In this document: one piece after another, positions 1 through 64,000 of the stretch
Layout: the number at the start of each line of letters is the position of its first letter
Position numbering within the stretch: the first letter of the stretch is position 1
Assembly (NCBI GenBank): GCA_024742415.1
Contig: JANSYN010000004.1
Span: forward strand, 62,001-126,000
Direction: 5' to 3'
Length of the DNA stretch: 64,000 nt
Source of the DNA: Gammaproteobacteria bacterium
Lineage (GTDB): Bacteria; Pseudomonadota; Gammaproteobacteria; Pseudomonadales; Halieaceae
Made by a program: the position numbers and the translations under genes
The notes under the pieces: generated by a model
What the model was told of the DNA's origin: nothing
Database searches by the model: none
The model's input: only the letters and a program-made list of their open reading frames with translations

Positions 1-1239
1 GAGATGACGCGACCTGGAGCTGCGTTTCTCTTCCGGCTTGCGTGTTTTTTTCTTCTTCGGCCCTGCAGCCTTGCCCGAAGACTTCTGTTTTTTTGGCCCG
101 CTAAAGCGCGCCTTGAGTCCGCCAAGCTGACGCCGTTCGAATGACAGCTTCAGGTAGCGCTGGATGCTGATGTTGTTATTCCATTCAATGGCGCTGACCA
201 GTGATACAGCAAGACCCTCGGCGCCGGCGCGCCCGGTGCGGCCGGTGCGGTGCAGGTAGTCCTCACCCGAGTGCGGGACATCGTAGTTCACAACCAGGTC
301 GATATTGGCAATATCCAGGCCGCGTGCGGCAAGATCACTGGCGCAAACCACCTGCACCTTGCCGCTTTGGAACTGCTCGATCACGGCCTTGCGCTCTTCG
401 GTGCTCAACTCGCCGTGCAGCGCAGCGCTGCGCATGCCAAGGTGCGACAGCAGGCCACTCAGGCGCGTAGCGGTGCGGCGTTTATTGGCAAACACCAGCG
501 CGCGGGTAAACCCTCCTTGTTGCAGCAGTGCTGGCAGGAGTTTGTCCTTGTGTTCAACACCGTCTGCAAGAATCATCTGGTGGTGGATGGTGCTATGGGG
601 TTGGCGCGCCGTGCCGACGCTGATGTGTTTTGGCTGCTTCAGAAGGTGTCCGGCAATACTTTCTACACCGCGGTGCTTGAGTGTTGCCGAGGTCAGCAAC
701 ACTTGCGCATTCGTCGGGGCCAGCCCGGCGATGGCCAGCACGTCATCACGAAAGCCCATGTCCAGCATGCGGTCCGCTTCATCGATCACCAGCGTTTGCA
801 GTGCGTCCAGTTTGGCGCCGCCCGTTTTGCACAGCTCCAGCAATCTGCCCGGTGTGGCGATGACAATTTCCGGGTCCTTGCGCAGCAGAGACAGCTGGTA
901 GCGCGTGTCCGCGCCACCGGTAATGCCCTGCACCTTGACATGCGAGCGCATGAGCAGGGCGCGTGCGTGCTTGACGACTTGTCTGGTCAGTTCACGGGTC
1001 GGAACCAGCACCAGCGCCAGCGTACCGACGCTGCGTTGTTGCTGGTGTTGCAGGATTTTCTGGGCGACGGGAATCAGGTAGGCCAGCGTTTTCCCGCTAC
1101 CGGTCTCAGCGCTGACCAGCAAGTCGTGACCGTCAAGGCACGCGGGCACGGCCTGCGCCTGCACCTGGGTGGGTGATTCCAGTGCCATGGCCTCCAGGCC
1201 CAGTCGCAATTCCCGTTGTAATGCCAAATCTTCGAACAA
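1..1239 (-). CDS. DEAD-box ATP-dependent RNA helicase (RhlE/SrmB-like), 3' end outside window
   Basis: ATP-dependent RNA unwinding enzyme of superfamily 2, probably acting in ribosome assembly or mRNA turnover. Read on the minus strand, 413 codons are open to the window edge without a stop. Visible motifs, counted from the proposed start: a Q-motif region near residues 22-30, Walker A AETGSGKT (44-51), PTREL (80-84), TPGR (129-132), DEAD (153-156), SAT (184-186), then ARGLD and HRTGRTGR in the second RecA domain. The visible C-terminus is a Lys/Arg/Ser-rich tail typical of RNA-binding extensions. No ATG precedes the Q motif. A TTG at 1239 with an AGAGG ribosome site six bases upstream is the best start. 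Sequence alone does not settle RhlE versus SrmB. Confidence 0.9.
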   Translation of the reverse strand, partial: MFEDLALQRELRLGLEAMALESPTQVQAQAVPACLDGHDLLVSAETGSGKTLAYLIPVAQKILQHQQQRSVGTLALVLVPTRELTRQVVKHARALLMRSHVKVQGITGGADTRYQLSLLRKDPEIVIATPGRLLELCKTGGAKLDALQTLVIDEADRMLDMGFRDDVLAIAGLAPTNAQVLLTSATLKHRGVESIAGHLLKQPKHISVGTARQPHSTIHHQMILADGVEHKDKLLPALLQQGGFTRALVFANKRRTATRLSGLLSHLGMRSAALHGELSTEERKAVIEQFQSGKVQVVCASDLAARGLDIANIDLVVNYDVPHSGEDYLHRTGRTGRAGAEGLAVSLVSAIEWNNNISIQRYLKLSFERRQLGGLKARFSGPKKQKSSGKAAGPKKKKTRKPEEKRSSRSRHL

Positions 1240-1369
1240 TTTGCGCCTCTTCCAAGAGCCTGCCAGTGAGCGTGCAGTGTAACTGAAATGCCCGCTTGAT
1301 GATGCGCCACAACGGGCTATTACCCGCTCGCGTCATTGCCACGATTTGCAGTCATGGTGCACACTGTCG

Positions 1370-1383
1370 CCCTCAAGTGAGGG
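1370..1383. promoter_or_regulatory. Short inverted repeat between helicase and quinone reductase genes
   Basis: CCCTCA-AG-TGAGGG is a perfect 6-bp dyad in the gap between the divergent helicase and quinone oxidoreductase genes, about 50 bases before the latter. It could be an operator or chance. No flanking promoter was clear. Confidence 0.25.
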
Positions 1384-1434
1384 ATTCGATACGCAGCGGT
1401 TGCCCAGGTGGCCGGCAGAAGGAGTAGTCAGAAC

Positions 1435-2406
1435 ATGGCGCTAGCGGCAAGGATTCACAGGAATGGCGGGCCGGAAGTACTGGAGCTTGAGGAGGTCGCG
1501 ATTGACCCTCCGGGCCCGGGTATGGTCACAGTGGCGAATCGGGCTATCGGTTTGAATTTTATCGACACTTACCATCGCAGTGGCCTGTACCCATTGCCGT
1601 TGCCCATCGGCATCGGTATGGAAGGTGCTGGCGTGGTCGACGCGGTAGGTGAGGGTGTTGAGCTTGCCGTGGGTGATCGGGTGGCGTATTGCTCTGCGGG
1701 GGTTGGCGCATATTCGCAGGCACTGAACCTGCCGGCAGCGCGCCTGGTGCCGCTGCCAGAAGACATCAGCTATGAGGTCGCAGCCGCGGTGTTGCTCAAG
1801 GGGCAGACCACGGAGTACCTGCTGCAGCGCACCTATTGCCTGCAAGCGGGCCAGACCTGTTTGTTTCACGCCGCGGCCGGCGGTGTAGGGCTGCTGTTCG
1901 GGCAGTGGGCATCGGCTCTTGGCGCGCAGGTCATCGGTACCGTGGGTTCGCAGGACAAGGCCGAACTGGCGCTGGCGCACGGCTATGCACATGTCATTAA
2001 CTATCGTACAGAGAACTTAGTGGAGCGCGTGATGGAAATCACCCAGGGGCAAAAGCTGCCCGTGGTCTACGACGGGGTGGGGCAGGACACGTTTGCGGCC
2101 TCGCTGGACTGTTTACAGCCGCGCGGTCTGCTGGTGAGTTTTGGCAATGCATCCGGAGCGCCTGCGCCGCTGGACCTGCAGCTGTTGTCCACCAAGGGCT
2201 CCCTGTTTGTCACCCGTCCCACCTTGCTCACCTACACCGCCAGCACCGAAGAACTGCGTGAATCTTCACAGCAGGTGTTCCAGCGAGTGAGTTCGGGCGA
2301 GTTACAGGTGATGATAGAACAGCGCTATGCGCTGGCAGATGTACAGCAGGCCCATCGAGATCTTGAAGCCCGAAGAACTCGCGGTTCCACGATACTCATA
2401 CCCTGA
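1435..2406 (+). CDS. NADPH:quinone oxidoreductase (zeta-crystallin/QOR family, MDR superfamily)
   Basis: Zinc-independent medium-chain reductase expected to reduce quinones with NADPH in the cytosol. The 323-residue product begins with the typical GGPEVLELEEV strand. It has the GIGMEGAGVV segment of the GroES-like domain, AAAGGVGLLFGQWA as the Rossmann nucleotide-binding loop, and VVYDGVGQDTF further on, the usual QOR order. No structural-zinc cysteine cluster is seen, as expected for QOR. ATG 1435 was chosen because AAGGAG lies ten bases upstream. A longer GTG start at 1408 has no such support. It is followed 16 bases later by an MFS transporter gene on the same strand. Confidence 0.9.
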   Translation: MALAARIHRNGGPEVLELEEVAIDPPGPGMVTVANRAIGLNFIDTYHRSGLYPLPLPIGIGMEGAGVVDAVGEGVELAVGDRVAYCSAGVGAYSQALNLPAARLVPLPEDISYEVAAAVLLKGQTTEYLLQRTYCLQAGQTCLFHAAAGGVGLLFGQWASALGAQVIGTVGSQDKAELALAHGYAHVINYRTENLVERVMEITQGQKLPVVYDGVGQDTFAASLDCLQPRGLLVSFGNASGAPAPLDLQLLSTKGSLFVTRPTLLTYTASTEELRESSQQVFQRVSSGELQVMIEQRYALADVQQAHRDLEARRTRGSTILIP

Positions 2407-2422
2407 GCAAAAAAGGCACGCT

Positions 2423-3763
2423 ATGTCCTCCAATCTGCCGCAGGCAGGCAGCGCATCGGCTCCTGACAAGGCGGCGCTTTATGCCCTGGTCGTGTTGCTG
2501 CTGGCCTACATTCTGTCTTTCATCGATCGCAATGTGATGGCCGTGCTGGTCGGGCCGATTCGTGAAGATTTTGCCATTAGTGATTTTCAGTACAGCTTGC
2601 TGCATGGCTTTGCGTTTTCCATGTTCTATATATTCCTTGGCCTGCCGATCGCGCGCATTGCCGATCGCGGTAGCCGCAAGTGGGTGATTACCGCCGGTGT
2701 GTGTTTCTGGAGCCTGATGACTTGCCTGTGTGGCCTGGCGCGTAACTTCAGCAGCCTGTTCCTGGCCCGCGTGGGGGTGGGTATCGGCGAGGCCGCCCTG
2801 TCGCCACCCGCCTATAGCCTGCTCAGCGACTACTTCAGTGACTCCGCCCTGCCGCGCGCCATGGCGGTGTACACGCTGGGGATTACCGTGGGTGGTGGCC
2901 TGGCGTATATTATTGGCGGGGCTGTCTTTGAGTACTTCACGGTGCACGGTGCACTGAGCCTGCCCTGGTTCGGTGAACTGCGTCCCTGGCAAACCACGTT
3001 TGTGATTGTCGGTCTGCCAGGCTTTGTGCTGGTGATCCTGCTGTCATTGATGATCGAGCCTGCGCGCAAGGGCACGCAGCCAGACAACGCCGGCGGCTAC
3101 ACCGTGCGTGAAGTGGGCGCACAACTGCGGCGGCACTGGCAGGCCTATGGCAGCCTGATCATCGGTGTGTCGCTGTTGTCTGTGCTGGGTTATGGCACGA
3201 TGGCGTGGTACCCCGAGTTTCTGGTGCGCAGCCACGGTATGAGCGCCGCGCAGGCGGGCTCGCAGTTCGGTCTTATTTTTATCGTTGCCGGCAGTATTGG
3301 TACGCTGATTGGCGGATTCAGCGCCAGGCCCTTGTACGAGCGAGGATATCGTGATGCGTCGGTACGCCTGATTCTGCTCATAGCACTGCTGTGGGCTGGG
3401 CCTGCGGCGCTCGGTCCCCAGTTTGATGATCCGCAGTGGGCGCTGTATGCGGCAGTGCCCATTGTATTCTTCCTCAACAGCTATTTTGCCCTGGCGATAG
3501 CGGCTTTACAGAGCATCACGCCCAATCGCATGCGCGCGCAGATTTCCGCATTCATGCTGTTTATGACCAATCTGTTCGGTTTGGCCGTGGGTCCCAGTGC
3601 GGTAGCGGCGATCACTGATTTTGTGTTTGCCGATGATAGCGCGCTGGCACATTCACTGAGTATTCTGCCGCTGCTGGTGTGTCCATTGGCGGCTGTGTTG
3701 CTGGCACTGGGACTCAAACACTATCGCGCAGCGCTCGACGGCGCGCAGGCGGGTGCGGTGTGA
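2423..3763 (+). CDS. MFS transporter, spinster-like
   Basis: Inner-membrane secondary transporter of 446 residues with about twelve hydrophobic segments. The N-terminus (YILSFIDRNVMAVLVGPI) and the loop ARIADRGSRKW after TM2 match the MFS loop 2-3 signature. RVGVGIGEAALSPPAYSLLSDYF in TM4-5 is typical of the spinster-type branch, often annotated for sphingolipid or organic anion export. Substrate is unknown. ATG 2423 is preceded by AAAAGG and starts just before the hydrophobic core. The ORF is open further upstream into the previous gene but without a better start. It is probably co-transcribed with the preceding reductase and the following GNAT gene, whose GTG overlaps this stop. Confidence 0.88.
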   Translation: MSSNLPQAGSASAPDKAALYALVVLLLAYILSFIDRNVMAVLVGPIREDFAISDFQYSLLHGFAFSMFYIFLGLPIARIADRGSRKWVITAGVCFWSLMTCLCGLARNFSSLFLARVGVGIGEAALSPPAYSLLSDYFSDSALPRAMAVYTLGITVGGGLAYIIGGAVFEYFTVHGALSLPWFGELRPWQTTFVIVGLPGFVLVILLSLMIEPARKGTQPDNAGGYTVREVGAQLRRHWQAYGSLIIGVSLLSVLGYGTMAWYPEFLVRSHGMSAAQAGSQFGLIFIVAGSIGTLIGGFSARPLYERGYRDASVRLILLIALLWAGPAALGPQFDDPQWALYAAVPIVFFLNSYFALAIAALQSITPNRMRAQISAFMLFMTNLFGLAVGPSAVAAITDFVFADDSALAHSLSILPLLVCPLAAVLLALGLKHYRAALDGAQAGAV

Positions 3764-4350
3764 TCTCGCAATGGGTAAGACCATTGACGCTGGAGGGCTC
3801 GGCAGTGCGCCTGGAGCCGCTGTGCCAGGAGCATGCTCAGGGGCTCTACAATCGCGGTCGCACGGCCCATGACTGGGAGTTTATGCCCCGTGCCTGCTTC
3901 GTTGACATGGCCGATACCCGCCAATGGATAGAAGAAGCCGTGGCAGACCCAGGACACTGTGCATTTGCACTGGTCGAGACGGGCAAGAACAAGGCAATTG
4001 GCAGCACGCGCTATCTGAACATTCGGCCGCAGCACCGCAGCGTTGAAATTGGCTGGACCTGGATTGGGCAGGAGTGGCAGCGTACTGCGATTAATACCCA
4101 GGCCAAGTTCCTGCTGTTGCAGCACGCCTTCGAACGCCTGCACTGTGAACGCGTGGAGTTCAAAACAGACAGCCGGAACCTGCGTTCGCAGGCGGCACTG
4201 GAGCGCCTGGGAGCAACGCGCGAAGGCGTGTTGCGACGGCACATGATTGTGCAGGGCGGCTATGTGCGCGATTCGGTTTATTACAGCATTATCGCCCCGC
4301 AATGGCCGGCAACCGCCGAGCGCCTGCAGTCAATGTTGCAGCGAACCTGA
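3760..4350 (+). CDS. GNAT-family N-acetyltransferase (RimJ/RimL-like)
   Basis: Predicted acetyl-CoA-dependent N-acetyltransferase of 196 residues. The opening LEGSAVRLEPLCQEHA is the usual RimJ/RimL start. The core carries IGSTRYLNIRPQHRSVEIGWTWIG, the strand and acetyl-CoA loop region, and ERLHCERVEFKTDSRNLRSQ near the C-terminus, which is typical of the RimJ-type fold. The GTG start overlaps the stop of the MFS gene (GTGA), so translation is probably coupled. The acceptor substrate cannot be deduced. Confidence 0.85.
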   Translation: MISQWVRPLTLEGSAVRLEPLCQEHAQGLYNRGRTAHDWEFMPRACFVDMADTRQWIEEAVADPGHCAFALVETGKNKAIGSTRYLNIRPQHRSVEIGWTWIGQEWQRTAINTQAKFLLLQHAFERLHCERVEFKTDSRNLRSQAALERLGATREGVLRRHMIVQGGYVRDSVYYSIIAPQWPATAERLQSMLQRT

Positions 4351-4399
4351 CGTGCGCCGCGACGCACAGTGGCGTGTCCTTGCAAACCTGTGGCAGTGC

Positions 4400-4464
4400 G
4401 GCTGCGCCAACAGGCTGCGCCAACAGGCTGCGCCAACAGGCCGCGCCAACAGGCCGCGCCAACG
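4400..4464. repeat. Tandem repeat, five copies of a 13-bp unit
   Basis: Five head-to-tail copies of GGCTGCGCCAACA, with T-to-C change in the last two and one further change in copy five. They occupy the 119-bp gap between the GNAT stop and the cysK stop. The array touches the cysK stop codon, so it lies in the 3' untranslated region of both convergent genes. Confidence 0.95.
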
Positions 4465-4469
4465 GGCCG

Positions 4470-5453
4470 CTACTGCGTGAAGCTGTCCTGCGTGGTTTCA
4501 TTCTCTGAGAAGTGGCCGGCAAACAGTGGCGATGACAGGTAGCGTTCACCTGAATCCGGCAGGATCGCCACGATCATTTTGCCCTGGTGTTGGCTTTGCT
4601 GCGCAACGCGGTGCGCAGCCGCCATAGCGGCACCGCAGGAGACGCCCGCCAGAATGCCTTCTTTTTGCATCAGCAGGTGCGCCCACTCCATCGCCTCTTC
4701 GCTGGATACCTGCTCTACCTGATCGACCATCGTCAGGTCGAGGTTGGCCGGTACAAAGCCTGCTCCAATGCCCTGGATTTTGTGCGGTGCATGCACGGGC
4801 TCCTGTCCCGCCAGAGCGGCGGTAATCATGGTCGTGCTGTCCGGCTCTACGGCGACTGTGGTGATGGCCTTGCCTTTCGTTTGCTTGATATAGCGCGATA
4901 TGCCCGTGAGGGTGCCGCCTGTGCCTACGCCGGAGACCAGGATATCAATGGCGCCGTCGGTGTCCTGCCAGATCTCTGGCCCGGTAGTCTGCTCGTGGAT
5001 AGCGGGGTTGGCGGGGTTTTCAAACTGGTGCGGCCCCCAGTATTTCTCAGGGTCTGACGCAATGATGGCCTCGGCCCTGGCGATGGCCGCCGGAATGCCC
5101 TTGCTGCCGTCGGTAGGGATGATCTCTGCGCCCAGCGCCTTCATCAACATGCGACGCTCCAGGCTCATCGTGTGTGGCATGGTCAGGATGCACCCGTAGC
5201 CCTTGGCGGCGGCGACAAACGCCAGCGCGATACCGGTGTTGCCGCTGGTCGGCTCAACAATGGTCATACCGGGTTTCAAGCTGCCATCGCGCTCGGCCGC
5301 CTCTACCATGCTGGTCCCGATGCGGCATTTGACCGACATCGCCGGGTTGCGGTTCTCCAGTTTGACGTAGATATTGCCATCAGAAATTCGGTTGATCTTG
5401 ACCAGTGGCGTACCACCAATGGTAGTGGCGTTGTTGGCGTGAATGTTAGGCAT
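4470..5453 (-). CDS. cysK: Cysteine synthase A (O-acetylserine sulfhydrylase)
   Basis: PLP enzyme that makes L-cysteine from O-acetylserine and sulfide in the cytosol. The 327-residue protein has the PLP lysine at K42 in [11 protein letters not shown], the phosphate-binding PTSGNTG loop, the [10 protein letters not shown] glycine loop, and the [16 protein letters not shown] segment diagnostic of CysK. Length matches the family. ATG 5453 was chosen because GGAGAGA lies just upstream and the next residues match the family N-terminus. The longer reading frame upstream lacks similarity. The position after CRIG carries TSM instead of the ANM usual in enterobacteria, a minor variation. Confidence 0.95.
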
Positions 5454-5612
5454 GGGTCTCTCCAGTGCGGCAGATATGCGAATATCCGCGTAAATACAGT
5501 ACATTCCGGTTGTTAACAGACCGGGCTGCAGATCGGGATCAGCCCCAAGAGTAGTTTCCCTCCGTCGCGGTGTCCACGTCTGGGTGGCGCTGTGAAAAAT
5601 TTTTTGTGTTTT

Positions 5613-5767
5613 TTGGAACTTCCCTGTTGCAGGCCGGTCTCATTTATCACGTAAGGCGTACGCACCGGCCCTGGGAAGGGGCCGCTGCGCGAGCCAAGCT
5701 GCATGACCCAGGCAACATTGTGGAGCCATCCAGGTCCTGTTTCTCCTAAGGGTTAGTCCTAGTGTAT
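5613..5767 (+). ncRNA. Structured RNA candidate, possibly 6S RNA (ssrS-like)
   Basis: A 368-bp gap between cysK and the TlpA-like gene contains a highly self-complementary stretch that ends in a strong intrinsic terminator on the plus strand. GGA and CCCT at 5615-5624 pair with AGGG and TCC at 5749-5759. CAGG-CC (5630-5635) pairs with GG-T-CCTG (5733-5739). An apical stem CCTGGG/CCCAGG encloses a GC-rich hairpin. The result is a long rod with an unpaired middle, about the right length and shape for 6S RNA, the RNA polymerase inhibitor. The identification is inference from shape. The usual neighbours (zapA, ygfA) are absent, and the 5' end is uncertain. Confidence 0.45.
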
Positions 5768-5792
5768 GCCGGCCTTCGGGCCGGCTTTTTTT
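5768..5792 (+). terminator. Intrinsic terminator after the structured RNA
   Basis: A perfect 7-bp stem GCCGGCC/GGCCGGC with a UUCG tetraloop is followed by seven T residues. It is oriented for plus-strand transcription, although no protein gene on that strand precedes it. This supports an RNA gene upstream. Confidence 0.92.
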
Positions 5793-5821
5793 CGCGTGTT
5801 GTTTGTCACCGGTAAAGGCCG

Positions 5822-6271
5822 CTACGGGGCGGCGGACGCCGCACTGATGGCATGCTCCAGGGTGGCAGCGGTTTGTGGCCCCAGCAATTGTTGGCGCAAG
5901 TTACCTTCAGGGTCCAGCAGCAAGGTGGTAGGTAATACGGCTGGCCTGGCGATGCCAAGCGCTGCAGACGGATCAGCTATGGTCTGGAAAGCGATGCCCA
6001 GGGCCTCTTCCTGCGCCTGCAACTCAGTGCCTGTTGAGCCCTCGAAATTGACCCCCAGCACTGTTACATCGCTGCGCTCGGCGTCGAAAGCATTGAGTTC
6101 CGGAATTTCCTCGATACACGGTTTACACCACTGCGCCCAATAATTGACCAGTATCCACTGTCCGCGCAGGGCCTGCAGTGCGTTGTGTTCATCGCTGTCG
6201 TTTGCGGGCGCCCCACAGGCGCTCACTAACAGGCACAGTAGTAGTGCAATGGTGTTTCTCGCAGTTTTCAT
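5822..6271 (-). CDS. TlpA-like thioredoxin-fold lipoprotein
   Basis: Predicted envelope thiol-disulfide protein of 149 residues. A short signal peptide ends in the lipobox LVSAC, with lipidated C19. The thioredoxin active site is WCKPC (residues 48-52), preceded by the NYWAQ strand. A cis-Pro-like segment RPAVLPTTLLLDPEG follows, as in TlpA/ResA proteins, which are usually reductants of periplasmic disulfides. The ATG overlaps the stop of the upstream yihY-like gene (ATGA), so the two are translationally coupled. Confidence 0.9.
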   Translation of the reverse strand: MKTARNTIALLLCLLVSACGAPANDSDEHNALQALRGQWILVNYWAQWCKPCIEEIPELNAFDAERSDVTVLGVNFEGSTGTELQAQEEALGIAFQTIADPSAALGIARPAVLPTTLLLDPEGNLRQQLLGPQTAATLEHAISAASAAP

Positions 6272-7497
6272 TGGTCAAAGAGTTCCGCCAGGCTGGTGTT
6301 GAGCGCATTGCGCTGGTTGTCACGTTGTTGCATCAGCATGTCGTGGGCGCGCTGCTGCCAGGGCAGGTTGCCGATGACGCCGGGGCGGTCCAGTGGACGC
6401 TCGTCTTTCACCCAGGACAGCAGCTGCCACAACTTGACCGAGTGCAAGTCACGTGAGAGTAGGTAATGCCCCTGATCGCTTTGCGTAATGACGTTTTGTG
6501 CCAGCAGCATGTCTCGCAGTTGACCCCAACTGCCGCTGTCGATGCCTTTAATCTGGGAGTGCTTGCGGCCGACGAGGTCTCGCTCGTGTACAGTCTTGCC
6601 GCGCTGCTGTGATTCCCAAAATACATACAGCACGTCCAGCGCCTTGAGAATTACCGGGCGGCTGGCCTGATCTTCATCCTGGTAGGCAGAGAGGCTGTGC
6701 ACCAGGATGCAGCCGACCAGCACGATATTCCAGGAGATGTAGATCCACATCAGAAACAGGGGTACCGCCGCGAAAGCACCATAGATAAACGTGATGCTGG
6801 AGCCGACAACAAACTTGGTGAACACCGCGCGCGCAACATTGAATGCCAGCGCAGCGACCAGGCCGCCAACCAGCGCGTGTTTATACGGCACGTGGCAATT
6901 GGGTACCGCTACATAGACCAGGCTGAAGCCAGCGGTGGCCAGCAGCAGCGGGGCAAACTGCAGCAGGAACGCCTGTGCACCGATGATGTCGTATTCACTG
7001 AGCACCGGCGCAAAGGAGGAGACAAACGTGCCCACGCCCAGAGCCAGACCAATGGTAATCGGTGCCAGGGTGAGGATTGCCCAGTACAGTAGAAAACTTG
7101 ATACCGCACTGCGGTTTTTGCGCGCGCGCCAGATAAGGTTGAACGCCTTTTCGATATTGCGCAGCATGAGTACCGCAGTGATCAGCAGAAAGGCGATACC
7201 CGGCCCGGTGAGGTTTTTGGCCTGGCGTGAAAAATCGCTCAGGTAGGTTTCGATGTCCGAGCTGGATTCCGGTACCAGGTGTTCGAACAGGAGCTGTTGC
7301 AGATCCTCCTCCAGCCCCTGGAAAACCGGCACGGCAGTGGCAATGGTGTAGAGCACCGTCAGCAGCGGTACCAGTGCAAACAGGCTCATATAGGTGAGCG
7401 CCGCTGCGTTCTCCGAACAGCGATCCGCCCCGAAGCGCGAAACCAGATAACTGGCCCGGTGCCAGAACTGGCGCAATGTCTGCCATAGTTTGTGCAT
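6268..7497 (-). CDS. YihY/BrkB-family inner membrane protein
   Basis: Multi-pass inner membrane protein of the YihY (UPF0761) family, once misnamed ribonuclease BN. The 409-residue product opens with FGADRCSENAAALTYMSLFALVPLLTVLY, the family hallmark. It continues with about six hydrophobic segments, including VPNCHVPYKHALVGGLVAAL and FIYGAFAAVPLFLMWIYISW, and has a soluble C-terminal domain. Start ATG 7497 fits the family N-terminus. The longer frame upstream runs antisense into the arsC-like gene and is not credible. Molecular function remains unknown in the family. Confidence 0.88.
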   Translation of the reverse strand: MHKLWQTLRQFWHRASYLVSRFGADRCSENAAALTYMSLFALVPLLTVLYTIATAVPVFQGLEEDLQQLLFEHLVPESSSDIETYLSDFSRQAKNLTGPGIAFLLITAVLMLRNIEKAFNLIWRARKNRSAVSSFLLYWAILTLAPITIGLALGVGTFVSSFAPVLSEYDIIGAQAFLLQFAPLLLATAGFSLVYVAVPNCHVPYKHALVGGLVAALAFNVARAVFTKFVVGSSITFIYGAFAAVPLFLMWIYISWNIVLVGCILVHSLSAYQDEDQASRPVILKALDVLYVFWESQQRGKTVHERDLVGRKHSQIKGIDSGSWGQLRDMLLAQNVITQSDQGHYLLSRDLHSVKLWQLLSWVKDERPLDRPGVIGNLPWQQRAHDMLMQQRDNQRNALNTSLAELFDQ

Positions 7498-7599
7498 GGC
7501 GATATTATGGCATGTTTGGGTCGCCCGCGGCACGGCCCGGGTTTGCGCAGGTGCTGAATTCCTGTACCCTGCCTCGCGATATTTGCAGGAGGAAATACC

Positions 7600-8545
<946 letters not shown>

Positions 8546-8637
8546 AGGCCGCACAGCGGAAAAAGGTTTCCGGAAAGTGATCTGATACCGCCGCTGTCCA
8601 GGTAAACAGGTAGTGATATCACTGCGCGCGTAACGTC

Positions 8638-8657
8638 AGCACCGCGAGCGCGGTGCT
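8638..8657. repeat. Perfect 8-bp hairpin downstream of wrbA
   Basis: AGCACCGC and GCGGTGCT flank a GAGC loop about 90 bases after wrbA. There is no T run, so it is not a standard intrinsic terminator. It could stabilise a 3' end or pause transcription. Confidence 0.6.
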
Positions 8658-8687
8658 GCGGAGGCAGCGCTACAGACGCAGCAGTAA

Positions 8688-8756
8688 GAACACGGCGCAC
8701 AAACACGGCAGCACAAATACGGCAGTACAAATACGGCAGTACAAACACGAGCGAGC
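8688..8756. repeat. Tandem repeat of a 14-bp unit, about five copies
   Basis: Units resembling AAATACGGCAGTAC. Copies three and four are identical, and the outer copies diverge. They lie between wrbA and the DUF2069 gene and end about 12 bases before the latter's start codon. A promoter or 5' leader of that gene would have to include the array. Confidence 0.9.
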
Positions 8757-8768
8757 AACAGGCAGACA

Positions 8769-9146
8769 ATGACAAGAGATGCGGTACTGAGCGTTCGGGC
8801 GGGATTGATCACCTGGATAACCTGGTGGGCGTTACTAGCCCTGCAGACGCTGGATGCCTGGCTGCTTGGCGCGCCGTGGTTTATCTGGGCGGTGAAGCTG
8901 CTGCCGCTGTTGCTGTTCCTGCCCGGCATGCGTCGCGGTAACCTGCGCAGTTTCATCTGGCTGTGTTTTGTCTGCCTGGGGTATTTCTTCGTGCTGGTGC
9001 CCCGCATTTTTGCCCAGCCTGATAGCCCGGTGGTCATCGGGAGCCTGGCTGCCGTTGTGATACTGTTTATCAGCTCGATGCTGTTCGTGCGCTGGAAGGC
9101 GCGTGCCCAGCGCGCGAATGCGAGCATGCCTGCACGGGCTGAGTGA
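8769..9146 (+). CDS. DUF2069 small membrane protein
   Basis: A 125-residue integral membrane protein with about four hydrophobic helices: GLITWITWWALLALQTLDA, WFIWAVKLLPLLLFLPG, FIWLCFVCLGYFFVLVPR, and a C-terminal helix before a basic RWKARAQR tail. Size, helix pattern and position after wrbA match the DUF2069 family, whose function is unknown. Only a weak AGGCAG ribosome site is visible. sppA follows 18 bases after the stop position and could share transcription. Confidence 0.75.
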   Translation: MTRDAVLSVRAGLITWITWWALLALQTLDAWLLGAPWFIWAVKLLPLLLFLPGMRRGNLRSFIWLCFVCLGYFFVLVPRIFAQPDSPVVIGSLAAVVILFISSMLFVRWKARAQRANASMPARAE

Positions 9147-9158
9147 CCAAAGGATTGA

Positions 9159-11012
9159 ATGTGTATGAGTAAAGCCTCGTTCCCACGGCGGTTTCTGGCC
9201 GGACTCTGGCGCGGTATCACGCGCGTACGACTGGCGCTGTCCAACCTGCTCTTCATCGCCATGTTGGCATTGATCTATTTCGTTTATGTGGGTGGCGGGC
9301 CGGAGCCCCTGCCTGGCAAGGCAGCCTTGCTGTTGAATATCAGCGGTACGGTGGTTGACCAAAAAACACTGGTAGACCCACTGCAGGCCATTCTTAGCGA
9401 GCCTAGCGCGGCCAATCACCAGGTGCGCCTGCGCGATGTGATTGAGGCCATTGACTTTGCGGCCGCAGATGACGCGATTACGGCGCTGGTAATGGATCTG
9501 GATGCCCTGGTGTATGTGGGAATCAGCAAGAGCCAGGAGATTGTTGCGGCTCTGGAACGGTTTCGCGCCAGCGGCAAACCGATGCTCGCGGTGGGAGACT
9601 ACTACACGCAGGATCAGTACCTGCTGGCCAGTCACGCCGATGAAGTGATTTTGCACCCGCTGGGCGGCGTCGCGCTTGAAGGCTATGGCAGCTATCGAAA
9701 TTACTTCCGCGAAGCACTGGAAAAAGTCAGCGTCAATATGCACGTCTTTCGCGCCGGAGAGAACAAATCTGCGGTAGAGCCGTTTCTGCGCGACGACATG
9801 TCGGACGTCGAAAAGGCCGTGACCAATCGCTGGTTGCGGGATCTCTGGTCCCAGTACACCACCACCGTTGAGCAGCAGCGCAAGCTGGAGGCGGGCGCTG
9901 TGGATGCGTACATCAATCAGTTTGCTGCCAGGCTGGCTGCCCAGTCTGGCGACACAGCCACCACCGCGGTGACCGCGGGATTGGTCGACAGGCTGATGGG
10001 CCGTCAGGAGGCCAACGAATACCTGGCGGATGTTGTCGGTGCCACGGATGACGAGGGCCGTTACGAGGCAGTGGTGTTCGAGCGTTACGTGGCGCGCAAG
10101 CGCCCGCTGTCGCTCACCGGGCCAGAGGGCGACCGCGTTGCGGTGATCACGGCTGCGGGCAACATCATGCCGGGTGAACAGCCGCCAGGAAGCATCGGTG
10201 GGGATTCACTGGCACGCCTGATTCGCGATACCGCCAAGGCCGAGGGCGTAAAGGCGATTGTGCTGCGTATCAACAGTGGCGGTGGCAGCATGTTTGCCTC
10301 CGAGCTGATCCGCCAGGAGGTGATCAGGGTAACCGAGCAAGACATCCCCCTGGTGGTCTCGATGGGGTCTGTCGCGGCGTCCGGCGGCTACTTCATTGCG
10401 GCACCGGCCGACGAGATTTGGGCCACACAGGGCTCGCTCACCGGCAGCATCGGCGTGTTCGCAGCGTTTCCCACGTTTGAGGACTTGCTCGGCCGCCTTG
10501 GCGTCTACACTGACGGCGTGGGCACCACGGAACTGGCGGGTTCCCTGCGTCCTGACAGGCCGCTGAATCCGGAACTGCGCAAGGCGTTTGATAGCTCTGT
10601 GGAGTTTGCCTATGACACCTTTCTTGGCATTGTTGCCCAAGGGCGCGATATGCCCAAGGCCGAGGTTGATGCCATAGGGCAGGGCAAGGTGTGGAGTGCC
10701 CAGGATGCGCTGGACAACGGCCTCGTCGATAAGCTGGGTGGCCTCGAACAGGCCATCGCTTCTGCGGCGGCAATGGCAGGCCTTGAAGATTATGAGGTGG
10801 ACTACGTGGAGCTGCCGCTATCGCCGCGCGACCAGTTGCTCAAGCAGTTGGCCAACCGTGCGGCACAGTCAGGCTGGATTGACGTGAACGCTGCCAACGG
10901 CGTCATGGAACGCCTGCTCGAACCCCTGCGCGAGGCCGCGCAAGAGTTGCAAATGCTGCAGGATCCTGGGCATCTTTACCTGCGCTGCCTGGCCTGCGCT
11001 AACGTGCGCTAG
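9159..11012 (+). CDS. sppA: Signal peptide peptidase SppA, 67 kDa type
   Basis: Membrane-anchored serine protease that degrades released signal peptides. One N-terminal transmembrane helix (about residues 25-44) is followed by two tandem SppA domains. In the first domain FRAGENKSAVEPFLRDDM supplies the general-base lysine K203. In the second, SMGSVAASGGYF supplies the nucleophile S408, matching the known Lys209/Ser409 dyad of the E. coli enzyme. At 617 residues it is the long two-domain form. ATG 9159 or ATG 9165, two codons later, could be used, with AAAGGA upstream of both. Confidence 0.95.
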   Translation: MCMSKASFPRRFLAGLWRGITRVRLALSNLLFIAMLALIYFVYVGGGPEPLPGKAALLLNISGTVVDQKTLVDPLQAILSEPSAANHQVRLRDVIEAIDFAAADDAITALVMDLDALVYVGISKSQEIVAALERFRASGKPMLAVGDYYTQDQYLLASHADEVILHPLGGVALEGYGSYRNYFREALEKVSVNMHVFRAGENKSAVEPFLRDDMSDVEKAVTNRWLRDLWSQYTTTVEQQRKLEAGAVDAYINQFAARLAAQSGDTATTAVTAGLVDRLMGRQEANEYLADVVGATDDEGRYEAVVFERYVARKRPLSLTGPEGDRVAVITAAGNIMPGEQPPGSIGGDSLARLIRDTAKAEGVKAIVLRINSGGGSMFASELIRQEVIRVTEQDIPLVVSMGSVAASGGYFIAAPADEIWATQGSLTGSIGVFAAFPTFEDLLGRLGVYTDGVGTTELAGSLRPDRPLNPELRKAFDSSVEFAYDTFLGIVAQGRDMPKAEVDAIGQGKVWSAQDALDNGLVDKLGGLEQAIASAAAMAGLEDYEVDYVELPLSPRDQLLKQLANRAAQSGWIDVNAANGVMERLLEPLREAAQELQMLQDPGHLYLRCLACANVR

Positions 11013-11150
11013 CTGGCGATGCTCCAGGTTGTTGCCCTGGCCGTAATCACCGCGAGCATTGTTACAGGTAGCGACTGCGCGCCACCCCGTTGCCACCCGG
11101 TGACATGTGGGCGCTAATTCTGGGCACTTCATCATGCCATGCAGCGTGGG

Positions 11151-14100
11151 TCAGCTTTGCCCGACGGCGACGTCCCTGTCGGCATCGCCATGGTGACTTG
11201 TGCGGTCGGCACTTGCGTGGCGCGCTGCCCACCAGCTCGTCAAATCATCCAGTATCATATACAGGCTGGGAATCAACAGCAGGGTGATGACCGTTGCGAA
11301 GACGATGCCAAAGGCCAGCGAGATTGCCATGGGGATCATCTGCTCGGCCTGCAGTGAACGCTCCATCAGCATCGGCACCAGGCCGAAGAAAGTGGTGAGG
11401 GACGTCAGCAGTATGGCGCGAAAACGGCGGATTCCCGATTCCACGACTGCCGTGTAACGGTCCTTGCCCTCGGCGATCGCGCGGTTAACGAAGTCCACGA
11501 GGATCAGACTGTCGTTCACTACAACGCCGCTCAGTGCAATAACCCCCAGCAGCGACATCATGCTTAGCGGATACCCCATCACCCAGTGCCCGAAGACCGC
11601 GCCAATCATGCCAAAGGGAATCACCCCCATGATAATCAGCGGCTGCAGATAGGATTTGGTGGGTACCGCCAGCAGCGCATAGATGCCAAATAGCGACAGG
11701 GCAAACCCGACGATCATGCTGAAGGCCATTTTCGCTTCTTCATCGGCAGCGCCGGAGATTGCGTAGCTCAGGCCGGGATATTTCTCCAGCAGCCGGGGCA
11801 ACACGTTTTTTTCGATATCGCTGAGCACGGCCCCGGGTTCGACCTGTTGCTTGTTGACCTCTGCAGTGACCTCAGCAGCGCGCTGGTAGTTGATGCGCGT
11901 GGCTTTGAGCAGGCCCTGCTTGACCTCCAGTTTTGCCACGGTTTCAAATGGAACCTCGTCGCCGGCCGGGGTGCGAATATACATATTGTTCAGGCTGTTG
12001 ACGTTCTCGCGGTCTTCCTTGGGATAGCGCACCATGACTTTGATTTCATCGATGCCACGCTGCACGCGCTGCGCTTCTGCGCCGTAGAACGCGTGTCTGA
12101 CCTGTGTGCCAAGGTCAAAGCGCGTCAGCCCCAGGCTCTCTGCTTCGGGCAGGATGTCCAGGTGGAATTCATCCGCACTGTCGGAGGCGCCATTGCGAAT
12201 GTCGTAGAGGCCCTCGTAGTGGCGCATTGCCGTCTCCAGCTCTGCCGCTGCCTCGCGCAGTGTGTCCGGGTTGTTGTGCATTAAGTCAAAGGCCACCGGC
12301 GGCCCGAATGATGGCCCGTCGTTACTCTTGATGGAAAAGACCTCTGCCCCGTGTATCTGGCCGACGGTGTCCAGCCAGCGCTGCTGGATCTCACGCGTGG
12401 ATACGCTGCGCTGTTCTTCCTTGGTCAGCTCGACGTCGATGCGGCCGTTGATGCGCTGGAAGCCGTACACGGCCATGTGCTCCAGTAGTTTTTCCTGGCG
12501 ACCGGTTTCCTGGCGGTATTGCGCTTCCATGGTGCCAAAAGCGCGCGCCACCTCGGTGATCGCGGCGAAGGTGCGTTCCTCTGGGATGCCCTGGGACATG
12601 CGCAGTTCAACCGACAGAAACTCTCCAGGCGTGTCCGGCGCCAGCACGGTGCGCACAATTCCCCCGGCGAGAAGCCCGGAAGACAGGATCAGCAACGATA
12701 CAAAAACCGCAAGCGTCATGTAGCGATTGCGAATACACGCCAGGATGGCGGGCCGGTAACGCTGTTCGACCAGGTTGCGCAGGGCGCGGTTGATCGCTTC
12801 CTGTACATGGTCGATTTTCAACAGTAGTCGGTTGCGCGTCGGTTTCGAGTGTGCCAGGTGCGCTGGCAGAATCCACTTCGACTCGACCAGGGAAAACGCC
12901 AGGCAGAGAATCACAACCCAACCGCAGGCCGCCGGGAAGGAACCAAATACACCGGCAACGAAGAGTGTGGGCAGAAACGCCATGATGGTCGTGAGCACGC
13001 CAAAGGTGGCAGGCGTGGAGACGCGGTAAACACCGTCCACGACGGCATCCACACTGTGCCCCTTGGCCTCGGTTTCGGAGTACGCGCTTTCACCAATGAT
13101 GATCGCGTCATCCACGACGATACCCAGTACAAGTATGAAGCCAAAGATGCTGATCATATTCAGGCTGGCGTCAATGTATGGCGTATTGATCAGCGTCATT
13201 GCGCCAAGGAAGCACACTGGAATCCCGAGCATCACCCAGAAGGCCAGTTTTATCTCCAGGAACAGGGCCAGTATGACGAACACCAGCAACGCACCCATCG
13301 CCAGGTTCTTGACCATCATGCCCAGGCGACCCTTGAGGTAATAGGTGCTGTCGAACCACAGGTCGAGTTTGACGCCCTCGGGGAGCGAGCCACGCATCTC
13401 TTCGACGTAGGCCTTGGCAGCATCGGCGGTCTTGATGATGTCCTGTTTGCCCATCGCGAAGACGTTGATACCCAGTGAGTATTTGCCGTTGAACATGGCA
13501 AAACCGGCGCCGTCCACGAAGCCGTCTCCGACGGTAGCGATGTCGCCCAGCATCAGGCGCGTGCCGTCTGGCCAGGTACGCAGCACGATGTTTTCGAAGT
13601 CCTGCTGCACGTAGGCCTGGCCGACGGTGCGCAGCATGATCTCGCCGTTATCAGTGCGCACGGACCCGGCGGGAAGATCCAGTGACGATGCAGCAATAAT
13701 ATTGGCCACTTCGCCCAGGGTCAGGTGGTACTCGCGCAGCTGTTGCTCGGAAATTTCAATACTGATTTCGTAGTCGCGTGCCCCGATCACCGAGGCGGCC
13801 GATATATCTGGATAGGTGAGCAGGTCGCGGCGCACGCTGTCTGCCAGCGATTTCATGCTGCGTTCGCCGATGTCGCCGGACAGCTGTAGCGTGAGTGCCG
13901 GAAACAGCAATTCCGGCTGGCTGATGATGGGTTTCTCGGCCTCTTCCGGGAAGTGGGCAATGCCGTCCACACGGTTTTGCACATCATCGAGCAGTTTCGA
14001 CAGATCAGCGCCGTCCAATGGCTCGATCATTATGGTGGCGGCGGATTCAAAGGCGTCAGATTCCACGCGCTTGATGCCCTCAAGATCGTTGATGGCCTCT

Positions 14101-14324
14101 TCGATTTTCAGGACCACGCCTTGTTCGACTTCTTCTGGCGCGGCACCGGGATAGACGATGTCTATCCAGACCAGGTTGATATCGAAGGCCGGGAACATGG
14201 CGCGCTGGATACTCAGTGCCGAGCCCAGCCCCGTGGTGATGATGATAAGCATCAACAGGTTCGCCGCGACCGGGTTACGGGCGAACCAGGCGATAATACC
14301 TTTGCGTGGGGTGGGCGTTTGCAT
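11151..14324 (-). CDS. RND-family efflux transporter, AcrB-like inner membrane pump
   Basis: Proton-driven export pump of 1057 residues. It has an N-terminal helix (NLLMLIIITTGLGSALSIQ), the porter-domain opening YPGAAPEEVEQGVVLKIEEAI, and the TM4 proton-relay pair in ILVLGIVVDDAIIIGES. A second half repeats the architecture, with TM10-12 around GVIALSGVVVNDSLILVDFVN. The start ATG overlaps the stop of the adaptor gene by one base (TAATG), so the two form an operon. No outer-membrane channel gene is next to it, so a TolC-type partner must be elsewhere. The exported compounds cannot be predicted. Confidence 0.92.
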   Translation of the reverse strand: MQTPTPRKGIIAWFARNPVAANLLMLIIITTGLGSALSIQRAMFPAFDINLVWIDIVYPGAAPEEVEQGVVLKIEEAINDLEGIKRVESDAFESAATIMIEPLDGADLSKLLDDVQNRVDGIAHFPEEAEKPIISQPELLFPALTLQLSGDIGERSMKSLADSVRRDLLTYPDISAASVIGARDYEISIEISEQQLREYHLTLGEVANIIAASSLDLPAGSVRTDNGEIMLRTVGQAYVQQDFENIVLRTWPDGTRLMLGDIATVGDGFVDGAGFAMFNGKYSLGINVFAMGKQDIIKTADAAKAYVEEMRGSLPEGVKLDLWFDSTYYLKGRLGMMVKNLAMGALLVFVILALFLEIKLAFWVMLGIPVCFLGAMTLINTPYIDASLNMISIFGFILVLGIVVDDAIIIGESAYSETEAKGHSVDAVVDGVYRVSTPATFGVLTTIMAFLPTLFVAGVFGSFPAACGWVVILCLAFSLVESKWILPAHLAHSKPTRNRLLLKIDHVQEAINRALRNLVEQRYRPAILACIRNRYMTLAVFVSLLILSSGLLAGGIVRTVLAPDTPGEFLSVELRMSQGIPEERTFAAITEVARAFGTMEAQYRQETGRQEKLLEHMAVYGFQRINGRIDVELTKEEQRSVSTREIQQRWLDTVGQIHGAEVFSIKSNDGPSFGPPVAFDLMHNNPDTLREAAAELETAMRHYEGLYDIRNGASDSADEFHLDILPEAESLGLTRFDLGTQVRHAFYGAEAQRVQRGIDEIKVMVRYPKEDRENVNSLNNMYIRTPAGDEVPFETVAKLEVKQGLLKATRINYQRAAEVTAEVNKQQVEPGAVLSDIEKNVLPRLLEKYPGLSYAISGAADEEAKMAFSMIVGFALSLFGIYALLAVPTKSYLQPLIIMGVIPFGMIGAVFGHWVMGYPLSMMSLLGVIALSGVVVNDSLILVDFVNRAIAEGKDRYTAVVESGIRRFRAILLTSLTTFFGLVPMLMERSLQAEQMIPMAISLAFGIVFATVITLLLIPSLYMILDDLTSWWAARHASADRTSHHGDADRDVAVGQS

Positions 14325-15598
14325 TAACCGTCCGAGCGGCCGGCGTCGGCGGCGACCGCCGCCGTGGCGTCCTGCACAACTTCAGGTGTTGCAGTGCCGG
14401 CGGCGCCTGTCAGGTCCAGCTCGTTGCTGGGTGTGCTGGAGTGAATGATGACCTCGGCGGTGTCGAACGAGCTGTCGAGCGTGGTGAGGGATACCCGATC
14501 ACCCTCATTCAGCCCGGCGCTGACGTACACGATATCGCCGCCGGCGCGCAGCAGGCTGACCTTGCGATTACGCAATCGGGAGTTTTCATCCACCACCCAC
14601 ACGTAGTTACCTGCACGAATGACGTAGCGTGGCAGGCGCACAATGTCGTGCAGCTCCCTGCCCTGGATATTGGCATTGACGAAGGTGCCGATGCGCAGCT
14701 GTTCAGCGCTGGGGTCAAGAATGCCGTAGGGGTCTTCCACCCGGGCAACGGCGTACAGGGCGCGCGAGCGCTCGTCAAACACACCCTCGGTGCGATGTAG
14801 CGTTGCCTTCCAGTGCTTGAGATCTCCGCCGACATCCGTGTACAGATCGATAGGGGCGCCCTGGTCGGTACCGCCCACGCCGGGCAGCTCCAGGTACTCC
14901 AGCCGGCTCTGGGGGATCGGCAGGCGAATTTCAGCCGACTCGATGGAGAAGATATCCGCCAGCGGACTGCCGGGCGACACGAATTGCCCCAGGTCGCTGT
15001 GCTTGGCGCGAATGAGTGCATTGTAGGGTGCGCGAATAATGGTTCTGTCGAGATTGTCGCGGGCTGTGTCGAGGTCAGCCTGCGCTGCCAGCAGTTGTGC
15101 CTGCGCCTGCTCCAGCTGCGGCTTGCGCAGGTACAAGTCCTTGGCCTGTTGGCTGCGCTGGCTGCCAGCGGGGAGTTTTTCCCATTCGCGCTGGGCGACC
15201 TGTGCGCGACCCTGCTCTTGTGCCAGTGCGCTCTCGGCGGATTCCACCGCCGCCTGGGCGCGTAGCAGGCTGGTTTGGTAGTCGCGCGGGTCAATGCGCA
15301 TGAGGATTTCGTCCGCTGCGACAAAACCGCCCACATTAAACGCCGGGGAGACCTCGATGACGCGACCCTGTACCTCGGACATCAACGAGGATTGACGCAG
15401 CGGGCTGACCGTTCCCTGCGCCTGTACTTCAATGGTGATGTTCTCTTTGACGACTTCGGCAACGTCAACCGAGACGGGTTGGTACTTCGGGTCGGCGATC
15501 TGGGTGTCCGGCCGATTCAGAAAGAGTAAAAAGGTGACCGATACCGCAAAAGCCATCAGCGCGATCGAAATCAGAATTTGTTTTTTCGTGGATGCCAC
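14324..15598 (-). CDS. RND efflux periplasmic adaptor subunit (membrane fusion protein)
   Basis: Periplasmic adaptor of 424 residues linking the RND pump to an outer-membrane channel. A single N-terminal anchor helix (residues 8-26) is followed by a lipoyl half (VEVQAQGTV-type, then GRVIEVSPAFNVGGFV). A long Ala/Gln-rich coiled-coil hairpin covers about residues 112-175. The second lipoyl half reads TIIRAPYNALIRAKHSDLGQFV, and beta-barrel and membrane-proximal domains follow. The C-terminus is Ala/Thr-rich and disordered. It is translationally coupled to the pump gene downstream. Confidence 0.92.
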   Translation of the reverse strand: MASTKKQILISIALMAFAVSVTFLLFLNRPDTQIADPKYQPVSVDVAEVVKENITIEVQAQGTVSPLRQSSLMSEVQGRVIEVSPAFNVGGFVAADEILMRIDPRDYQTSLLRAQAAVESAESALAQEQGRAQVAQREWEKLPAGSQRSQQAKDLYLRKPQLEQAQAQLLAAQADLDTARDNLDRTIIRAPYNALIRAKHSDLGQFVSPGSPLADIFSIESAEIRLPIPQSRLEYLELPGVGGTDQGAPIDLYTDVGGDLKHWKATLHRTEGVFDERSRALYAVARVEDPYGILDPSAEQLRIGTFVNANIQGRELHDIVRLPRYVIRAGNYVWVVDENSRLRNRKVSLLRAGGDIVYVSAGLNEGDRVSLTTLDSSFDTAEVIIHSSTPSNELDLTGAAGTATPEVVQDATAAVAADAGRSDG

Positions 15599-15792
15599 GG
15601 CAGTTACCGGTAGTGGTCCGAGTGAGGGCGATCAAACGTGATGCGCCGGTGTAGCGAAGGCGGACGATGAGCAAATATCAAGGCGGGCAGTCTACCACAG
15701 CACGGCTGGCGGAAACTGTGAAATACTTGTAATGAAGCGCTGCGCAGCCCGGTGGTGAAACCGTCCCGGGCGCGCGAGCAGGAGGCCGTTGG

Positions 15793-16620
15793 CTACTGTG
15801 GCTGGGGAATATGGACATCCATCTGGGGGTAGGGGATGCTCAGTCCTTCCTCGTCGAAGCGCAGTTTGACGGTCTCGGTGGTATCCCACATCACCGCCCA
15901 GTAGTCCGGGGAATTCACCCAGGGGCGTACCAGGAAGTTAACGCTGGAATCGGCCAGCTCACCCAGTGCGATCACCGGTGCCGGCTCTGCAAGTACACGC
16001 TCGTCCGCGGCGATAATGTCTTCCAGCAGCTTCTTGGCCTTGAGCAGGTCATCGTCATAGGAAATGCCAAACACCATGTCGACGCGGCGGGTATCGCGCG
16101 CCGAGAAGTTGGTGATGTTGTTACTGATGATCGCACCATTGGGTACGATGATTTCCTTGTTGTCCGGGGTGGTCATGGTCGTCGTGAAAATGCTGATGTT
16201 GTCGACAACGCCGGTAGCGCCTCCAGCCTCTACAAAATCACCCTTGGTGAAGGGCCGGAAGATAATGAGCATGACGCCGGAGGCCAGATTGGACAGCGAA
16301 TCCTGCAATGACAAGCCTATGGCAAGGCCCGCCGCACCCAACAGGGCGACCAGTGAAGTAGTGTCGATACCCAGCTGGCTCAATGCCGCGACGATCACAA
16401 ACAGCAGCAGCACCCAGCGCAGAATGCTCGTCAGGAAACCGACCAGTATTTCGTCCATACCACGCGAGGCGAGGACCTTCTTGATCCCGCCGACGACCAT
16501 CGACACCACCATGCGGCCGATGATGAAGATGACCAGCGCCAGGATGATTTTCGTCCCCCAGGGAATGGCGTAGTCCTGTATCAGCGTGGCGGCATCAATA
16601 TTCTGAATAAAATCGTTCAT
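15793..16620 (-). CDS. mscS: Small-conductance mechanosensitive channel, MscS family
   Basis: Inner-membrane channel that opens under hypo-osmotic tension. The 275-residue protein has three N-terminal transmembrane helices. The pore helix TM3 lies around LVALLGAAGLAIGLSLQDSL, with the Ala/Gly packing pattern of MscS. It then has the beta domain (FRPFTKGDFVEAGGATGVVDNI and VPNGAIISNNITNFS, the family signature) and a mixed C-terminal domain ending in IPYPQMDVHIPQPQ. Length and order match E. coli MscS. It precedes the adaptor/pump operon on the same strand with a 190-bp gap, so co-transcription is uncertain. Confidence 0.95.
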   Translation of the reverse strand: MNDFIQNIDAATLIQDYAIPWGTKIILALVIFIIGRMVVSMVVGGIKKVLASRGMDEILVGFLTSILRWVLLLFVIVAALSQLGIDTTSLVALLGAAGLAIGLSLQDSLSNLASGVMLIIFRPFTKGDFVEAGGATGVVDNISIFTTTMTTPDNKEIIVPNGAIISNNITNFSARDTRRVDMVFGISYDDDLLKAKKLLEDIIAADERVLAEPAPVIALGELADSSVNFLVRPWVNSPDYWAVMWDTTETVKLRFDEEGLSIPYPQMDVHIPQPQ

Positions 16621-16792
16621 TTGAAAGCTCTCTGGTTAGTGAGGTAGTGTCAGATTTGTCGGGGAGTTGCACTGCAGTGGTTAAGATAGCGAACAATGCG
16701 CGATTTACAAAATCTTGAACCGGCCGAAATGTGAGTCCGGGTGCGCCGGTGCTATAGTGGCCGCCTGTTGTCGGCGTTACCGGAGGAAGCCT

Positions 16793-17248
16793 GTGCCAAC
16801 TGAATTCAACAACCCCGCCGCTCTGCTTGAAGCGGTCGGCAAATCACTGGGCCATAGCGACTGGCTGGAAATAGACCAGGAGCGTATCAACCAGTTCGCC
16901 GATGCAACGGGCGATCACCAGTGGATACATGTAGACCCGGAGAAAGCTGCCGCGGGGCCCTATGGCAAAACAATTGCCCATGGCTACCTAACGCTGTCGC
17001 TCGCCAACCTGTTCCTGCCGCAGATTATGCAGGTGAACAATACCTCCATGGGCGTCAACTATGGCTGCGAGAAAGTACGTTTTCCCGCCGCCGTTCCTGT
17101 GGGCAGCCGCATTCGCGGCAGTGGCGAGGTAGTCAGTGCGCAAGAGGTGAAGGGAGGCGTGCAGGTCGTTGTCAGGATGACCATTGAAATCGAAGGCAGC
17201 GAGAGGCCCGCTTGCGTGATCGACACAATCAGCCGCTTCTTTGCGTGA
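16793..17248 (+). CDS. MaoC-family (R)-specific enoyl-CoA hydratase
   Basis: Single hot-dog-domain hydratase of 151 residues, expected to add water to trans-2-enoyl-CoA. The hydratase motif FADATGDHQWIHVDPEKA contains the catalytic Asp/His pair (D41, H46), followed by PYGKTIAHGYLTLSL, the standard MaoC consensus. GTG 16793 was chosen because GGAGG lies six bases upstream. An ATG further upstream at 16715 would add 26 residues without family similarity. It sits at the head of a fatty-acyl and thiolase gene neighbourhood. Candidate roles are beta-oxidation side routes or PHA precursor supply. Confidence 0.9.
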   Translation: MPTEFNNPAALLEAVGKSLGHSDWLEIDQERINQFADATGDHQWIHVDPEKAAAGPYGKTIAHGYLTLSLANLFLPQIMQVNNTSMGVNYGCEKVRFPAAVPVGSRIRGSGEVVSAQEVKGGVQVVVRMTIEIEGSERPACVIDTISRFFA

Positions 17249-17286
17249 GGCCGGTGACACCCCGGCAATGCTGGCGAATCTGCTAG

Positions 17287-18009
17287 ATGATTGAAACCAG
17301 CGACAAGGTCGAACCGGTCTACCCGTCAGCCACGGTGGTGCTGGTGCGCGACGCAGCAGACGGTCTCGAAGTGCTGTTGGTGCAGCGCGCCAATGCGGTT
17401 CAGCACATGGGGGGCATGTGGGTGTTTCCCGGGGGCAAGGTCGATGAAGCGGATTACCCGCAGGATCGCGACCCTTACGGGGCTGCCGTGAATGCGGCGA
17501 TTCGCGAGACCATGGAGGAGGCCGGGGTTACCGTCAGCGCAGACCAGCTCGTCTTTCTGTCGCACTGGACCACGCCTGAAGGTGCCCGCAAACGCTTTGC
17601 CACCTGGTTTTTCCTCACTATTTTGGAGGACGACCAGAGCGTGGCGGTAGACGGGGGAGAAATCGCCAGGCATCGCTGGGTCAGCCCCGCACAGGCGTTG
17701 CGCGAGTGCGCGGATGCCGCGCATCCCTTGCGTCTGATGCCGCCCACCTACGTGAGCCTCCTGGAACTGCAGGACTGCCGGGATTGCGACCAGGCGCGTC
17801 GCCAGTGCACCGCCAGCTCGCCACTGCACTACGCGCCGCGAATGGTAGCTGCTGAGGGTGGGATCTGCTTCCTCTACGCCGGCGATGTCGATTACGACGC
17901 GGCGTTGCAGGAGGAAGGCGTCGAACACAAGCGGCTGCAAGACGCTGACGCGCCGCAGCATCGCCTGTACATGGTCAACGACACACTCGAGTATATTCGC
18001 AGGGTCTGA
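17287..18009 (+). CDS. Nudix hydrolase, NUDT19/NUDT7-like
   Basis: Nudix pyrophosphatase of 240 residues. The Nudix box is split: WVFPGGKVDEAD (residues 45-56) is separated by an insertion from AAIRETMEEAGV (70-81), which carries the REx2EE metal ligands. The same insertion occurs in NUDT19-type acyl-CoA diphosphatases, and the context of acyl-CoA genes suggests a CoA-ester substrate; this is inference. The C-terminal half is rich in Cys and Asp (LQDCRDCDQARRQC), a possible metal site. It starts at ATG 17287. Confidence 0.82.
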   Translation: MIETSDKVEPVYPSATVVLVRDAADGLEVLLVQRANAVQHMGGMWVFPGGKVDEADYPQDRDPYGAAVNAAIRETMEEAGVTVSADQLVFLSHWTTPEGARKRFATWFFLTILEDDQSVAVDGGEIARHRWVSPAQALRECADAAHPLRLMPPTYVSLLELQDCRDCDQARRQCTASSPLHYAPRMVAAEGGICFLYAGDVDYDAALQEEGVEHKRLQDADAPQHRLYMVNDTLEYIRRV

Positions 18010-18025
18010 GAGCGCTGCGGTACCT

Positions 18026-18047
18026 GCCCAGTCTGGGCTTATTTTTT
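18026..18047 (+). terminator. Candidate intrinsic terminator after the Nudix gene
   Basis: GCCCA-GTC-TGGGC followed by TTATTTTTT lies 16 bases after the Nudix stop, oriented for plus-strand transcription. The stem is only 5 bp and it overlaps the stop codon of the convergent thiolase gene. Confidence 0.5.
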
Positions 18048-19226
18048 CACAATCACCGAACTACCGTGACCAAACAGGCCCTGGTTGGCGGTGATACCCA
18101 CGGTGGCACCCTCCACCTGGCGATCGCCCGCCTCGCCGCGCAGCTGCCAGGTCAGCTCACAGACCTGCGCCAGTGCCTGGGCCGGCACTGCCTCACCAAA
18201 GCAGGCCAGGCCGCCAGAAACGTTGACCGGGATACGCCCACCCACAGCGGTATCGCCGGCGCGTAGCAGGCCGGCGGCCTCGCCACGCGGGCACAGCTGA
18301 AGATCTTCTATCCAGTCCAGTTCCAGGGCTGTTGACAGGTCATAGACCTCGGCCAGTGAGACATCTTCAGGCCCGATACCGGCCTCCTCGTAGGCCTTGA
18401 CGGGAATGCTTGCCCGGTAGGCCTGGGCTTCAACGCCGGCCGCTGCAGCAGAATCGGTTGCAATGTCTGGCATCTCGACCACACCACTGGCAAACGTCGG
18501 TGTGACGGTGGAAATCGCAGCAACGCGCGGTGCATTGCCTTTGCCGATTTTTTTCGCATACTCCAGGCTCGATACGATCAGGGCGGCGCCGCCATCACTG
18601 GTCGCACAGATGTCCATGAGGCGCAGTGGGTCGGCCACCATGGCTGAGGCGGCGACATCCTCGGCGCTGAAGGCTTTGCGGTAGCGCGCACGAGGGTTTT
18701 TGCTGCCGATCCGCGAGTTCTTGACCTTGACGGCGGCAAAGTCATCCAGCGTGTCGCCGTAGAGATCCATACGCCGCCGGGCATACAGGGCAAAATAGGT
18801 AGGGTTGGTGATGCCCAGGTAAAAGCGCACCCAGTCCGGGTCTTCCGGACGATAACCCTTGGCAGGTGCCAGGAAACCCTTGGGCGTGGTGTCTGCACCG
18901 ACGACCAGCGCAACCTCGCACTCGCCGGCCAGTATTTTATTGCGTGCCGCTGCCAGTGCCTGTGAACCGGATGCGCAGGCAGCGTAAGAGGTATTGACCT
19001 CGGCACCTTGCCATCCCAGGGCCTGGGCAAAGGTAGCACCAGCGACATAGCCAGGGTAACCGCAGCGGATGGTGGCCCCGCCCGAGACAAAGCCTACATC
19101 GCGCCAGGACACACCGGCATCGGCCAGTGCTTCGCGAGCGGCGGCGACGCCGTACTCGACAAAATTATGCCCCCACTTGCCCCAGGGGTGCATGCCGGCA
19201 CCGAGAATCGCGATTTCGTTAGCCAT
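18039..19226 (-). CDS. Thiolase-superfamily protein (SCP2/lipid-transfer type)
   Basis: A 395-residue thiolase-fold enzyme. The nucleophile is C84 in NTSYAACASGSQA. The usual GHP motif near the C-terminus is replaced by GGLACFGEAVPAQA (from G338), and the final catalytic Cys loop is replaced by NQGLFGHGSS (H387). This is the lipid-transfer-protein subgroup that works with a DUF35 partner, including thiolases and steroid side-chain retro-aldolases. The DUF35 gene lies 41 bases upstream on the same strand. Cleavage of a branched or steroidal acyl-CoA is likely, but a classical acetyl-CoA thiolase reaction cannot be assumed because the usual base residues differ. Confidence 0.88.
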   Translation of the reverse strand: MANEIAILGAGMHPWGKWGHNFVEYGVAAAREALADAGVSWRDVGFVSGGATIRCGYPGYVAGATFAQALGWQGAEVNTSYAACASGSQALAAARNKILAGECEVALVVGADTTPKGFLAPAKGYRPEDPDWVRFYLGITNPTYFALYARRRMDLYGDTLDDFAAVKVKNSRIGSKNPRARYRKAFSAEDVAASAMVADPLRLMDICATSDGGAALIVSSLEYAKKIGKGNAPRVAAISTVTPTFASGVVEMPDIATDSAAAAGVEAQAYRASIPVKAYEEAGIGPEDVSLAEVYDLSTALELDWIEDLQLCPRGEAAGLLRAGDTAVGGRIPVNVSGGLACFGEAVPAQALAQVCELTWQLRGEAGDRQVEGATVGITANQGLFGHGSSVIVKK

Positions 19227-19267
19227 AGATCGTTAGCTCCGGGGTTCTGTCAGGCAGTGGTTTGTGT

Positions 19268-19702
19268 TCATTGATCCAGTGGGCGCCATTTCCAGGTCAC
19301 CTTGATGTCGTCGTCTGTCTCATGCAGTGGCTCCAGCACGAGTTCCATGGTCATGCCCACTTTGAGATCCTCTACCGACACCCCTTCACAGACCTGGCCC
19401 AGTACGACCATTTCTTCCTTCTCTAGCTGCACAGCGGCGATGGTATAGGGTTCGAAGGGCTCGCGTGCCACATAGGGCTCCGGTGGCTTGTAACAAGCGT
19501 TGGTGTAACTCCAGACGGCACCGGTGCGGCTCAGTTCAACCTCTTCAAAATCGGTACTTTCGCAGTCCGGGTTTTTGCAAAAATGGCTTTGCTTGGGAAA
19601 GAAATAGGTACCACAGCCCTTGCAGCGCGTGCCGATGAGATGCGGCTTGGCGTCGAGTGTGTACCAGCCCTCAATGGCTGGCGCCAGCGGTTTATCGCTC
19701 AT
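19268..19702 (-). CDS. DUF35 OB-fold protein with zinc ribbon, thiolase partner
   Basis: A 144-residue protein with a four-Cys rubredoxin-like zinc ribbon (C27, C30, C42, C47 in CKGCG...FCKNPDC) followed by an OB-fold ending in VTWKWRP. DUF35 proteins bind thiolase-like enzymes and help hold the CoA substrate. The adjacent downstream thiolase is the obvious partner. ATG 19702 has CGGAG eight bases upstream. The frame is open 45 codons further upstream, but that stretch does not resemble the family. Confidence 0.88.
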   Translation of the reverse strand: MSDKPLAPAIEGWYTLDAKPHLIGTRCKGCGTYFFPKQSHFCKNPDCESTDFEEVELSRTGAVWSYTNACYKPPEPYVAREPFEPYTIAAVQLEKEEMVVLGQVCEGVSVEDLKVGMTMELVLEPLHETDDDIKVTWKWRPLDQ

Positions 19703-19846
19703 GATTGGCTCCGGGGGAAAAACGTGGCACAGGGTACTCCCGCTCAGGGGGTACAGGCAAGGGTGACAGGGCGCCTGGCGCATGACGGGGTTTACTATGA
19801 CAGACCTCGCCTTGCTACCGCGGGATGATTTGGGCACATTACGCGC

Positions 19847-20524
19847 ATGTGTGGTCGCGTAAACGTCATCGATAACCCGGGCTTGCAGGCATTGCTGCGC
19901 GACCTGGGCATCGATCTGCAGCTGCCCACACGGGTAAACATTGCACCCACCGAGGCGCTGCCGTTGCTGCGCCGCAGCGCTGGCCAGGCCACGCTTGAAG
20001 ACGCGCGCTGGTGGTTAACGCCGTCATGGGCGCCGACGGTGGACCAGAAATATGCCATGTTCAATGCGCGCAGCGAAGGCCTCTCGAGCAGTCGCGCGTT
20101 CAGGCAGCCGTTCCAAAGACAGCGTGGCATCGTGCCGGTCAGCAGCTTCCTGGAGTGGCGCAACGAGGAGGGAGGCAAGCAGCCCTGGAAGATAACCAAC
20201 GCGGCACAGGCCTTCGCGCTGGCGGCATTGTGGGATGTCTGGCGCAAGGACGAGACCGGGCTCTTGTCCTGTACCATCGTCACGACCGCCGCGGCAGAAG
20301 CCTTTCGACCCTGGCACCAGCGCATGCCGGTCATTCTTGACGGGCAGGAGTGCGAGCGCTGGCTGGACAACAGCCATACGATCGCTGCGAATGATCCGCT
20401 GTTTCGTCCCGCGCTTAAAACCCCCTGGCAGTTGCAGCGGCTGTCGCGTGCGGTAAGCTCTGCACGCAATAAAGAGGTGGCATTGATGAGCGGCGACGAC
20501 GAAACCGTGGAAATCGGTGCATGA
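19847..20524 (+). CDS. yedK: SRAP-domain protein, YedK/HMCES family
   Basis: A 225-residue SOS-response-associated peptidase family protein that forms a covalent DNA-protein crosslink at abasic sites in single-stranded DNA. MCGR places the reactive cysteine at position 2 directly after the initiator Met, which fixes the start at 19847. NARSE (N73, E77), SFLEW (E103) and PWHQRMPVIL (H157) supply the other conserved residues. The C-terminus NKEVALMS also fits. There is no ribosome-site consensus upstream, and no LexA-type operator was recognised. Confidence 0.92.
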   Translation: MCGRVNVIDNPGLQALLRDLGIDLQLPTRVNIAPTEALPLLRRSAGQATLEDARWWLTPSWAPTVDQKYAMFNARSEGLSSSRAFRQPFQRQRGIVPVSSFLEWRNEEGGKQPWKITNAAQAFALAALWDVWRKDETGLLSCTIVTTAAAEAFRPWHQRMPVILDGQECERWLDNSHTIAANDPLFRPALKTPWQLQRLSRAVSSARNKEVALMSGDDETVEIGA

Positions 20525-20663
20525 TTGGCCCCCGACTTTTGGCCGCTTCGCACATAGGCGCTGCAGTCACTTGTCAGGACAATAGCGCTGGCTGCGTAAG
20601 CGTGCACCAGGCGGCGTTACCGCAGCGCACACAGCAGGCAAGACCAACACGTGGAGAGAAACT

Positions 20664-21428
20664 ATGGGTATATACGCACTGACCGGCGGCGCAACCGGGA
20701 TTGGCGCCGAGCTCAAACGGCAGCTGATTGAACGCGGCGATGAGGTCATCACAGTAGACATCAAAGAGGGCGACATTGTCGCCGATCTCTCTACTGACGC
20801 CGGCCGCCAGGCGGCCATCGATGGTATTTCCGCCCGAGCGCCCGACGGCCTCGACGGCTTTATTCCCTGCGCGGGACTACCGCCGGTGGCAAAGCCGGTG
20901 TCGCTGATCGCCAGGGTTAACTATTTTGCGGTGATCGCTACCGTTGAAGGGCTGCGTGATTTGCTGGCCAAAAAGCGCGGCGCAGTGTTAATCGTATCGT
21001 CCAACTCGGCGCCCATGGTGCCTGCCGACGACCCTTATGTGCAGGACTGCCTGTCCGGTGATGAGCAAAAGGCCTGTGCAGGTATCGAAGAACGTGACGG
21101 CCAGACGGCCTATGCCGGTTCCAAGCGTGCAGTGACCATGTGGATGCGTCGTCATGTTGTGCCCTACGCCGCGCAAGGCATTCGCATGAATGCGGTAGCG
21201 CCGGGAATTACCATGACGCCGCTGTCCGAGCAGGTCATGGAGGACGAGCAACTGGGCGCGGCAATGAAGCAGTTTGGCGAGATGGTGCCGCTGGGCGGCG
21301 TCGCACAACCCCCGCAGATCGCCAACGTCATGTCCTTCCTGTTGAGCCCCGCGGCAGACTTCGTCTGCGGCTCGGTGTTTTTTGTCGATGGCGGCTCCGA
21401 TGCCATGCTGCGCAACGACGAATTCTAG
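20664..21428 (+). CDS. SDR oxidoreductase similar to 3-alpha-hydroxysteroid dehydrogenase/carbonyl reductase
   Basis: NAD(P)-dependent short-chain dehydrogenase of 254 residues. TGGATGIG (7-14) binds the cofactor. Instead of NNAG it has DGFIPCAGLPP, as in Comamonas HsdA. IVSSNSAP and YAGSK (Y150, K154) supply the catalytic residues. An insertion before the active Tyr (about 121-145) is also shared with HsdA. The C-terminal MSFLLSPAADFVCGSVFFVDGG and MLRNDEF ending match that enzyme closely from memory. It may oxidise hydroxysteroids or carbonyl compounds. The MaoC, thiolase and DUF35 genes close by are compatible with steroid or lipid catabolism. Confidence 0.87.
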   Translation: MGIYALTGGATGIGAELKRQLIERGDEVITVDIKEGDIVADLSTDAGRQAAIDGISARAPDGLDGFIPCAGLPPVAKPVSLIARVNYFAVIATVEGLRDLLAKKRGAVLIVSSNSAPMVPADDPYVQDCLSGDEQKACAGIEERDGQTAYAGSKRAVTMWMRRHVVPYAAQGIRMNAVAPGITMTPLSEQVMEDEQLGAAMKQFGEMVPLGGVAQPPQIANVMSFLLSPAADFVCGSVFFVDGGSDAMLRNDEF

Positions 21429-21484
21429 CCGCTATAACGCGGTGTCAACGCCTCAGGGCACCGCGCGCGGCCCCGGCTTTGCTC

Positions 21485-21982
21485 CTACTGAAACGGCAGG
21501 GGCTCGCGCGCGCTGTCGATAATGTCGTAGGCCTTGCGGTAGATCTCTGCAACGGGCGTGGTGTTGCCGGCCTGCTGGCGCCTGGAGATCATTGTCATCG
21601 GGAAGAGGTAGTTGTCGCTCTCCCTGTAGCGCAGTGCGCGGCTGCGGCCGACGCTGTCTTCGTAAACTACCCAGTGCATATCCAGTTCACGGGCCAGGAG
21701 GTCGCCCAGGACCAGCCCCATGGCCTGTAGCTCCCTGGTTTGCTCGGGGCGCACCAGTTTGCGGTCCAGCAGTGCCTGTAATAGCGCAATGTCTGCCTCG
21801 GGCTCGCCGCTGAAACTGCGCCCAAGGTTGATCGCGGCTAGATCCTCCAGCAGCGTGCGTTGTTGCGCCATAAACTGTCGATCAACATTGGATAGCTCGG
21901 TGATGGTGATGTCCTGCTGCGCCCATGCCGGGCTGCCCAGGAAGCTCAATACAAACAGAATCAGTGCGGGCCATACTCGCAT
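21485..21982 (-). CDS. DUF3806 family secreted protein
   Basis: A 165-residue exported protein of unknown function. The signal peptide MRVWPALILFVLSFLGSPAWA is followed by a helical domain with LGRSFSGEPEADIALLQALLD, LQAMGLVLGDLLARELDMHWVV and FPMTMISRRQQAGNTTPVAEIY, the pattern of DUF3806. ATG 21982 has GGGAGAG upstream. A longer frame to 22051 adds a polar stretch before the signal peptide and is unlikely. The gene is convergent with the upstream SDR and divergent from dapA. Confidence 0.75.
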   Translation of the reverse strand: MRVWPALILFVLSFLGSPAWAQQDITITELSNVDRQFMAQQRTLLEDLAAINLGRSFSGEPEADIALLQALLDRKLVRPEQTRELQAMGLVLGDLLARELDMHWVVYEDSVGRSRALRYRESDNYLFPMTMISRRQQAGNTTPVAEIYRKAYDIIDSAREPLPFQ

Positions 21983-22151
21983 CGTATTACTCTCCCTGTT
22001 GTTGACGTTAGTGCCGGTTGTGTTTGTGGCGTGCTGAATGCTATGTATCACATTTTAGACCACAGGTTGTTATCCTGTCGCTGTCATGGATAATGGCCAG
22101 CGCATTGCATAGGGCCGTGCAAGCCCCATAGATAGAGGGCGGAGACACACA

Positions 22152-23024
22152 ATGATTACTGGCAGTATCGTCGCGTTAGTGACCCCAATGTGCAGCGATG
22201 GCAGTGTTGATTGGCCCGCGCTGGACAAGCTCATTGACCAGCACATTGGCGCCGGCACCGCCGCCATCGGTGCCGTGGGTACCACGGGAGAGAGCGCCAC
22301 ACTGCGCGTGGCCGAGCATTGTGAAGTGATTGAACACTGCGTGAAGCACTGCGCCGGACGGGTTCCCGTTATTGCAGGAACCGGTTCCAATTCCACCCAT
22401 GAGGCGATTGAACTGACAGACGCCGCCGCATCGGTTGGCGCAGATGCCTGCCTGTTGGTAACACCCTACTATAATCGCCCGACGCAGCGTGGTCTTTATG
22501 AGCATCACAAGGCCGTGGCTGCGGCGGTAGCTGTTCCGCAAATTCTCTACAACGTGCCTGGCCGCACGGCAGTGGATATGCACAACGACACCGCGATTGC
22601 GTTGTCCCGAATTGAGAATATCGTAGGCCTGAAGGACGCCACCGGCGACCTGTCACGGGTGGCGGCGCTGGTCAGTGGCTGCGGTCCCGAATTTGCACTG
22701 TATTCAGGTGATGATGAAACCGCCATGGAGCTTATTCTGGGCGGTGGCAAAGGTGTGATTTCGGTCACCGCCAATGTTGCACCGGCGCTTAACGCCGAGT
22801 TGGTGGCGGCGGCCTTGCGTGGCGACAGGGCGACAGCCGAATCCCTGAATGCGAGAATGGCAGGCTTGTATGAAGCGCTGTTTCTGGAGGCAAACCCGAT
22901 TCCCGTCAAGTGGGCACTGCACCATCTTGGCCTGATCGGAGAGACCTTGCGCCTGCCTTTAACGCCGCTGGACGAGCGCTACCACGCTCAGGTTATTGCC
23001 GCACTTGAAGCGGCCGGGGTATAG
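22152..23024 (+). CDS. dapA: 4-hydroxy-tetrahydrodipicolinate synthase
   Basis: First committed enzyme of lysine and diaminopimelate synthesis, condensing pyruvate with aspartate semialdehyde. The 290-residue TIM barrel has the Schiff-base lysine K161 in VGLKDATGD and Y133 in LYNVPGRT. It also has GTTGESAT (43-50), where the Thr pair relays protons, and TPYYNRPTQRG. All positions equal those of E. coli DapA. The bamC start lies five bases after the stop, so they form an operon, the same order as in Pseudomonas. Confidence 0.97.
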   Translation: MITGSIVALVTPMCSDGSVDWPALDKLIDQHIGAGTAAIGAVGTTGESATLRVAEHCEVIEHCVKHCAGRVPVIAGTGSNSTHEAIELTDAAASVGADACLLVTPYYNRPTQRGLYEHHKAVAAAVAVPQILYNVPGRTAVDMHNDTAIALSRIENIVGLKDATGDLSRVAALVSGCGPEFALYSGDDETAMELILGGGKGVISVTANVAPALNAELVAAALRGDRATAESLNARMAGLYEALFLEANPIPVKWALHHLGLIGETLRLPLTPLDERYHAQVIAALEAAGV

Positions 23025-23028
23025 CTTT

Positions 23029-24072
23029 ATGACGCTGCGCACACTGCAAATAGTGACGACCGTAAGCGGCCTCATGCTGCTTGGCGGCTGCGGCTTTATG
23101 TTTGGTGACGACGGGATTTTTCGCGACCGCTCGGAAGATTACAAAAAAGCCCCGGAAGTGCCGGTGGTCACAGTGCCACAGGGTAAGGACACCCGCACGC
23201 TGCGGGAGATTTACGTCATCCCCGAGGTCGAGGAAAGAATCGTCCCGGAAGGTGAGTTCGAAGTACCCCGGCCCGCGCCGCTGGTGGCCGGGGAGGGCGA
23301 GGAAATAGTCAGGATACAAAAGCTTGGCGACGACAGCTGGGCGTTGATCGCGCTGGCTCCCGGGCAGGTGTGGCCGCAGGTGCGCGGCTTTCTCGCAGCT
23401 GCCGGCATGCAGGTCGCAAGTGTTGACGCCAGGGCTGGCCTGATAGATACCACCTGGCTGTCGCTCGAGGGCAAGCCGCTGCAGAGCCGCTTCCGGTTCC
23501 GCATGGAGCAGGGCGTGCAGCGCGGTACCAGTGAATTACACGTCTTGCAGATGAACCAGGGCCGGTCCAGCGATTGGCCGCCGCGCTCTGACGATCTGGC
23601 CCAGGAAGCAGAAATGCTGCGTGCGGTGTCTCAATACCTCGCCGACAGCGCGGACTCCTCACCGGTATCCATGCTCGCCGACCAGGGTCTGAGTGCCGGA
23701 GGCAAGATCTCCCTGCAGGAAACCGAACAGGGCAAAACATTCATCCGCCTGGAGTTACCCTTTGATCGTGCCTGGGCATCGCTGGACAGGTCACTGGACA
23801 AGTCATCGTTCTCCGTGACAGATAGGGATCGCAGTGCCGGTATCTTCTATGCGACGTTCCTCGGCCTGCAGGAAGAAGAAGACGCCGGCTTTTTTGACTG
23901 GCTCTGGGGTGACGAGGAACATGAACTGAAAGACGAGGCGTTCCTTGTGACGATCAGCGCGGTGGATGCAACCACCGTCAGGATCATGCTAGACCCGGCG
24001 GATGCCGAGCTGGCCTTTCCCAAGCGCGCCGAGCAGGACTTGCTCGCCCTGATCAAAGGCAATATCAACTAG
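23029..24072 (+). CDS. bamC: Outer membrane protein assembly factor BamC (NlpB)
   Basis: Lipoprotein subunit of the BAM complex, 347 residues. A short signal peptide ends in LLGGC (lipobox). An unstructured segment with YKKAPEVPVVTVPQGKDT follows, where BamC contacts BamD, then two helix-grip domains (about 85-190 and 235-345). An acidic insert EEEDAGFFDWLWGDEEHE lies in the second domain. Assignment rests on domain layout and the dapA-bamC order. Sequence conservation in BamC is low. ATG 23029 follows the dapA stop by four bases. Confidence 0.88.
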   Translation: MTLRTLQIVTTVSGLMLLGGCGFMFGDDGIFRDRSEDYKKAPEVPVVTVPQGKDTRTLREIYVIPEVEERIVPEGEFEVPRPAPLVAGEGEEIVRIQKLGDDSWALIALAPGQVWPQVRGFLAAAGMQVASVDARAGLIDTTWLSLEGKPLQSRFRFRMEQGVQRGTSELHVLQMNQGRSSDWPPRSDDLAQEAEMLRAVSQYLADSADSSPVSMLADQGLSAGGKISLQETEQGKTFIRLELPFDRAWASLDRSLDKSSFSVTDRDRSAGIFYATFLGLQEEEDAGFFDWLWGDEEHELKDEAFLVTISAVDATTVRIMLDPADAELAFPKRAEQDLLALIKGNIN

Positions 24073-24075
24073 GCG

Positions 24076-24831
24076 ATGCAGTTCGCATCGCTCGGCTCAG
24101 GCAGTAAGGGCAACGCGACCCTGGTGCGCACCGGCAACTCGCTGGTGATGGTGGACTGTGGTTTCTCGCTGCGTGAGACCACGCGCCGCATGCAGCAACT
24201 GGGTGTGACCGCAGCGCAGCTGGACGCCATTTTGGTCACGCACGAGCACTCTGACCACGCCAGCGGAGTCGCCGCGCTGTCGCGCAAGTTCGATATTCCC
24301 ATCTACCTCACGCACGGCACGCGCGCAACCGGTCGCGTGGATGGTGGCTTTGCCTATCACAGCTTCAACTGTGATGACGAGTTCACTATCGGAGACCTGC
24401 AAGTCACGGCAGTAGCGGTACCGCACGATGCGGCAGAGCCGTGTCAGTACCGACTGGGCTGTAACGGGCTGATACTGGGTATACTCACCGACCTGGGCAG
24501 CATTACACCGCATGTCGTGCAGCACTACGCGGCGTGCCAGGCACTACTGCTGGAGTTCAATCACGATCTGCCCATGTTGCTGGAAGGGCCTTATCCCCAT
24601 CATTTGAAGCAGCGGGTGGGTGGTGACTGGGGACATCTCAATAACCGGCAGGCAGCGCAATTGTTGCAGATGATCGACGGACACAACCTGCAGCATATCG
24701 TCATTGCCCACATCAGCGAAAAGAACAACACTCGCGAGTATGCCGAACAGGCGCTGCTGGAGGTACTGGGCTGCCTGGACAGGGTGGTGTTTGCCGAGCA
24801 GGCGGCAGGGTTCGATTGGCTGGAATTGTAA
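24076..24831 (+). CDS. Metallo-beta-lactamase-fold hydrolase, YycJ/WalJ-like
   Basis: A 251-residue MBL-fold enzyme. It begins FASLGSGSKGNATLV, the hallmark of the YycJ/PhnP-like subgroup. The metal site is VTHEHSDH (H56, H58, D60, H61). HDAAEPCQYRL, LGILTDLGSI and NNRQAAQ follow at expected positions, and HISEKNN near the end supplies the last ligand. Family members are proposed nucleases or phosphodiesterases, and the natural substrate is uncertain. It is spaced three bases after bamC. purC, expected next by synteny with Pseudomonas, is absent here. Confidence 0.88.
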   Translation: MQFASLGSGSKGNATLVRTGNSLVMVDCGFSLRETTRRMQQLGVTAAQLDAILVTHEHSDHASGVAALSRKFDIPIYLTHGTRATGRVDGGFAYHSFNCDDEFTIGDLQVTAVAVPHDAAEPCQYRLGCNGLILGILTDLGSITPHVVQHYAACQALLLEFNHDLPMLLEGPYPHHLKQRVGGDWGHLNNRQAAQLLQMIDGHNLQHIVIAHISEKNNTREYAEQALLEVLGCLDRVVFAEQAAGFDWLEL

Positions 24832-24851
24832 GCCGCTAGTGCCCGGTGGGT

Positions 24852-25724
24852 TTACGCCCGCTTCCAGCGTCGATTGCTCCACAGCCAACTGTGGGGTTCA
24901 CTGTTGATGGCCGCTTCCGCCGCGCTGGCATAGCGCTGGGTCAACTGTGTTTCATCCACCGCCTGGCCGGCCTCGGCCAGCACCTCATAATGGACGCAGT
25001 AGTGGCCCGGCGATGGTTGGCTGCAGCGGGCAAACACCACCGCGTGCCCGGTCGCGGCAGCAAGCCGTGCGGGGCCGGCGTGAAACGCAGTGGGCGTGCC
25101 AAAGAACAGCGGCCAGTGGGTGTGCTCTGCAGTAACGGGCGACTGATCCGCCAACATCACAATGCAGCGCGCTGTGTCGCGCCTGGCCATGATATCGCGC
25201 GCGGCGCGTCTGACCGGCACCGTGGCTGCGCCAAATCGACGGCGCAGCCGCTGCATGAACAGCTCTGCGTCTGTGTTATGCAGTGGTTTGTAGATGGCCA
25301 CGAATGGCAGCGGGACCACCGCGCTGATGCCGTGTAGCAACCATTCCCAGTTGCCCTGATGAATCGTCAGTATCATGACAGAGCGCTGGTAATTGGCGCT
25401 GCACTGGCGCAGGACTTCCGGGTTTGACTGTGTAACGCGGGCGGTGAACGCGAACTGCGGCATGTGCATGGCACGCAGTAGCTCCAGTGCCAGTTGCGAT
25501 AAATGCCGGTAGTACTTTTTTTCCAGAAGTGTGAGCTCTTTCGCGTTCTTATCGGGAAACGCGCGGTTTAGGTTATTTTGCACAACCGTTCGTCGATAGC
25601 CTGTGATGTGATACAGCCCACAGTAGACGAGATGGCCGATGCACGATTGCACGGCGATTGGCAATTTGCCAGCGGCGCTGTACAGCCGGAAAAGAAACCT
25701 GCGCTGTCCGGTGTCAACGGCCAT
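24852..25724 (-). CDS. LpxL/HtrB-like lipid A or lysophospholipid acyltransferase
   Basis: Inner-membrane acyltransferase of 290 residues in the lauroyl/myristoyl-transferase superfamily. YRRTVVQNNLNRAFPDKNAKE is the usual N-terminal block. HQGNWEW contains the HX4E catalytic pair (H122, E127). ADQSP and HAGPARLAAATGHAVVF follow, as in LpxL/LpxM. It may add a secondary acyl chain to lipid A. ATG 25724 was taken because the longer frame would overlap the upstream leucine-rich-repeat gene. No good ribosome site is visible. The preceding stop is 13 bases away, suggesting co-transcription. Confidence 0.85.
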   Translation of the reverse strand: MAVDTGQRRFLFRLYSAAGKLPIAVQSCIGHLVYCGLYHITGYRRTVVQNNLNRAFPDKNAKELTLLEKKYYRHLSQLALELLRAMHMPQFAFTARVTQSNPEVLRQCSANYQRSVMILTIHQGNWEWLLHGISAVVPLPFVAIYKPLHNTDAELFMQRLRRRFGAATVPVRRAARDIMARRDTARCIVMLADQSPVTAEHTHWPLFFGTPTAFHAGPARLAAATGHAVVFARCSQPSPGHYCVHYEVLAEAGQAVDETQLTQRYASAAEAAINSEPHSWLWSNRRWKRA

Positions 25725-25737
25725 CTCGTGATGGGGG

Positions 25738-26238
25738 TCAGCGGCAGTGTTGCGGCAACGCAACGCTGGCAACCTTGCGCAGTTCGTCATTTCGAGGGCA
25801 TTGCAGCGTGGCGTTGGCCGTCAGGTCCAGGGTCTCAAGCGCCCGTAGTGAGTAGAGCGGCACCGGGTCGACCACCACGTTGTCATCCAGATAGAGCTCG
25901 CGCAGGCTGACCAGTTTTTGCAGTTCCACCAGGTTGCGAATTTTGTTGGAAGACAAGCGCAGTACGCCAAGTGCCTCAAAGGCGGCCAGGCCTGCCAGGT
26001 CAGTGATACCGGCGTTGCTGCAATTGAGGCTGGTGAGTTGCCCAATACGGGTGATGACCTGATGTTCGATGGTGGCCTCGAGACAGGCCTGCAGGGCAGG
26101 GTCTGTGACCTCAAAGTCCTTTAGCAGTGGAACGGGTGAATAGACAACCCTTTCATTGATGGTGACGTCGTAACCCTGGCAGCCGGCGAGCGCCAGGAAC
26201 ATCACAGCAGCACACAGGAGATAGATTCGGTGGATCAT
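25738..26238 (-). CDS. Leucine-rich-repeat lipoprotein
   Basis: A 166-residue predicted lipoprotein. The signal peptide IYLLCAAVMFLALAGC ends in the lipobox LAGC. After about 45 residues come four internalin/SDS22-like repeats of about 22 residues: LTSLNCSNAGITDLAGLAAF, GVLRLSSNKIRNLVELQKL, RELYLDDNVVVDPVPLYSL and ETLDLTANATLQC. The C-terminal Cys pair may be disulfide bonded. LRR surfaces usually bind proteins. The gene is divergent from the cyclase-like gene with 147 bp between them. ATG 26238 is chosen over a TTG two codons earlier. Confidence 0.82.
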   Translation of the reverse strand: MIHRIYLLCAAVMFLALAGCQGYDVTINERVVYSPVPLLKDFEVTDPALQACLEATIEHQVITRIGQLTSLNCSNAGITDLAGLAAFEALGVLRLSSNKIRNLVELQKLVSLRELYLDDNVVVDPVPLYSLRALETLDLTANATLQCPRNDELRKVASVALPQHCR

Positions 26239-26322
26239 GGGCAATACTCAAAAGATGGGGACAAGCCCAGGCTGCGCCTGGTTTCCTCGTCGCGGGGCAT
26301 AGCTCGTAGCTCGGTACCTCAT

Positions 26323-26328
26323 TATAAT
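26323..26328 (+). promoter_or_regulatory. Consensus -10 box before the cyclase-like gene
   Basis: A perfect TATAAT hexamer lies 57 bases before the ATG of the cyclase-like gene, in the gap shared with the divergent LRR lipoprotein gene. No convincing -35 hexamer is present at 16-18 bases spacing, so activator dependence is possible. Confidence 0.45.
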
Positions 26329-26385
26329 GCCCGAAGCGACGATGTGGACAACCACATTGGGCATTCAACGAGGGCGACCAAAACC

Positions 26386-27726
26386 ATGCCAGACAGTACG
26401 CCGAAATCTACCGCTGGCCAGTCCGGTTCTGACTCCCGCAAGTCAAACGAGGGCGCTGTACCCCTGGAGGCCATCAGCATCGTCCAGCGCGGCAATCTCA
26501 AGTCGCTGGAGAAAACCCTGCGCAAGCAGTGGCGCATGGGGCAGAACATCGTGCTCTGCTGGAGCGCAGATGAACGCGGCCTGCTGGTCATTCTGGTGCC
26601 GCATTACTTCCTGGGCAATTACTGCGCCGGCACCGAAGACAGCGAAAAGAACGAGTCCTTCGTTCGCGATCTGATCTCCGGTGTGCGCCAGAAAACCCGC
26701 GAAGAGCTTTTCGCAATCAGTGAAAGGCTCGACGTCTCTCCCACGTTTATCAAGCTCAGCACAGCCCTCACAGATGAGCCTCAGGTCATGGACTCCGTTG
26801 AGGAGCTGATCAAGCGCTATGGCATCAGCTACGTGGACAGCAGGGCGGTACTGCTGTTCGATATTGTCGATTTTTCCCTTTACACGCCCTTCGAGCAGGC
26901 CAGCCAGCTTAACAGCCTTTCCTACTCGCTGAATTCAGCCTGCAACAAGTTGTTGGGCAAAGGCATTACCATCAACTTTACTCGCACCACTACCGGTGAT
27001 GGCTACTACGTCTGGAACCGCGATCTGGGTTCGGCGGCAAACCAGGATCTGTTCACCTTTATGCTACTGGTGGTAGCCGATAACGCTGTCGCTCAGGCAG
27101 CGTCCAAGGGTAATACCGTGCCTGTGATTCGCACCGGCTACCATATCGGCGGGCACTATGAGCTCTACCAGGCCGAGGGCGTCAATCCATCCATGTTCAG
27201 CTATATCGTTGGCGATGTAACGATTGAACTGGCGCGCATGCTGGACCTGGCGCAGGCTCACCAGGTGCTGGTTGGCGATTTTCATTGTGAACAGGCCGGT
27301 TGGGGCGGGGATGCCGTAAAGTCCATCACGTCAGTGTCGACCACCTCGTTCGTCAATGCCTGTAATCGCGTACTGGGTGCCGTGGTCGGCATACAGTTGT
27401 CCAACAAGAGTATAGAAAGCCTGTCATGCCACTTGTCCGAGGTGGTCGAACAGGACGGTCAAACCCGACCGCGGCGTTTCCGTATCGTCGACAAGCACGG
27501 CCTTTCGCACTATGCCTACAATCTCGAGGTGGCCATCGACCTGGCTGGCGAAACGCTTTCCCTGGGGCTGGACGACGCGCATCTACCCACGCGCGTCGCG
27601 CAACCCCAGGATCCGCAGAAGTCCTCCTCCCGTCCCAGTGAACCGCCCGCCAGCGCAGCGGAGTTAGCGGATGATCTGGCCAGTATGCTCAAAAAACACA
27701 ATGGGAAAACGATTTCAGAGGACTAG
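26386..27726 (+). CDS. Class III nucleotide-cyclase-homology protein, unusual active site
   Basis: A 446-residue soluble protein. Residues about 30-130 are an unrecognised N-terminal region. From about 152 the sequence follows the class III cyclase fold: LLFDIVDFSLY places a metal Asp at D159, and TTTGDGYYVW places the second at D205, the expected 46-residue spacing. YIVGDVTIELARML aligns with the GxxVNxAARx motif. There the catalytic Arg is kept (R284), but the transition-state Asn is I280. The adenine-specifying Lys and Asp positions read Thr and Tyr by eye. The C-terminal tail (about 390-446) is Ser/Pro-rich. The product nucleotide is unknown and activity may be lost. The next gene, five bases on, encodes a phosphodiesterase-like protein. 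Confidence 0.72.
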   Translation: MPDSTPKSTAGQSGSDSRKSNEGAVPLEAISIVQRGNLKSLEKTLRKQWRMGQNIVLCWSADERGLLVILVPHYFLGNYCAGTEDSEKNESFVRDLISGVRQKTREELFAISERLDVSPTFIKLSTALTDEPQVMDSVEELIKRYGISYVDSRAVLLFDIVDFSLYTPFEQASQLNSLSYSLNSACNKLLGKGITINFTRTTTGDGYYVWNRDLGSAANQDLFTFMLLVVADNAVAQAASKGNTVPVIRTGYHIGGHYELYQAEGVNPSMFSYIVGDVTIELARMLDLAQAHQVLVGDFHCEQAGWGGDAVKSITSVSTTSFVNACNRVLGAVVGIQLSNKSIESLSCHLSEVVEQDGQTRPRRFRIVDKHGLSHYAYNLEVAIDLAGETLSLGLDDAHLPTRVAQPQDPQKSSSRPSEPPASAAELADDLASMLKKHNGKTISED

Positions 27727-27731
27727 CAGTT

Positions 27732-28628
27732 GTGGGGCAAATTCAGCGCGCCTATCACATGGATGTGAGTAACTCGATCGATGTCACTGATACTGCCGTT
27801 GTAGCGGCGGTATCTGAAGACATACTTTGTCGTGGCTATCCGCAACTGGATCGCGCTGCACTGGCGCGCCTGTTTGCAGATTTTCACCGGCTGTACCGTG
27901 GGAATTATCCCGGCTTCCACCCCTGTGATGTGGCCTACCACAACCAGCAGCACGTGCTGGATGTCACCCTGGCGATGGCGCGACTGCTCGACGGCTATCA
28001 CCTGCGACACGGCAGCAGCGGTATGTTGTCAGCCGAGATGGCGCTGACCGGCATGGCGGCGGCCCTGTTTCACGATGCGGGGTATATTCGCCGCCTGCGT
28101 GATTCACGCCACAGTAATGGCGCCGCCTATACCCGGGTGCACGTCAGTCGCAGCGCGCGTTTTCTGCGCGACTACCTACCCGATGCGGGCCTGGCCCGAC
28201 TGAGTCCGGCCTGCGCCAGAATCGTCCACTTCACCGGGTACGAGTTGTCTGTGGACAATATCCGTGTCGCCACAGAGGCAGAGCGCCTGGTGGGCATGCT
28301 CCTGGGGACTGCCGATCTCATCGCGCAAATGGCAGACATTGACTATGTCAGAAAGTGCCGCGACGACCTGTATGAAGAGTTCGTGGTCGGTGGTATGGCC
28401 GGTCTGAACGGTCATTACACACACACCGGCACGATCTACCGCTCCCCGGAGCAATTGCTCAAAATGACCCCGACCTTTATTCGCACGGCGATTCATGATC
28501 GTCTCGACGGTCATTTTGAAGGTGTGCATCGTTACGCGGCAGCGCATTTTGACGGTCGGCACCTGTATATGGAGGCCATTGTGGACAACTGCGAGCGCCT
28601 CGAGTCCCTCCTCGCGGCCAGCCGCTAG
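27732..28628 (+). CDS. HD-superfamily protein with class I cyclic-nucleotide phosphodiesterase motif
   Basis: A 298-residue cytosolic protein. YHNQQHVLDVT (residues 69-79) is the YHNxxHxxDV signature of class I 3',5'-cyclic-nucleotide phosphodiesterases. FHDAGY (113-118) is the HD metal pair. HFTGYEL and GTADLIAQMAD supply later candidate ligands. The PDE motif HDxxHxGxxN is not fully conserved (HDAGYIRRLRDSRHSNGAAY instead), so it may be a divergent HD phosphohydrolase. GTG 27732 has AGAGGA nine bases upstream. ATG 27759 is the alternative. The tight spacing to the cyclase-like gene argues for synthesis and breakdown of the same signal. Confidence 0.75.
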   Translation: MGQIQRAYHMDVSNSIDVTDTAVVAAVSEDILCRGYPQLDRAALARLFADFHRLYRGNYPGFHPCDVAYHNQQHVLDVTLAMARLLDGYHLRHGSSGMLSAEMALTGMAAALFHDAGYIRRLRDSRHSNGAAYTRVHVSRSARFLRDYLPDAGLARLSPACARIVHFTGYELSVDNIRVATEAERLVGMLLGTADLIAQMADIDYVRKCRDDLYEEFVVGGMAGLNGHYTHTGTIYRSPEQLLKMTPTFIRTAIHDRLDGHFEGVHRYAAAHFDGRHLYMEAIVDNCERLESLLAASR

Positions 28629-28630
28629 CG

Positions 28631-29446
28631 GTGGCGACGCCCGCATCCCAGGCAGACATCACCCTGGCCATTGCATTCGACGCACCGACGGATGCCACGC
28701 ACGCACGCGATCTCGCCCTGAACCTGGGGCTGCCGTTGCTAGGCCTGCTTGCAGACCAGCAGCAGCCCTGCCCTTACCAGGCGCTGCTGCTGGTTGCCGG
28801 GCGGCAGTTGGCCGTGCAACTGACCGGCAAGGGCGCTCCCGGCCCCTTACGAGTGGATTTTGGCAGCGGTGCAATGCGACATCGCCGCAAAAGTGGCGCC
28901 AATGAGCTACTGGGGCGCGCTATGGGTATTGGGAAAAAGACGCAACTGCGCGTTCTTGATGGTACAGCGGGCCTGGGCCGCGACGCTTTCGTGCTGGCCG
29001 ATTTGGGCGCTCGCGTAACCCTGTGTGAGCGCTCAGCGGTAGTTGCACATCTGCTGCGCTCGGGCATCGAGGCCGCAGTTGGCAGTGACGATGACTGGCT
29101 CAGCAGCGTGGCTCAGCGTATGGAACTGCGCGCCGGGGAGACCTGCGAGTTATCCCTGTTGCCCGGCCAGTTCGATGTGGTTTACCTGGACCCCATGTTT
29201 CCACCGCGTGACAAGCGCGCCGCCGTGAAGAAAGACATGGCGGTCTTCCAGCGACTACTGGGCGCGTCAGCGTCAGGCGCAGCGGCTGCCGAACTGCTGG
29301 GCTGGGCGCTCGCACAGGACGTGGCGCGCGTCGTCGTGAAGCGTCCGGTTCGTGCTCCGGCGCTGGGAGAGCGGCCGGTGTCGCACTGTATCCGGGGCAA
29401 GACCGTACGTTATGATGTCTACGTCCTACGCAGCCTCACTGCCTGA
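28631..29446 (+). CDS. rsmJ: 16S rRNA (guanine-1516-N2)-methyltransferase
   Basis: SAM-dependent methyltransferase that modifies G1516 of 16S rRNA. The 271-residue protein contains VLDGTAGLGRDAFVLADLGA, the RsmJ motif I. CERSAVVAHLLRSGI follows, and the catalytic LDPMFPPRDKRAAVKKDM with VVVKRPVRAPAL comes later, as in YhiQ/RsmJ. The N-terminal region is family-like, with RVDFGSGAMRHRRKSG before the Rossmann core. GTG 28631 begins two bases after the HD gene stop. No strong ribosome site is visible, so coupling to the upstream gene is likely. Confidence 0.93.
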   Translation: MATPASQADITLAIAFDAPTDATHARDLALNLGLPLLGLLADQQQPCPYQALLLVAGRQLAVQLTGKGAPGPLRVDFGSGAMRHRRKSGANELLGRAMGIGKKTQLRVLDGTAGLGRDAFVLADLGARVTLCERSAVVAHLLRSGIEAAVGSDDDWLSSVAQRMELRAGETCELSLLPGQFDVVYLDPMFPPRDKRAAVKKDMAVFQRLLGASASGAAAAELLGWALAQDVARVVVKRPVRAPALGERPVSHCIRGKTVRYDVYVLRSLTA

Positions 29447-29526
29447 AGGCAGGTCGTTGCTAACACCGGCCAGTCAAGGGCATGATGCCCCGCCGTTTTA
29501 CCTTTCCCTGCCCAGGAGCCGCCTGT

Positions 29527-32436
<2,910 letters not shown>

Positions 32437-32463
32437 GGTTAATCCTTACTGTTGGGTGTGCCG

Positions 32464-32820
32464 CTAGAGTGCGTGGCGTTGCAGGATGTGCTCGTACTGG
32501 GCAGCCTTGAAGCCCACATGTCGCTCGCTGCCGGTATCCAGTACCGGGCGCTTGATCAGTGTGGGGTGAGCCAGTATGGCCTCCAGTGCGGTGCTGTCAT
32601 TCATGCCGTCCCGTTGTTTCTGGTCCAGCGCTTTCCAGGTCGTACTGCGTTTGTTGACCAGCGTCTCCCAGCCCAGTTCCGCCAGCCAGCTGCTGGCCTG
32701 TTGCCTGTCCAGCCCATCGTCACGGAAGTCATGAAAGCCGTACTCGATACTGTGCAGTTCCAGCCAGCGCCGTGCCTTTTTTACGCTGTCACAGTTTTTG
32801 ATGCCGTAGAGTGTTATCAC
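32464..32820 (-). CDS. yffB: ArsC/Spx-family protein YffB
   Basis: A 118-residue thioredoxin-fold protein of the YffB branch of ArsC-like reductases, often found next to dapD or dapE. It begins ITLYGIKNCDSVKKARRWL, with the single active cysteine in the KNCDSVKKA motif, and has HDFRDDGL, LVNKRSTTWK and HPTLIKRPVL in family order. GTG 32820 gives exactly the family length, with AAAGG upstream. A GTG nine codons earlier is possible. Biochemical role is uncertain, with glutathione-dependent reduction proposed for homologues. Confidence 0.88.
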   Translation of the reverse strand: MITLYGIKNCDSVKKARRWLELHSIEYGFHDFRDDGLDRQQASSWLAELGWETLVNKRSTTWKALDQKQRDGMNDSTALEAILAHPTLIKRPVLDTGSERHVGFKAAQYEHILQRHAL

Positions 32821-32949
32821 AACAAAGGGCCTTTTTAAGGGACGCACAGGATAGCAAATCCCTGTCTTCAGAGGTAGGCGCGCAGGGGCTGCCGGACGGG
32901 GGTTGACGGGCGGCTCACCTTGACCTGCGCCTGGCTGATGTCGATCCGA

Positions 32950-33603
32950 TCAGGCTTTGCGTGTTTTCTTTGGATGCTTACGCTGTGGGTAGCAGCTACG
33001 GCAGATGTCACAGACGCGACCATCGCAGCCCCGGGCTGTGCAGAACTCGCGTCCGTAGTAGATGATCTGCAAGTGCAATGCGTTCCAGTGCTCCCGGGGA
33101 AAGAGACGCTTCAGGTCGCGTTCGGTCTGGGCAACACTCTTACCGCTGCTCAGCCCCCAGCGCTGTGCCAGGCGGTGAATGTGGGTGTCCACCGGAAAGG
33201 CAGGAACACCGAACGCCTGGGACATCACGACGCTCGCGGTTTTGTGGCCCACGCCGGGCAGGCGCTCCAGGGCTTCCAGGTCGGCGGGTACTCTGCCCTC
33301 GTGCTCGGCAACCAGTATCTCACTGAGCCGCCGGATAGCTGCGGATTTCTGCGGAGACAATCCACAGGGACGCACAATCGCCTTGATCTTTGCCACAGGC
33401 TGCAGTGCCATGTCATGGGGATTGTCCGCCAGTGTGAACAGAGCCGGCGTGACCTGGTTGACGCGCTCGTCTGTGCACTGGGCACTGAGCAGCACCGCAA
33501 CCAGTAGAGTGTAGGGATCTTTGTGATCCAGCGGGATGGGCGGCTCCGGATACAGCCGTTGCAGCGTATCGAGAATGAAGCTGACACGCTCTGCCTTGCG
33601 CAT
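32950..33603 (-). CDS. nth: Endonuclease III
   Basis: Base-excision DNA glycosylase/AP lyase for oxidised pyrimidines. The 217-residue protein has the helix-hairpin-helix LERLPGVGHKTASVV with the catalytic lysine, and the catalytic aspartate in FPVDTHIHRLAQRW. SAQCTDERVNQVTP lines the damage pocket. The C-terminal cysteine cluster reads FCTARGCDGRVCDICRSC, with spacing unlike the usual C-x6-C-x2-C-x5-C iron-sulfur site. A variant cluster is likely because several cysteines remain. It begins three bases after the dapC stop position on the same strand. Confidence 0.93.
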   Translation of the reverse strand: MRKAERVSFILDTLQRLYPEPPIPLDHKDPYTLLVAVLLSAQCTDERVNQVTPALFTLADNPHDMALQPVAKIKAIVRPCGLSPQKSAAIRRLSEILVAEHEGRVPADLEALERLPGVGHKTASVVMSQAFGVPAFPVDTHIHRLAQRWGLSSGKSVAQTERDLKRLFPREHWNALHLQIIYYGREFCTARGCDGRVCDICRSCYPQRKHPKKTRKA

Positions 33604-33606
33604 GTA

Positions 33607-34794
33607 CTAACCGCGCGCCAGGTGGTGTGCAATACGCTGTGCCGCCTCGACACAGTCCTGCTGCCCCGCAACCAGCGCCATGCGGACATGCCCATTACCC
33701 GGGTTGCGACCGTCAACAGTGCGGCCAAGATAGCTGCCGGGCAGCACGACTACGTTTTCATCAGCGTAGAGTTGTTGCGCAAAGGCCTCGTCACTGCCCG
33801 GCGTTTGTGGCCACAGGTAAAAGCCGGCGTCGGGCGCTGTGACTTGCATGCTTGCGCCAAGAATGTCCAGCACGGCGCTGAATTTCGCGCGGTAGGCAGC
33901 CCTGTTCTGCGCGACGTGCGCTTCGTCAGACCAGGCAGCGATACTCGCATACTGGTGATGCAATGGCATGGCGCAGCCATGGTAGGTGCGATACAGCATA
34001 AAGCGGCGCAGAATGGCGGCGTCGCCCGCGACAAATCCCGATCGCAACCCGGGCAGGTTTGAGCGCTTCGAGAGACTGTGGAACACCACGCAGTTGTGGA
34101 AGGTGGGCTCGCCCATGGCCGCACAGGCCTGTAGCAGTCCCGGTGGCGGGGTGCTCTCATCCAGATAGATCTCGCTGTAGCATTCGTCGCTGGCGATAAC
34201 AAAGTCGTGTTCACGCGCCAGCGCAACCAGCTTTTGCAGTTGCGCCATGCTGGCGACCGCGCCCGTAGGGTTGCCCGGCGTGCAGAGGTAGAGCAACTGG
34301 GTGCGTTGCCATTGGTCACGGGTGACGCTGTCAAAATCCGGCAGGAACTGATTTTGTGCATCGCAGGGAAGTAACAGCGGTTGTGCCCCGGCCAGCAGTG
34401 TTGCGCCCTCGTAGATCTGGTAGAAGGGGTTGGGGCTCACCACGAGCGCCGCGCGGTCGTGGTTGACCACCGCCTGGGCGAAGGCGAACAACGCCTCGCG
34501 CGTGCCGTTGACTGGAATGACCTGCTCGTCTGGCGCGAAATCTGCCAGTCCGAAGCGCCGGGTCAGCCACTGGCCGATACTGGCGCGCAGTTCCGGTATG
34601 CCTGCGGTGGCCGGGTAGTTTGCCAGTCGTGGCAGGTGCTGTGCCAGGGTGTCGAGCACGAACTGTGGTGGCGCATGCTGCGGTTCGCCCACCGAGAGCC
34701 TGATCTGCGATTTTTGTGCCGGAGTCACCTGCGACAGCAAGCTGGACAACTTTGTGAACGGGTACGGTTCCAGTGCATCCAGCAGTGTATTCAT
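33607..34794 (-). CDS. dapC: Succinyldiaminopimelate transaminase
   Basis: PLP-dependent class I aminotransferase of 395 residues making N-succinyl-LL-diaminopimelate. The PLP lysine is in FHSLSKRSNLPGLRSGF. NPTGAVAS and DECYSEIYLDE supply other cofactor contacts. The N-terminus LLDALEPYPFTKLSSLL and the overall length match Pseudomonas DapC. Position just downstream of glnD, six bases apart, is the arrangement I remember from Pseudomonas and supports DapC over ArgD-type enzymes. Confidence 0.93.
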   Translation of the reverse strand: MNTLLDALEPYPFTKLSSLLSQVTPAQKSQIRLSVGEPQHAPPQFVLDTLAQHLPRLANYPATAGIPELRASIGQWLTRRFGLADFAPDEQVIPVNGTREALFAFAQAVVNHDRAALVVSPNPFYQIYEGATLLAGAQPLLLPCDAQNQFLPDFDSVTRDQWQRTQLLYLCTPGNPTGAVASMAQLQKLVALAREHDFVIASDECYSEIYLDESTPPPGLLQACAAMGEPTFHNCVVFHSLSKRSNLPGLRSGFVAGDAAILRRFMLYRTYHGCAMPLHHQYASIAAWSDEAHVAQNRAAYRAKFSAVLDILGASMQVTAPDAGFYLWPQTPGSDEAFAQQLYADENVVVLPGSYLGRTVDGRNPGNGHVRMALVAGQQDCVEAAQRIAHHLARG

Positions 34795-34800
34795 CGTGGC

Positions 34801-37362
34801 TCAGGCCGCCGCTTGCTGGTCGAGGGCTTCGCAGATGCGTCGCTCGATCGCCGCGACGAGTTCCGGATCCCGAATCGCCTGGTGCTGGCTGTCGGTGATA
34901 AAAAAGACGTCTTCGACGCGCTCGCCCAGGGTCTGGATCTTCGCTCCCTGCAGTTCGATGTTCAGCTCGACAAAAATCCTGCCGATTCTTGCCAGCAGGC
35001 CAGGCCTGTCCGGCGATGCGACTTCGAGAATACTGAGGTTCCTGGCTTCATCGACGCGCATGCTGGTCTCTGTCGGAATGAAAAATGACTTGACCTGCCG
35101 GCGGGTGCGCCGCTCGACGATGTCCAGTTCGCTGTGGTCGTCCGTCAGCACCTCGGCCAGGTATTCCTCGATATGCTTGAGCCTGCCGTGGTCATCCTCG
35201 ATGGGCTGGCCGTTGGAGTCCAGAACGAAATAGGTGTCCAGGCTCATGTTGTTTTTCGAGCTGTAGATGCGTGCGTCATGTACGCTCAGGTCGAGATACT
35301 CCAGTGCGGCGCAGACACGCGAGAATAATTGCACGCGCGTGCGCGCATGGATGAAGATCTGTGTGGTGTTGGCAACGCTGGATTCCTCGCGGTTCTTAAC
35401 CAGCACTAATGGTTGGTCGCGATTGTAATGGTCATCTATCGCCTCGGTATGCCAGGCAATATCCTCAGGACGCTCGCGGATGAAATAATCGTCGCCGCGA
35501 TCCGACCAGATAGCCTCCAGATCTTCCGGAACAAAGCCGCGGCCCTCCAGTATCTCGATGGCGGCCTGGCGCGTGGCATTGACTACCGATGATTTCTGCA
35601 CCGGGTTGTCCAGGCCGCGGCGCAAAGCGCGCCTGGTTTCGGTATGCAGCTGTCGCAACAGGCTGCCGCGCCAGGCGTTCCAGAGCTTTGGATTGGTCGC
35701 GTTGATATCTGCCACCGTAAGGGTGAACAGGTAGTCAAGGTGGCGTTCATCGCGCACGTGGGTGGCAAATTCCTGCACGACTTCCGGGTCGGTGATGTCC
35801 TTGCGCTGCGCAACGGCAGACATCAACAGGTGGTTTTTCACCAGCCAGACGACCAGCTCAGTGTCCTGGTCGTTCAGCCCGTGGCTAACACAGAATGCCT
35901 GGGCATCCACTGCGCCAAGCTCGGAGTGATCGCCACCACGCCCCTTGCCAATGTCGTGGTAGAGCGCAGCGATGTACAGCAGTTCCACTTTATCCAGGCG
36001 TCGTGCTACACGACCCGATACCGGCAGATTTTCCAGCATGCCCGGGACCATAAAGCGGCGGGCAAACTTGATCACCTCCAGCGTATGGGCGTCTACGGTA
36101 TAGCTGTGGAACAGGTCATGCTGCATCTGGCCGATGATTCTGCCGAACTCCGGCAGGTACTGGCCAAGAACGCCATAGCGTGCCATGCGGCGCAATTGGC
36201 GTGTCATCTTGTGCGGTGAGCGCAGTATTGCCAGAAACAATTCCTTGTTGTCCGCCCGTGCGCGAAACGCGTCGTCAATTTGGTCACAGTGTTCCTGAAT
36301 CAGCCGAATGGTCGGCGCTGCAATACCGGTGATCGATGCGTTATTGCCGCAGAGAAGGAACACCTCCAGCAAGGCTGAGGGCTGTTCTGCGAACAGCTCA
36401 GTGCTGCGCGCTTCGATATAGCCGTTGCGGATCTGGAATCGGTCGTTGAGTTCCTCGATGTCGTCGGCCATGTTCTGGCGCAGTATGGCCTGGTCAAAGT
36501 ACTGGATAATGACCTCATTCAGTTGCCCCAGATCGAGCGCCCAGCGGTAATAAACCTGCATGAATTGTTCAACGGCCAATTTGTCACCATCGTGAAAGCC
36601 CCACAGGGCGGCGAGTTCGCGCTGGTGATCAAACAGGAGTCGATCTTCCTCGCGGTTGGTGATCATGTGCAGGGCGTAGCGGACTTGCCACAGGAAATCG
36701 CGGCCACCGGAGAGAACTGTAATCTCCTCGGCGGTAAGGAAGTTGCCCTCGGTGACTTCTTCCAGCGAGGTCACGCCAAAGTGCCGCTCAGTGATCCAGC
36801 CTATGACCTGCAGGTCGCGCAATCCTCCGGGCGAACTCTTGACATTGGGCTCAAGGTTGTACTCGGTGTCGGCAAACCTGTTATGGCGATTGGTTTGCTC
36901 ATCGAGTTTGGCCTTGAAGAATTCACGGCTGGTCCACATGTGTGTATCGGCGGTTAACTCGCGGACCTGCGCCATCAACGTGGCGGCCCCGCGAATGACG
37001 CGCGCCTCGATGAGATTGGTCAGTACGGTGATGTCCTCACGCGCCTGTTCCACGCACTCGGCAACGGTGCGCACGCTGTAACCCGGTTTGACACCGGTAT
37101 CCCACAGCAAGGTTGTGAAATCGGCCAGCTGGTCACGCACCGGATCACTGTTCTCGCCCAGCAGGAACAGCAGGTCGACATCAGAGTGGGGGTGAAGCTC
37201 GCCCCTGCCGTAGCCGCCCACCGCGACCATGGCCAGTTCGGCATCGCCCCAGGCCTGGCTGTCCCAAAGCTCGCCCAGCAGGGCGTCGGTAAAATGCGCA
37301 CGTTGTCTTATCAGTTCGCTGGCGCGCGCGCCCGCACGAAACGCATCGTGTTGATGCGCCAT
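34801..37362 (-). CDS. glnD: PII uridylyltransferase/uridylyl-removing enzyme GlnD
   Basis: Nitrogen sensor that uridylylates PII proteins at low glutamine and deuridylylates them at high glutamine. The nucleotidyltransferase motif is GGYGRGELHPHSDVD (residues 49-63 from this ATG). The HD domain carries IAALYHDIGKGRGGDHSE, and two ACT domains end the protein (about 690-853), with DRPGLLARIGRIFVELNIEL in the second. In E. coli the first motif sits about 44 residues later. GlnD-like sequence (PELFDPAAFREQL) continues upstream of this ATG but has no in-frame start codon, so the 5' end seems frameshifted. The NT domain is nevertheless complete from this ATG. Confidence 0.93.
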   Translation of the reverse strand: MAHQHDAFRAGARASELIRQRAHFTDALLGELWDSQAWGDAELAMVAVGGYGRGELHPHSDVDLLFLLGENSDPVRDQLADFTTLLWDTGVKPGYSVRTVAECVEQAREDITVLTNLIEARVIRGAATLMAQVRELTADTHMWTSREFFKAKLDEQTNRHNRFADTEYNLEPNVKSSPGGLRDLQVIGWITERHFGVTSLEEVTEGNFLTAEEITVLSGGRDFLWQVRYALHMITNREEDRLLFDHQRELAALWGFHDGDKLAVEQFMQVYYRWALDLGQLNEVIIQYFDQAILRQNMADDIEELNDRFQIRNGYIEARSTELFAEQPSALLEVFLLCGNNASITGIAAPTIRLIQEHCDQIDDAFRARADNKELFLAILRSPHKMTRQLRRMARYGVLGQYLPEFGRIIGQMQHDLFHSYTVDAHTLEVIKFARRFMVPGMLENLPVSGRVARRLDKVELLYIAALYHDIGKGRGGDHSELGAVDAQAFCVSHGLNDQDTELVVWLVKNHLLMSAVAQRKDITDPEVVQEFATHVRDERHLDYLFTLTVADINATNPKLWNAWRGSLLRQLHTETRRALRRGLDNPVQKSSVVNATRQAAIEILEGRGFVPEDLEAIWSDRGDDYFIRERPEDIAWHTEAIDDHYNRDQPLVLVKNREESSVANTTQIFIHARTRVQLFSRVCAALEYLDLSVHDARIYSSKNNMSLDTYFVLDSNGQPIEDDHGRLKHIEEYLAEVLTDDHSELDIVERRTRRQVKSFFIPTETSMRVDEARNLSILEVASPDRPGLLARIGRIFVELNIELQGAKIQTLGERVEDVFFITDSQHQAIRDPELVAAIERRICEALDQQAAA

Positions 37363-37485
37363 TACGCGGCTCAGCGCCTGCTTGCAACATTGCAGGGTAT
37401 TGCCGTTGGCCAGTTGTTCGCGAAAGGCTGCCGGGTCGAACAGCTCCGGGGCAGTGCCTGGGATGTGGGTGTCATGTTGTGGGTG

Positions 37486-38271
37486 TCATAGTGATGCCGG
37501 CAGGTTTTCGTTGCTGCGCCTTGTCAATACTTCGCAACCATCGTTTGTCACGCACAGGGTGTGCTCCCACTGCGCGGACAGGCGTCCATCGGCTGTGGTG
37601 ACTGTCCAGCCGTCTTTCTTGTTCAATCGCGTCTGGCGTTTGCCCGCATTGATCATGGGCTCTATCGTGAACGTCATGCCGGGCTCCAGCACAAGGCCCG
37701 TGCCCTTGCGTCCATAGTGCAACACCTGGGGATCCTCATGGAAGACGCGGCCGATGCCGTGGCCGCAGTACTCGCGCACCACGGAATAGTAGTTTTTTTC
37801 AGCATGCGTTTGTATGACGTGACCAATATCGCCCAGTGTCGCCCCGGGCCTGACGATCTCCAGGGCCAGGTAAAGGCACTCCTGTGTCACGGCGATCAGG
37901 CGTGTGGCATGACTGGCGACCTCGCCAACCTCGACCATGATGCTGGTGTCACCGTGGTAGCCATCCTTGATGACCGTGACATCAATATTGACGATATCGC
38001 CATTCTTAAGTTTTTTGCTGTCCGAGGGGATGCCGTGACAGACCACGTCATTGATGGACGTGCAGATGGAGCGCGGAAAGCCGTTATAGTTCAGCGGTGC
38101 CGGAATGGCTTGCTGTGTTTCGGTGATATAGCGATGGCAGATGTGGTCCAGCTCGCCGGTTGTCATCCCTGCTTCTACCAGCGGTTCGATCATTTCCAGT
38201 ACTTCGGCGGCGAGACGACCGGCAATGCGCATTTTTTCAATTTCATCTGCCGATTTTATCGAGACCGTCAT
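37486..38271 (-). CDS. map: Methionine aminopeptidase, type I
   Basis: Dinuclear metal enzyme removing the initiator Met from nascent proteins. The 261-residue protein has ligands at D97 (VNIDVTV), D108 (YHGDTS), H171 (CGHGIGRVFHEDP), E204 (FTIEPMI) and E236 (QWEHTL), the E. coli positions almost exactly. ATG 38271 has AGAAGG six bases upstream. A longer frame to 38370 reads into the map-rpsB promoter region and is rejected. The gene is divergent from rpsB and upstream of glnD on the same strand, a conserved order. Confidence 0.97.
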   Translation of the reverse strand: MTVSIKSADEIEKMRIAGRLAAEVLEMIEPLVEAGMTTGELDHICHRYITETQQAIPAPLNYNGFPRSICTSINDVVCHGIPSDSKKLKNGDIVNIDVTVIKDGYHGDTSIMVEVGEVASHATRLIAVTQECLYLALEIVRPGATLGDIGHVIQTHAEKNYYSVVREYCGHGIGRVFHEDPQVLHYGRKGTGLVLEPGMTFTIEPMINAGKRQTRLNKKDGWTVTTADGRLSAQWEHTLCVTNDGCEVLTRRSNENLPASL

Positions 38272-38422
38272 CAATAACCTTCTGAAAATTAAGAAAAACA
38301 AGCGTCTGCCCGTGCCCGGACCAGCGTCGCGGGCGGCATATTCTAACCCAAGAGCTGTGGAAATAGACAATCTTCCCGCAAGCGGACCGCTGTTGTCTCT
38401 TTAATCGGTGCTGCGCTTGTGG

Positions 38423-38596
38423 TATAAAGCGCGCCTCCGACGGGAGCTGCCCTGCAAATGGGGCGGTTCCCGCGGTTTGGAAACCAACGACGCACACATA
38501 TCGCAACCCTTGTCAGGGTGCCCGCTCGCTCCATGGAGCGAAGGGGGTTTGGCAACGGGGGTATGTGGAGGATTAACCCGTACAAGGTAATTAACT
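38423..38596 (+). promoter_or_regulatory. rpsB promoter -10 and structured leader
   Basis: TATAAA at 38423-38428 is followed by a GC-rich discriminator (GCGCGCC), as in stringently controlled ribosomal promoters. The -35 is unclear. The roughly 160-base leader is rich in short inverted repeats (GGTTTGGAAACC; CTCGCTCCATGGAGCGA) and may hold the S2 autoregulatory RNA element known upstream of rpsB in Gammaproteobacteria. That role is inference. It fills most of the 325-bp gap between map and rpsB. Confidence 0.45.
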
Positions 38597-39445
38597 ATGG
38601 CACAAGTGCAAGTAAGCATGCGTGAGCTGTTGCAAGCAGGCGCGCATTTCGGCCACCAGACTCGCTACTGGAATCCCAAGATGGACCAGTACATTTTTGG
38701 TGCACGCAACAAGATCCACATTATCAATCTCGAGCACACCGTTCCGGCTTTCAATGAAGCGCTGGACCTGGTGCAGCGTCTTGCCTCCAACAAGAACAAG
38801 ATTCTGTTCGTGGGCACCAAACGGGCTGCAGGGAAAATCATGAAAGAGCAGGCCACCCGTGCGGGCATGCCCTACGTGAGCCATCGCTGGCTTGGCGGTA
38901 TGCTGACCAACTACAAGACGATTCGTGCCTCGATCAAGCGTTTGCGCGATCTTGAGGCACAGCAAACTGATGGCACCTTCGCCAAATTTACCAAGAAAGA
39001 AGCGCTGATGCGTTCACGCGATATGGAAAAGCTCGAGCGCAGCATCGGTGGCATCAAGGATATGGGCGGTTTGCCCGATGCGCTGTTTGTTATCGACGTG
39101 GACCACGAGCGCATTGCCATTACCGAAGCCAACAAGCTGGGTATCCCGGTGATCGGTATTGTCGACACCAACAGTAATCCCGACGGTGTTGACTACGTTA
39201 TCCCCGGCAATGACGACGCGATCCGTGCGATAAAACTGTACGTGACCGCAGTGGCGGATGCCTGCCTGCAGGGCAAGATCGACGGTGGCGAAGTCCCTTC
39301 CGAGAAGAACGAGTTTGTCGAGGAAGCCGCCGCCAGCGCAGCGCCAGCAGAGACAGCTGCAGCACCGGCGCCCGCAGAGGCCGCTGCCGAGCCGACTGTT
39401 GAAGCAGTTTCAGCCGATGCGGAGCCCAAAGCCACCGCCGAGTGA
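38597..39445 (+). CDS. rpsB: 30S ribosomal protein S2
   Basis: Small-subunit ribosomal protein, 282 residues. It starts [24 protein letters not shown] and contains [34 protein letters not shown] and [22 protein letters not shown], all S2 hallmarks. The C-terminal 40 residues are an Ala/Glu/Pro-rich tail (about 242-282) longer than in E. coli. It heads the translation and envelope gene series and is divergent from map. AAGG lies nine bases before the ATG. Confidence 0.98.
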
Positions 39446-39492
39446 TGGTGGTGGCCCTGCGGCCATAGCTCAGCGCATGAACAACCCGATTC

Positions 39493-39513
39493 CCCCGGCC
39501 CTAAACCGGGGGT
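39493..39513 (+). promoter_or_regulatory. GC-rich hairpin between rpsB and tsf
   Basis: CCCCCGG and CCGGGGG form a perfect 7-bp stem with a CCCTAAA loop, followed by only three T residues. A second smaller stem (CCCC/GGGG) lies at 39530-39543 just before the tsf ribosome site. It resembles an attenuator or processing site that lowers tsf relative to rpsB, as described in E. coli. Function here is inference. Confidence 0.5.
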
Positions 39514-39561
39514 TTGCATATTGAAGGCCCCCGGATGAGGGGGAACAGAGGAGATACAACA

Positions 39562-40419
39562 ATGTCTGCAGCACAGGTGAAAGAATTACGTGAGCGCACG
39601 GGCCTGGGTCTTTTGGAGTGTAAAAAGGCGCTGGCAGCCGCCGATGGTGATATTGAGCTGGCGATCGAAGAGCTGCGCAAGTCCAGTGGCATGAAGGCGG
39701 CGAAAAAAGCAGGCCGCACAGCCGCTGATGGCGTCGTCGCTGCGCGCGTTGCAGATGATGGCAGCTACGGTGTGTTGGTCGAGGTGAACAGTGAGACGGA
39801 TTTTGTTGCCCGCGATGAGAATTTCCTGCGCTTTGTAGAAGCCGTTGTCGCAGCGGCTTTTGACAGCCGCCAGACCGATGTCGCGCAGTTGATGGCCGGC
39901 GATCTGGAGTCAGCGCGCGAGGCGCTGGTGCAGAAGATCGGCGAGAACATCAGTGTGCGCCGCATCGACCTGGTGACGGCGGATTCGGGCGTCGTGGGTG
40001 CCTACATTCACGGCAACAGCCGTATCGCTGTGTTGGTCGAACTGAGCGGTGGTGATCAGGACCTGGCCAAGGATGTGGCAATGCATGTCGCCGCAGTGAG
40101 CCCGCAGGTAGTGTCTCCCGAGGATATGCCTGAGGAATTGGTCGCCAAGGAGAAAGAAATCTTTACTGCCCAGGCGCAGGAATCAGGCAAGCCCGCAGAG
40201 ATCATTGAAAAAATGATCGGTGGGCGCATCAAGAAGTTCCTGGCCGAGAACAGCCTCAATGAGCAGGCCTTTGTTAAAGATCCGGATGTCACCGTTGGCA
40301 AGCTGGTGGCCAGTGCCGGCGCCACCGTGGCGTCGTTCTCGCGCTTTGAAGTCGGCGAAGGCATCGAAGTCGAGAAAGTGGATTTTGCCGATGAGGTGGC
40401 CGCCCAGCTCAAGGGCTAG
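39562..40419 (+). CDS. tsf: Translation elongation factor Ts
   Basis: Guanine nucleotide exchange factor for EF-Tu, 285 residues. It begins [20 protein letters not shown], the UBA-like N-terminal domain. [15 protein letters not shown] is the EF-Tu contact and family signature, and a duplicated core follows, ending in [16 protein letters not shown] 39562 has AGAGGAG upstream. The frame extends to 39514 without similarity. A strong terminator follows the stop. Confidence 0.98.
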
Positions 40420-40434
40420 GGATCGACGACAGAA

Positions 40435-40458
40435 ACGGGGCCAGGGCCCCGTTTTTTT
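40435..40458 (+). terminator. Intrinsic terminator after tsf
   Basis: Seven base pairs (ACGGGGC/GCCCCGT) around a CAGG loop are followed by seven T residues. It separates the rpsB-tsf unit from pyrH, which therefore probably has its own promoter in 40459-40616. Confidence 0.92.
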
Positions 40459-40616
40459 ATGCCTGTACGATTCAGCTGGCCGACTGGCCAGAGCCTGGGC
40501 TTTTTCAAAGTCTGCGGAGGCCGGCCGACTGCCCCTGACAGCCAAAATTGCATTGCCCGCTAGGGCTGCGGGCCTTTGTCCTGTAAGATTGGGCGAGATT
40601 TTTCGGAGGACCACGT

Positions 40617-41342
40617 ATGGCCAAAGCTGCCGCAGACAGAAAATACAAGCGCATTCTGCTCAAGCTCTCGGGAGAAGCGTTAACCGGTAGGGAAAACTTT
40701 GGCATAGATCCTAAAATCCTCGACTCCATGGCCTTGGCGATAGGTCAGCTGGTCGGCATCGGCGTGCAGGTGGGCCTGGTAATTGGTGGCGGGAACCTGT
40801 TCCGCGGGGCTGCCCTGCAAGCCGCCGGCCTGGACCGCGTTACCGGCGATCATATGGGCATGCTTGCCACGGTCATGAACGCCCTGGCAATGCGTGATGC
40901 GCTGGAACGGTCAAACATCGCAACACAGGTGATGTCATCAATCCCGATGAGCGGCGTGGTGGATCACTACGATCGGCGCAAGGCGGTGCGTGCACTCATG
41001 AATGGCGATGTCGTCATTTTTGCCGCGGGCACCGGCAATCCTTTTTTCACCACTGATTCCTCGGCCTGCCTGCGCGGCATAGAAATTGGTGCCGAGATAG
41101 TGCTCAAGGCGACGAAAGTCGATGGCGTGTATTCTGCAGACCCGATGAAATTTGAAGATGCGATCAAATATGATCGACTGACGTACGACGAAGTGTTGGA
41201 CAAGAAACTGGAAGTGATGGACCTGACGGCGATATGCCTGTGTCGCGACCATGACATGCCGGTTCGCGTTTTTGAAATGGAAAAGCCCGGCGCTTTGCTC
41301 AACATTGTGCAGGGCGTTGAAGAGGGCACTTTGATTGAGTAG
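40617..41342 (+). CDS. pyrH: UMP kinase
   Basis: Hexameric amino-acid-kinase-fold UMP kinase making UDP, 241 residues. [14 protein letters not shown] is the phosphate-binding start. [11 protein letters not shown] binds UMP, and [19 protein letters not shown] and [18 protein letters not shown] are diagnostic. CGGAGGA lies before the ATG. PyrH is usually inhibited by UTP and activated by GTP. frr follows after 27 bases, the universal pyrH-frr pair. Confidence 0.98.
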
Positions 41343-41369
41343 CCCCGGCCAGTGTAAGAGGAGCCCAGA

Positions 41370-41927
41370 GTGATCAACGATATCAAAGAAGAAGCCGCCC
41401 AGCGCATGGAGAAAACCCTGGAAGCGCTGGGGCACAATTTTAACAAGATCCGAACCGGACGCGCGCACCCCAGCCTGCTCGATGGCCTCAAGATCGAGTA
41501 CTACGGCGCGGACACGCCGCTGAACCAGGTTGCCAACGTCAACGTTGAGGATGCCAGAACGCTGTCGCTGACGGTCTGGGACAAGTCCATGATCCCCGAG
41601 GTGGAAAAAGCCATCATGAAATCCGATCTGGGTCTTAACCCCAGTACGGCGGGAGAAGTGATTCGTATCGCCATGCCGATGCTGACCCAGGAAACGCGCA
41701 AGGGCTTCACCAAGCAGGCTCGCAACGAGGCCGAGGCTGCGCGGGTCTCAGTGCGCAACGCGCGGCGCGATGCGATGGCGATGCTCAAGGAACTGGTGAA
41801 GGACAAGGAAATCAGTGAAGACGATGAGCGTCGCGGCCAGGAAGAAGTGCAGAAGCTCACCGATGCATTTGTCGCCAGGATCGAAAAACAACTGGCGGAG
41901 AAAGAAGCAGACCTGATGGAAATCTGA
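41370..41927 (+). CDS. frr: Ribosome recycling factor
   Basis: Splits post-termination ribosomes together with EF-G. The 185-residue protein has [48 protein letters not shown]-type sequence, and the C-terminal helical bundle [24 protein letters not shown] 41370 is preceded by AGGAG at good spacing. Length matches the family exactly. Confidence 0.98.
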
Positions 41928-41983
41928 CGCTGCCCGTTCGCGCACTATACCTATAACAACGCAAGTACCACACCGGTAACGGC

Positions 41984-42727
41984 ATGAGCATGATTGTACC
42001 AAAACACGTTGCCATCATTATGGACGGCAATAATCGCTGGGCGAAGCGCTCGGGCTTGCCCGGGCCTGCGGGGCATCGTGCCGGTGTTGAGGCCGTCAGG
42101 GGAGTGCTCAAGGCGTGCCAGAGTCATGGGGTCGAGGTGCTTACCCTGTTTGCGTTTAGCAGCGAGAACTGGGGCAGGCCACTGCCCGAGGTGCGCGCGC
42201 TGCTGGCACTGCTGTCCCGCTACCTGCGCAATGAAGTCAAGCAACTGCACAAGGACGGCATCAGGTTGCGGTTTATAGGCCAGCGCGAGAAATTCAGTCC
42301 GCGCTTGCAGCACCTGATGCAGCAGTCAGAAAACCTTACGCGCGATAATGACCGCGCCACTGTGGTGATTGCCGTCGACTACGGCGGCCAGTGGGATATC
42401 ACGCAGGCAGCGCGAACACTCGCCGAACAGGTTGAGCGCGGTGAGCTTCGGGCGCAGGATATCAGCGTTGAAATGATCGACCAGAACATATCCATCAGTG
42501 ACCTGCCGCGGCCGGACCTGTGCATTCGTACCGGCGGTGACGCGCGCATCAGTAACTTCATGCTGTGGCATTTCGCGTATAGCGAATTGTATTTCACTGA
42601 GACCCTGTGGCCCGATTTTGGAGAGCTCGAGTTTGCCCGTGCACTGGAAGACTACAGTCAGCGCGAACGCCGCTTTGGTGTCCGTGCCGCAGAAGATCTT
42701 GTCTCGGGCGGAGAAAACAATGCTTAG
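41984..42727 (+). CDS. uppS: Undecaprenyl diphosphate synthase
   Basis: cis-Prenyltransferase that makes the C55 lipid carrier precursor for peptidoglycan. The 247-residue protein begins VPKHVAIIMDGNNRWAKRSG, with the catalytic Asp at D14. It has FAFSSENWGRP, VVIAVDYGGQWDI and the C-terminal RPDLCIRTGGDARISNFMLW and FTETLWPDF signatures. It overlaps cdsA by eight bases. Confidence 0.98.
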   Translation: MSMIVPKHVAIIMDGNNRWAKRSGLPGPAGHRAGVEAVRGVLKACQSHGVEVLTLFAFSSENWGRPLPEVRALLALLSRYLRNEVKQLHKDGIRLRFIGQREKFSPRLQHLMQQSENLTRDNDRATVVIAVDYGGQWDITQAARTLAEQVERGELRAQDISVEMIDQNISISDLPRPDLCIRTGGDARISNFMLWHFAYSELYFTETLWPDFGELEFARALEDYSQRERRFGVRAAEDLVSGGENNA

Positions 42728-43559
42728 GCAGCGCGTCATCACTGGCGTGACCATGGTGGTTTTGTTTCTGGCAGCGCTGGCATTTCTGCCGCTGGTGGGC
42801 CTGGCGGTGTTGTTTGCGGTGCTGGTCAGCCTGGGCGCCTGGGAGTGGTCGCGTCTGGCGGGTCTTGATGCGCCGGTGTTGCGCGCTTTGTACGTGGGTG
42901 TAACGGCCGCGTGCTGTGCTGCGCTGTTTGTGGTGTGCGAACTGGCCGGCCAGCCCGCGCGTGATGAGGTGCAACCCTTCCTTGGCTTTGCCGGATTCTG
43001 GTGGTCGTTTGCGCTGCTGTGGATAAAAGGGTATCCCAGTAGCGCGGTATTCTGGCGCACTCGCGTGATGCGCGGCCTGATGGGCCTGCTGATTCTTGTG
43101 CCTGCATGGTTGGCTGCTGTGTACTTGCTCAGTTTTCCCCGTGGCGGCGGTTTACTGTTGGTCATGGTCCTGATTGTCGTGGCCGCCGACGTGGGCGCCT
43201 ATTTTACCGGCAAGGCCTTTGGTAAACACCAGTTGGCGGCGGCGGTCAGCCCGAAGAAAACCTGGGAGGGCTTCTGGGGTGGCGCTGCTGCCTGCAGCAC
43301 GTTGGCTGTGCTTTTCTGGATCATGTTGCCAAACCAGATAGCGCACCTGAGCCTTGGGGCGATAGTCGCGGTAACATTGGCGACTTCGATGGCCTCTGTA
43401 GTGGGTGACTTGACGGTGAGTATGGTCAAACGCCAAAGCGGCGTGAAAGACAGCGGCACCTTGCTGCCCGGCCACGGCGGTATTCTCGATCGCCTGGATT
43501 CACTGTGTGCGGCCGCGCCGGTGTTTGTGCTGGGCCTGTTGCTTGCGGGGTGGCAGTAA
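42720..43559 (+). CDS. cdsA: Phosphatidate cytidylyltransferase
   Basis: Polytopic inner-membrane enzyme making CDP-diacylglycerol from phosphatidate and CTP. The 279-residue protein has about eight hydrophobic helices and the family signature [29 protein letters not shown] near the C-terminus, with metal-binding aspartates. [19 protein letters not shown] and [12 protein letters not shown] come before it. ATG 42720 lies inside the 3' end of uppS, indicating translational coupling. The stop overlaps the dxr start. Confidence 0.97.
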
Positions 43560-44773
43560 TGTCTGCCGTGCGCCGCAGTGTCAGCGTGCTGGGATCGACC
43601 GGTTCCATCGGCGTAAACACGCTCGATGTGTTGCGCCAGCATCCGCAGGCCTACAATGTCTACGCCCTGGCCGCGCACTCGTCCGTGGCAGCCCTGGCGC
43701 AGCAGTGCCTGGAATTTCAGCCGCAATTTGCGGTGATGGTCGATGACGACGCCGCGGCAGCACTGGAGCGACAGCTTCATGGAAGCTGCGATACGCGCGT
43801 TCTCGGCGGGCCCGCTGCGCTGGAAGAAATCGCCAGTGCCGATGGCGTAGACGTAGTAATGGCCGCGATTGTGGGTGCAGCTGGCCTGCCGTCCACTCTG
43901 GCCGCAGCGCAGGCCGGCAAGACTATTCTGCTGGCGAACAAGGAATCCCTGGTAATGGGTGGGCACCTGTTGATGGCGGCGGTGCGCGCCTGCGGTGCAA
44001 CGCTATTGCCGATTGATAGCGAACACAACGCCATCTTCCAATGTATGCCCGTTGATGCCGGTGGCGTACCGTCGAAAAAAGGCATCAGTAAGGTCCTGCT
44101 GACCGCCTCGGGCGGCCCCTTCAGGACCTGGACAACGCAGCAGATGCAGCAGGCGACGCCGGACCAGGCCTGCGCGCATCCAAACTGGTCAATGGGTCGT
44201 AAAATCAGTGTGGACTCGGCGAGCCTGATGAACAAGGGGCTGGAACTTATCGAAGCCTGCTGGATTTTTGATCTGCAGGCACAGGATGTAGAGGTGGTCG
44301 TGCACCCCCAGAGTATTATTCACTCCATGGTGCAGTATGTGGATGGGTCGGTATTGGCGCAGTTGGGCAATCCCGATATGCGTACGCCGATTGCCTACGG
44401 CCTGGGGTGGCCCGCGCGACTCGCCTCGGGCGTCGCTCCGCTGGATCTTGTGGCAACGGCACAACTGAACTTCGAAGAGCCCGATGAGGCCCGCTTTCCC
44501 TGTTTAAGGCTGGCGCGCGAGAGCGTGGAAGCAGGTGGTACGGCCATGGCGGTGTGCAATGCGGCCAATGAGGTGGCCGTGGCGGCGTTTCTGGATGGAG
44601 CAATCCGGTTCACTGATCTGCCGGTGGTCATAGAACGAACGCTGGAGCGTGTTACAGTGGCGGAACCGACCGACCTCGTGGTGGTCGAACTGGCTGACAA
44701 GCAGGCCAGGGCAACTGCCGCGGCGATATTGGCCGAATTGGGCGGCATCACTCATAACGCGCAACAGCATTGA
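43559..44773 (+). CDS. dxr: 1-deoxy-D-xylulose 5-phosphate reductoisomerase
   Basis: Second enzyme of the MEP isoprenoid pathway, NADPH-dependent. The 404-residue protein has the cofactor loop LGSTGSIG (11-18). [23 protein letters not shown] (metal Asp and Glu) and LTASGGPFR follow, as does [21 protein letters not shown]-type substrate-binding sequence. The start overlaps the cdsA stop (TAATG), and the stop overlaps rseP (TGATG). Confidence 0.98.
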
Positions 44774-46131
44774 TGGATATTCTTTATACAATACTGATTA
44801 CCCTGGCGACCCTGGCGTTGCTGGTGGCAATCCACGAGTACGGTCACTTCTGGGTGGCGCGGCGCTGTGGTGTGCACGTCTTGCGCTTTTCGATCGGTTT
44901 TGGCAAAGCGCTTTATACCTGGCGCGATCGTCGGGGCACGGAATACTGCATTGCCGCGATTCCCCTGGGTGGCTATGTGAAAATGCTGGGTGAACATACC
45001 GCTGATGATATTCCCGCAGAGCAGCTCGATGGCGCCTTTGATCGCAAGCCCGTACTGCAGCGCATTGCCATCGTCAGCGCAGGGCCGCTGGCCAATCTGG
45101 CACTGGCGGTTGTCGCCTACTGGTTCCTGTATCTCTCGGGTGAATCAGGCTACGTGCCTATCGTTGATCGCGTCGAGCCGGAGTCAGTAGCCGAGCTGGC
45201 CGGGCTGCAGCCCGGCGAGGAAATCGTCGCGGTTGACGGCGTTGAAACCCCCACCTGGCAGGCACTGAACTTTCGCCTGCTCGACAGGATCGGCGACACC
45301 GGCACGCTGCGTCTGAGTGTCAAGTACCCCGGCACGGACCTGATCACCGAAAAGGAAGCGCCGATAGATCACTGGCTGTACGCCCAGGAGAAGCCCGATT
45401 TGCTGGGCGGCCTTGGCGTGCGCCTGTACACGCCTGATTTTGAGCCGCTGATTGGCGAAGTGCTGCCGGGCAGCCCCGCTGCGAGCGCGGGTCTCAAGGC
45501 TGGCGATTTGCTGCTGTCGGCCGACGGTATCGCCATGCCCCTGTGGAACGACTGGGTGGATTACGTGCGCGCGCGACCAGGCCAGACGGTCGAGCTGGAA
45601 GTGGCGCGTGACGGGCAGCGCCTGGTGCTGTACGTCGTGCCGAAACTGACGGTGATCGAAAGCGGCGAACAGATCGGTCGTGTTGGCGTCGGCGTGGCGC
45701 CACCGGAGATGCCCGAGGAATTGATCCGCCGTTATCAGCGCGGCCCGTTGGAGGCACTGGGCGCGGCGGTTGTGCGCACGGGCGAGCTGACGGTGTTTAC
45801 GCTGGAATCCATCTACAAAATGCTCACCGGGTTAATTTCACCCAAGAATCTCAGTGGTCCAATCACGATTGCCCAGGTCGCTACTGCCTCTGCAGAGTCG
45901 GGTTTCGAATCGTACATTGGTTTCCTCGCCCTGCTCAGTGTGAGCCTGGGTGTGCTCAATCTGTTGCCTATTCCGGTACTGGATGGCGGTCACCTGCTGT
46001 TTTATACCGTCGAGCTATTGGCTGGACGGCCTGTACCTGAGAAAATACAGGCCCTTGGTTACCAGATGGGGCTGTTTTTGGTGCTGGGGATAATGGTGTT
46101 GGCCCTCTATAACGATATTGCGCGCCTGTAG
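44773..46131 (+). CDS. rseP: Site-2 protease RseP
   Basis: Intramembrane zinc protease that cleaves anti-sigma factors and clears signal peptides. The 452-residue protein has the zinc site HEYGH (H21, E22, H25) in TM1. Two PDZ domains cover about residues 115-190 and 205-290, and LPIPVLDGGHL carries the third ligand D404. TM helices at the C-terminus complete the four-TM topology. ATG 44773 overlaps the dxr stop. A TTG one codon earlier is also in frame. Confidence 0.97.
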   Translation: MDILYTILITLATLALLVAIHEYGHFWVARRCGVHVLRFSIGFGKALYTWRDRRGTEYCIAAIPLGGYVKMLGEHTADDIPAEQLDGAFDRKPVLQRIAIVSAGPLANLALAVVAYWFLYLSGESGYVPIVDRVEPESVAELAGLQPGEEIVAVDGVETPTWQALNFRLLDRIGDTGTLRLSVKYPGTDLITEKEAPIDHWLYAQEKPDLLGGLGVRLYTPDFEPLIGEVLPGSPAASAGLKAGDLLLSADGIAMPLWNDWVDYVRARPGQTVELEVARDGQRLVLYVVPKLTVIESGEQIGRVGVGVAPPEMPEELIRRYQRGPLEALGAAVVRTGELTVFTLESIYKMLTGLISPKNLSGPITIAQVATASAESGFESYIGFLALLSVSLGVLNLLPIPVLDGGHLLFYTVELLAGRPVPEKIQALGYQMGLFLVLGIMVLALYNDIARL

Positions 46132-46207
46132 TGCTGCGGTGCATTCGAGTTCTCATCGAATGCACCGCGGGTGGCTACCAGGCCTGCAACCAGCGGTTGA
46201 GTGAATT

Positions 46208-48787
46208 TTGATAAAACGCATGCCCAAATGGCCGCTACTGGCCCTCGTGCTCGTTGCACAGATGGCGGTCGCACAGACTTTCATCATCTCTGATATTCGC
46301 GTCGAGGGTCTGCAGCGTATTTCCCCCGGCAGCGTTTTTGCTGCGCTGCCTGTAGGTGTGGGCGACCTCGTCGATGCACGCCTTGTTCGCGAGTCCTCGC
46401 GCAGTCTGTTTGCCACGGGCAACTTCGATGATATTCGCATAGGAAGAGACGGCAACGTGCTGGTCGTGATGGTGACCGAACGCCCAAGTATCAGCGAGAT
46501 CAACATCGACGGTAACAAGGCCATCGAGACCGAAGCACTGCTTGATGGCCTCAAGGGTGCCGGGCTTGCGGTCGGGCAGGTGTTTCAGCGCTCGACGCTG
46601 GAAGGGATGCAACTGGAACTGCAGCGCCAGTACGTGCAGCAGGGTCGCTATGATGCCTTTATCGAGACGGAAGTTATTCCTGAGCCCAGAAACCGGGTAA
46701 CGGTGAACATTGATGTGGAGGAGGGCGAGGTCGCCGCCATCAAGCACATCAACGTCGTGGGTAATACGGTCTTTGACGATGAAGAACTGACCGACCTGTT
46801 TGCCCTGAAAACTACCGGCTGGTTCTCCTTTTTCACCAACGATGACAAGTACTCCCGGGAGAAGCTCACCGGGGATCTGGAGGCGCTCAGTTCCTATTAC
46901 ATGGACCGCGGCTATTTACAGTTCCGCATCGATTCCACGCAGGTCTCCGTGTCACCCAACAAGGAAGCGGTGTACATCACTGCCAACGTCAGCGAGGGTG
47001 AAAAGTATTCTGTGAGCGCTGTGGATCTGTCCGGTGACCTGGTACTGCCGGAGAGCGATTTGCAGCGCTTCCTGCTCGTCTCTGAAGGTCAAACCTTTTC
47101 GCAGCAGCTGGTCACCTCAACCGAAGAGTACCTTACCCGTCGCCTGGGCAATGAAGGGTACAGTTTTGCCAAGGTTACCGGTATCCCGGAGATCAACGAA
47201 GAGGACAAAACGGTCTCCATGAAGTTCTTCGTGGATCCGGGTAAGCGTACCTATGTGCGCAGGATCAATTTTGAGGGTAACGACAAAACCGTGGATGACG
47301 TGCTGCGCCGCGAGATGCGCCAGATGGAGAGCGCTCCTGCATCGGCTGCCGCCATTGAACAGTCGCGGGTACGACTGGAACGTCTGGGCTTCTTCAGCCG
47401 AGCAACGGTCGAGACACCTGAGGTGCCCGGTCACGATGATCTTATTGACGTGGATTTTGTCGTTGAGGAGCAATCTTCGGGCAGTATCGGTGCCAGCATC
47501 GGTTTTGCGCAGGATGCCGGCCTGATACTCGGGGTGAATCTTCAGCAGGACAACTTCATGGGTACCGGCAAGCGCGTGGGCATTGGCCTGAATTCCTCGC
47601 GCTTTCAGGATGTTTACAACTTCAGTTATACCAATCCGTACTACACAGAGGATGGTGTCAGTCGCGGGTTCAACGTGTTCTATCGCTCCACGGACCTGGA
47701 TGAGGTCAACGTCGCCAGCTACAGTACCAATACCCTGGGCGCGGCAATCAACTTCGGATATCCCATCAAAGAGACCGAGCGTCTTGGCTTCAGCTTTGGC
47801 GTGTCCAATACTGAAATCAACACCGGCCGTTTTGCGGTACAGGAGATTCAGGCCAGTCCGCGTTTGATCGACGGCATTGACTTCTGGTTTGATTCAACAC
47901 GCCTGGATGACGGCACCTTTGCTGCGGTGGAAGAACTGAACGCCCTGTCTACCCTGCCGCCTGAGTATCTGGTGCCACCCGAGAATACCGGCTTCCTCGA
48001 TGAAAATGGCGATGAGTTCCTGAACTGGACGATTACCAGCAGCTGGACGCAATCCACACTGAACCGTGGTCGTTTTGCGACGCGGGGCGCCGCGCAGTCG
48101 GTGGCGCTCGAAGTGTCGATGCCAGCATCTGACCTGGAGTTTTATAAACTGACCTACCGTGGGGAAATCTATTTCCCGGTTCCGCTGCTGGATACCTGGA
48201 GCCTGCGCGTGCGTACTGAACTGGGCTACGGTGACGGTTACGGTGACACCACCGAGCTGCCGTTTTACGAGCACTTTTTTGCCGGGGGTTTTGGCTCCGT
48301 GCGCGGTTACGAGGCCAACACCCTTGGGCCGCGCAGTACACCGGCCAATGAATACGAATTCCGCCAGCCGGCGGTTGAGATCGACGAGAACGGCAATGCC
48401 ACGGCTTTGGGTAATGAGATCGGCTATTCCGCAGTGGATGACAGCCTGGTGGTGCGCCCCGTTCCCGATAACCCGGATCCGTTTGGCGGCAATATCCTGA
48501 TGGAGGGCAGCGCCGAGCTGATATTCCCCGTGCCGTTTGTGAAGAACCAGTCGCAGCTGCGTTCGGCCTTTTTCTTTGACTGGGGCAACGTGTTTGATGA
48601 TAACTGCCGATCCACCCAGCAGAACTGTTTCGATATAGACCTCAGCGAACTGCGCTATTCGGTGGGGGTCGGGGTCACCTGGATCACTGGTTTCGGCCCG
48701 ATGACCTTCAGTCTCGCCAAACCGCTGAATGAAGGGGAATTCGATGAGGACGAAGTCTTCCAGTTCACCCTGGGCAGGGGCTTTTAG
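46208..48787 (+). CDS. bamA: Outer membrane protein assembly factor BamA
   Basis: Omp85 protein that inserts beta-barrel proteins into the outer membrane. The 859-residue precursor has a signal peptide (LLALVLVAQMAVAQ) and five POTRA domains (about 24-430), beginning FIISDIRVEGLQRISPGSV. The 16-strand barrel contains the GFGSVRGYEANTLGP lock motif and ends with the C-terminal aromatic residue in TLGRGF. A TTG at 46208 gives the more typical basic signal start. ATG 46220 is the alternative, and neither has a clear ribosome site. skp follows after 123 bases. Confidence 0.97.
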   Translation: MIKRMPKWPLLALVLVAQMAVAQTFIISDIRVEGLQRISPGSVFAALPVGVGDLVDARLVRESSRSLFATGNFDDIRIGRDGNVLVVMVTERPSISEINIDGNKAIETEALLDGLKGAGLAVGQVFQRSTLEGMQLELQRQYVQQGRYDAFIETEVIPEPRNRVTVNIDVEEGEVAAIKHINVVGNTVFDDEELTDLFALKTTGWFSFFTNDDKYSREKLTGDLEALSSYYMDRGYLQFRIDSTQVSVSPNKEAVYITANVSEGEKYSVSAVDLSGDLVLPESDLQRFLLVSEGQTFSQQLVTSTEEYLTRRLGNEGYSFAKVTGIPEINEEDKTVSMKFFVDPGKRTYVRRINFEGNDKTVDDVLRREMRQMESAPASAAAIEQSRVRLERLGFFSRATVETPEVPGHDDLIDVDFVVEEQSSGSIGASIGFAQDAGLILGVNLQQDNFMGTGKRVGIGLNSSRFQDVYNFSYTNPYYTEDGVSRGFNVFYRSTDLDEVNVASYSTNTLGAAINFGYPIKETERLGFSFGVSNTEINTGRFAVQEIQASPRLIDGIDFWFDSTRLDDGTFAAVEELNALSTLPPEYLVPPENTGFLDENGDEFLNWTITSSWTQSTLNRGRFATRGAAQSVALEVSMPASDLEFYKLTYRGEIYFPVPLLDTWSLRVRTELGYGDGYGDTTELPFYEHFFAGGFGSVRGYEANTLGPRSTPANEYEFRQPAVEIDENGNATALGNEIGYSAVDDSLVVRPVPDNPDPFGGNILMEGSAELIFPVPFVKNQSQLRSAFFFDWGNVFDDNCRSTQQNCFDIDLSELRYSVGVGVTWITGFGPMTFSLAKPLNEGEFDEDEVFQFTLGRGF

Positions 48788-48910
48788 CCCATTGGAGGCA
48801 GACGGCATCGGCGTGGCCTGGCAGCAGTGTCCTGCGCACCGCCTGGAAACAATTTTTCAAACTGCCACTTGGCTAGCGCCTGTGGCGTGATTTAACTACT
48901 GGAGACTACC

Positions 48911-49429
48911 GTGTTTAAACTAATCAAAGTCGCTTTCGTAATTGCCGCTCTTGCAATTCCCGGCGTGAGCCTGGCGCAGGGCAAGATCGCTGTCGTCGAT
49001 TTACAGGAGGCGATCCTGCAAACCGATCTCGCGCAGAAGCGCATGGGCCAGGTTCGCAGCCAGGACGACTACAAGGCCGACAAGTCCGAGTACGACAAAC
49101 TCAAGTCGGAATTCGAAGACCTCATGAAGAAATTCCAGAAAGACGCGGCGGTTATGAGCCAGGAACAGCAGGTGGCAGCGCGCAACAAGCTCGCCAGCAA
49201 GCAGGCTGATCTTGAGCACGTGACCGGCAAGCTGCAAAAAGCCGAGGCAGCGGCAGGGCAGGCCCTGTTGCAGGAAATGGCCCCGCGTGTACAGGTCGTG
49301 CTCAAGGAAATTATCGCGCAAGAGGGCATCGGCCTGTTATTGCAGCGTCAGTCGATCATTCACGCGGATGGTGGCTACAGCATCACGTCGAAAGTTACTG
49401 ACAAGCTGAACCAGATTATCGAGGAGTAG
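48911..49429 (+). CDS. skp: Periplasmic chaperone Skp (OmpH)
   Basis: Trimeric holdase for unfolded outer-membrane proteins. The 172-residue precursor has a signal peptide ending GVSLAQ, then [19 protein letters not shown] long coiled coil rich in Lys, Glu and Gln (about 55-125) forms the tentacles, and a return to the beta core carries [24 protein letters not shown] start with GGAG upstream. Position between bamA and lpxD is conserved. Confidence 0.95.
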
Positions 49430-49436
49430 TGCCAGC

Positions 49437-50483
49437 GTGTATTCACTGGCTGAACTGGCTGATCATTTGGGATTGGCCTTCACCGGTGATGCGCAGCTAA
49501 CGATCTCGGGCCTTGCGTCCCTGCGCTCAGCCGGGCCGCAAGACATCAGCTTCCTCAGCAATAAGAAGTACCTGACGCAACTGCAGTCGACCGCCGCCGC
49601 TGCGGTGATCCTCTCCCCGGAGTTTGCGCCTGTTTGTCCCACTGCCTGCCTGCTGGCGGACGATCCTTATCTCGCCCTGGCCAGCGCCTCTCGACTGTTT
49701 GATCCGTTTGCTGGCTGCGGTGGCATTGCGCCCGGTGTTGTCATCGGCGTCGCAGCAGGTGCGCACGTTGCCGCCGGCGCGCACGTACATTCGCAGGCGG
49801 CGGTTGCTGCTGGCGCGGTCGTAGAAGCCACGGCTGTGGTTGAGTGCGGCGCGGTTATCGCTGCGGGCGCCTATATCGGGCATCGCTGCAAAGTGGGCCC
49901 GGATTGCGTTGTACACCCCGGTGCCGTGCTGCACAGTAACGTGTCGCTGGGCCGTGGCTGTGTGGTGCATAGCCATGCTGTGATCGGCAGCGAGGGTTTT
50001 GGCTTTGCACGCTCCGCCCGGGGCTGGGAAAAAATCCATCAGCTGGGCGGTGTGCGCATTGGTGAGCGTGTGGAGATTGGTGCTTGCACCACCATTGACC
50101 GGGGCACGCTGGATGACACGGTGATCGAAGACGGAGTCATCATCGACAATCAGGTGCAGATTGGTCACAACTGCCATATTGGAGCCAACACGGCCATTGC
50201 CGGCTGCACAGGGCTGGCCGGGAGCAGCATTGTGGGTGCAAATTGCACGCTGGCCGGTGGAGTGGGTGTCGTGGGGCACGTGGAGATTTGTGATAACGTC
50301 CATGTAACCGGAATGACAATGGTGACGCGTTCGATCACCCGGCCCGGGTCCTATTCCTCGGGTACGCGAATGGAAGAAACAGCACCATGGAAGCGCAATG
50401 CGGTGCGCTTTTCGCAGCTTGAATCCATGGCCCGGAGGCTGGCAGCGTTGCAGGGCCGCCCCGATCACACGACAGAGGAATAA
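49437..50483 (+). CDS. lpxD: UDP-3-O-(3-hydroxyacyl)glucosamine N-acyltransferase
   Basis: Third enzyme of lipid A synthesis, adding a hydroxyacyl chain from ACP. The 348-residue protein has the uridine-binding N-terminal domain ([15 protein letters not shown]). A left-handed beta helix of hexapeptide repeats follows, with [30 protein letters not shown] and [17 protein letters not shown], which contains the catalytic His. The first helix turns are unusually Ala/Val/Gly-rich. GTG 49437 begins eight bases after the skp stop position. Confidence 0.97.
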
Positions 50484-50488
50484 ACATA

Positions 50489-50920
50489 ATGATGGACGCC
50501 GCCCAGATCAGCGCTTTCCTGCCGCACCGCTATCCGTTTCTTCTGGTCGACAGGGTGCTTGAAATCACCGCAGGCGAATCGATCGTTGCACTGAAGAACC
50601 TGAGCATGAATGAGCCCTTTTTCCAGGGCCACTTTCCCGGCCAGCCGGTCATGCCCGGCGTTTTGCTGGTAGAGGCGATGGCCCAGGCGTCGGGTATTCT
50701 GGGCTTCTACAGCCAGGGAAAAACCGTGGCAGACGGTTCCACCTACTACCTCGCGGGCGCCGACGCGGTGCGTTTCAAGCGCATCTGTACCCCGGGCGAT
50801 TGCGTGATGCTGCACTCACAGGTGCTGTCCAGCAAGCGCGGCATCTGGAAGTTTGAGGTGCGCGCCGAGGTGGAGGGTGAACTGGCTGCCAGTGCGACCA
50901 TCCTCTGTGCAGATCGCTGA
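50489..50920 (+). CDS. fabZ: 3-hydroxyacyl-ACP dehydratase FabZ
   Basis: Hot-dog-fold dehydratase of fatty acid synthesis, 143 residues. [17 protein letters not shown] and [20 protein letters not shown] give the catalytic pair H48 and E62. [16 protein letters not shown] and [15 protein letters not shown] complete the family pattern. Two consecutive ATG codons occur at the start, with AGAGGA upstream. Its place inside the lpx genes balances fatty acid and lipid A flux. The stop overlaps the lpxA start. Confidence 0.98.
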
Positions 50921-51690
50921 TGATTCATGCCCAGGCCATTGTCGATAGCCGAGCCGAGCTTGCCGGTGACGTTGAAGTAGGGCCATGGACTTACATAGGC
51001 CCCGACGTGCACATCGCATCAGGTTGCGTCATTGAGCCACACGTGGTGATCCGGGGCCCCACTGTCATTGGCACGAATAACCACATCTACCAGTTTTCGT
51101 CGATTGGCGAAGCGTCATCTGACCAGAAGTACCGGGGCGAGCCAACGCGTTTGGTGATAGGCAATGGCAATATTATTCGCGAAGGCGCTACCTTGCACCG
51201 CGGCACTTTACAAGGCCGTTCAGAGACAACGATCGGCAACCATAACCTGATCATGGCCTATGTACACGTCGGCCACGACAGCGAGCTGGGCGACCACACT
51301 GTCCTGGTCAATAACTCGGCGCTGGCCGGCCATGTGCGTGTCGGTGACTGGGCCATTCTCAGCGGTTACACCCTGGTGCACCAGTTCTGCCAGATCGGGG
51401 CGCACAGTTTTTCCGGAATGGGCAGCGCTATCGGCAAGGATGTTCCGGCCTACGTGACGGTGGCGGGCTCGCCCGCGCAGGCAAAGTCCATGAATATCGA
51501 GGGGCTGCGGCGCCGCGGCTTCAGTGCAGACGCCATCTCGCAGCTGCGCCGTGCCTTTCGCATTGTTTATCGGCAGGGGCTGACCCTGGATATCGCCTTG
51601 CAACGCCTGGAAAGCATGGCCGACCAGACGCCGGAGCTGGCCCTGTTTATTGAATCCATTCGATCCTCGGAACGCGGCATCGTGCGCTAG
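50920..51690 (+). CDS. lpxA: UDP-N-acetylglucosamine acyltransferase
   Basis: First enzyme of lipid A synthesis, a trimeric left-handed beta helix of 256 residues. The active-site histidine is H119 in MAYVHVGHDSELGDH. NNSALAGHVRVGDWAILSG and the C-terminal helical domain NIEGLRRRGFSADAISQLRRA follow. The ATG overlaps the fabZ stop (TGATG), so translation is coupled. Order lpxD-fabZ-lpxA-lpxB is the standard one. Confidence 0.98.
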   Translation: MIHAQAIVDSRAELAGDVEVGPWTYIGPDVHIASGCVIEPHVVIRGPTVIGTNNHIYQFSSIGEASSDQKYRGEPTRLVIGNGNIIREGATLHRGTLQGRSETTIGNHNLIMAYVHVGHDSELGDHTVLVNNSALAGHVRVGDWAILSGYTLVHQFCQIGAHSFSGMGSAIGKDVPAYVTVAGSPAQAKSMNIEGLRRRGFSADAISQLRRAFRIVYRQGLTLDIALQRLESMADQTPELALFIESIRSSERGIVR

Positions 51691-51699
51691 CGTGATCGC

Positions 51700-52917
51700 A
51701 TGGCGGAATGTCCCATGACCTCAGCGCCGCAGACAGATCGCCCCTTACGCATTGGTATTGTGGCGGGGGAAGCCTCCGGCGATCTGCTCGCCGCGCGGCT
51801 GATCGCCGCATTGCAGGCTCGCTTGCCCGCGGTGCAATGTGTCGGTGTAGGCGGCCCACACCTGCGCGATTGTGGCTTGCACAGCCTGTACCCGATGGAG
51901 CGCCTTGCCGTCATGGGGCTGGTGGAGCCGCTGTGGCGGCTGCCCGAATTGCTGCGCCTGCGACGCCGGCTCTATCGCAACTTTGTGCAGGACCCGCCCG
52001 ATATCTTCATCGGCATCGATGCGCCGGACTTTAACCTCGCGCTGGAGCGCAAGCTGCGCAATGCCGGTATTCCAACGGCCCATCTGGTCAGTCCCAGTGT
52101 TTGGGCATGGCGACGCGGACGCCTCGATACTATTGCCAGCTCGACTGACCTTATGCTCTGCCTGTTCCCGTTTGAAGTCGAACTGTATCGCCAGGCCGGG
52201 GTCACCGCGGTGTGTGTCGGTCATCCCCGTGCGGATGAACTGCAGCCGGTCGAGGACACCGGCGCAGTGCGCCGGCAGCTGGGTCTGCCACAAACCGGGC
52301 GTGTGCTTGCCCTGTTACCTGGTAGTCGCGCGGCCGAGGTGCAGCGCCTGGCGCCCGTCTTTCTGCAAACTGCTGCGCTGTTGCACCGCAGCGGCTGCGT
52401 GCAGGCGATTGTGCTGCCTGTCGCCAACGCCTTATGCCGTGCAACCTTGCAGCCGCTGCTCGAGCAGTATACCGAGCTGCCGCTGGTAGTGATCGACGGG
52501 CAAGCCTGTGCGGCCATGTCGGCATCTGATGCCGTGTTGGCCGCCTCAGGTACCGCCACACTGGAGGCAGCCCTGTTGCAGCGGCCTCTGGTCGTTGCGT
52601 ATCGAACCGGCGCGATCAGCTGGCACATCCTGTCGCGACTGGTGCACAGCCGGTTTATCGCACTACCCAATATTCTTGCAGGACAGGCCGTTGTTGCCGA
52701 GTTTCTGCAGGGGCAGGCCAGCGCTATTGAGCTTGAACCGGCAGTGCGCAGCGCCTTGACTGACGCGCAGCAGCGGCAGCGCATGGTAGTGGCCTTTGCC
52801 GCGCTGGGACGCGAGTTGCGGCTGGGCTTTGGCAACCGGGCCGCGGCTGCGATTGTGCAGTTGCTCGAGCAGCATTCGACCGGTGCCCGGCGATTCGTGG
52901 AGGAGCCCAAACGTTGA
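51700..52917 (+). CDS. lpxB: Lipid-A-disaccharide synthase
   Basis: GT19 glycosyltransferase joining UDP-diacylglucosamine and lipid X. The 405-residue protein has [71 protein letters not shown] and [21 protein letters not shown], all LpxB motifs. ATG 51700 or ATG 51715 (GGCGGA upstream) are both plausible. rnhB overlaps the stop. Confidence 0.97.
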
Positions 52918-53504
52918 AAGACCGCTATCTCTGCGCCTACACCGGTCCGGCACTGGCCGGGGTTGACGAAGTCGGCCGCGGGCCCCTGGCCGGTGATGTG
53001 GTTGCCGCTGCGGTTATGCTGGACCCGCAGCGCCCTGTTGCCGGTTTGCGCGATTCCAAGAAACTCTCAGAGCAACGCCGACAGGCGCTGGCACAGGACA
53101 TTCGCGCAAGTAGCCTGGCGTGGTCGATAGCGCGCGCCAGTGTGCAGGAAATCGATGAACTGAATATTCTGCAAGCGTCGATGCTGGCCATGCAGCGGGC
53201 GGTAGAGGGGCTGCAGCCGCAGCCTGAGTATGTGCTGGTAGATGGCAACCGCCTGCCGCAGTGGCGCTACCGTGCCGAGGCGGTCGTCAAGGGGGATGAC
53301 AGGGTTGAGGCGATTGCCGCCGCGTCGATTCTTGCCAAGGTGCAACGCGACGCGGAACTGGTAGCCCTCGAGGCGCGCTTTCCCGGCTACGGCTTTGCCC
53401 GCCACAAGGGCTATCCCACCGCGGCTCACCTGGAGGCGCTGCGCACGCTGGGCGTTACGCCGGTGCATCGGCGCAGCTTCGGCCCGGTCAAGGCTCTGTT
53501 GTGA
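52914..53504 (+). CDS. rnhB: Ribonuclease HII
   Basis: Removes ribonucleotides misincorporated in DNA. The 196-residue protein has [20 protein letters not shown] with catalytic D18 and E19. [20 protein letters not shown] and [14 protein letters not shown] supply the other acidic sites. TTG 52914 overlaps the lpxB stop (TTGA) and has GGAGGAG eight bases upstream, a strong site supporting the unusual start. Confidence 0.96.
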
Positions 53505-53517
53505 TCTGGATTTTGAC

Positions 53518-53601
53518 TGTAGTTGTGACCGCAGTTGTGAGCGTAGTTGTGCCTGTAGTTTAGGCCGTAGTTGAGAGCATAGTTGAAACCGCAGTTGGGA
53601 C
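53518..53601. repeat. Degenerate tandem repeat, seven copies of a 12-bp unit
   Basis: Seven units resembling CGTAGTTGTGAC follow the rnhB stop by 13 bases. AGTT is the most conserved core. In one minus-strand frame the array reads as a four-residue periodic Asn-Tyr-rich peptide, but no credible gene carries it. It lies between rnhB and dnaE, so a dnaE promoter must lie within or after it. Confidence 0.88.
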
Positions 53602-53729
53602 CGCGCTTCTGGCTTTGGTAGTGACGAAAGCGCCATCCTGCGCGCGGCAGGCCAGCAGAAACCGCGGCTTCCGGCACTTTTTTTGGGCAAACGCTGCCGC
53701 CGGATTATGATCGGGGGTACACTGCAGCA

Positions 53730-56700
53730 ATGACTCAGTTCGTCCACCTTCGCTTACATACAGAATACTCACTGGTCGATGGCCTGGTGCGCATTCAGCC
53801 CTTGATGCAGCGCGTGGCGGAGCTGGGTATGCCGGCCGTTGGCGTCACTGATGCGTGCAACTTCTACGGCCTTGTGAAAGTCCACAAGGCCGCTTTCAGT
53901 GCGGGCGTTCAGCCTGTTTTTGGCGCTGATCTGCGCGTTACCGAAGACGACGATCCCGACAAGTCCTACCCATTGTGCCTGCTGGCCATGAACAACACCG
54001 GCTATCACAACCTGACCTTGCTCATCTCGCTTGCCTATACCCAGGGGCAGCGCCTGGGCGTGCCGCTGGTGACCAGGGCGTGGCTGGAAGCGCACACCGA
54101 GGGCCTGATTGCACTGTCCTGCGGTGCATCGGGCGATGTGGGTCAGGCGCTGCTGTCCGACAGGCTGGAACTGGCACAAGATCGTGCCCGCTACTGGATG
54201 GATCTCTATCCCGGTCGGTTTTATCTTGAGTTGCATCGTACCGGGCGCGAAGGGGACGAGTCTCACCTGCATGCGGCGGTTGCGCTGGCAGCGACCTTGC
54301 AGTGTCCTGTGGTTGCAACCAACGATGTGCGGTTTCTCGATGCACAGGAATTTGAAGCGCACGAGGCGCGTGTGTGTATTCGCGAGGGCCGCACCCTGGA
54401 CGACCCGCGCCGCGCTCGACCCTATACCGAGCAGCAATACCTGCGCTCACCCCAGGAGATGGTAGAGCTTTTTGCCGATCTTCCCGAAGCCCTTGCCAAC
54501 TCTGTCGAGATAGCGCGGCGTTGCAGCGTCGTGCTCGAGCTCGACAAGCCTGCGCTGCCGGATTACCCGGTGCCGGCGGGGCTGACCATGGATGAATACT
54601 TCCGCCAGCTAAGTCACCAGGGCCTGGATATGCGTCTTGAGACGCTGTTTGACTCCAGCGACCCGAGCTTTGGCGCAACCCAGCAACAGTATCGCCAAAG
54701 GCTGGAGTTTGAACTGGAAACCATTATCGCGATGGGCTTTCCGGGCTATTTCCTTATCGTGATGGATTTTATCCGCTGGGCGAAACAGCAGGATATTCCC
54801 GTCGGCCCTGGCAGGGGTTCCGGCGCCGGGTCACTGGTGGCCTATGCGCTGGAGATCACTGACCTCGACCCGCTGCAGTATGACCTGCTTTTCGAGCGCT
54901 TTCTTAATCCGGAGCGTGTATCCATGCCGGATTTTGACGTCGATTTCTGCATGGAGCGCCGCGACGAGGTGATCGAGTACGTGGCCGATACCTATGGCCG
55001 CGAGGCAGTCTCCCAGATCATCACCTTCGGCACCCTGGCGGCCAAGGCGGTCGTTCGCGATGTCGCGCGGGTGCAGGGCAAGTCCTATGGCTTGGCAGAC
55101 AAGCTGTCTAAGATGATCCCCTTTGAAGTCGGCATGACCCTGGAAAAAGCCCTGGAACAGGAAGAAGTACTGCGCGAATTTCTTGCCGAGGATAGCCAGG
55201 CCCAGGAAATATGGGATATGGCGGTGCAGTTGGAGGGTGTTGCGCGCAACGTCGGCAAGCACGCAGGTGGTGTGGTGATTGCGCCTTCCAGGCTGACGGA
55301 TTTTTCACCCCTGTATTGCGATGAAGGCGGCGGTGGCCTGGTCACACAGTACGACAAGAACGACGTCGAGTCAGCCGGGCTGGTCAAGTTCGACTTTCTC
55401 GGTCTGCGTACCCTGACCATCATCGACTGGGCTGTGAAGATGATTGACGAGGCCCGCGCACGCAACGGTGAGGAAGGCCTGGATATCATGGGCCTGCCGT
55501 TGGATGACGTGCGCAGTTTCGAGTTGCTCAAGTCAGGCAACACGACGGCTGTTTTCCAGCTGGAATCCCGCGGCATGAAAGAACTGATCAAGGATCTGCG
55601 GCCAGACTGTTTTGAAGACATCATTGCACTGGTGGCACTGTATCGTCCGGGCCCGTTGCAGTCAGGCATGGTCGAAAACTTTATCAACCGTAAGCACGGG
55701 CGCGAGGAACTGTCGTTTCCCGATGTCCAGTACCAGCATGAATGGCTAAAACCCATATTGCAGCCCACCTACGGCATTATCCTTTACCAGGAGCAGGTAA
55801 TGCAGATCGCCCAGGTGCTGGCCGGCTATACGCTGGGCGGGGCCGACATGCTGCGCCGTGCAATGGGCAAGAAGCAGCCCGAACAAATGGCCAAGCAGCG
55901 CGCATTGTTCGAGCAGGGCGCCATCGCCAAGGGAGTGAATGGCGAACTGGCCATGAAGATCTTCGATCTCGTGGAGAAGTTTGCCGGCTACGGTTTTAAC
56001 AAGTCCCACTCGGCGGCCTATGCGCTGGTGTCTTACCAGACCGCGTGGTTAAAAGCACACTACCCCGCGCAGTTCATGGCGGCGGTGATGAGCTCGGAGC
56101 TGGATAACACCGACAAGATCGTGGTGTTTGTGGATGAGTGCAAGCGCATGAAGCTGTCGCTGCGCCTGCCCGACGTCAACGAGGGTCAGTACCGTTTTAC
56201 GGTCAACGCCCAGGACGACATCATCTATGGCCTGGGCGCGATAAAAGGCCTTGGTGAGGGGCCCGTTGGCAGTATCCTGGACGCCCGCGCCGAGGGCGGC
56301 CCTTTTCTGGACCTGTTCGATTTCTGCGCGCGTACGGACCCGCGCAAGGTCAATCGGCGGGCAATCGAGGCGCTCATACGCTCCGGTGCGTTCGATTCCA
56401 TGAAAGTGGAGCGTTGGGTACTGATGCTGGCACTGGACGATGCACTCAAGGCGGCCGAACAAAGTGCGGCCAATAGAGACAGCGGCATTGATGACCTGTT
56501 TGGCGAAGTGGTGCCCAGCCAGGCCAACGGCGCGGCTGATGTCTACGCCGATTTTCGCAGTGCGCGCCCCTGGTCCGACAAAGAGCGCCTGGGTGGCGAG
56601 CGCGACACGTTGGGGCTGTATATCAGCGGCCACCCGATTGATGAGTACAAAAAGGAAGTGCGGCGGTTTGCGCCCAATCGCATTGCCGACGTACGTGAAC

Positions 56701-57215
56701 ACCGCAAGGAGGAACAGACCATTGTTGGCCTGGTGATGGCATCGCGCACAATGAATTCGCAGCGCGGCACGATGGCGGTGATGACGCTCGATGACGCCAG
56801 TGCCCAGATGGAAGTCACGCTGTTCTCCGATGTTTACACGCAGTGCCGCGAGCTCATCGTCAAGGACACTATCGTCATTGCCCAGGGGCGCGTCACGATC
56901 AGTGACAAAACGCAGAAGCTGGAAATGCGCGCCACCGGGCTGCGTAGCCTGGAGCAGGCGCGGGCGAGCCTGGTTGCTGACCTGACCATTGAGGTCAGCG
57001 CTGAGACCGTGGATGAACGTTTCAACGAAATGCTCGAACGTATACTGGCCAGCGCCAGGGGCGGCAGCTGCCCGGTGTCGCTGATCTATAAACAGCCGAG
57101 CAACACCGCCCGCGTGCGCCTTGGAGAAAAATGGCAGGTGGTTCCCAGTGATGAACTCCTGCAGGAATTGCGCGCGGTGCTGGGCACGGAACAGGTTTTT
57201 CTGCAGTACCATTAG
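53730..57215 (+). CDS. dnaE: DNA polymerase III alpha subunit
   Basis: Replicative polymerase catalytic subunit, 1161 residues, the same size as in E. coli. The PHP domain opens FVHLRLHTEYSLVDGLVRI. The polymerase aspartates lie in PDFDVDFC (D401 and D403, same numbers as E. coli). GPGRGSGAGSLVAYAL, GYGFNKSHSAAYALVSYQTAWLKAHYP-type sequence and an OB domain near 970-1060 follow. It closes the conserved envelope gene series after rnhB. accA, next in E. coli, is absent. Confidence 0.98.
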   Translation: MTQFVHLRLHTEYSLVDGLVRIQPLMQRVAELGMPAVGVTDACNFYGLVKVHKAAFSAGVQPVFGADLRVTEDDDPDKSYPLCLLAMNNTGYHNLTLLISLAYTQGQRLGVPLVTRAWLEAHTEGLIALSCGASGDVGQALLSDRLELAQDRARYWMDLYPGRFYLELHRTGREGDESHLHAAVALAATLQCPVVATNDVRFLDAQEFEAHEARVCIREGRTLDDPRRARPYTEQQYLRSPQEMVELFADLPEALANSVEIARRCSVVLELDKPALPDYPVPAGLTMDEYFRQLSHQGLDMRLETLFDSSDPSFGATQQQYRQRLEFELETIIAMGFPGYFLIVMDFIRWAKQQDIPVGPGRGSGAGSLVAYALEITDLDPLQYDLLFERFLNPERVSMPDFDVDFCMERRDEVIEYVADTYGREAVSQIITFGTLAAKAVVRDVARVQGKSYGLADKLSKMIPFEVGMTLEKALEQEEVLREFLAEDSQAQEIWDMAVQLEGVARNVGKHAGGVVIAPSRLTDFSPLYCDEGGGGLVTQYDKNDVESAGLVKFDFLGLRTLTIIDWAVKMIDEARARNGEEGLDIMGLPLDDVRSFELLKSGNTTAVFQLESRGMKELIKDLRPDCFEDIIALVALYRPGPLQSGMVENFINRKHGREELSFPDVQYQHEWLKPILQPTYGIILYQEQVMQIAQVLAGYTLGGADMLRRAMGKKQPEQMAKQRALFEQGAIAKGVNGELAMKIFDLVEKFAGYGFNKSHSAAYALVSYQTAWLKAHYPAQFMAAVMSSELDNTDKIVVFVDECKRMKLSLRLPDVNEGQYRFTVNAQDDIIYGLGAIKGLGEGPVGSILDARAEGGPFLDLFDFCARTDPRKVNRRAIEALIRSGAFDSMKVERWVLMLALDDALKAAEQSAANRDSGIDDLFGEVVPSQANGAADVYADFRSARPWSDKERLGGERDTLGLYISGHPIDEYKKEVRRFAPNRIADVREHRKEEQTIVGLVMASRTMNSQRGTMAVMTLDDASAQMEVTLFSDVYTQCRELIVKDTIVIAQGRVTISDKTQKLEMRATGLRSLEQARASLVADLTIEVSAETVDERFNEMLERILASARGGSCPVSLIYKQPSNTARVRLGEKWQVVPSDELLQELRAVLGTEQVFLQYH

Positions 57216-57278
57216 CCCGGCGTTGCCGGCGACCTGCTGGCCATCGGCCCACTCAACGTTTGCGCAAGGAGAAGCACT

Positions 57279-58070
57279 ATGCTGTTGCAGGACAAAGTCG
57301 TTATTGTTTCCGGAATCGGCCCCGGCCTGGGCCAGGAGCTGTCCACCCTGGCGGCGAAGGAGGGTGCTGCTGCAGTGGTGTTGGCGGCGCGTACGCCACA
57401 GAAGCTGGAAACTGCAGAGCAGGAGATCCAGGCGTTGGGCCTGGGTACAAAAACGCTCAAGGTACAGACCGATATTTCGGACAAGGCCCAGTGCGAGGCA
57501 CTGGCCGCAGCGGCTGCGCAGGCTTTTGGGCGCATCGACGTGCTGTTTAACTCAGCCTATGACCCGGGCAGCTTTGAACCGATCGAATCTGCAGACATGG
57601 AAGGCTGGCGTCGTGCCATGGACGTGAACTTCTTTGGCACAATGCACCTGACGCAGGCCTGCGTGCCGCATATGAAAGCTGCCGGCGGCGGCTCGATCGT
57701 CATGATTGCGACCATGGTAGAGCACAAACCCCTGGCTACCCAGGGCGGTTATGGGTCTTCCAAGGCGGCATTGCGCAGTGCAACCAAACACCTGGCACTG
57801 GAGTTGGGCAAGTACAAGATACGGGTCAACAGCGTGCATATGGGTTGGATGTGGGGGCCATCAGTCGAGACCTACTTCAACTGGCAGGTGCAGGCCACCG
57901 GACGAACACAGGACGAACTCATCGCTGAGGTCACCGCGAACATACCGCTGGGCGTGATCCCCGACGATGAGGACTGCGCCAAGGCAGCGTTATTCTTCGC
58001 TTCCGATTATTCCACCGTAGTGACCGGTTCATCGCTGGATGTCAACGGTGGCGAATACATGCCCATCTGA
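57279..58070 (+). CDS. SDR family oxidoreductase, atypical active-site Ser
   Basis: NAD(P)-dependent short-chain dehydrogenase of 263 residues. SGIGPGLG (11-18) replaces the usual TGxxxGIG, and FNSAYD replaces NNAG. The usual catalytic Ser position reads MIATMV (Thr145). YGSSK supplies Y158 and K162. The ending SSLDVNGGEYMPI is typical. A good AAGGAG precedes ATG 57279. It could act on fatty acyl or terpenoid substrates, but nothing fixes that. It stands alone between dnaE and a 280-bp gap. Confidence 0.85.
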   Translation: MLLQDKVVIVSGIGPGLGQELSTLAAKEGAAAVVLAARTPQKLETAEQEIQALGLGTKTLKVQTDISDKAQCEALAAAAAQAFGRIDVLFNSAYDPGSFEPIESADMEGWRRAMDVNFFGTMHLTQACVPHMKAAGGGSIVMIATMVEHKPLATQGGYGSSKAALRSATKHLALELGKYKIRVNSVHMGWMWGPSVETYFNWQVQATGRTQDELIAEVTANIPLGVIPDDEDCAKAALFFASDYSTVVTGSSLDVNGGEYMPI

Positions 58071-58350
58071 CCGGTGCTGCGATGGCGTGCAGTGTGTGTC
58101 GCTCCAGCCATCATCGCCGTGAGTGCAGGGCGTTTAGTGCGTTGGTTCGGCACTCCGGCATGGTCGATGCAGCGGCCGCGCTGTGGGTACCACGATCGCG
58201 ATAGCCGTGAAGACAGCCGTTACGAAAACACGAAGTACAAGGTTCGGGGCGACAGCAGCAAGCGCTGCAGAAGCTAGCATTACGCAAAAAATCGTTACGA
58301 AAAAAGCAGCACCAGCACACCAGTGAAAAAAACTGTAGAGGGAGCCCACG

Positions 58351-58641
58351 TTGAGTGAGACCGACAAGATAGAAGCAGCGGTGTTTCGGCGACTGCTGGA
58401 GCACCTGGACAGCCGCAGCGATGTGCAGAATATCGAACTGATGAATCTGGCAGGGTTCTGCCGCAACTGCCTGTCCAAGTGGTATATGGCCGCAGCGCAG
58501 GAGCAGGGCGTCACCGTGGATTATGACCAGGCGCGCGAGCGTGTCTACGGAATGCCCTATGGCGAGTGGAAAGACCAACACCAGACGCCCGCCACGCCCG
58601 AGCAGTTGGCTGCCTTCGAGCAATCAAAGCCGGCTGACTAG
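58351..58641 (+). CDS. DUF1244 family protein
   Basis: A 96-residue cytosolic protein of unknown function. NLAGFCRNCLSKWYMAAA (47-64) is the DUF1244 hallmark with a CxxC pair. YGMPYGEWKDQHQTPAT follows, as in the family. TTG 58351 is preceded by AGAGGGAG at suitable spacing, and no ATG is available before the conserved core. It is convergent with the next gene, their stop codons sharing CTAG. Confidence 0.85.
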   Translation: MSETDKIEAAVFRRLLEHLDSRSDVQNIELMNLAGFCRNCLSKWYMAAAQEQGVTVDYDQARERVYGMPYGEWKDQHQTPATPEQLAAFEQSKPAD

Positions 58642-59042
58642 AGCGGTCCGTAGGGCAGGAAGCGGTTCTCATTAACCTGCCGCAACCAGAGCAACAGGGG
58701 TTTTTTCAGTCGCTGGCCGCGCTTGCGTAGCGTCCTGGCCAGTGCAATCACCGGCGATTTGTCGCCGGCTTCCCATCCAGGCAGGTTCTCAGCCATGGCA
58801 AAGAAGCGAATCAGGTGCACGATGTCATCGTCTGCCAGTGCTTCGGCGGCCGCCTGCCAAAGCGTATGATCCAGTTGCATCAAACCTGCCAGGCGCTGGC
58901 TCTCATCCAGGCCGAGCAGGTCAGGCAGTTGGTCGAGTTGGTTCTGGCGGCTATAGCCAATGAGGCGTTCTACAGTGGCCGCATCAATGCTGATGTTCTG
59001 CGCCGCGTTATCCGCTTCTGGATCCCAGCTTCCAAGAGACAT
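58638..59042 (-). CDS. Conserved hypothetical protein ending in NRFLPYGPL
   Basis: A 134-residue soluble, mostly helical protein. Recognisable blocks are VERLIGYSRQNQLDQLPDLLGL, VHLIRFFAMAENLPGWEAGDKSPVI and LRQVNENRFLPYGPL at the C-terminus. I recall similar endings in Pseudomonas hypothetical proteins, but no function is known to me. ATG 59042 starts the compact domain. A longer frame to 59216 overlaps the divergent CoA-transferase leader. Confidence 0.7.
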   Translation of the reverse strand: MSLGSWDPEADNAAQNISIDAATVERLIGYSRQNQLDQLPDLLGLDESQRLAGLMQLDHTLWQAAAEALADDDIVHLIRFFAMAENLPGWEAGDKSPVIALARTLRKRGQRLKKPLLLWLRQVNENRFLPYGPL

Positions 59043-59204
59043 GCACTTGCTCCGGTCGGTACAATGAGGGCGCAGTGTACTGTCTCCGGTCACTGCACGT
59101 AAATGATTGCGCCCACGCCACGCTGGCTGAACCTGGTCGGTACGGTGGGTGACGTGTGTGCGGGTCGCTGGAACATGAATAACAGGGCGTATGCAGGACG
59201 ACAC

Positions 59205-60407
59205 ATGACTGATCAAGCCAGGCCGTTAGACGGTGTACGAGTAATAGAAATGGGTCAACTGCTGGCAGGCCCGTTCACTGCGACGATTCTTGCCTACTTT
59301 GGCGCCGAGGTGATCAAGGTGGAGCCACCCGAAGGCGACCCTATTCGACGCTGGCGGATCATGCGCGGCGATACGTCGCTGTGGTACTACAGTCTGGGCC
59401 GCAACAAGAAGAGCGTAACCCTGGATTTGAAGACGCCGCGTGGCCGTGAGCTGGCAGCGCAACTGCTGGCTACTGCAGACGTAGTGGTGGAGAACTTTCG
59501 ACCCGGCTTGATGGAGAGTTGGGGCCTGGGGCCTGCGGATCTAAAGGCGTCCAATCCCGACCTTGTGTACGCGCGTATCTCGGGTTACGGACAGTCAGGC
59601 CCCTACGCGGAAAAGCCCGGTTATGCCTCTGTCACCGAGGGTTTTGGCGGCTTTCGCTATATCAATGGTGAACCCGGCAAGCCGCCCGTGCGCCCCAATA
59701 TCAGTATGGGCGACACGCTCGCTGCGATACATGCAGCGCTGGGTATCGCGCTGGCACTGATTCAGCGCAGCAAGCCCGGGGGGCAGGGACAAGTCGTGGA
59801 TGTGGCGTTGTTCGAATCGGTGTTCAACCTGCTGGAGGGGGTGGTGCCGGAGTACGATGGCGCCGGTGCCGTGCGCGAACCGGCGGGTACAACGGTGACG
59901 GGTATCGTCCCCACCAATACTTACCCCTGCCGTGATGGTAAGCACGTAGTGGTGGGGGGTAATGGAGACTCTATCTTCAAGCGCCTGATGGTTGCGGTAG
60001 GCCGGCCGGAGATGGCCCGGGACCCAGCACTGGCCAGCAATGCCGGTCGGGTGGCAGAGCAGGCATCCATTGAAGCAGTGCTTCAGCAATGGTGCCTGGC
60101 GCGCGATGCGGCGGAGGTCATCACCGTGCTGGAGGAGGCCAGGGTGCCGGTAGGGCCTATTTTCAGTGCCGCGGACATGCTCGCAGACCCGCACTACCGG
60201 GCGCGCGGCCTGTTTGAATCTGTCGAGATTGATGGCCAGCCGCTGCAGATTCCCGCCATCGTGCCGCGCCTTGATACCACACCCGGGCGCACCGACTGGC
60301 CGGGTACAGCGATCGGCAGTCACAATGATGAAATCCTGCGCGAGGTACTCGGCCTGGATGACGCGGCGCTGGAAGAACTGGCGCAGGCCGGCGTCATCAA
60401 GCGCTGA
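59205..60407 (+). CDS. CaiB/BaiF family III CoA-transferase
   Basis: Transfers CoA between carboxylic acids, 400 residues. The N-terminus LDGVRVIEMGQLLAGPFTATILAYFGAEVIKVE-type sequence, DVVVENFRPGLMESWGLG and ARISGYGQSGPY are family hallmarks. The catalytic aspartate is D170 in ISMGDTLAAIHAALG. ATG 59205 has CAGGA upstream, whereas the frame open to 59103 is not family-like. It faces the HMG-CoA lyase gene across 59 bases. A dicarboxylate or HMG-type acid acceptor is plausible but unproven. Confidence 0.9.
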   Translation: MTDQARPLDGVRVIEMGQLLAGPFTATILAYFGAEVIKVEPPEGDPIRRWRIMRGDTSLWYYSLGRNKKSVTLDLKTPRGRELAAQLLATADVVVENFRPGLMESWGLGPADLKASNPDLVYARISGYGQSGPYAEKPGYASVTEGFGGFRYINGEPGKPPVRPNISMGDTLAAIHAALGIALALIQRSKPGGQGQVVDVALFESVFNLLEGVVPEYDGAGAVREPAGTTVTGIVPTNTYPCRDGKHVVVGGNGDSIFKRLMVAVGRPEMARDPALASNAGRVAEQASIEAVLQQWCLARDAAEVITVLEEARVPVGPIFSAADMLADPHYRARGLFESVEIDGQPLQIPAIVPRLDTTPGRTDWPGTAIGSHNDEILREVLGLDDAALEELAQAGVIKR

Positions 60408-60466
60408 ACAATGCCGCGCCGCGGCGGACTTGGCAGGCCACACTGTGCCGACGGAAAAGTGGGTGA

Positions 60467-61384
60467 CTAGGCCAGCGGCTTGCCCTTGTCGAGCTGCAGC
60501 CTTCGCCAACGATCGGCCCTGCCGCCAGTGGCGGTGCCTGTCAGCTCTCCGGCCAGTGATCCTGCTGCCATGAGCGTGGGTAAGTCGATGCCTGTGTCGT
60601 AACCCATTTGATGCAGCATCATGACCAAATCCTCCGTGGGCACGTTACCGGTGGCTCCCGGCGCAAAGGGGCAACCACCAAGCCCGCCCACGGACGCATC
60701 AAAATGTCTCACACCGCTGCTGAGCGCCGCATAGGCATTGGCCAGGCCCATGGCCCGCGTGTCATGGAAGTGGCAGGCGAGGCGGTCGATGTCATGTCGC
60801 TGTGCCAGTGTTTCAACCAGTCGTGCGACCTGTTGCGGATTAGCCGCGCCAATGGTATCGGCAAGGACGACGCGTTCCACACCCATCGCAAAGAACTGTG
60901 CCGTCATATCCATCACCTGTTGCGGATCAGTCCTGCCCTCGAACGGACATTCCCAGGCGACCGCCACGGCCGCGATGATGCTGACGTTGTCCGCTGCTGC
61001 CATGGCGGCGATCTCTGCCGCGCTGGCCATGGACTGGGCAATACTCGCCCTGACGTTGCGCTGGTTCATGCTTTGCGTGGCGCAGACAAAGACTTCGATG
61101 ATCCTGGCCCCTGCCTGCACGGCCCGCGCGTAGTGCCTGGGCGTGGGTGCCAGCACCGAGTAGCGGACGCGGTCCTTATCGGGCAGTGCGGCAAACAGCG
61201 TGTCTGTGGACGCCATGGCAGGTACCGCTTTTTCCGATACGAAACTGCCAACCTCAATCGCCGTTACGCCGGCATCCAGTAGCGCCTGTATTAGCTGCAA
61301 GCGCTGCGACGGGCTCAGTATTGAGGCCTGGTTCTGCAGGCCGTCACGCGGCCCCACGTCGTTGATGTGTACGAACTCACCCAC
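60467..61384 (-). CDS. Hydroxymethylglutaryl-CoA lyase
   Basis: Cleaves HMG-CoA to acetyl-CoA and acetoacetate, the last step of leucine breakdown. The 305-residue TIM barrel has NDVGPRDGLQNQ (R13, D14), EVGSFVSEKAVPAM, CHFHDTRAMG (metal H205, H207) and the signature SVGGLGGCPFAPGATGN with catalytic C238. No other leucine-catabolism genes (liu cluster) are adjacent. The neighbouring CoA-transferase could make its substrate from free hydroxymethylglutarate. Confidence 0.93.
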   Translation of the reverse strand: MGEFVHINDVGPRDGLQNQASILSPSQRLQLIQALLDAGVTAIEVGSFVSEKAVPAMASTDTLFAALPDKDRVRYSVLAPTPRHYARAVQAGARIIEVFVCATQSMNQRNVRASIAQSMASAAEIAAMAAADNVSIIAAVAVAWECPFEGRTDPQQVMDMTAQFFAMGVERVVLADTIGAANPQQVARLVETLAQRHDIDRLACHFHDTRAMGLANAYAALSSGVRHFDASVGGLGGCPFAPGATGNVPTEDLVMMLHQMGYDTGIDLPTLMAAGSLAGELTGTATGGRADRWRRLQLDKGKPLA

Positions 61385-61573
61385 GCGCGCTGGGGCCTGC
61401 GACTGTGTGAGTTGGGATTGCGATCAGTGTTGTATGCGGCATACCAGGGCTCCATCGCAGGCACAGTGGTGCTGTAGCGTGGGTGCATTGTATGCGAAGT
61501 GGGGGGAGTGGTGCAGTGACAAGGGCGAACGGGCGGATCACGCGAGGCCCGGCATGCCGCAAGGATCGCGCCT

Positions 61574-61600
61574 GCCCGGCGTAGTCTGGATACGCCGGGC
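61574..61600. repeat. Perfect 10-bp hairpin after the 61610 gene
   Basis: GCCCGGCGTA and TACGCCGGGC flank a seven-base loop ten bases after the stop of the small minus-strand gene. No T run follows on either strand, so it is a stabilising or rho-related hairpin rather than a typical intrinsic terminator. The rest of 61385-61573 shows nothing recognisable. Confidence 0.7.
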
Positions 61601-61609
61601 TATGGGAGG

Positions 61610-61921
61610 CTAGTTGTGTTGCGTCTGGTCGGCGACCATCTGCCTGAAATAGCGATAGCGGGCCGAGTAGGGTTCCAGTGCCTCATCCTTGATGCGTTGC
61701 AGGGTGTCCTGCACGGATTCCCCGGTGGTGTCGTCTTCCTCGTTGAACAGCTTGTTGCTGAGCGTGCTGAAGCCATCGCCAAGCGCCGTGGCACTTTCCA
61801 GCGTGGCCTGGATCAGGAACACTTCCGCCATCACCAGATCATTGACCCGGCGACGAATTTTACTGTTTGCCGCTGTTTCTTCCTGCATTTGTGGTGCCCT
61901 CAATTCACCGGTGGTGCTCAC
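61610..61921 (-). CDS. Small helical protein of unknown function
   Basis: A 103-residue soluble protein with no family recognised. The middle (KIRRRVNDLVMAEVFLIQAT and DGFSTLSNKLFNEEDDTTG) predicts amphipathic helices, and the C-terminus is RYRYFRQMVADQTQHN. No cysteine, signal peptide or membrane segment is present. It lies divergent from the sulfatase gene with about 270 bp between them. Confidence 0.55.
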   Translation of the reverse strand: MSTTGELRAPQMQEETAANSKIRRRVNDLVMAEVFLIQATLESATALGDGFSTLSNKLFNEEDDTTGESVQDTLQRIKDEALEPYSARYRYFRQMVADQTQHN

Positions 61922-62195
61922 TTGTTGTGCGCGCCTAAAGTTCAGTGCCCCGCGAGGGGGCGTTTTGTACTGGCTTTTGCGGTTTCACGGCCTTTGGTCA
62001 AGGTGTATTCGTGTTGCAGCAAAGATCAACGCAACGATCATGCCAAAGCGCGGCTATCATAGTCATTTTTGGTGTCAGTACAATGAAAGACAGCAGAAAC
62101 AAGTCACAGTTCCACCGCGCACGGCGCTTGTAATGGCCCATGGAATAGCGATACTTAGCGCCTTCTCACATTTTAATAATCAACAGGGAGAACAC

Positions 62196-63731
62196 ATGCG
62201 CTTATCACCTGTCCTGCCGGCGCTCTTGCTGCTTCTGGGCAGTCTTGTCGCGTTGCCGTCGGCCGCCGCTGGCAAACCCAACATACTGGTCATCTGGGGT
62301 GACGATATCGGTATTACTAATATCAGTGCCTACAGCGATGGCATCATGGGCTATCGCACGCCCAACATCGATCGCATCGCCAATGAGGGCATCCGGTTTA
62401 CTGACTACTACGGTGACCAGAGTTGTACCGCTGGCCGCTCCAGTTTTATCACCGGTCAAAGCCCCCTGCGTACCGGCCTGAGCAAGGTCGGTCTGCCTGG
62501 CGCAGCGCTGGGTTTGCAAGACCGCGACGTGACGATCGCGGAAGTGTTGAAAACCCAGGGCTATGCCACCGGCCAGTTCGGTAAAAACCACCTGGGGGAC
62601 AAGGACGAGTTCCTGCCGACGGATCACGGCTTCGACGAGTTTTTTGGCAACCTCTACCACCTGAACGCGGAAGAGGAGCCCGAAGACGTGGATTACCCCA
62701 AGGATCCGGCGTTTCGCAAGATGTTTGGTCCGCGCGGCGTGATTCGCTCCTACGCGGATGGGCGGGTGGAAGATACCGGGGCGCTGACACGCAAGCGTAT
62801 GGAGACGGTCGATGAAGAATTCGTCGCAGCAGCGCGCAAGTTCATCGATAAATCGGTCAAGGCCGGCACGCCGTTTTTTGTCTGGCTGAACACCACTGGA
62901 ATGCATTTTCGCACGCACCCCGCGCCAAAACATATTGGCAAGTCGGGGCAGGATTTTTATAACGACGTGATGGTCGCCCACGACGAACTCGTTGGGCAGA
63001 TGCTGGATCAGCTCGACGCGCTGAAGATTGCTGACAATACGATCGTATTTTACTCCACCGACAACGGCGTGCACTACAACACCTGGCCGGATGCGGGGAT
63101 AACCCCGTTCCGCAGCGAAAAGAACTCCAACTGGGAGGGTGCCTACCGGGTGCCGGCCGTGGTGCGCTGGCCGGCGCAGATTGCGCCGGGCCAGGTCTCG
63201 AATGCTGTCATGTCTCACCTGGACTGGATGCCGACACTGGCGGCCGCAGCCGGCGACGCTAACCTGAAGGCGGAGCTTCTCAAGGGTCGCCAGATCGGTT
63301 CGAAACGGTCGCGGCTGCACCTGGACGGCTATAACTTTCTGCCGTTTCTCGTTGGACAGACCACCCAGTCGCCGCGCCGCGAGTTTATCTATCATTCGGA
63401 CGAGGGCATGCCGGTGGGTGTGCGCGTGGACGATTGGAAGATCGTCTATGCCGAGAACCGTGCTCGCACCATGGCGTTGTGGGCAGAGCCGTTTGTCACA
63501 CTGCGCATGTTTAAAATTTTCCATTTGCGGCGTGACCCCTACGAGCGTGCAGACCTGAATTCCAACACCTACTGGGACTGGATGATCGACAAGGCCGCCC
63601 AGGGCTATCGTGGTTCTGCGGTAACCACTCGTTACCTGCAGACCTTCAAGGCGTTTCCACCGAGTCAGCGGCCGGATTCATGGTCGATAGACAAGCTGAC
63701 AGATCGCTTCCTGAACTTTGACAAGCAATGA
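62196..63731 (+). CDS. Secreted sulfatase (arylsulfatase type)
   Basis: Exported sulfatase of 511 residues with signal peptide LLLLGSLVALPSAAAG. WGDDIG (D36, D37) binds calcium. The formylglycine motif is CTAGR (C77 to R81), with Ala instead of the more common Pro. GKNHLGD and STDNGVHYNTWPD supply other active-site residues. The Cys must be oxidised to formylglycine by a maturase not seen here. ATG 62196 has GGGAG upstream. The longer open frame to 61689 runs antisense to the neighbouring gene. The stop overlaps the next start (ATGA). Confidence 0.9.
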   Translation: MRLSPVLPALLLLLGSLVALPSAAAGKPNILVIWGDDIGITNISAYSDGIMGYRTPNIDRIANEGIRFTDYYGDQSCTAGRSSFITGQSPLRTGLSKVGLPGAALGLQDRDVTIAEVLKTQGYATGQFGKNHLGDKDEFLPTDHGFDEFFGNLYHLNAEEEPEDVDYPKDPAFRKMFGPRGVIRSYADGRVEDTGALTRKRMETVDEEFVAAARKFIDKSVKAGTPFFVWLNTTGMHFRTHPAPKHIGKSGQDFYNDVMVAHDELVGQMLDQLDALKIADNTIVFYSTDNGVHYNTWPDAGITPFRSEKNSNWEGAYRVPAVVRWPAQIAPGQVSNAVMSHLDWMPTLAAAAGDANLKAELLKGRQIGSKRSRLHLDGYNFLPFLVGQTTQSPRREFIYHSDEGMPVGVRVDDWKIVYAENRARTMALWAEPFVTLRMFKIFHLRRDPYERADLNSNTYWDWMIDKAAQGYRGSAVTTRYLQTFKAFPPSQRPDSWSIDKLTDRFLNFDKQ

Positions 63732-64000
63732 AAGGCGGTGGCATGGTGTCCGGGGTCGCAGGTAGCGCAAGGGGTCTCTTGAGCGCGCTGTGCAAGGTCA
63801 TCGCAACTGTGCTCCTGCTGGCTGGCGCAGGGCTGCCGGCGCAGGGCAATGAGGCCCCGCCCGAGGGTTTGCTGACCGTGGAGGTGGCGGGTCTGGCGGG
63901 CGAATCGGGCTCGGTTTACATAGCGGTCTACAACAGCGCAGAAACCTGGCTGGGCGATGCGCCCGTCGACTTCAGGCAGGTTGATATACAGGAAGCCCTG
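63728..64000 (+). CDS. DUF2141-like exported protein, 3' end outside window
   Basis: The first 91 codons of a gene that runs off the right edge. A basic N-terminus and hydrophobic stretch (VIATVLLLAGAGLPAQG) form a signal peptide. LLTVEVAGLAGESGSVYIAVYNSAETWLG then matches the opening beta-strands of DUF2141 proteins. The ATG overlaps the sulfatase stop, so the two are coupled. Function is unknown. Confidence 0.65.
   Translation, partial: MKGGGMVSGVAGSARGLLSALCKVIATVLLLAGAGLPAQGNEAPPEGLLTVEVAGLAGESGSVYIAVYNSAETWLGDAPVDFRQVDIQEAL

Follow-up and report, generated by a model that had tools for sequence, protein, structure and literature searches.

We report here that two adjacent genes in a member of the Halieaceae, CYC and HD, encode a protein modelled as a divergent class III cyclase and a class I phosphodiesterase-like protein, respectively, and we consider it likely that the pair makes and breaks one and the same cyclic mononucleotide. 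The evidence comes from the folds and the invariant predicted metal sites of both proteins, from the adjacency of their genes, and from the company that HD keeps in the host's family and beyond it.

The CYC/HD locus and its neighborhood

The window, i.e., the whole stretch of 64,000 nucleotides that was analyzed (G000:C16:62001-126000), lies within a 4.14-Mb host genome. CYC (446 aa; 26386..27726, plus strand) runs from an ATG at 26386 to the stop at 27726, and HD (298 aa; 27732..28628, plus strand) follows after 5 bases. A gene for a leucine-rich-repeat (LRR) lipoprotein is divergent from CYC (25738..26238, minus strand); it begins with the ATG at 26238, where the ORF list gives a TTG at 26244, and its stop ends at 25738. 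According to the ORF coordinates, an intergenic region of 147 bp (26239..26385) separates it from CYC. All three reading frames and both gaps were found as the initial annotation had placed them. Since several HD relatives carry an in-frame MGQ/MGN..QRAGH ahead of MDVSN, often with an ATG there, the GTG at 27732 is the most likely start of HD, hence the 5-base gap; residue numbers, structure model, and alignments of HD all count from the ATG at 27759.

The conserved gene order around the pair reads dapA, bamC, a gene for a metallo-beta-lactamase (MBL)-fold protein, an LpxL-like gene (missed by tblastn in some loci), the LRR gene on the minus strand, CYC, HD, rsmJ, an SDR gene, dapE, and dapD; most of these names were recognized from the translations, whereas rsmJ was named by profile matches. 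Third-position GC of CYC and HD resembles that of the neighboring genes and thus gives no sign of recent import. One promoter-like site was found between 25700 and 28800 versus 1.2 expected, and terminator-like sites numbered four versus 1.9 expected, all of them on the minus strand.

Folds and predicted active sites of CYC and HD

Structure modeling and comparison with solved structures assigned residues 142 to 386 of CYC to the class III cyclase-homology fold, preceded by an N-terminal domain at about residues 27 to 141. The class III label given to CYC earlier is therefore right by fold, and no sequence profile searched supports it: CYC matched no cyclase model in Pfam, NCBIfam, or PADLOC, and none of the 52 aligned members matched PF00211 or the DUF2652 profile. 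The PycC models of PADLOC, which did match two canonical cyclases, failed to match CYC or its homologues in three distant loci (L072, L079, and L080). A profile comparison between CYC and three canonical cyclases yielded no usable alignment. Searches for solved relatives by sequence returned none for CYC alone and ten weak, unrelated matches for the CYC profile, at E values of 1.1 or more. The 50 structure matches listed for CYC include no PycC chain, an observation that carries no weight. HTH_3 aligned with residues 91 to 121 at an E value of 0.16 (8 of the 52 members, best 0.0063), below the cut-off, and was left unused. On the strength of the model, CYC is a divergent class III cyclase-fold protein outside every subfamily tested here.

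The predicted active-site residues were mapped by motif and by the elements of the model rather than by superposition, in an alignment of 52 of the 81 CYC sequences. The predicted first metal ligand, Asp159 (codon 26860..26862, plus strand; LLFDIVDFS), stands at the end of the model's first core strand, and the predicted second ligand, Asp205 (codon 26998..27000, plus strand; RTTTGDGYYVWN), lies between two model strands; the predicted transition-state Arg284 (codon 27235..27237, plus strand; YIVGDVTIELAR) was mapped by motif. All three are invariant in 52/52 members, and all three motifs occur in 78 of the 81 sequences, the other three being cut or frameshifted (L049, L075, and L077). Four residues before Arg284, where Asn is usual, motif mapping places Ile280, again invariant (52/52), and the base-selecting pair, read by motif, is Thr201/Tyr273, which looks noncanonical. 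Because of this exchange of Asn for Ile and this base pair, CYC could be inactive or take another substrate.

One alternative, unlikely in our judgment, is that CYC is a catalytically dead nucleotide sensor of cyclase fold that regulates HD, while HD cleaves cAMP made elsewhere. The Ile and the unusual base pair would suit such a sensor, and the host genome does contain a possible source of cAMP, namely, a single canonical class III cyclase that also carries a response-regulator domain and whose gene lies beside a Crp-like gene (G000:C16:324 kb). However, the stretches predicted to form the active site, RTTTGDGYY and YIVGD.TI..AR, rank with the best-conserved parts of CYC, and both metal Asp residues are kept throughout. 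Moreover, the transition-state Asn varies within class III: the available text of PMC4886424 gives His in Rv1900c and Ile in mycobacterial DUF2652 proteins, which are cyclase-like as well.

HD matched the PDEase_I model of Pfam with 27.7 bits against a cut-off of 24.8, an alignment covering only profile positions 1 to 45 of 238, and its structure model has the class I phosphodiesterase fold over the full length. The class I phosphodiesterase signature noted previously for HD was thus confirmed. Four HD relatives from other families fall short of the Pfam model, and searches by sequence with HD alone or with the HD profile returned no solved relative. H61, H65, H105, D106, and D186 are invariant in all 29 aligned sequences (29 of 31; L034 and the fragment L042 were left out). 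From the known phosphodiesterase motifs, we take H65, H105, D106, and D186 to be the metal ligands and H61 the general acid. Thr237 seems to occupy the place of the base-binding Gln, an assignment that we presume from motif alignment and residue numbering rather than from superposition.

Distribution of CYC, HD, and the LRR gene

CYC was found in 100 of the 140 genomes of the host's family (69 of the 78 good ones), and, with the genes so conserved, the observation is not a matter of chance. HD was found in 36 of the 140 (28 of the 78 good genomes), in each of these 36 directly downstream of CYC (coordinates compared by eye), and in none of the 40 family genomes that lack CYC. Fisher tests, uncorrected for kinship, gave P values of 8e-7 over the 140 genomes and 0.02 when confined to the 78 good ones. 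Conversely, 64 of the 100 CYC genomes have no HD, and among 69 syntenic loci, counting those with enough flank and excluding the window's own copy, 29 have HD behind CYC; by this rule, 68 loci were counted for the LRR gene. The prediction that the two genes would be neighbors in related genomes thus held in the family wherever HD is present, but only a part of the CYC loci have HD at all.

Within the family, HD occurs only with CYC and CYC often without HD, which indicated that HD depends on CYC and not CYC on HD; by the same token, CYC works without HD. The persistence of CYC alone also counts in favor of the dead-sensor reading. A CYC tree was built from 67 of the 75 syntenic loci (without L040, L042, L046, L049, L051, L066, L075, and L077) with three of the six others as an outgroup. 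On this tree, HD presence requires 11 changes, at least seven of them across well-supported branches, and a fully supported branch sets the Halieaceae HD sequences apart from the other HD sequences. The simplest account is a single arrival of HD beside CYC followed by many losses. HD is thus optional and has been lost repeatedly.

The LRR gene behaves differently. The protein was correctly described from the start as an LRR lipoprotein, since it matches LRR_4 (5.2e-13) and carries a lipobox, whose strict pattern is met by 55 of 68 LRR sequences, that of the window included. It had also been proposed as the envelope input of a three-part signaling system with CYC and HD, a reading to which we now give very little probability. 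Its gene is indeed divergent from CYC and near it at 64 of the 68 syntenic loci, and repeat-protein neighbors recur elsewhere, with pentapeptide-repeat genes adjoining CYC in Nisaea (L080 and L081), a Rhodospirillales MAG (L079), and one gammaproteobacterium (L100); L079, L103, and L100 were scanned for this and the others read by eye. L081 and L103 have the same genes and are apparently the same contig. Against a trio, the LRR gene went undetected in the remaining 4 of the 68 CYC loci and, above all, it persists without the pair. Of the 40 family genomes lacking CYC, a search for the MBL gene covered 13 and found it in 12, and 9 of these loci were fetched; in seven of these nine, which have no CYC or HD match, the LRR gene is kept between the MBL-fold gene and rsmJ, including all four loci from the host's own genus. 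As for the other two, one has an LpxL-like gene and no LRR gene, and in the other neither the LRR gene nor rsmJ was found in the stretch. Conservation extends to the entire gene order between dapA and dapD, which explains the adjacency of LRR and CYC without any shared function. The trio was rejected on the ground of this persistence without the pair, and we judge the LRR gene to be a syntenic bystander.

Outside the family CYC is rare, being found in 7 of 274 genomes of the class and 5 of 398 of the phylum, the host included in each count, and searches of 72,556 plasmid and 50,697 phage records returned no match. The plasmid and phage result bears on a Pycsar-like antiphage system with a pyrimidine cyclase, which we regard as having hardly any probability. 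In its favor, the class III fold of CYC lacks the canonical residues for purine selection, and PycC cyclases also use other residues, according to the available text of PMC11224242. Nevertheless, the PycC models gave no match, the genes beside CYC in the window (LRR, HD, rsmJ, and housekeeping genes) include no effector, the locus is a syntenic core locus, and a phosphodiesterase would counteract such a system. Pycsar, or mobile defense generally, was rejected as a candidate on the PycC result together with that for plasmids and phages.

The earlier statement that no receptor is adjacent to the pair is right for this locus. In two Rhodospirillaceae MAG loci, however, a gene for a 197-aa protein with a cyclic nucleotide-binding domain (CNBD) ends 3 to 4 bases upstream of CYC (L072, where the domain was scanned, and L074, a near-copy read by eye), and the host genome itself encodes four CNBD proteins. 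One of the four is CRP, scoring 320.6 bits against the NCBIfam equivalog cut-off of 266, so a reader of cAMP is at hand in trans. The Rhodospirillaceae CNBD protein matches 58 of 61 genomes of the host's family at 25 to 42% identity, its host match being the Crp-like protein; since any CNBD would give such an identity, this search yielded no specific receptor in the family.

HD relatives beside other cyclases

HD matches were found in 23 of 274 sampled Gammaproteobacteria, the host included. Among the 22 other genomes, 13 loci were fetched, and two of these have a class III cyclase upstream of HD, both with CHASE2. The association is far more regular in another gammaproteobacterial family, f140, in which HD was found in 35 of 54 genomes. 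All 34 loci examined there encode a class III cyclase domain upstream of HD and in the same orientation, the two open frames being separated by no more than 558 bases; the locus of G801 was left out, its HD match sitting at a contig start. All 11 of these cyclases that were scanned with Pfam have CHASE2 and PF00211, and 33 of the 34 carry DKYMGD and YT.LGD.VN, while the remaining one is truncated by a contig end. These motifs place Lys and Thr at the base-selecting positions, an adenylate cyclase pattern. Being related to one another, the f140 loci amount to few events. Among 14 HD loci from families other than f140 and that of the host, two of them with little upstream sequence, one has an adjoining class III cyclase (in family f89, one of three). 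No locus outside the host's family was found to combine HD with CYC; the sole sampled class genome with both (G167) has them on different contigs.

The f140 association is the strongest outside evidence that HD partners a cyclase, which is the reading of HD that we prefer. It also speaks against a dead CYC that regulates HD, since these HD relatives partner a cyclase with canonical motifs. Taken together with the two folds and with HD occurring in the family only behind CYC, this second link, to canonical class III cyclases, supports the maker and breaker pair put forward initially.

Proposed function and comparison with known systems

For the pair we infer catalysis, product, receptor, and input as follows. 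CYC would be a divergent, so far unrecognized class III nucleotidyl cyclase producing a 3',5'-cyclic mononucleotide, and HD, from the same probable operon, a class I phosphodiesterase predicted to hydrolyze that product. HD may reset or limit the CYC signal, a role that would be useful yet dispensable; the product could be read by the CRP of the genome, and the input might come through the N-terminal domain of CYC. If CYC is active, cAMP is somewhat favored as the product because the other standing partner of the HD family, the CHASE2 cyclase, has the adenine-type Lys/Thr pattern. A bolder version, which we consider rather unlikely, makes CYC the founder of a new class III family whose base pocket resembles neither the adenine or guanine types nor the PycC types of PMC11224242 and which produces a noncanonical cyclic mononucleotide as a chromosomal, nondefense messenger; HD would then be the dedicated eraser of this messenger and, in the Rhodospirillaceae, the CNBD protein its reader.

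Should CYC represent a cyclase family, one carried by 100 of the 140 family genomes yet overlooked by the profile libraries searched, cyclic-nucleotide signaling would be undercounted in these bacteria. The HD family accompanies class III cyclases of two very different kinds and may help to find further unrecognized cyclases by neighborhood, while CYC probes the extent to which a class III active site can change without loss of function. A literature search of titles and abstract openings, with few subscription papers in scope, returned no description of the CYC/HD pair.

CYC/HD would work like a cyclase/phosphodiesterase module. CYC shares with canonical class III cyclases (PF00211; soluble guanylate cyclase and Rv1625c) the fold of the catalytic domain, the order of its elements, the two metal Asp residues, and the Arg of the helix after the GD motif. 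It differs from canonical adenylate and guanylate cyclases in having Ile for Asn, Thr/Tyr where Lys/Asp(Thr) or Glu/Cys is usual, and an N-terminal domain of its own, and in lacking PF00211 matches among its members. HD resembles class I phosphodiesterases (PF00233; PDE10A and RhoPDE) in its whole-length fold and in its YHNxxH, HD, and ADL motifs; it differs in being bacterial, with no fused sensor seen, and it seems to have Thr237 at the place of the base-binding Gln. The DUF2652 proteins (Ramakrishnan et al. 2016, PMC4886424) are likewise uncharacterized and class III-like and, in mycobacteria, share the conserved Ile; as far as the available text goes, CNBD genes lie near some of them and a phosphohydrolase gene (PF01966) near one. 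Their base pair is Lys/Glu or Glu/Lys or Arg according to the same text, and the CYC members do not match their profile. Pycsar also employs a divergent class III cyclase, whereas CYC has no adjacent effector and no PycC profile match and sits in a core locus with a phosphodiesterase partner. The CHASE2-cyclase/HD pair of f140 likewise places a member of the HD family behind a class III cyclase, but its cyclase has CHASE2, a Pfam match, and canonical motifs, in contrast to CYC, which Pfam does not recognize.

Genes adjoining CYC and its relatives

In two loci from Rhodospirillaceae MAGs (L072:5326-7143 and L074:5325-7143), the gene for CYC, the protein with a class III cyclase-homology domain, is preceded by one encoding a cyclic-nucleotide-binding-domain protein, with a gap of 3 to 4 bases, and the two genes likely form a receptor-cyclase operon.

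Pentapeptide-repeat genes adjoin CYC relatives in Nisaea, where they flank the relative on both sides (L080:4547-8329 and L081:4532-8354, the latter apparently the same contig as L103), in another Rhodospirillales MAG (L079:7073-8356), and in the gammaproteobacterium G011 (L100:1219-2436), whose genome carries two diverged CYC copies (L095 and L100). Within another gammaproteobacterial family, a LemA and M48-peptidase gene pair is divergent from the CYC relatives (L097:4291-8537 and L098:7213-11227).

Sequence features of CYC

Residues 91 to 121 of CYC (window positions 26656-26748) show a below-cut-off resemblance to the helix-turn-helix HTH_3, and such weak matches, again below the cut-off, were found in 8 of the 52 aligned members. 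The CYC of a Luminiphilus MAG (L077:5962-7047) is apparently frameshifted or misassembled.

Class III cyclases at further loci

Outside the window, the host genome encodes a class III cyclase fused to a response regulator, divergent from a Crp-like regulator gene (L135:4134-6639, same contig). Elsewhere, one gammaproteobacterial family carries a gene pair of a CHASE2-class III cyclase and a class I phosphodiesterase-like protein, kept in all 34 loci examined (L113, L150-L168, and L170-L183).
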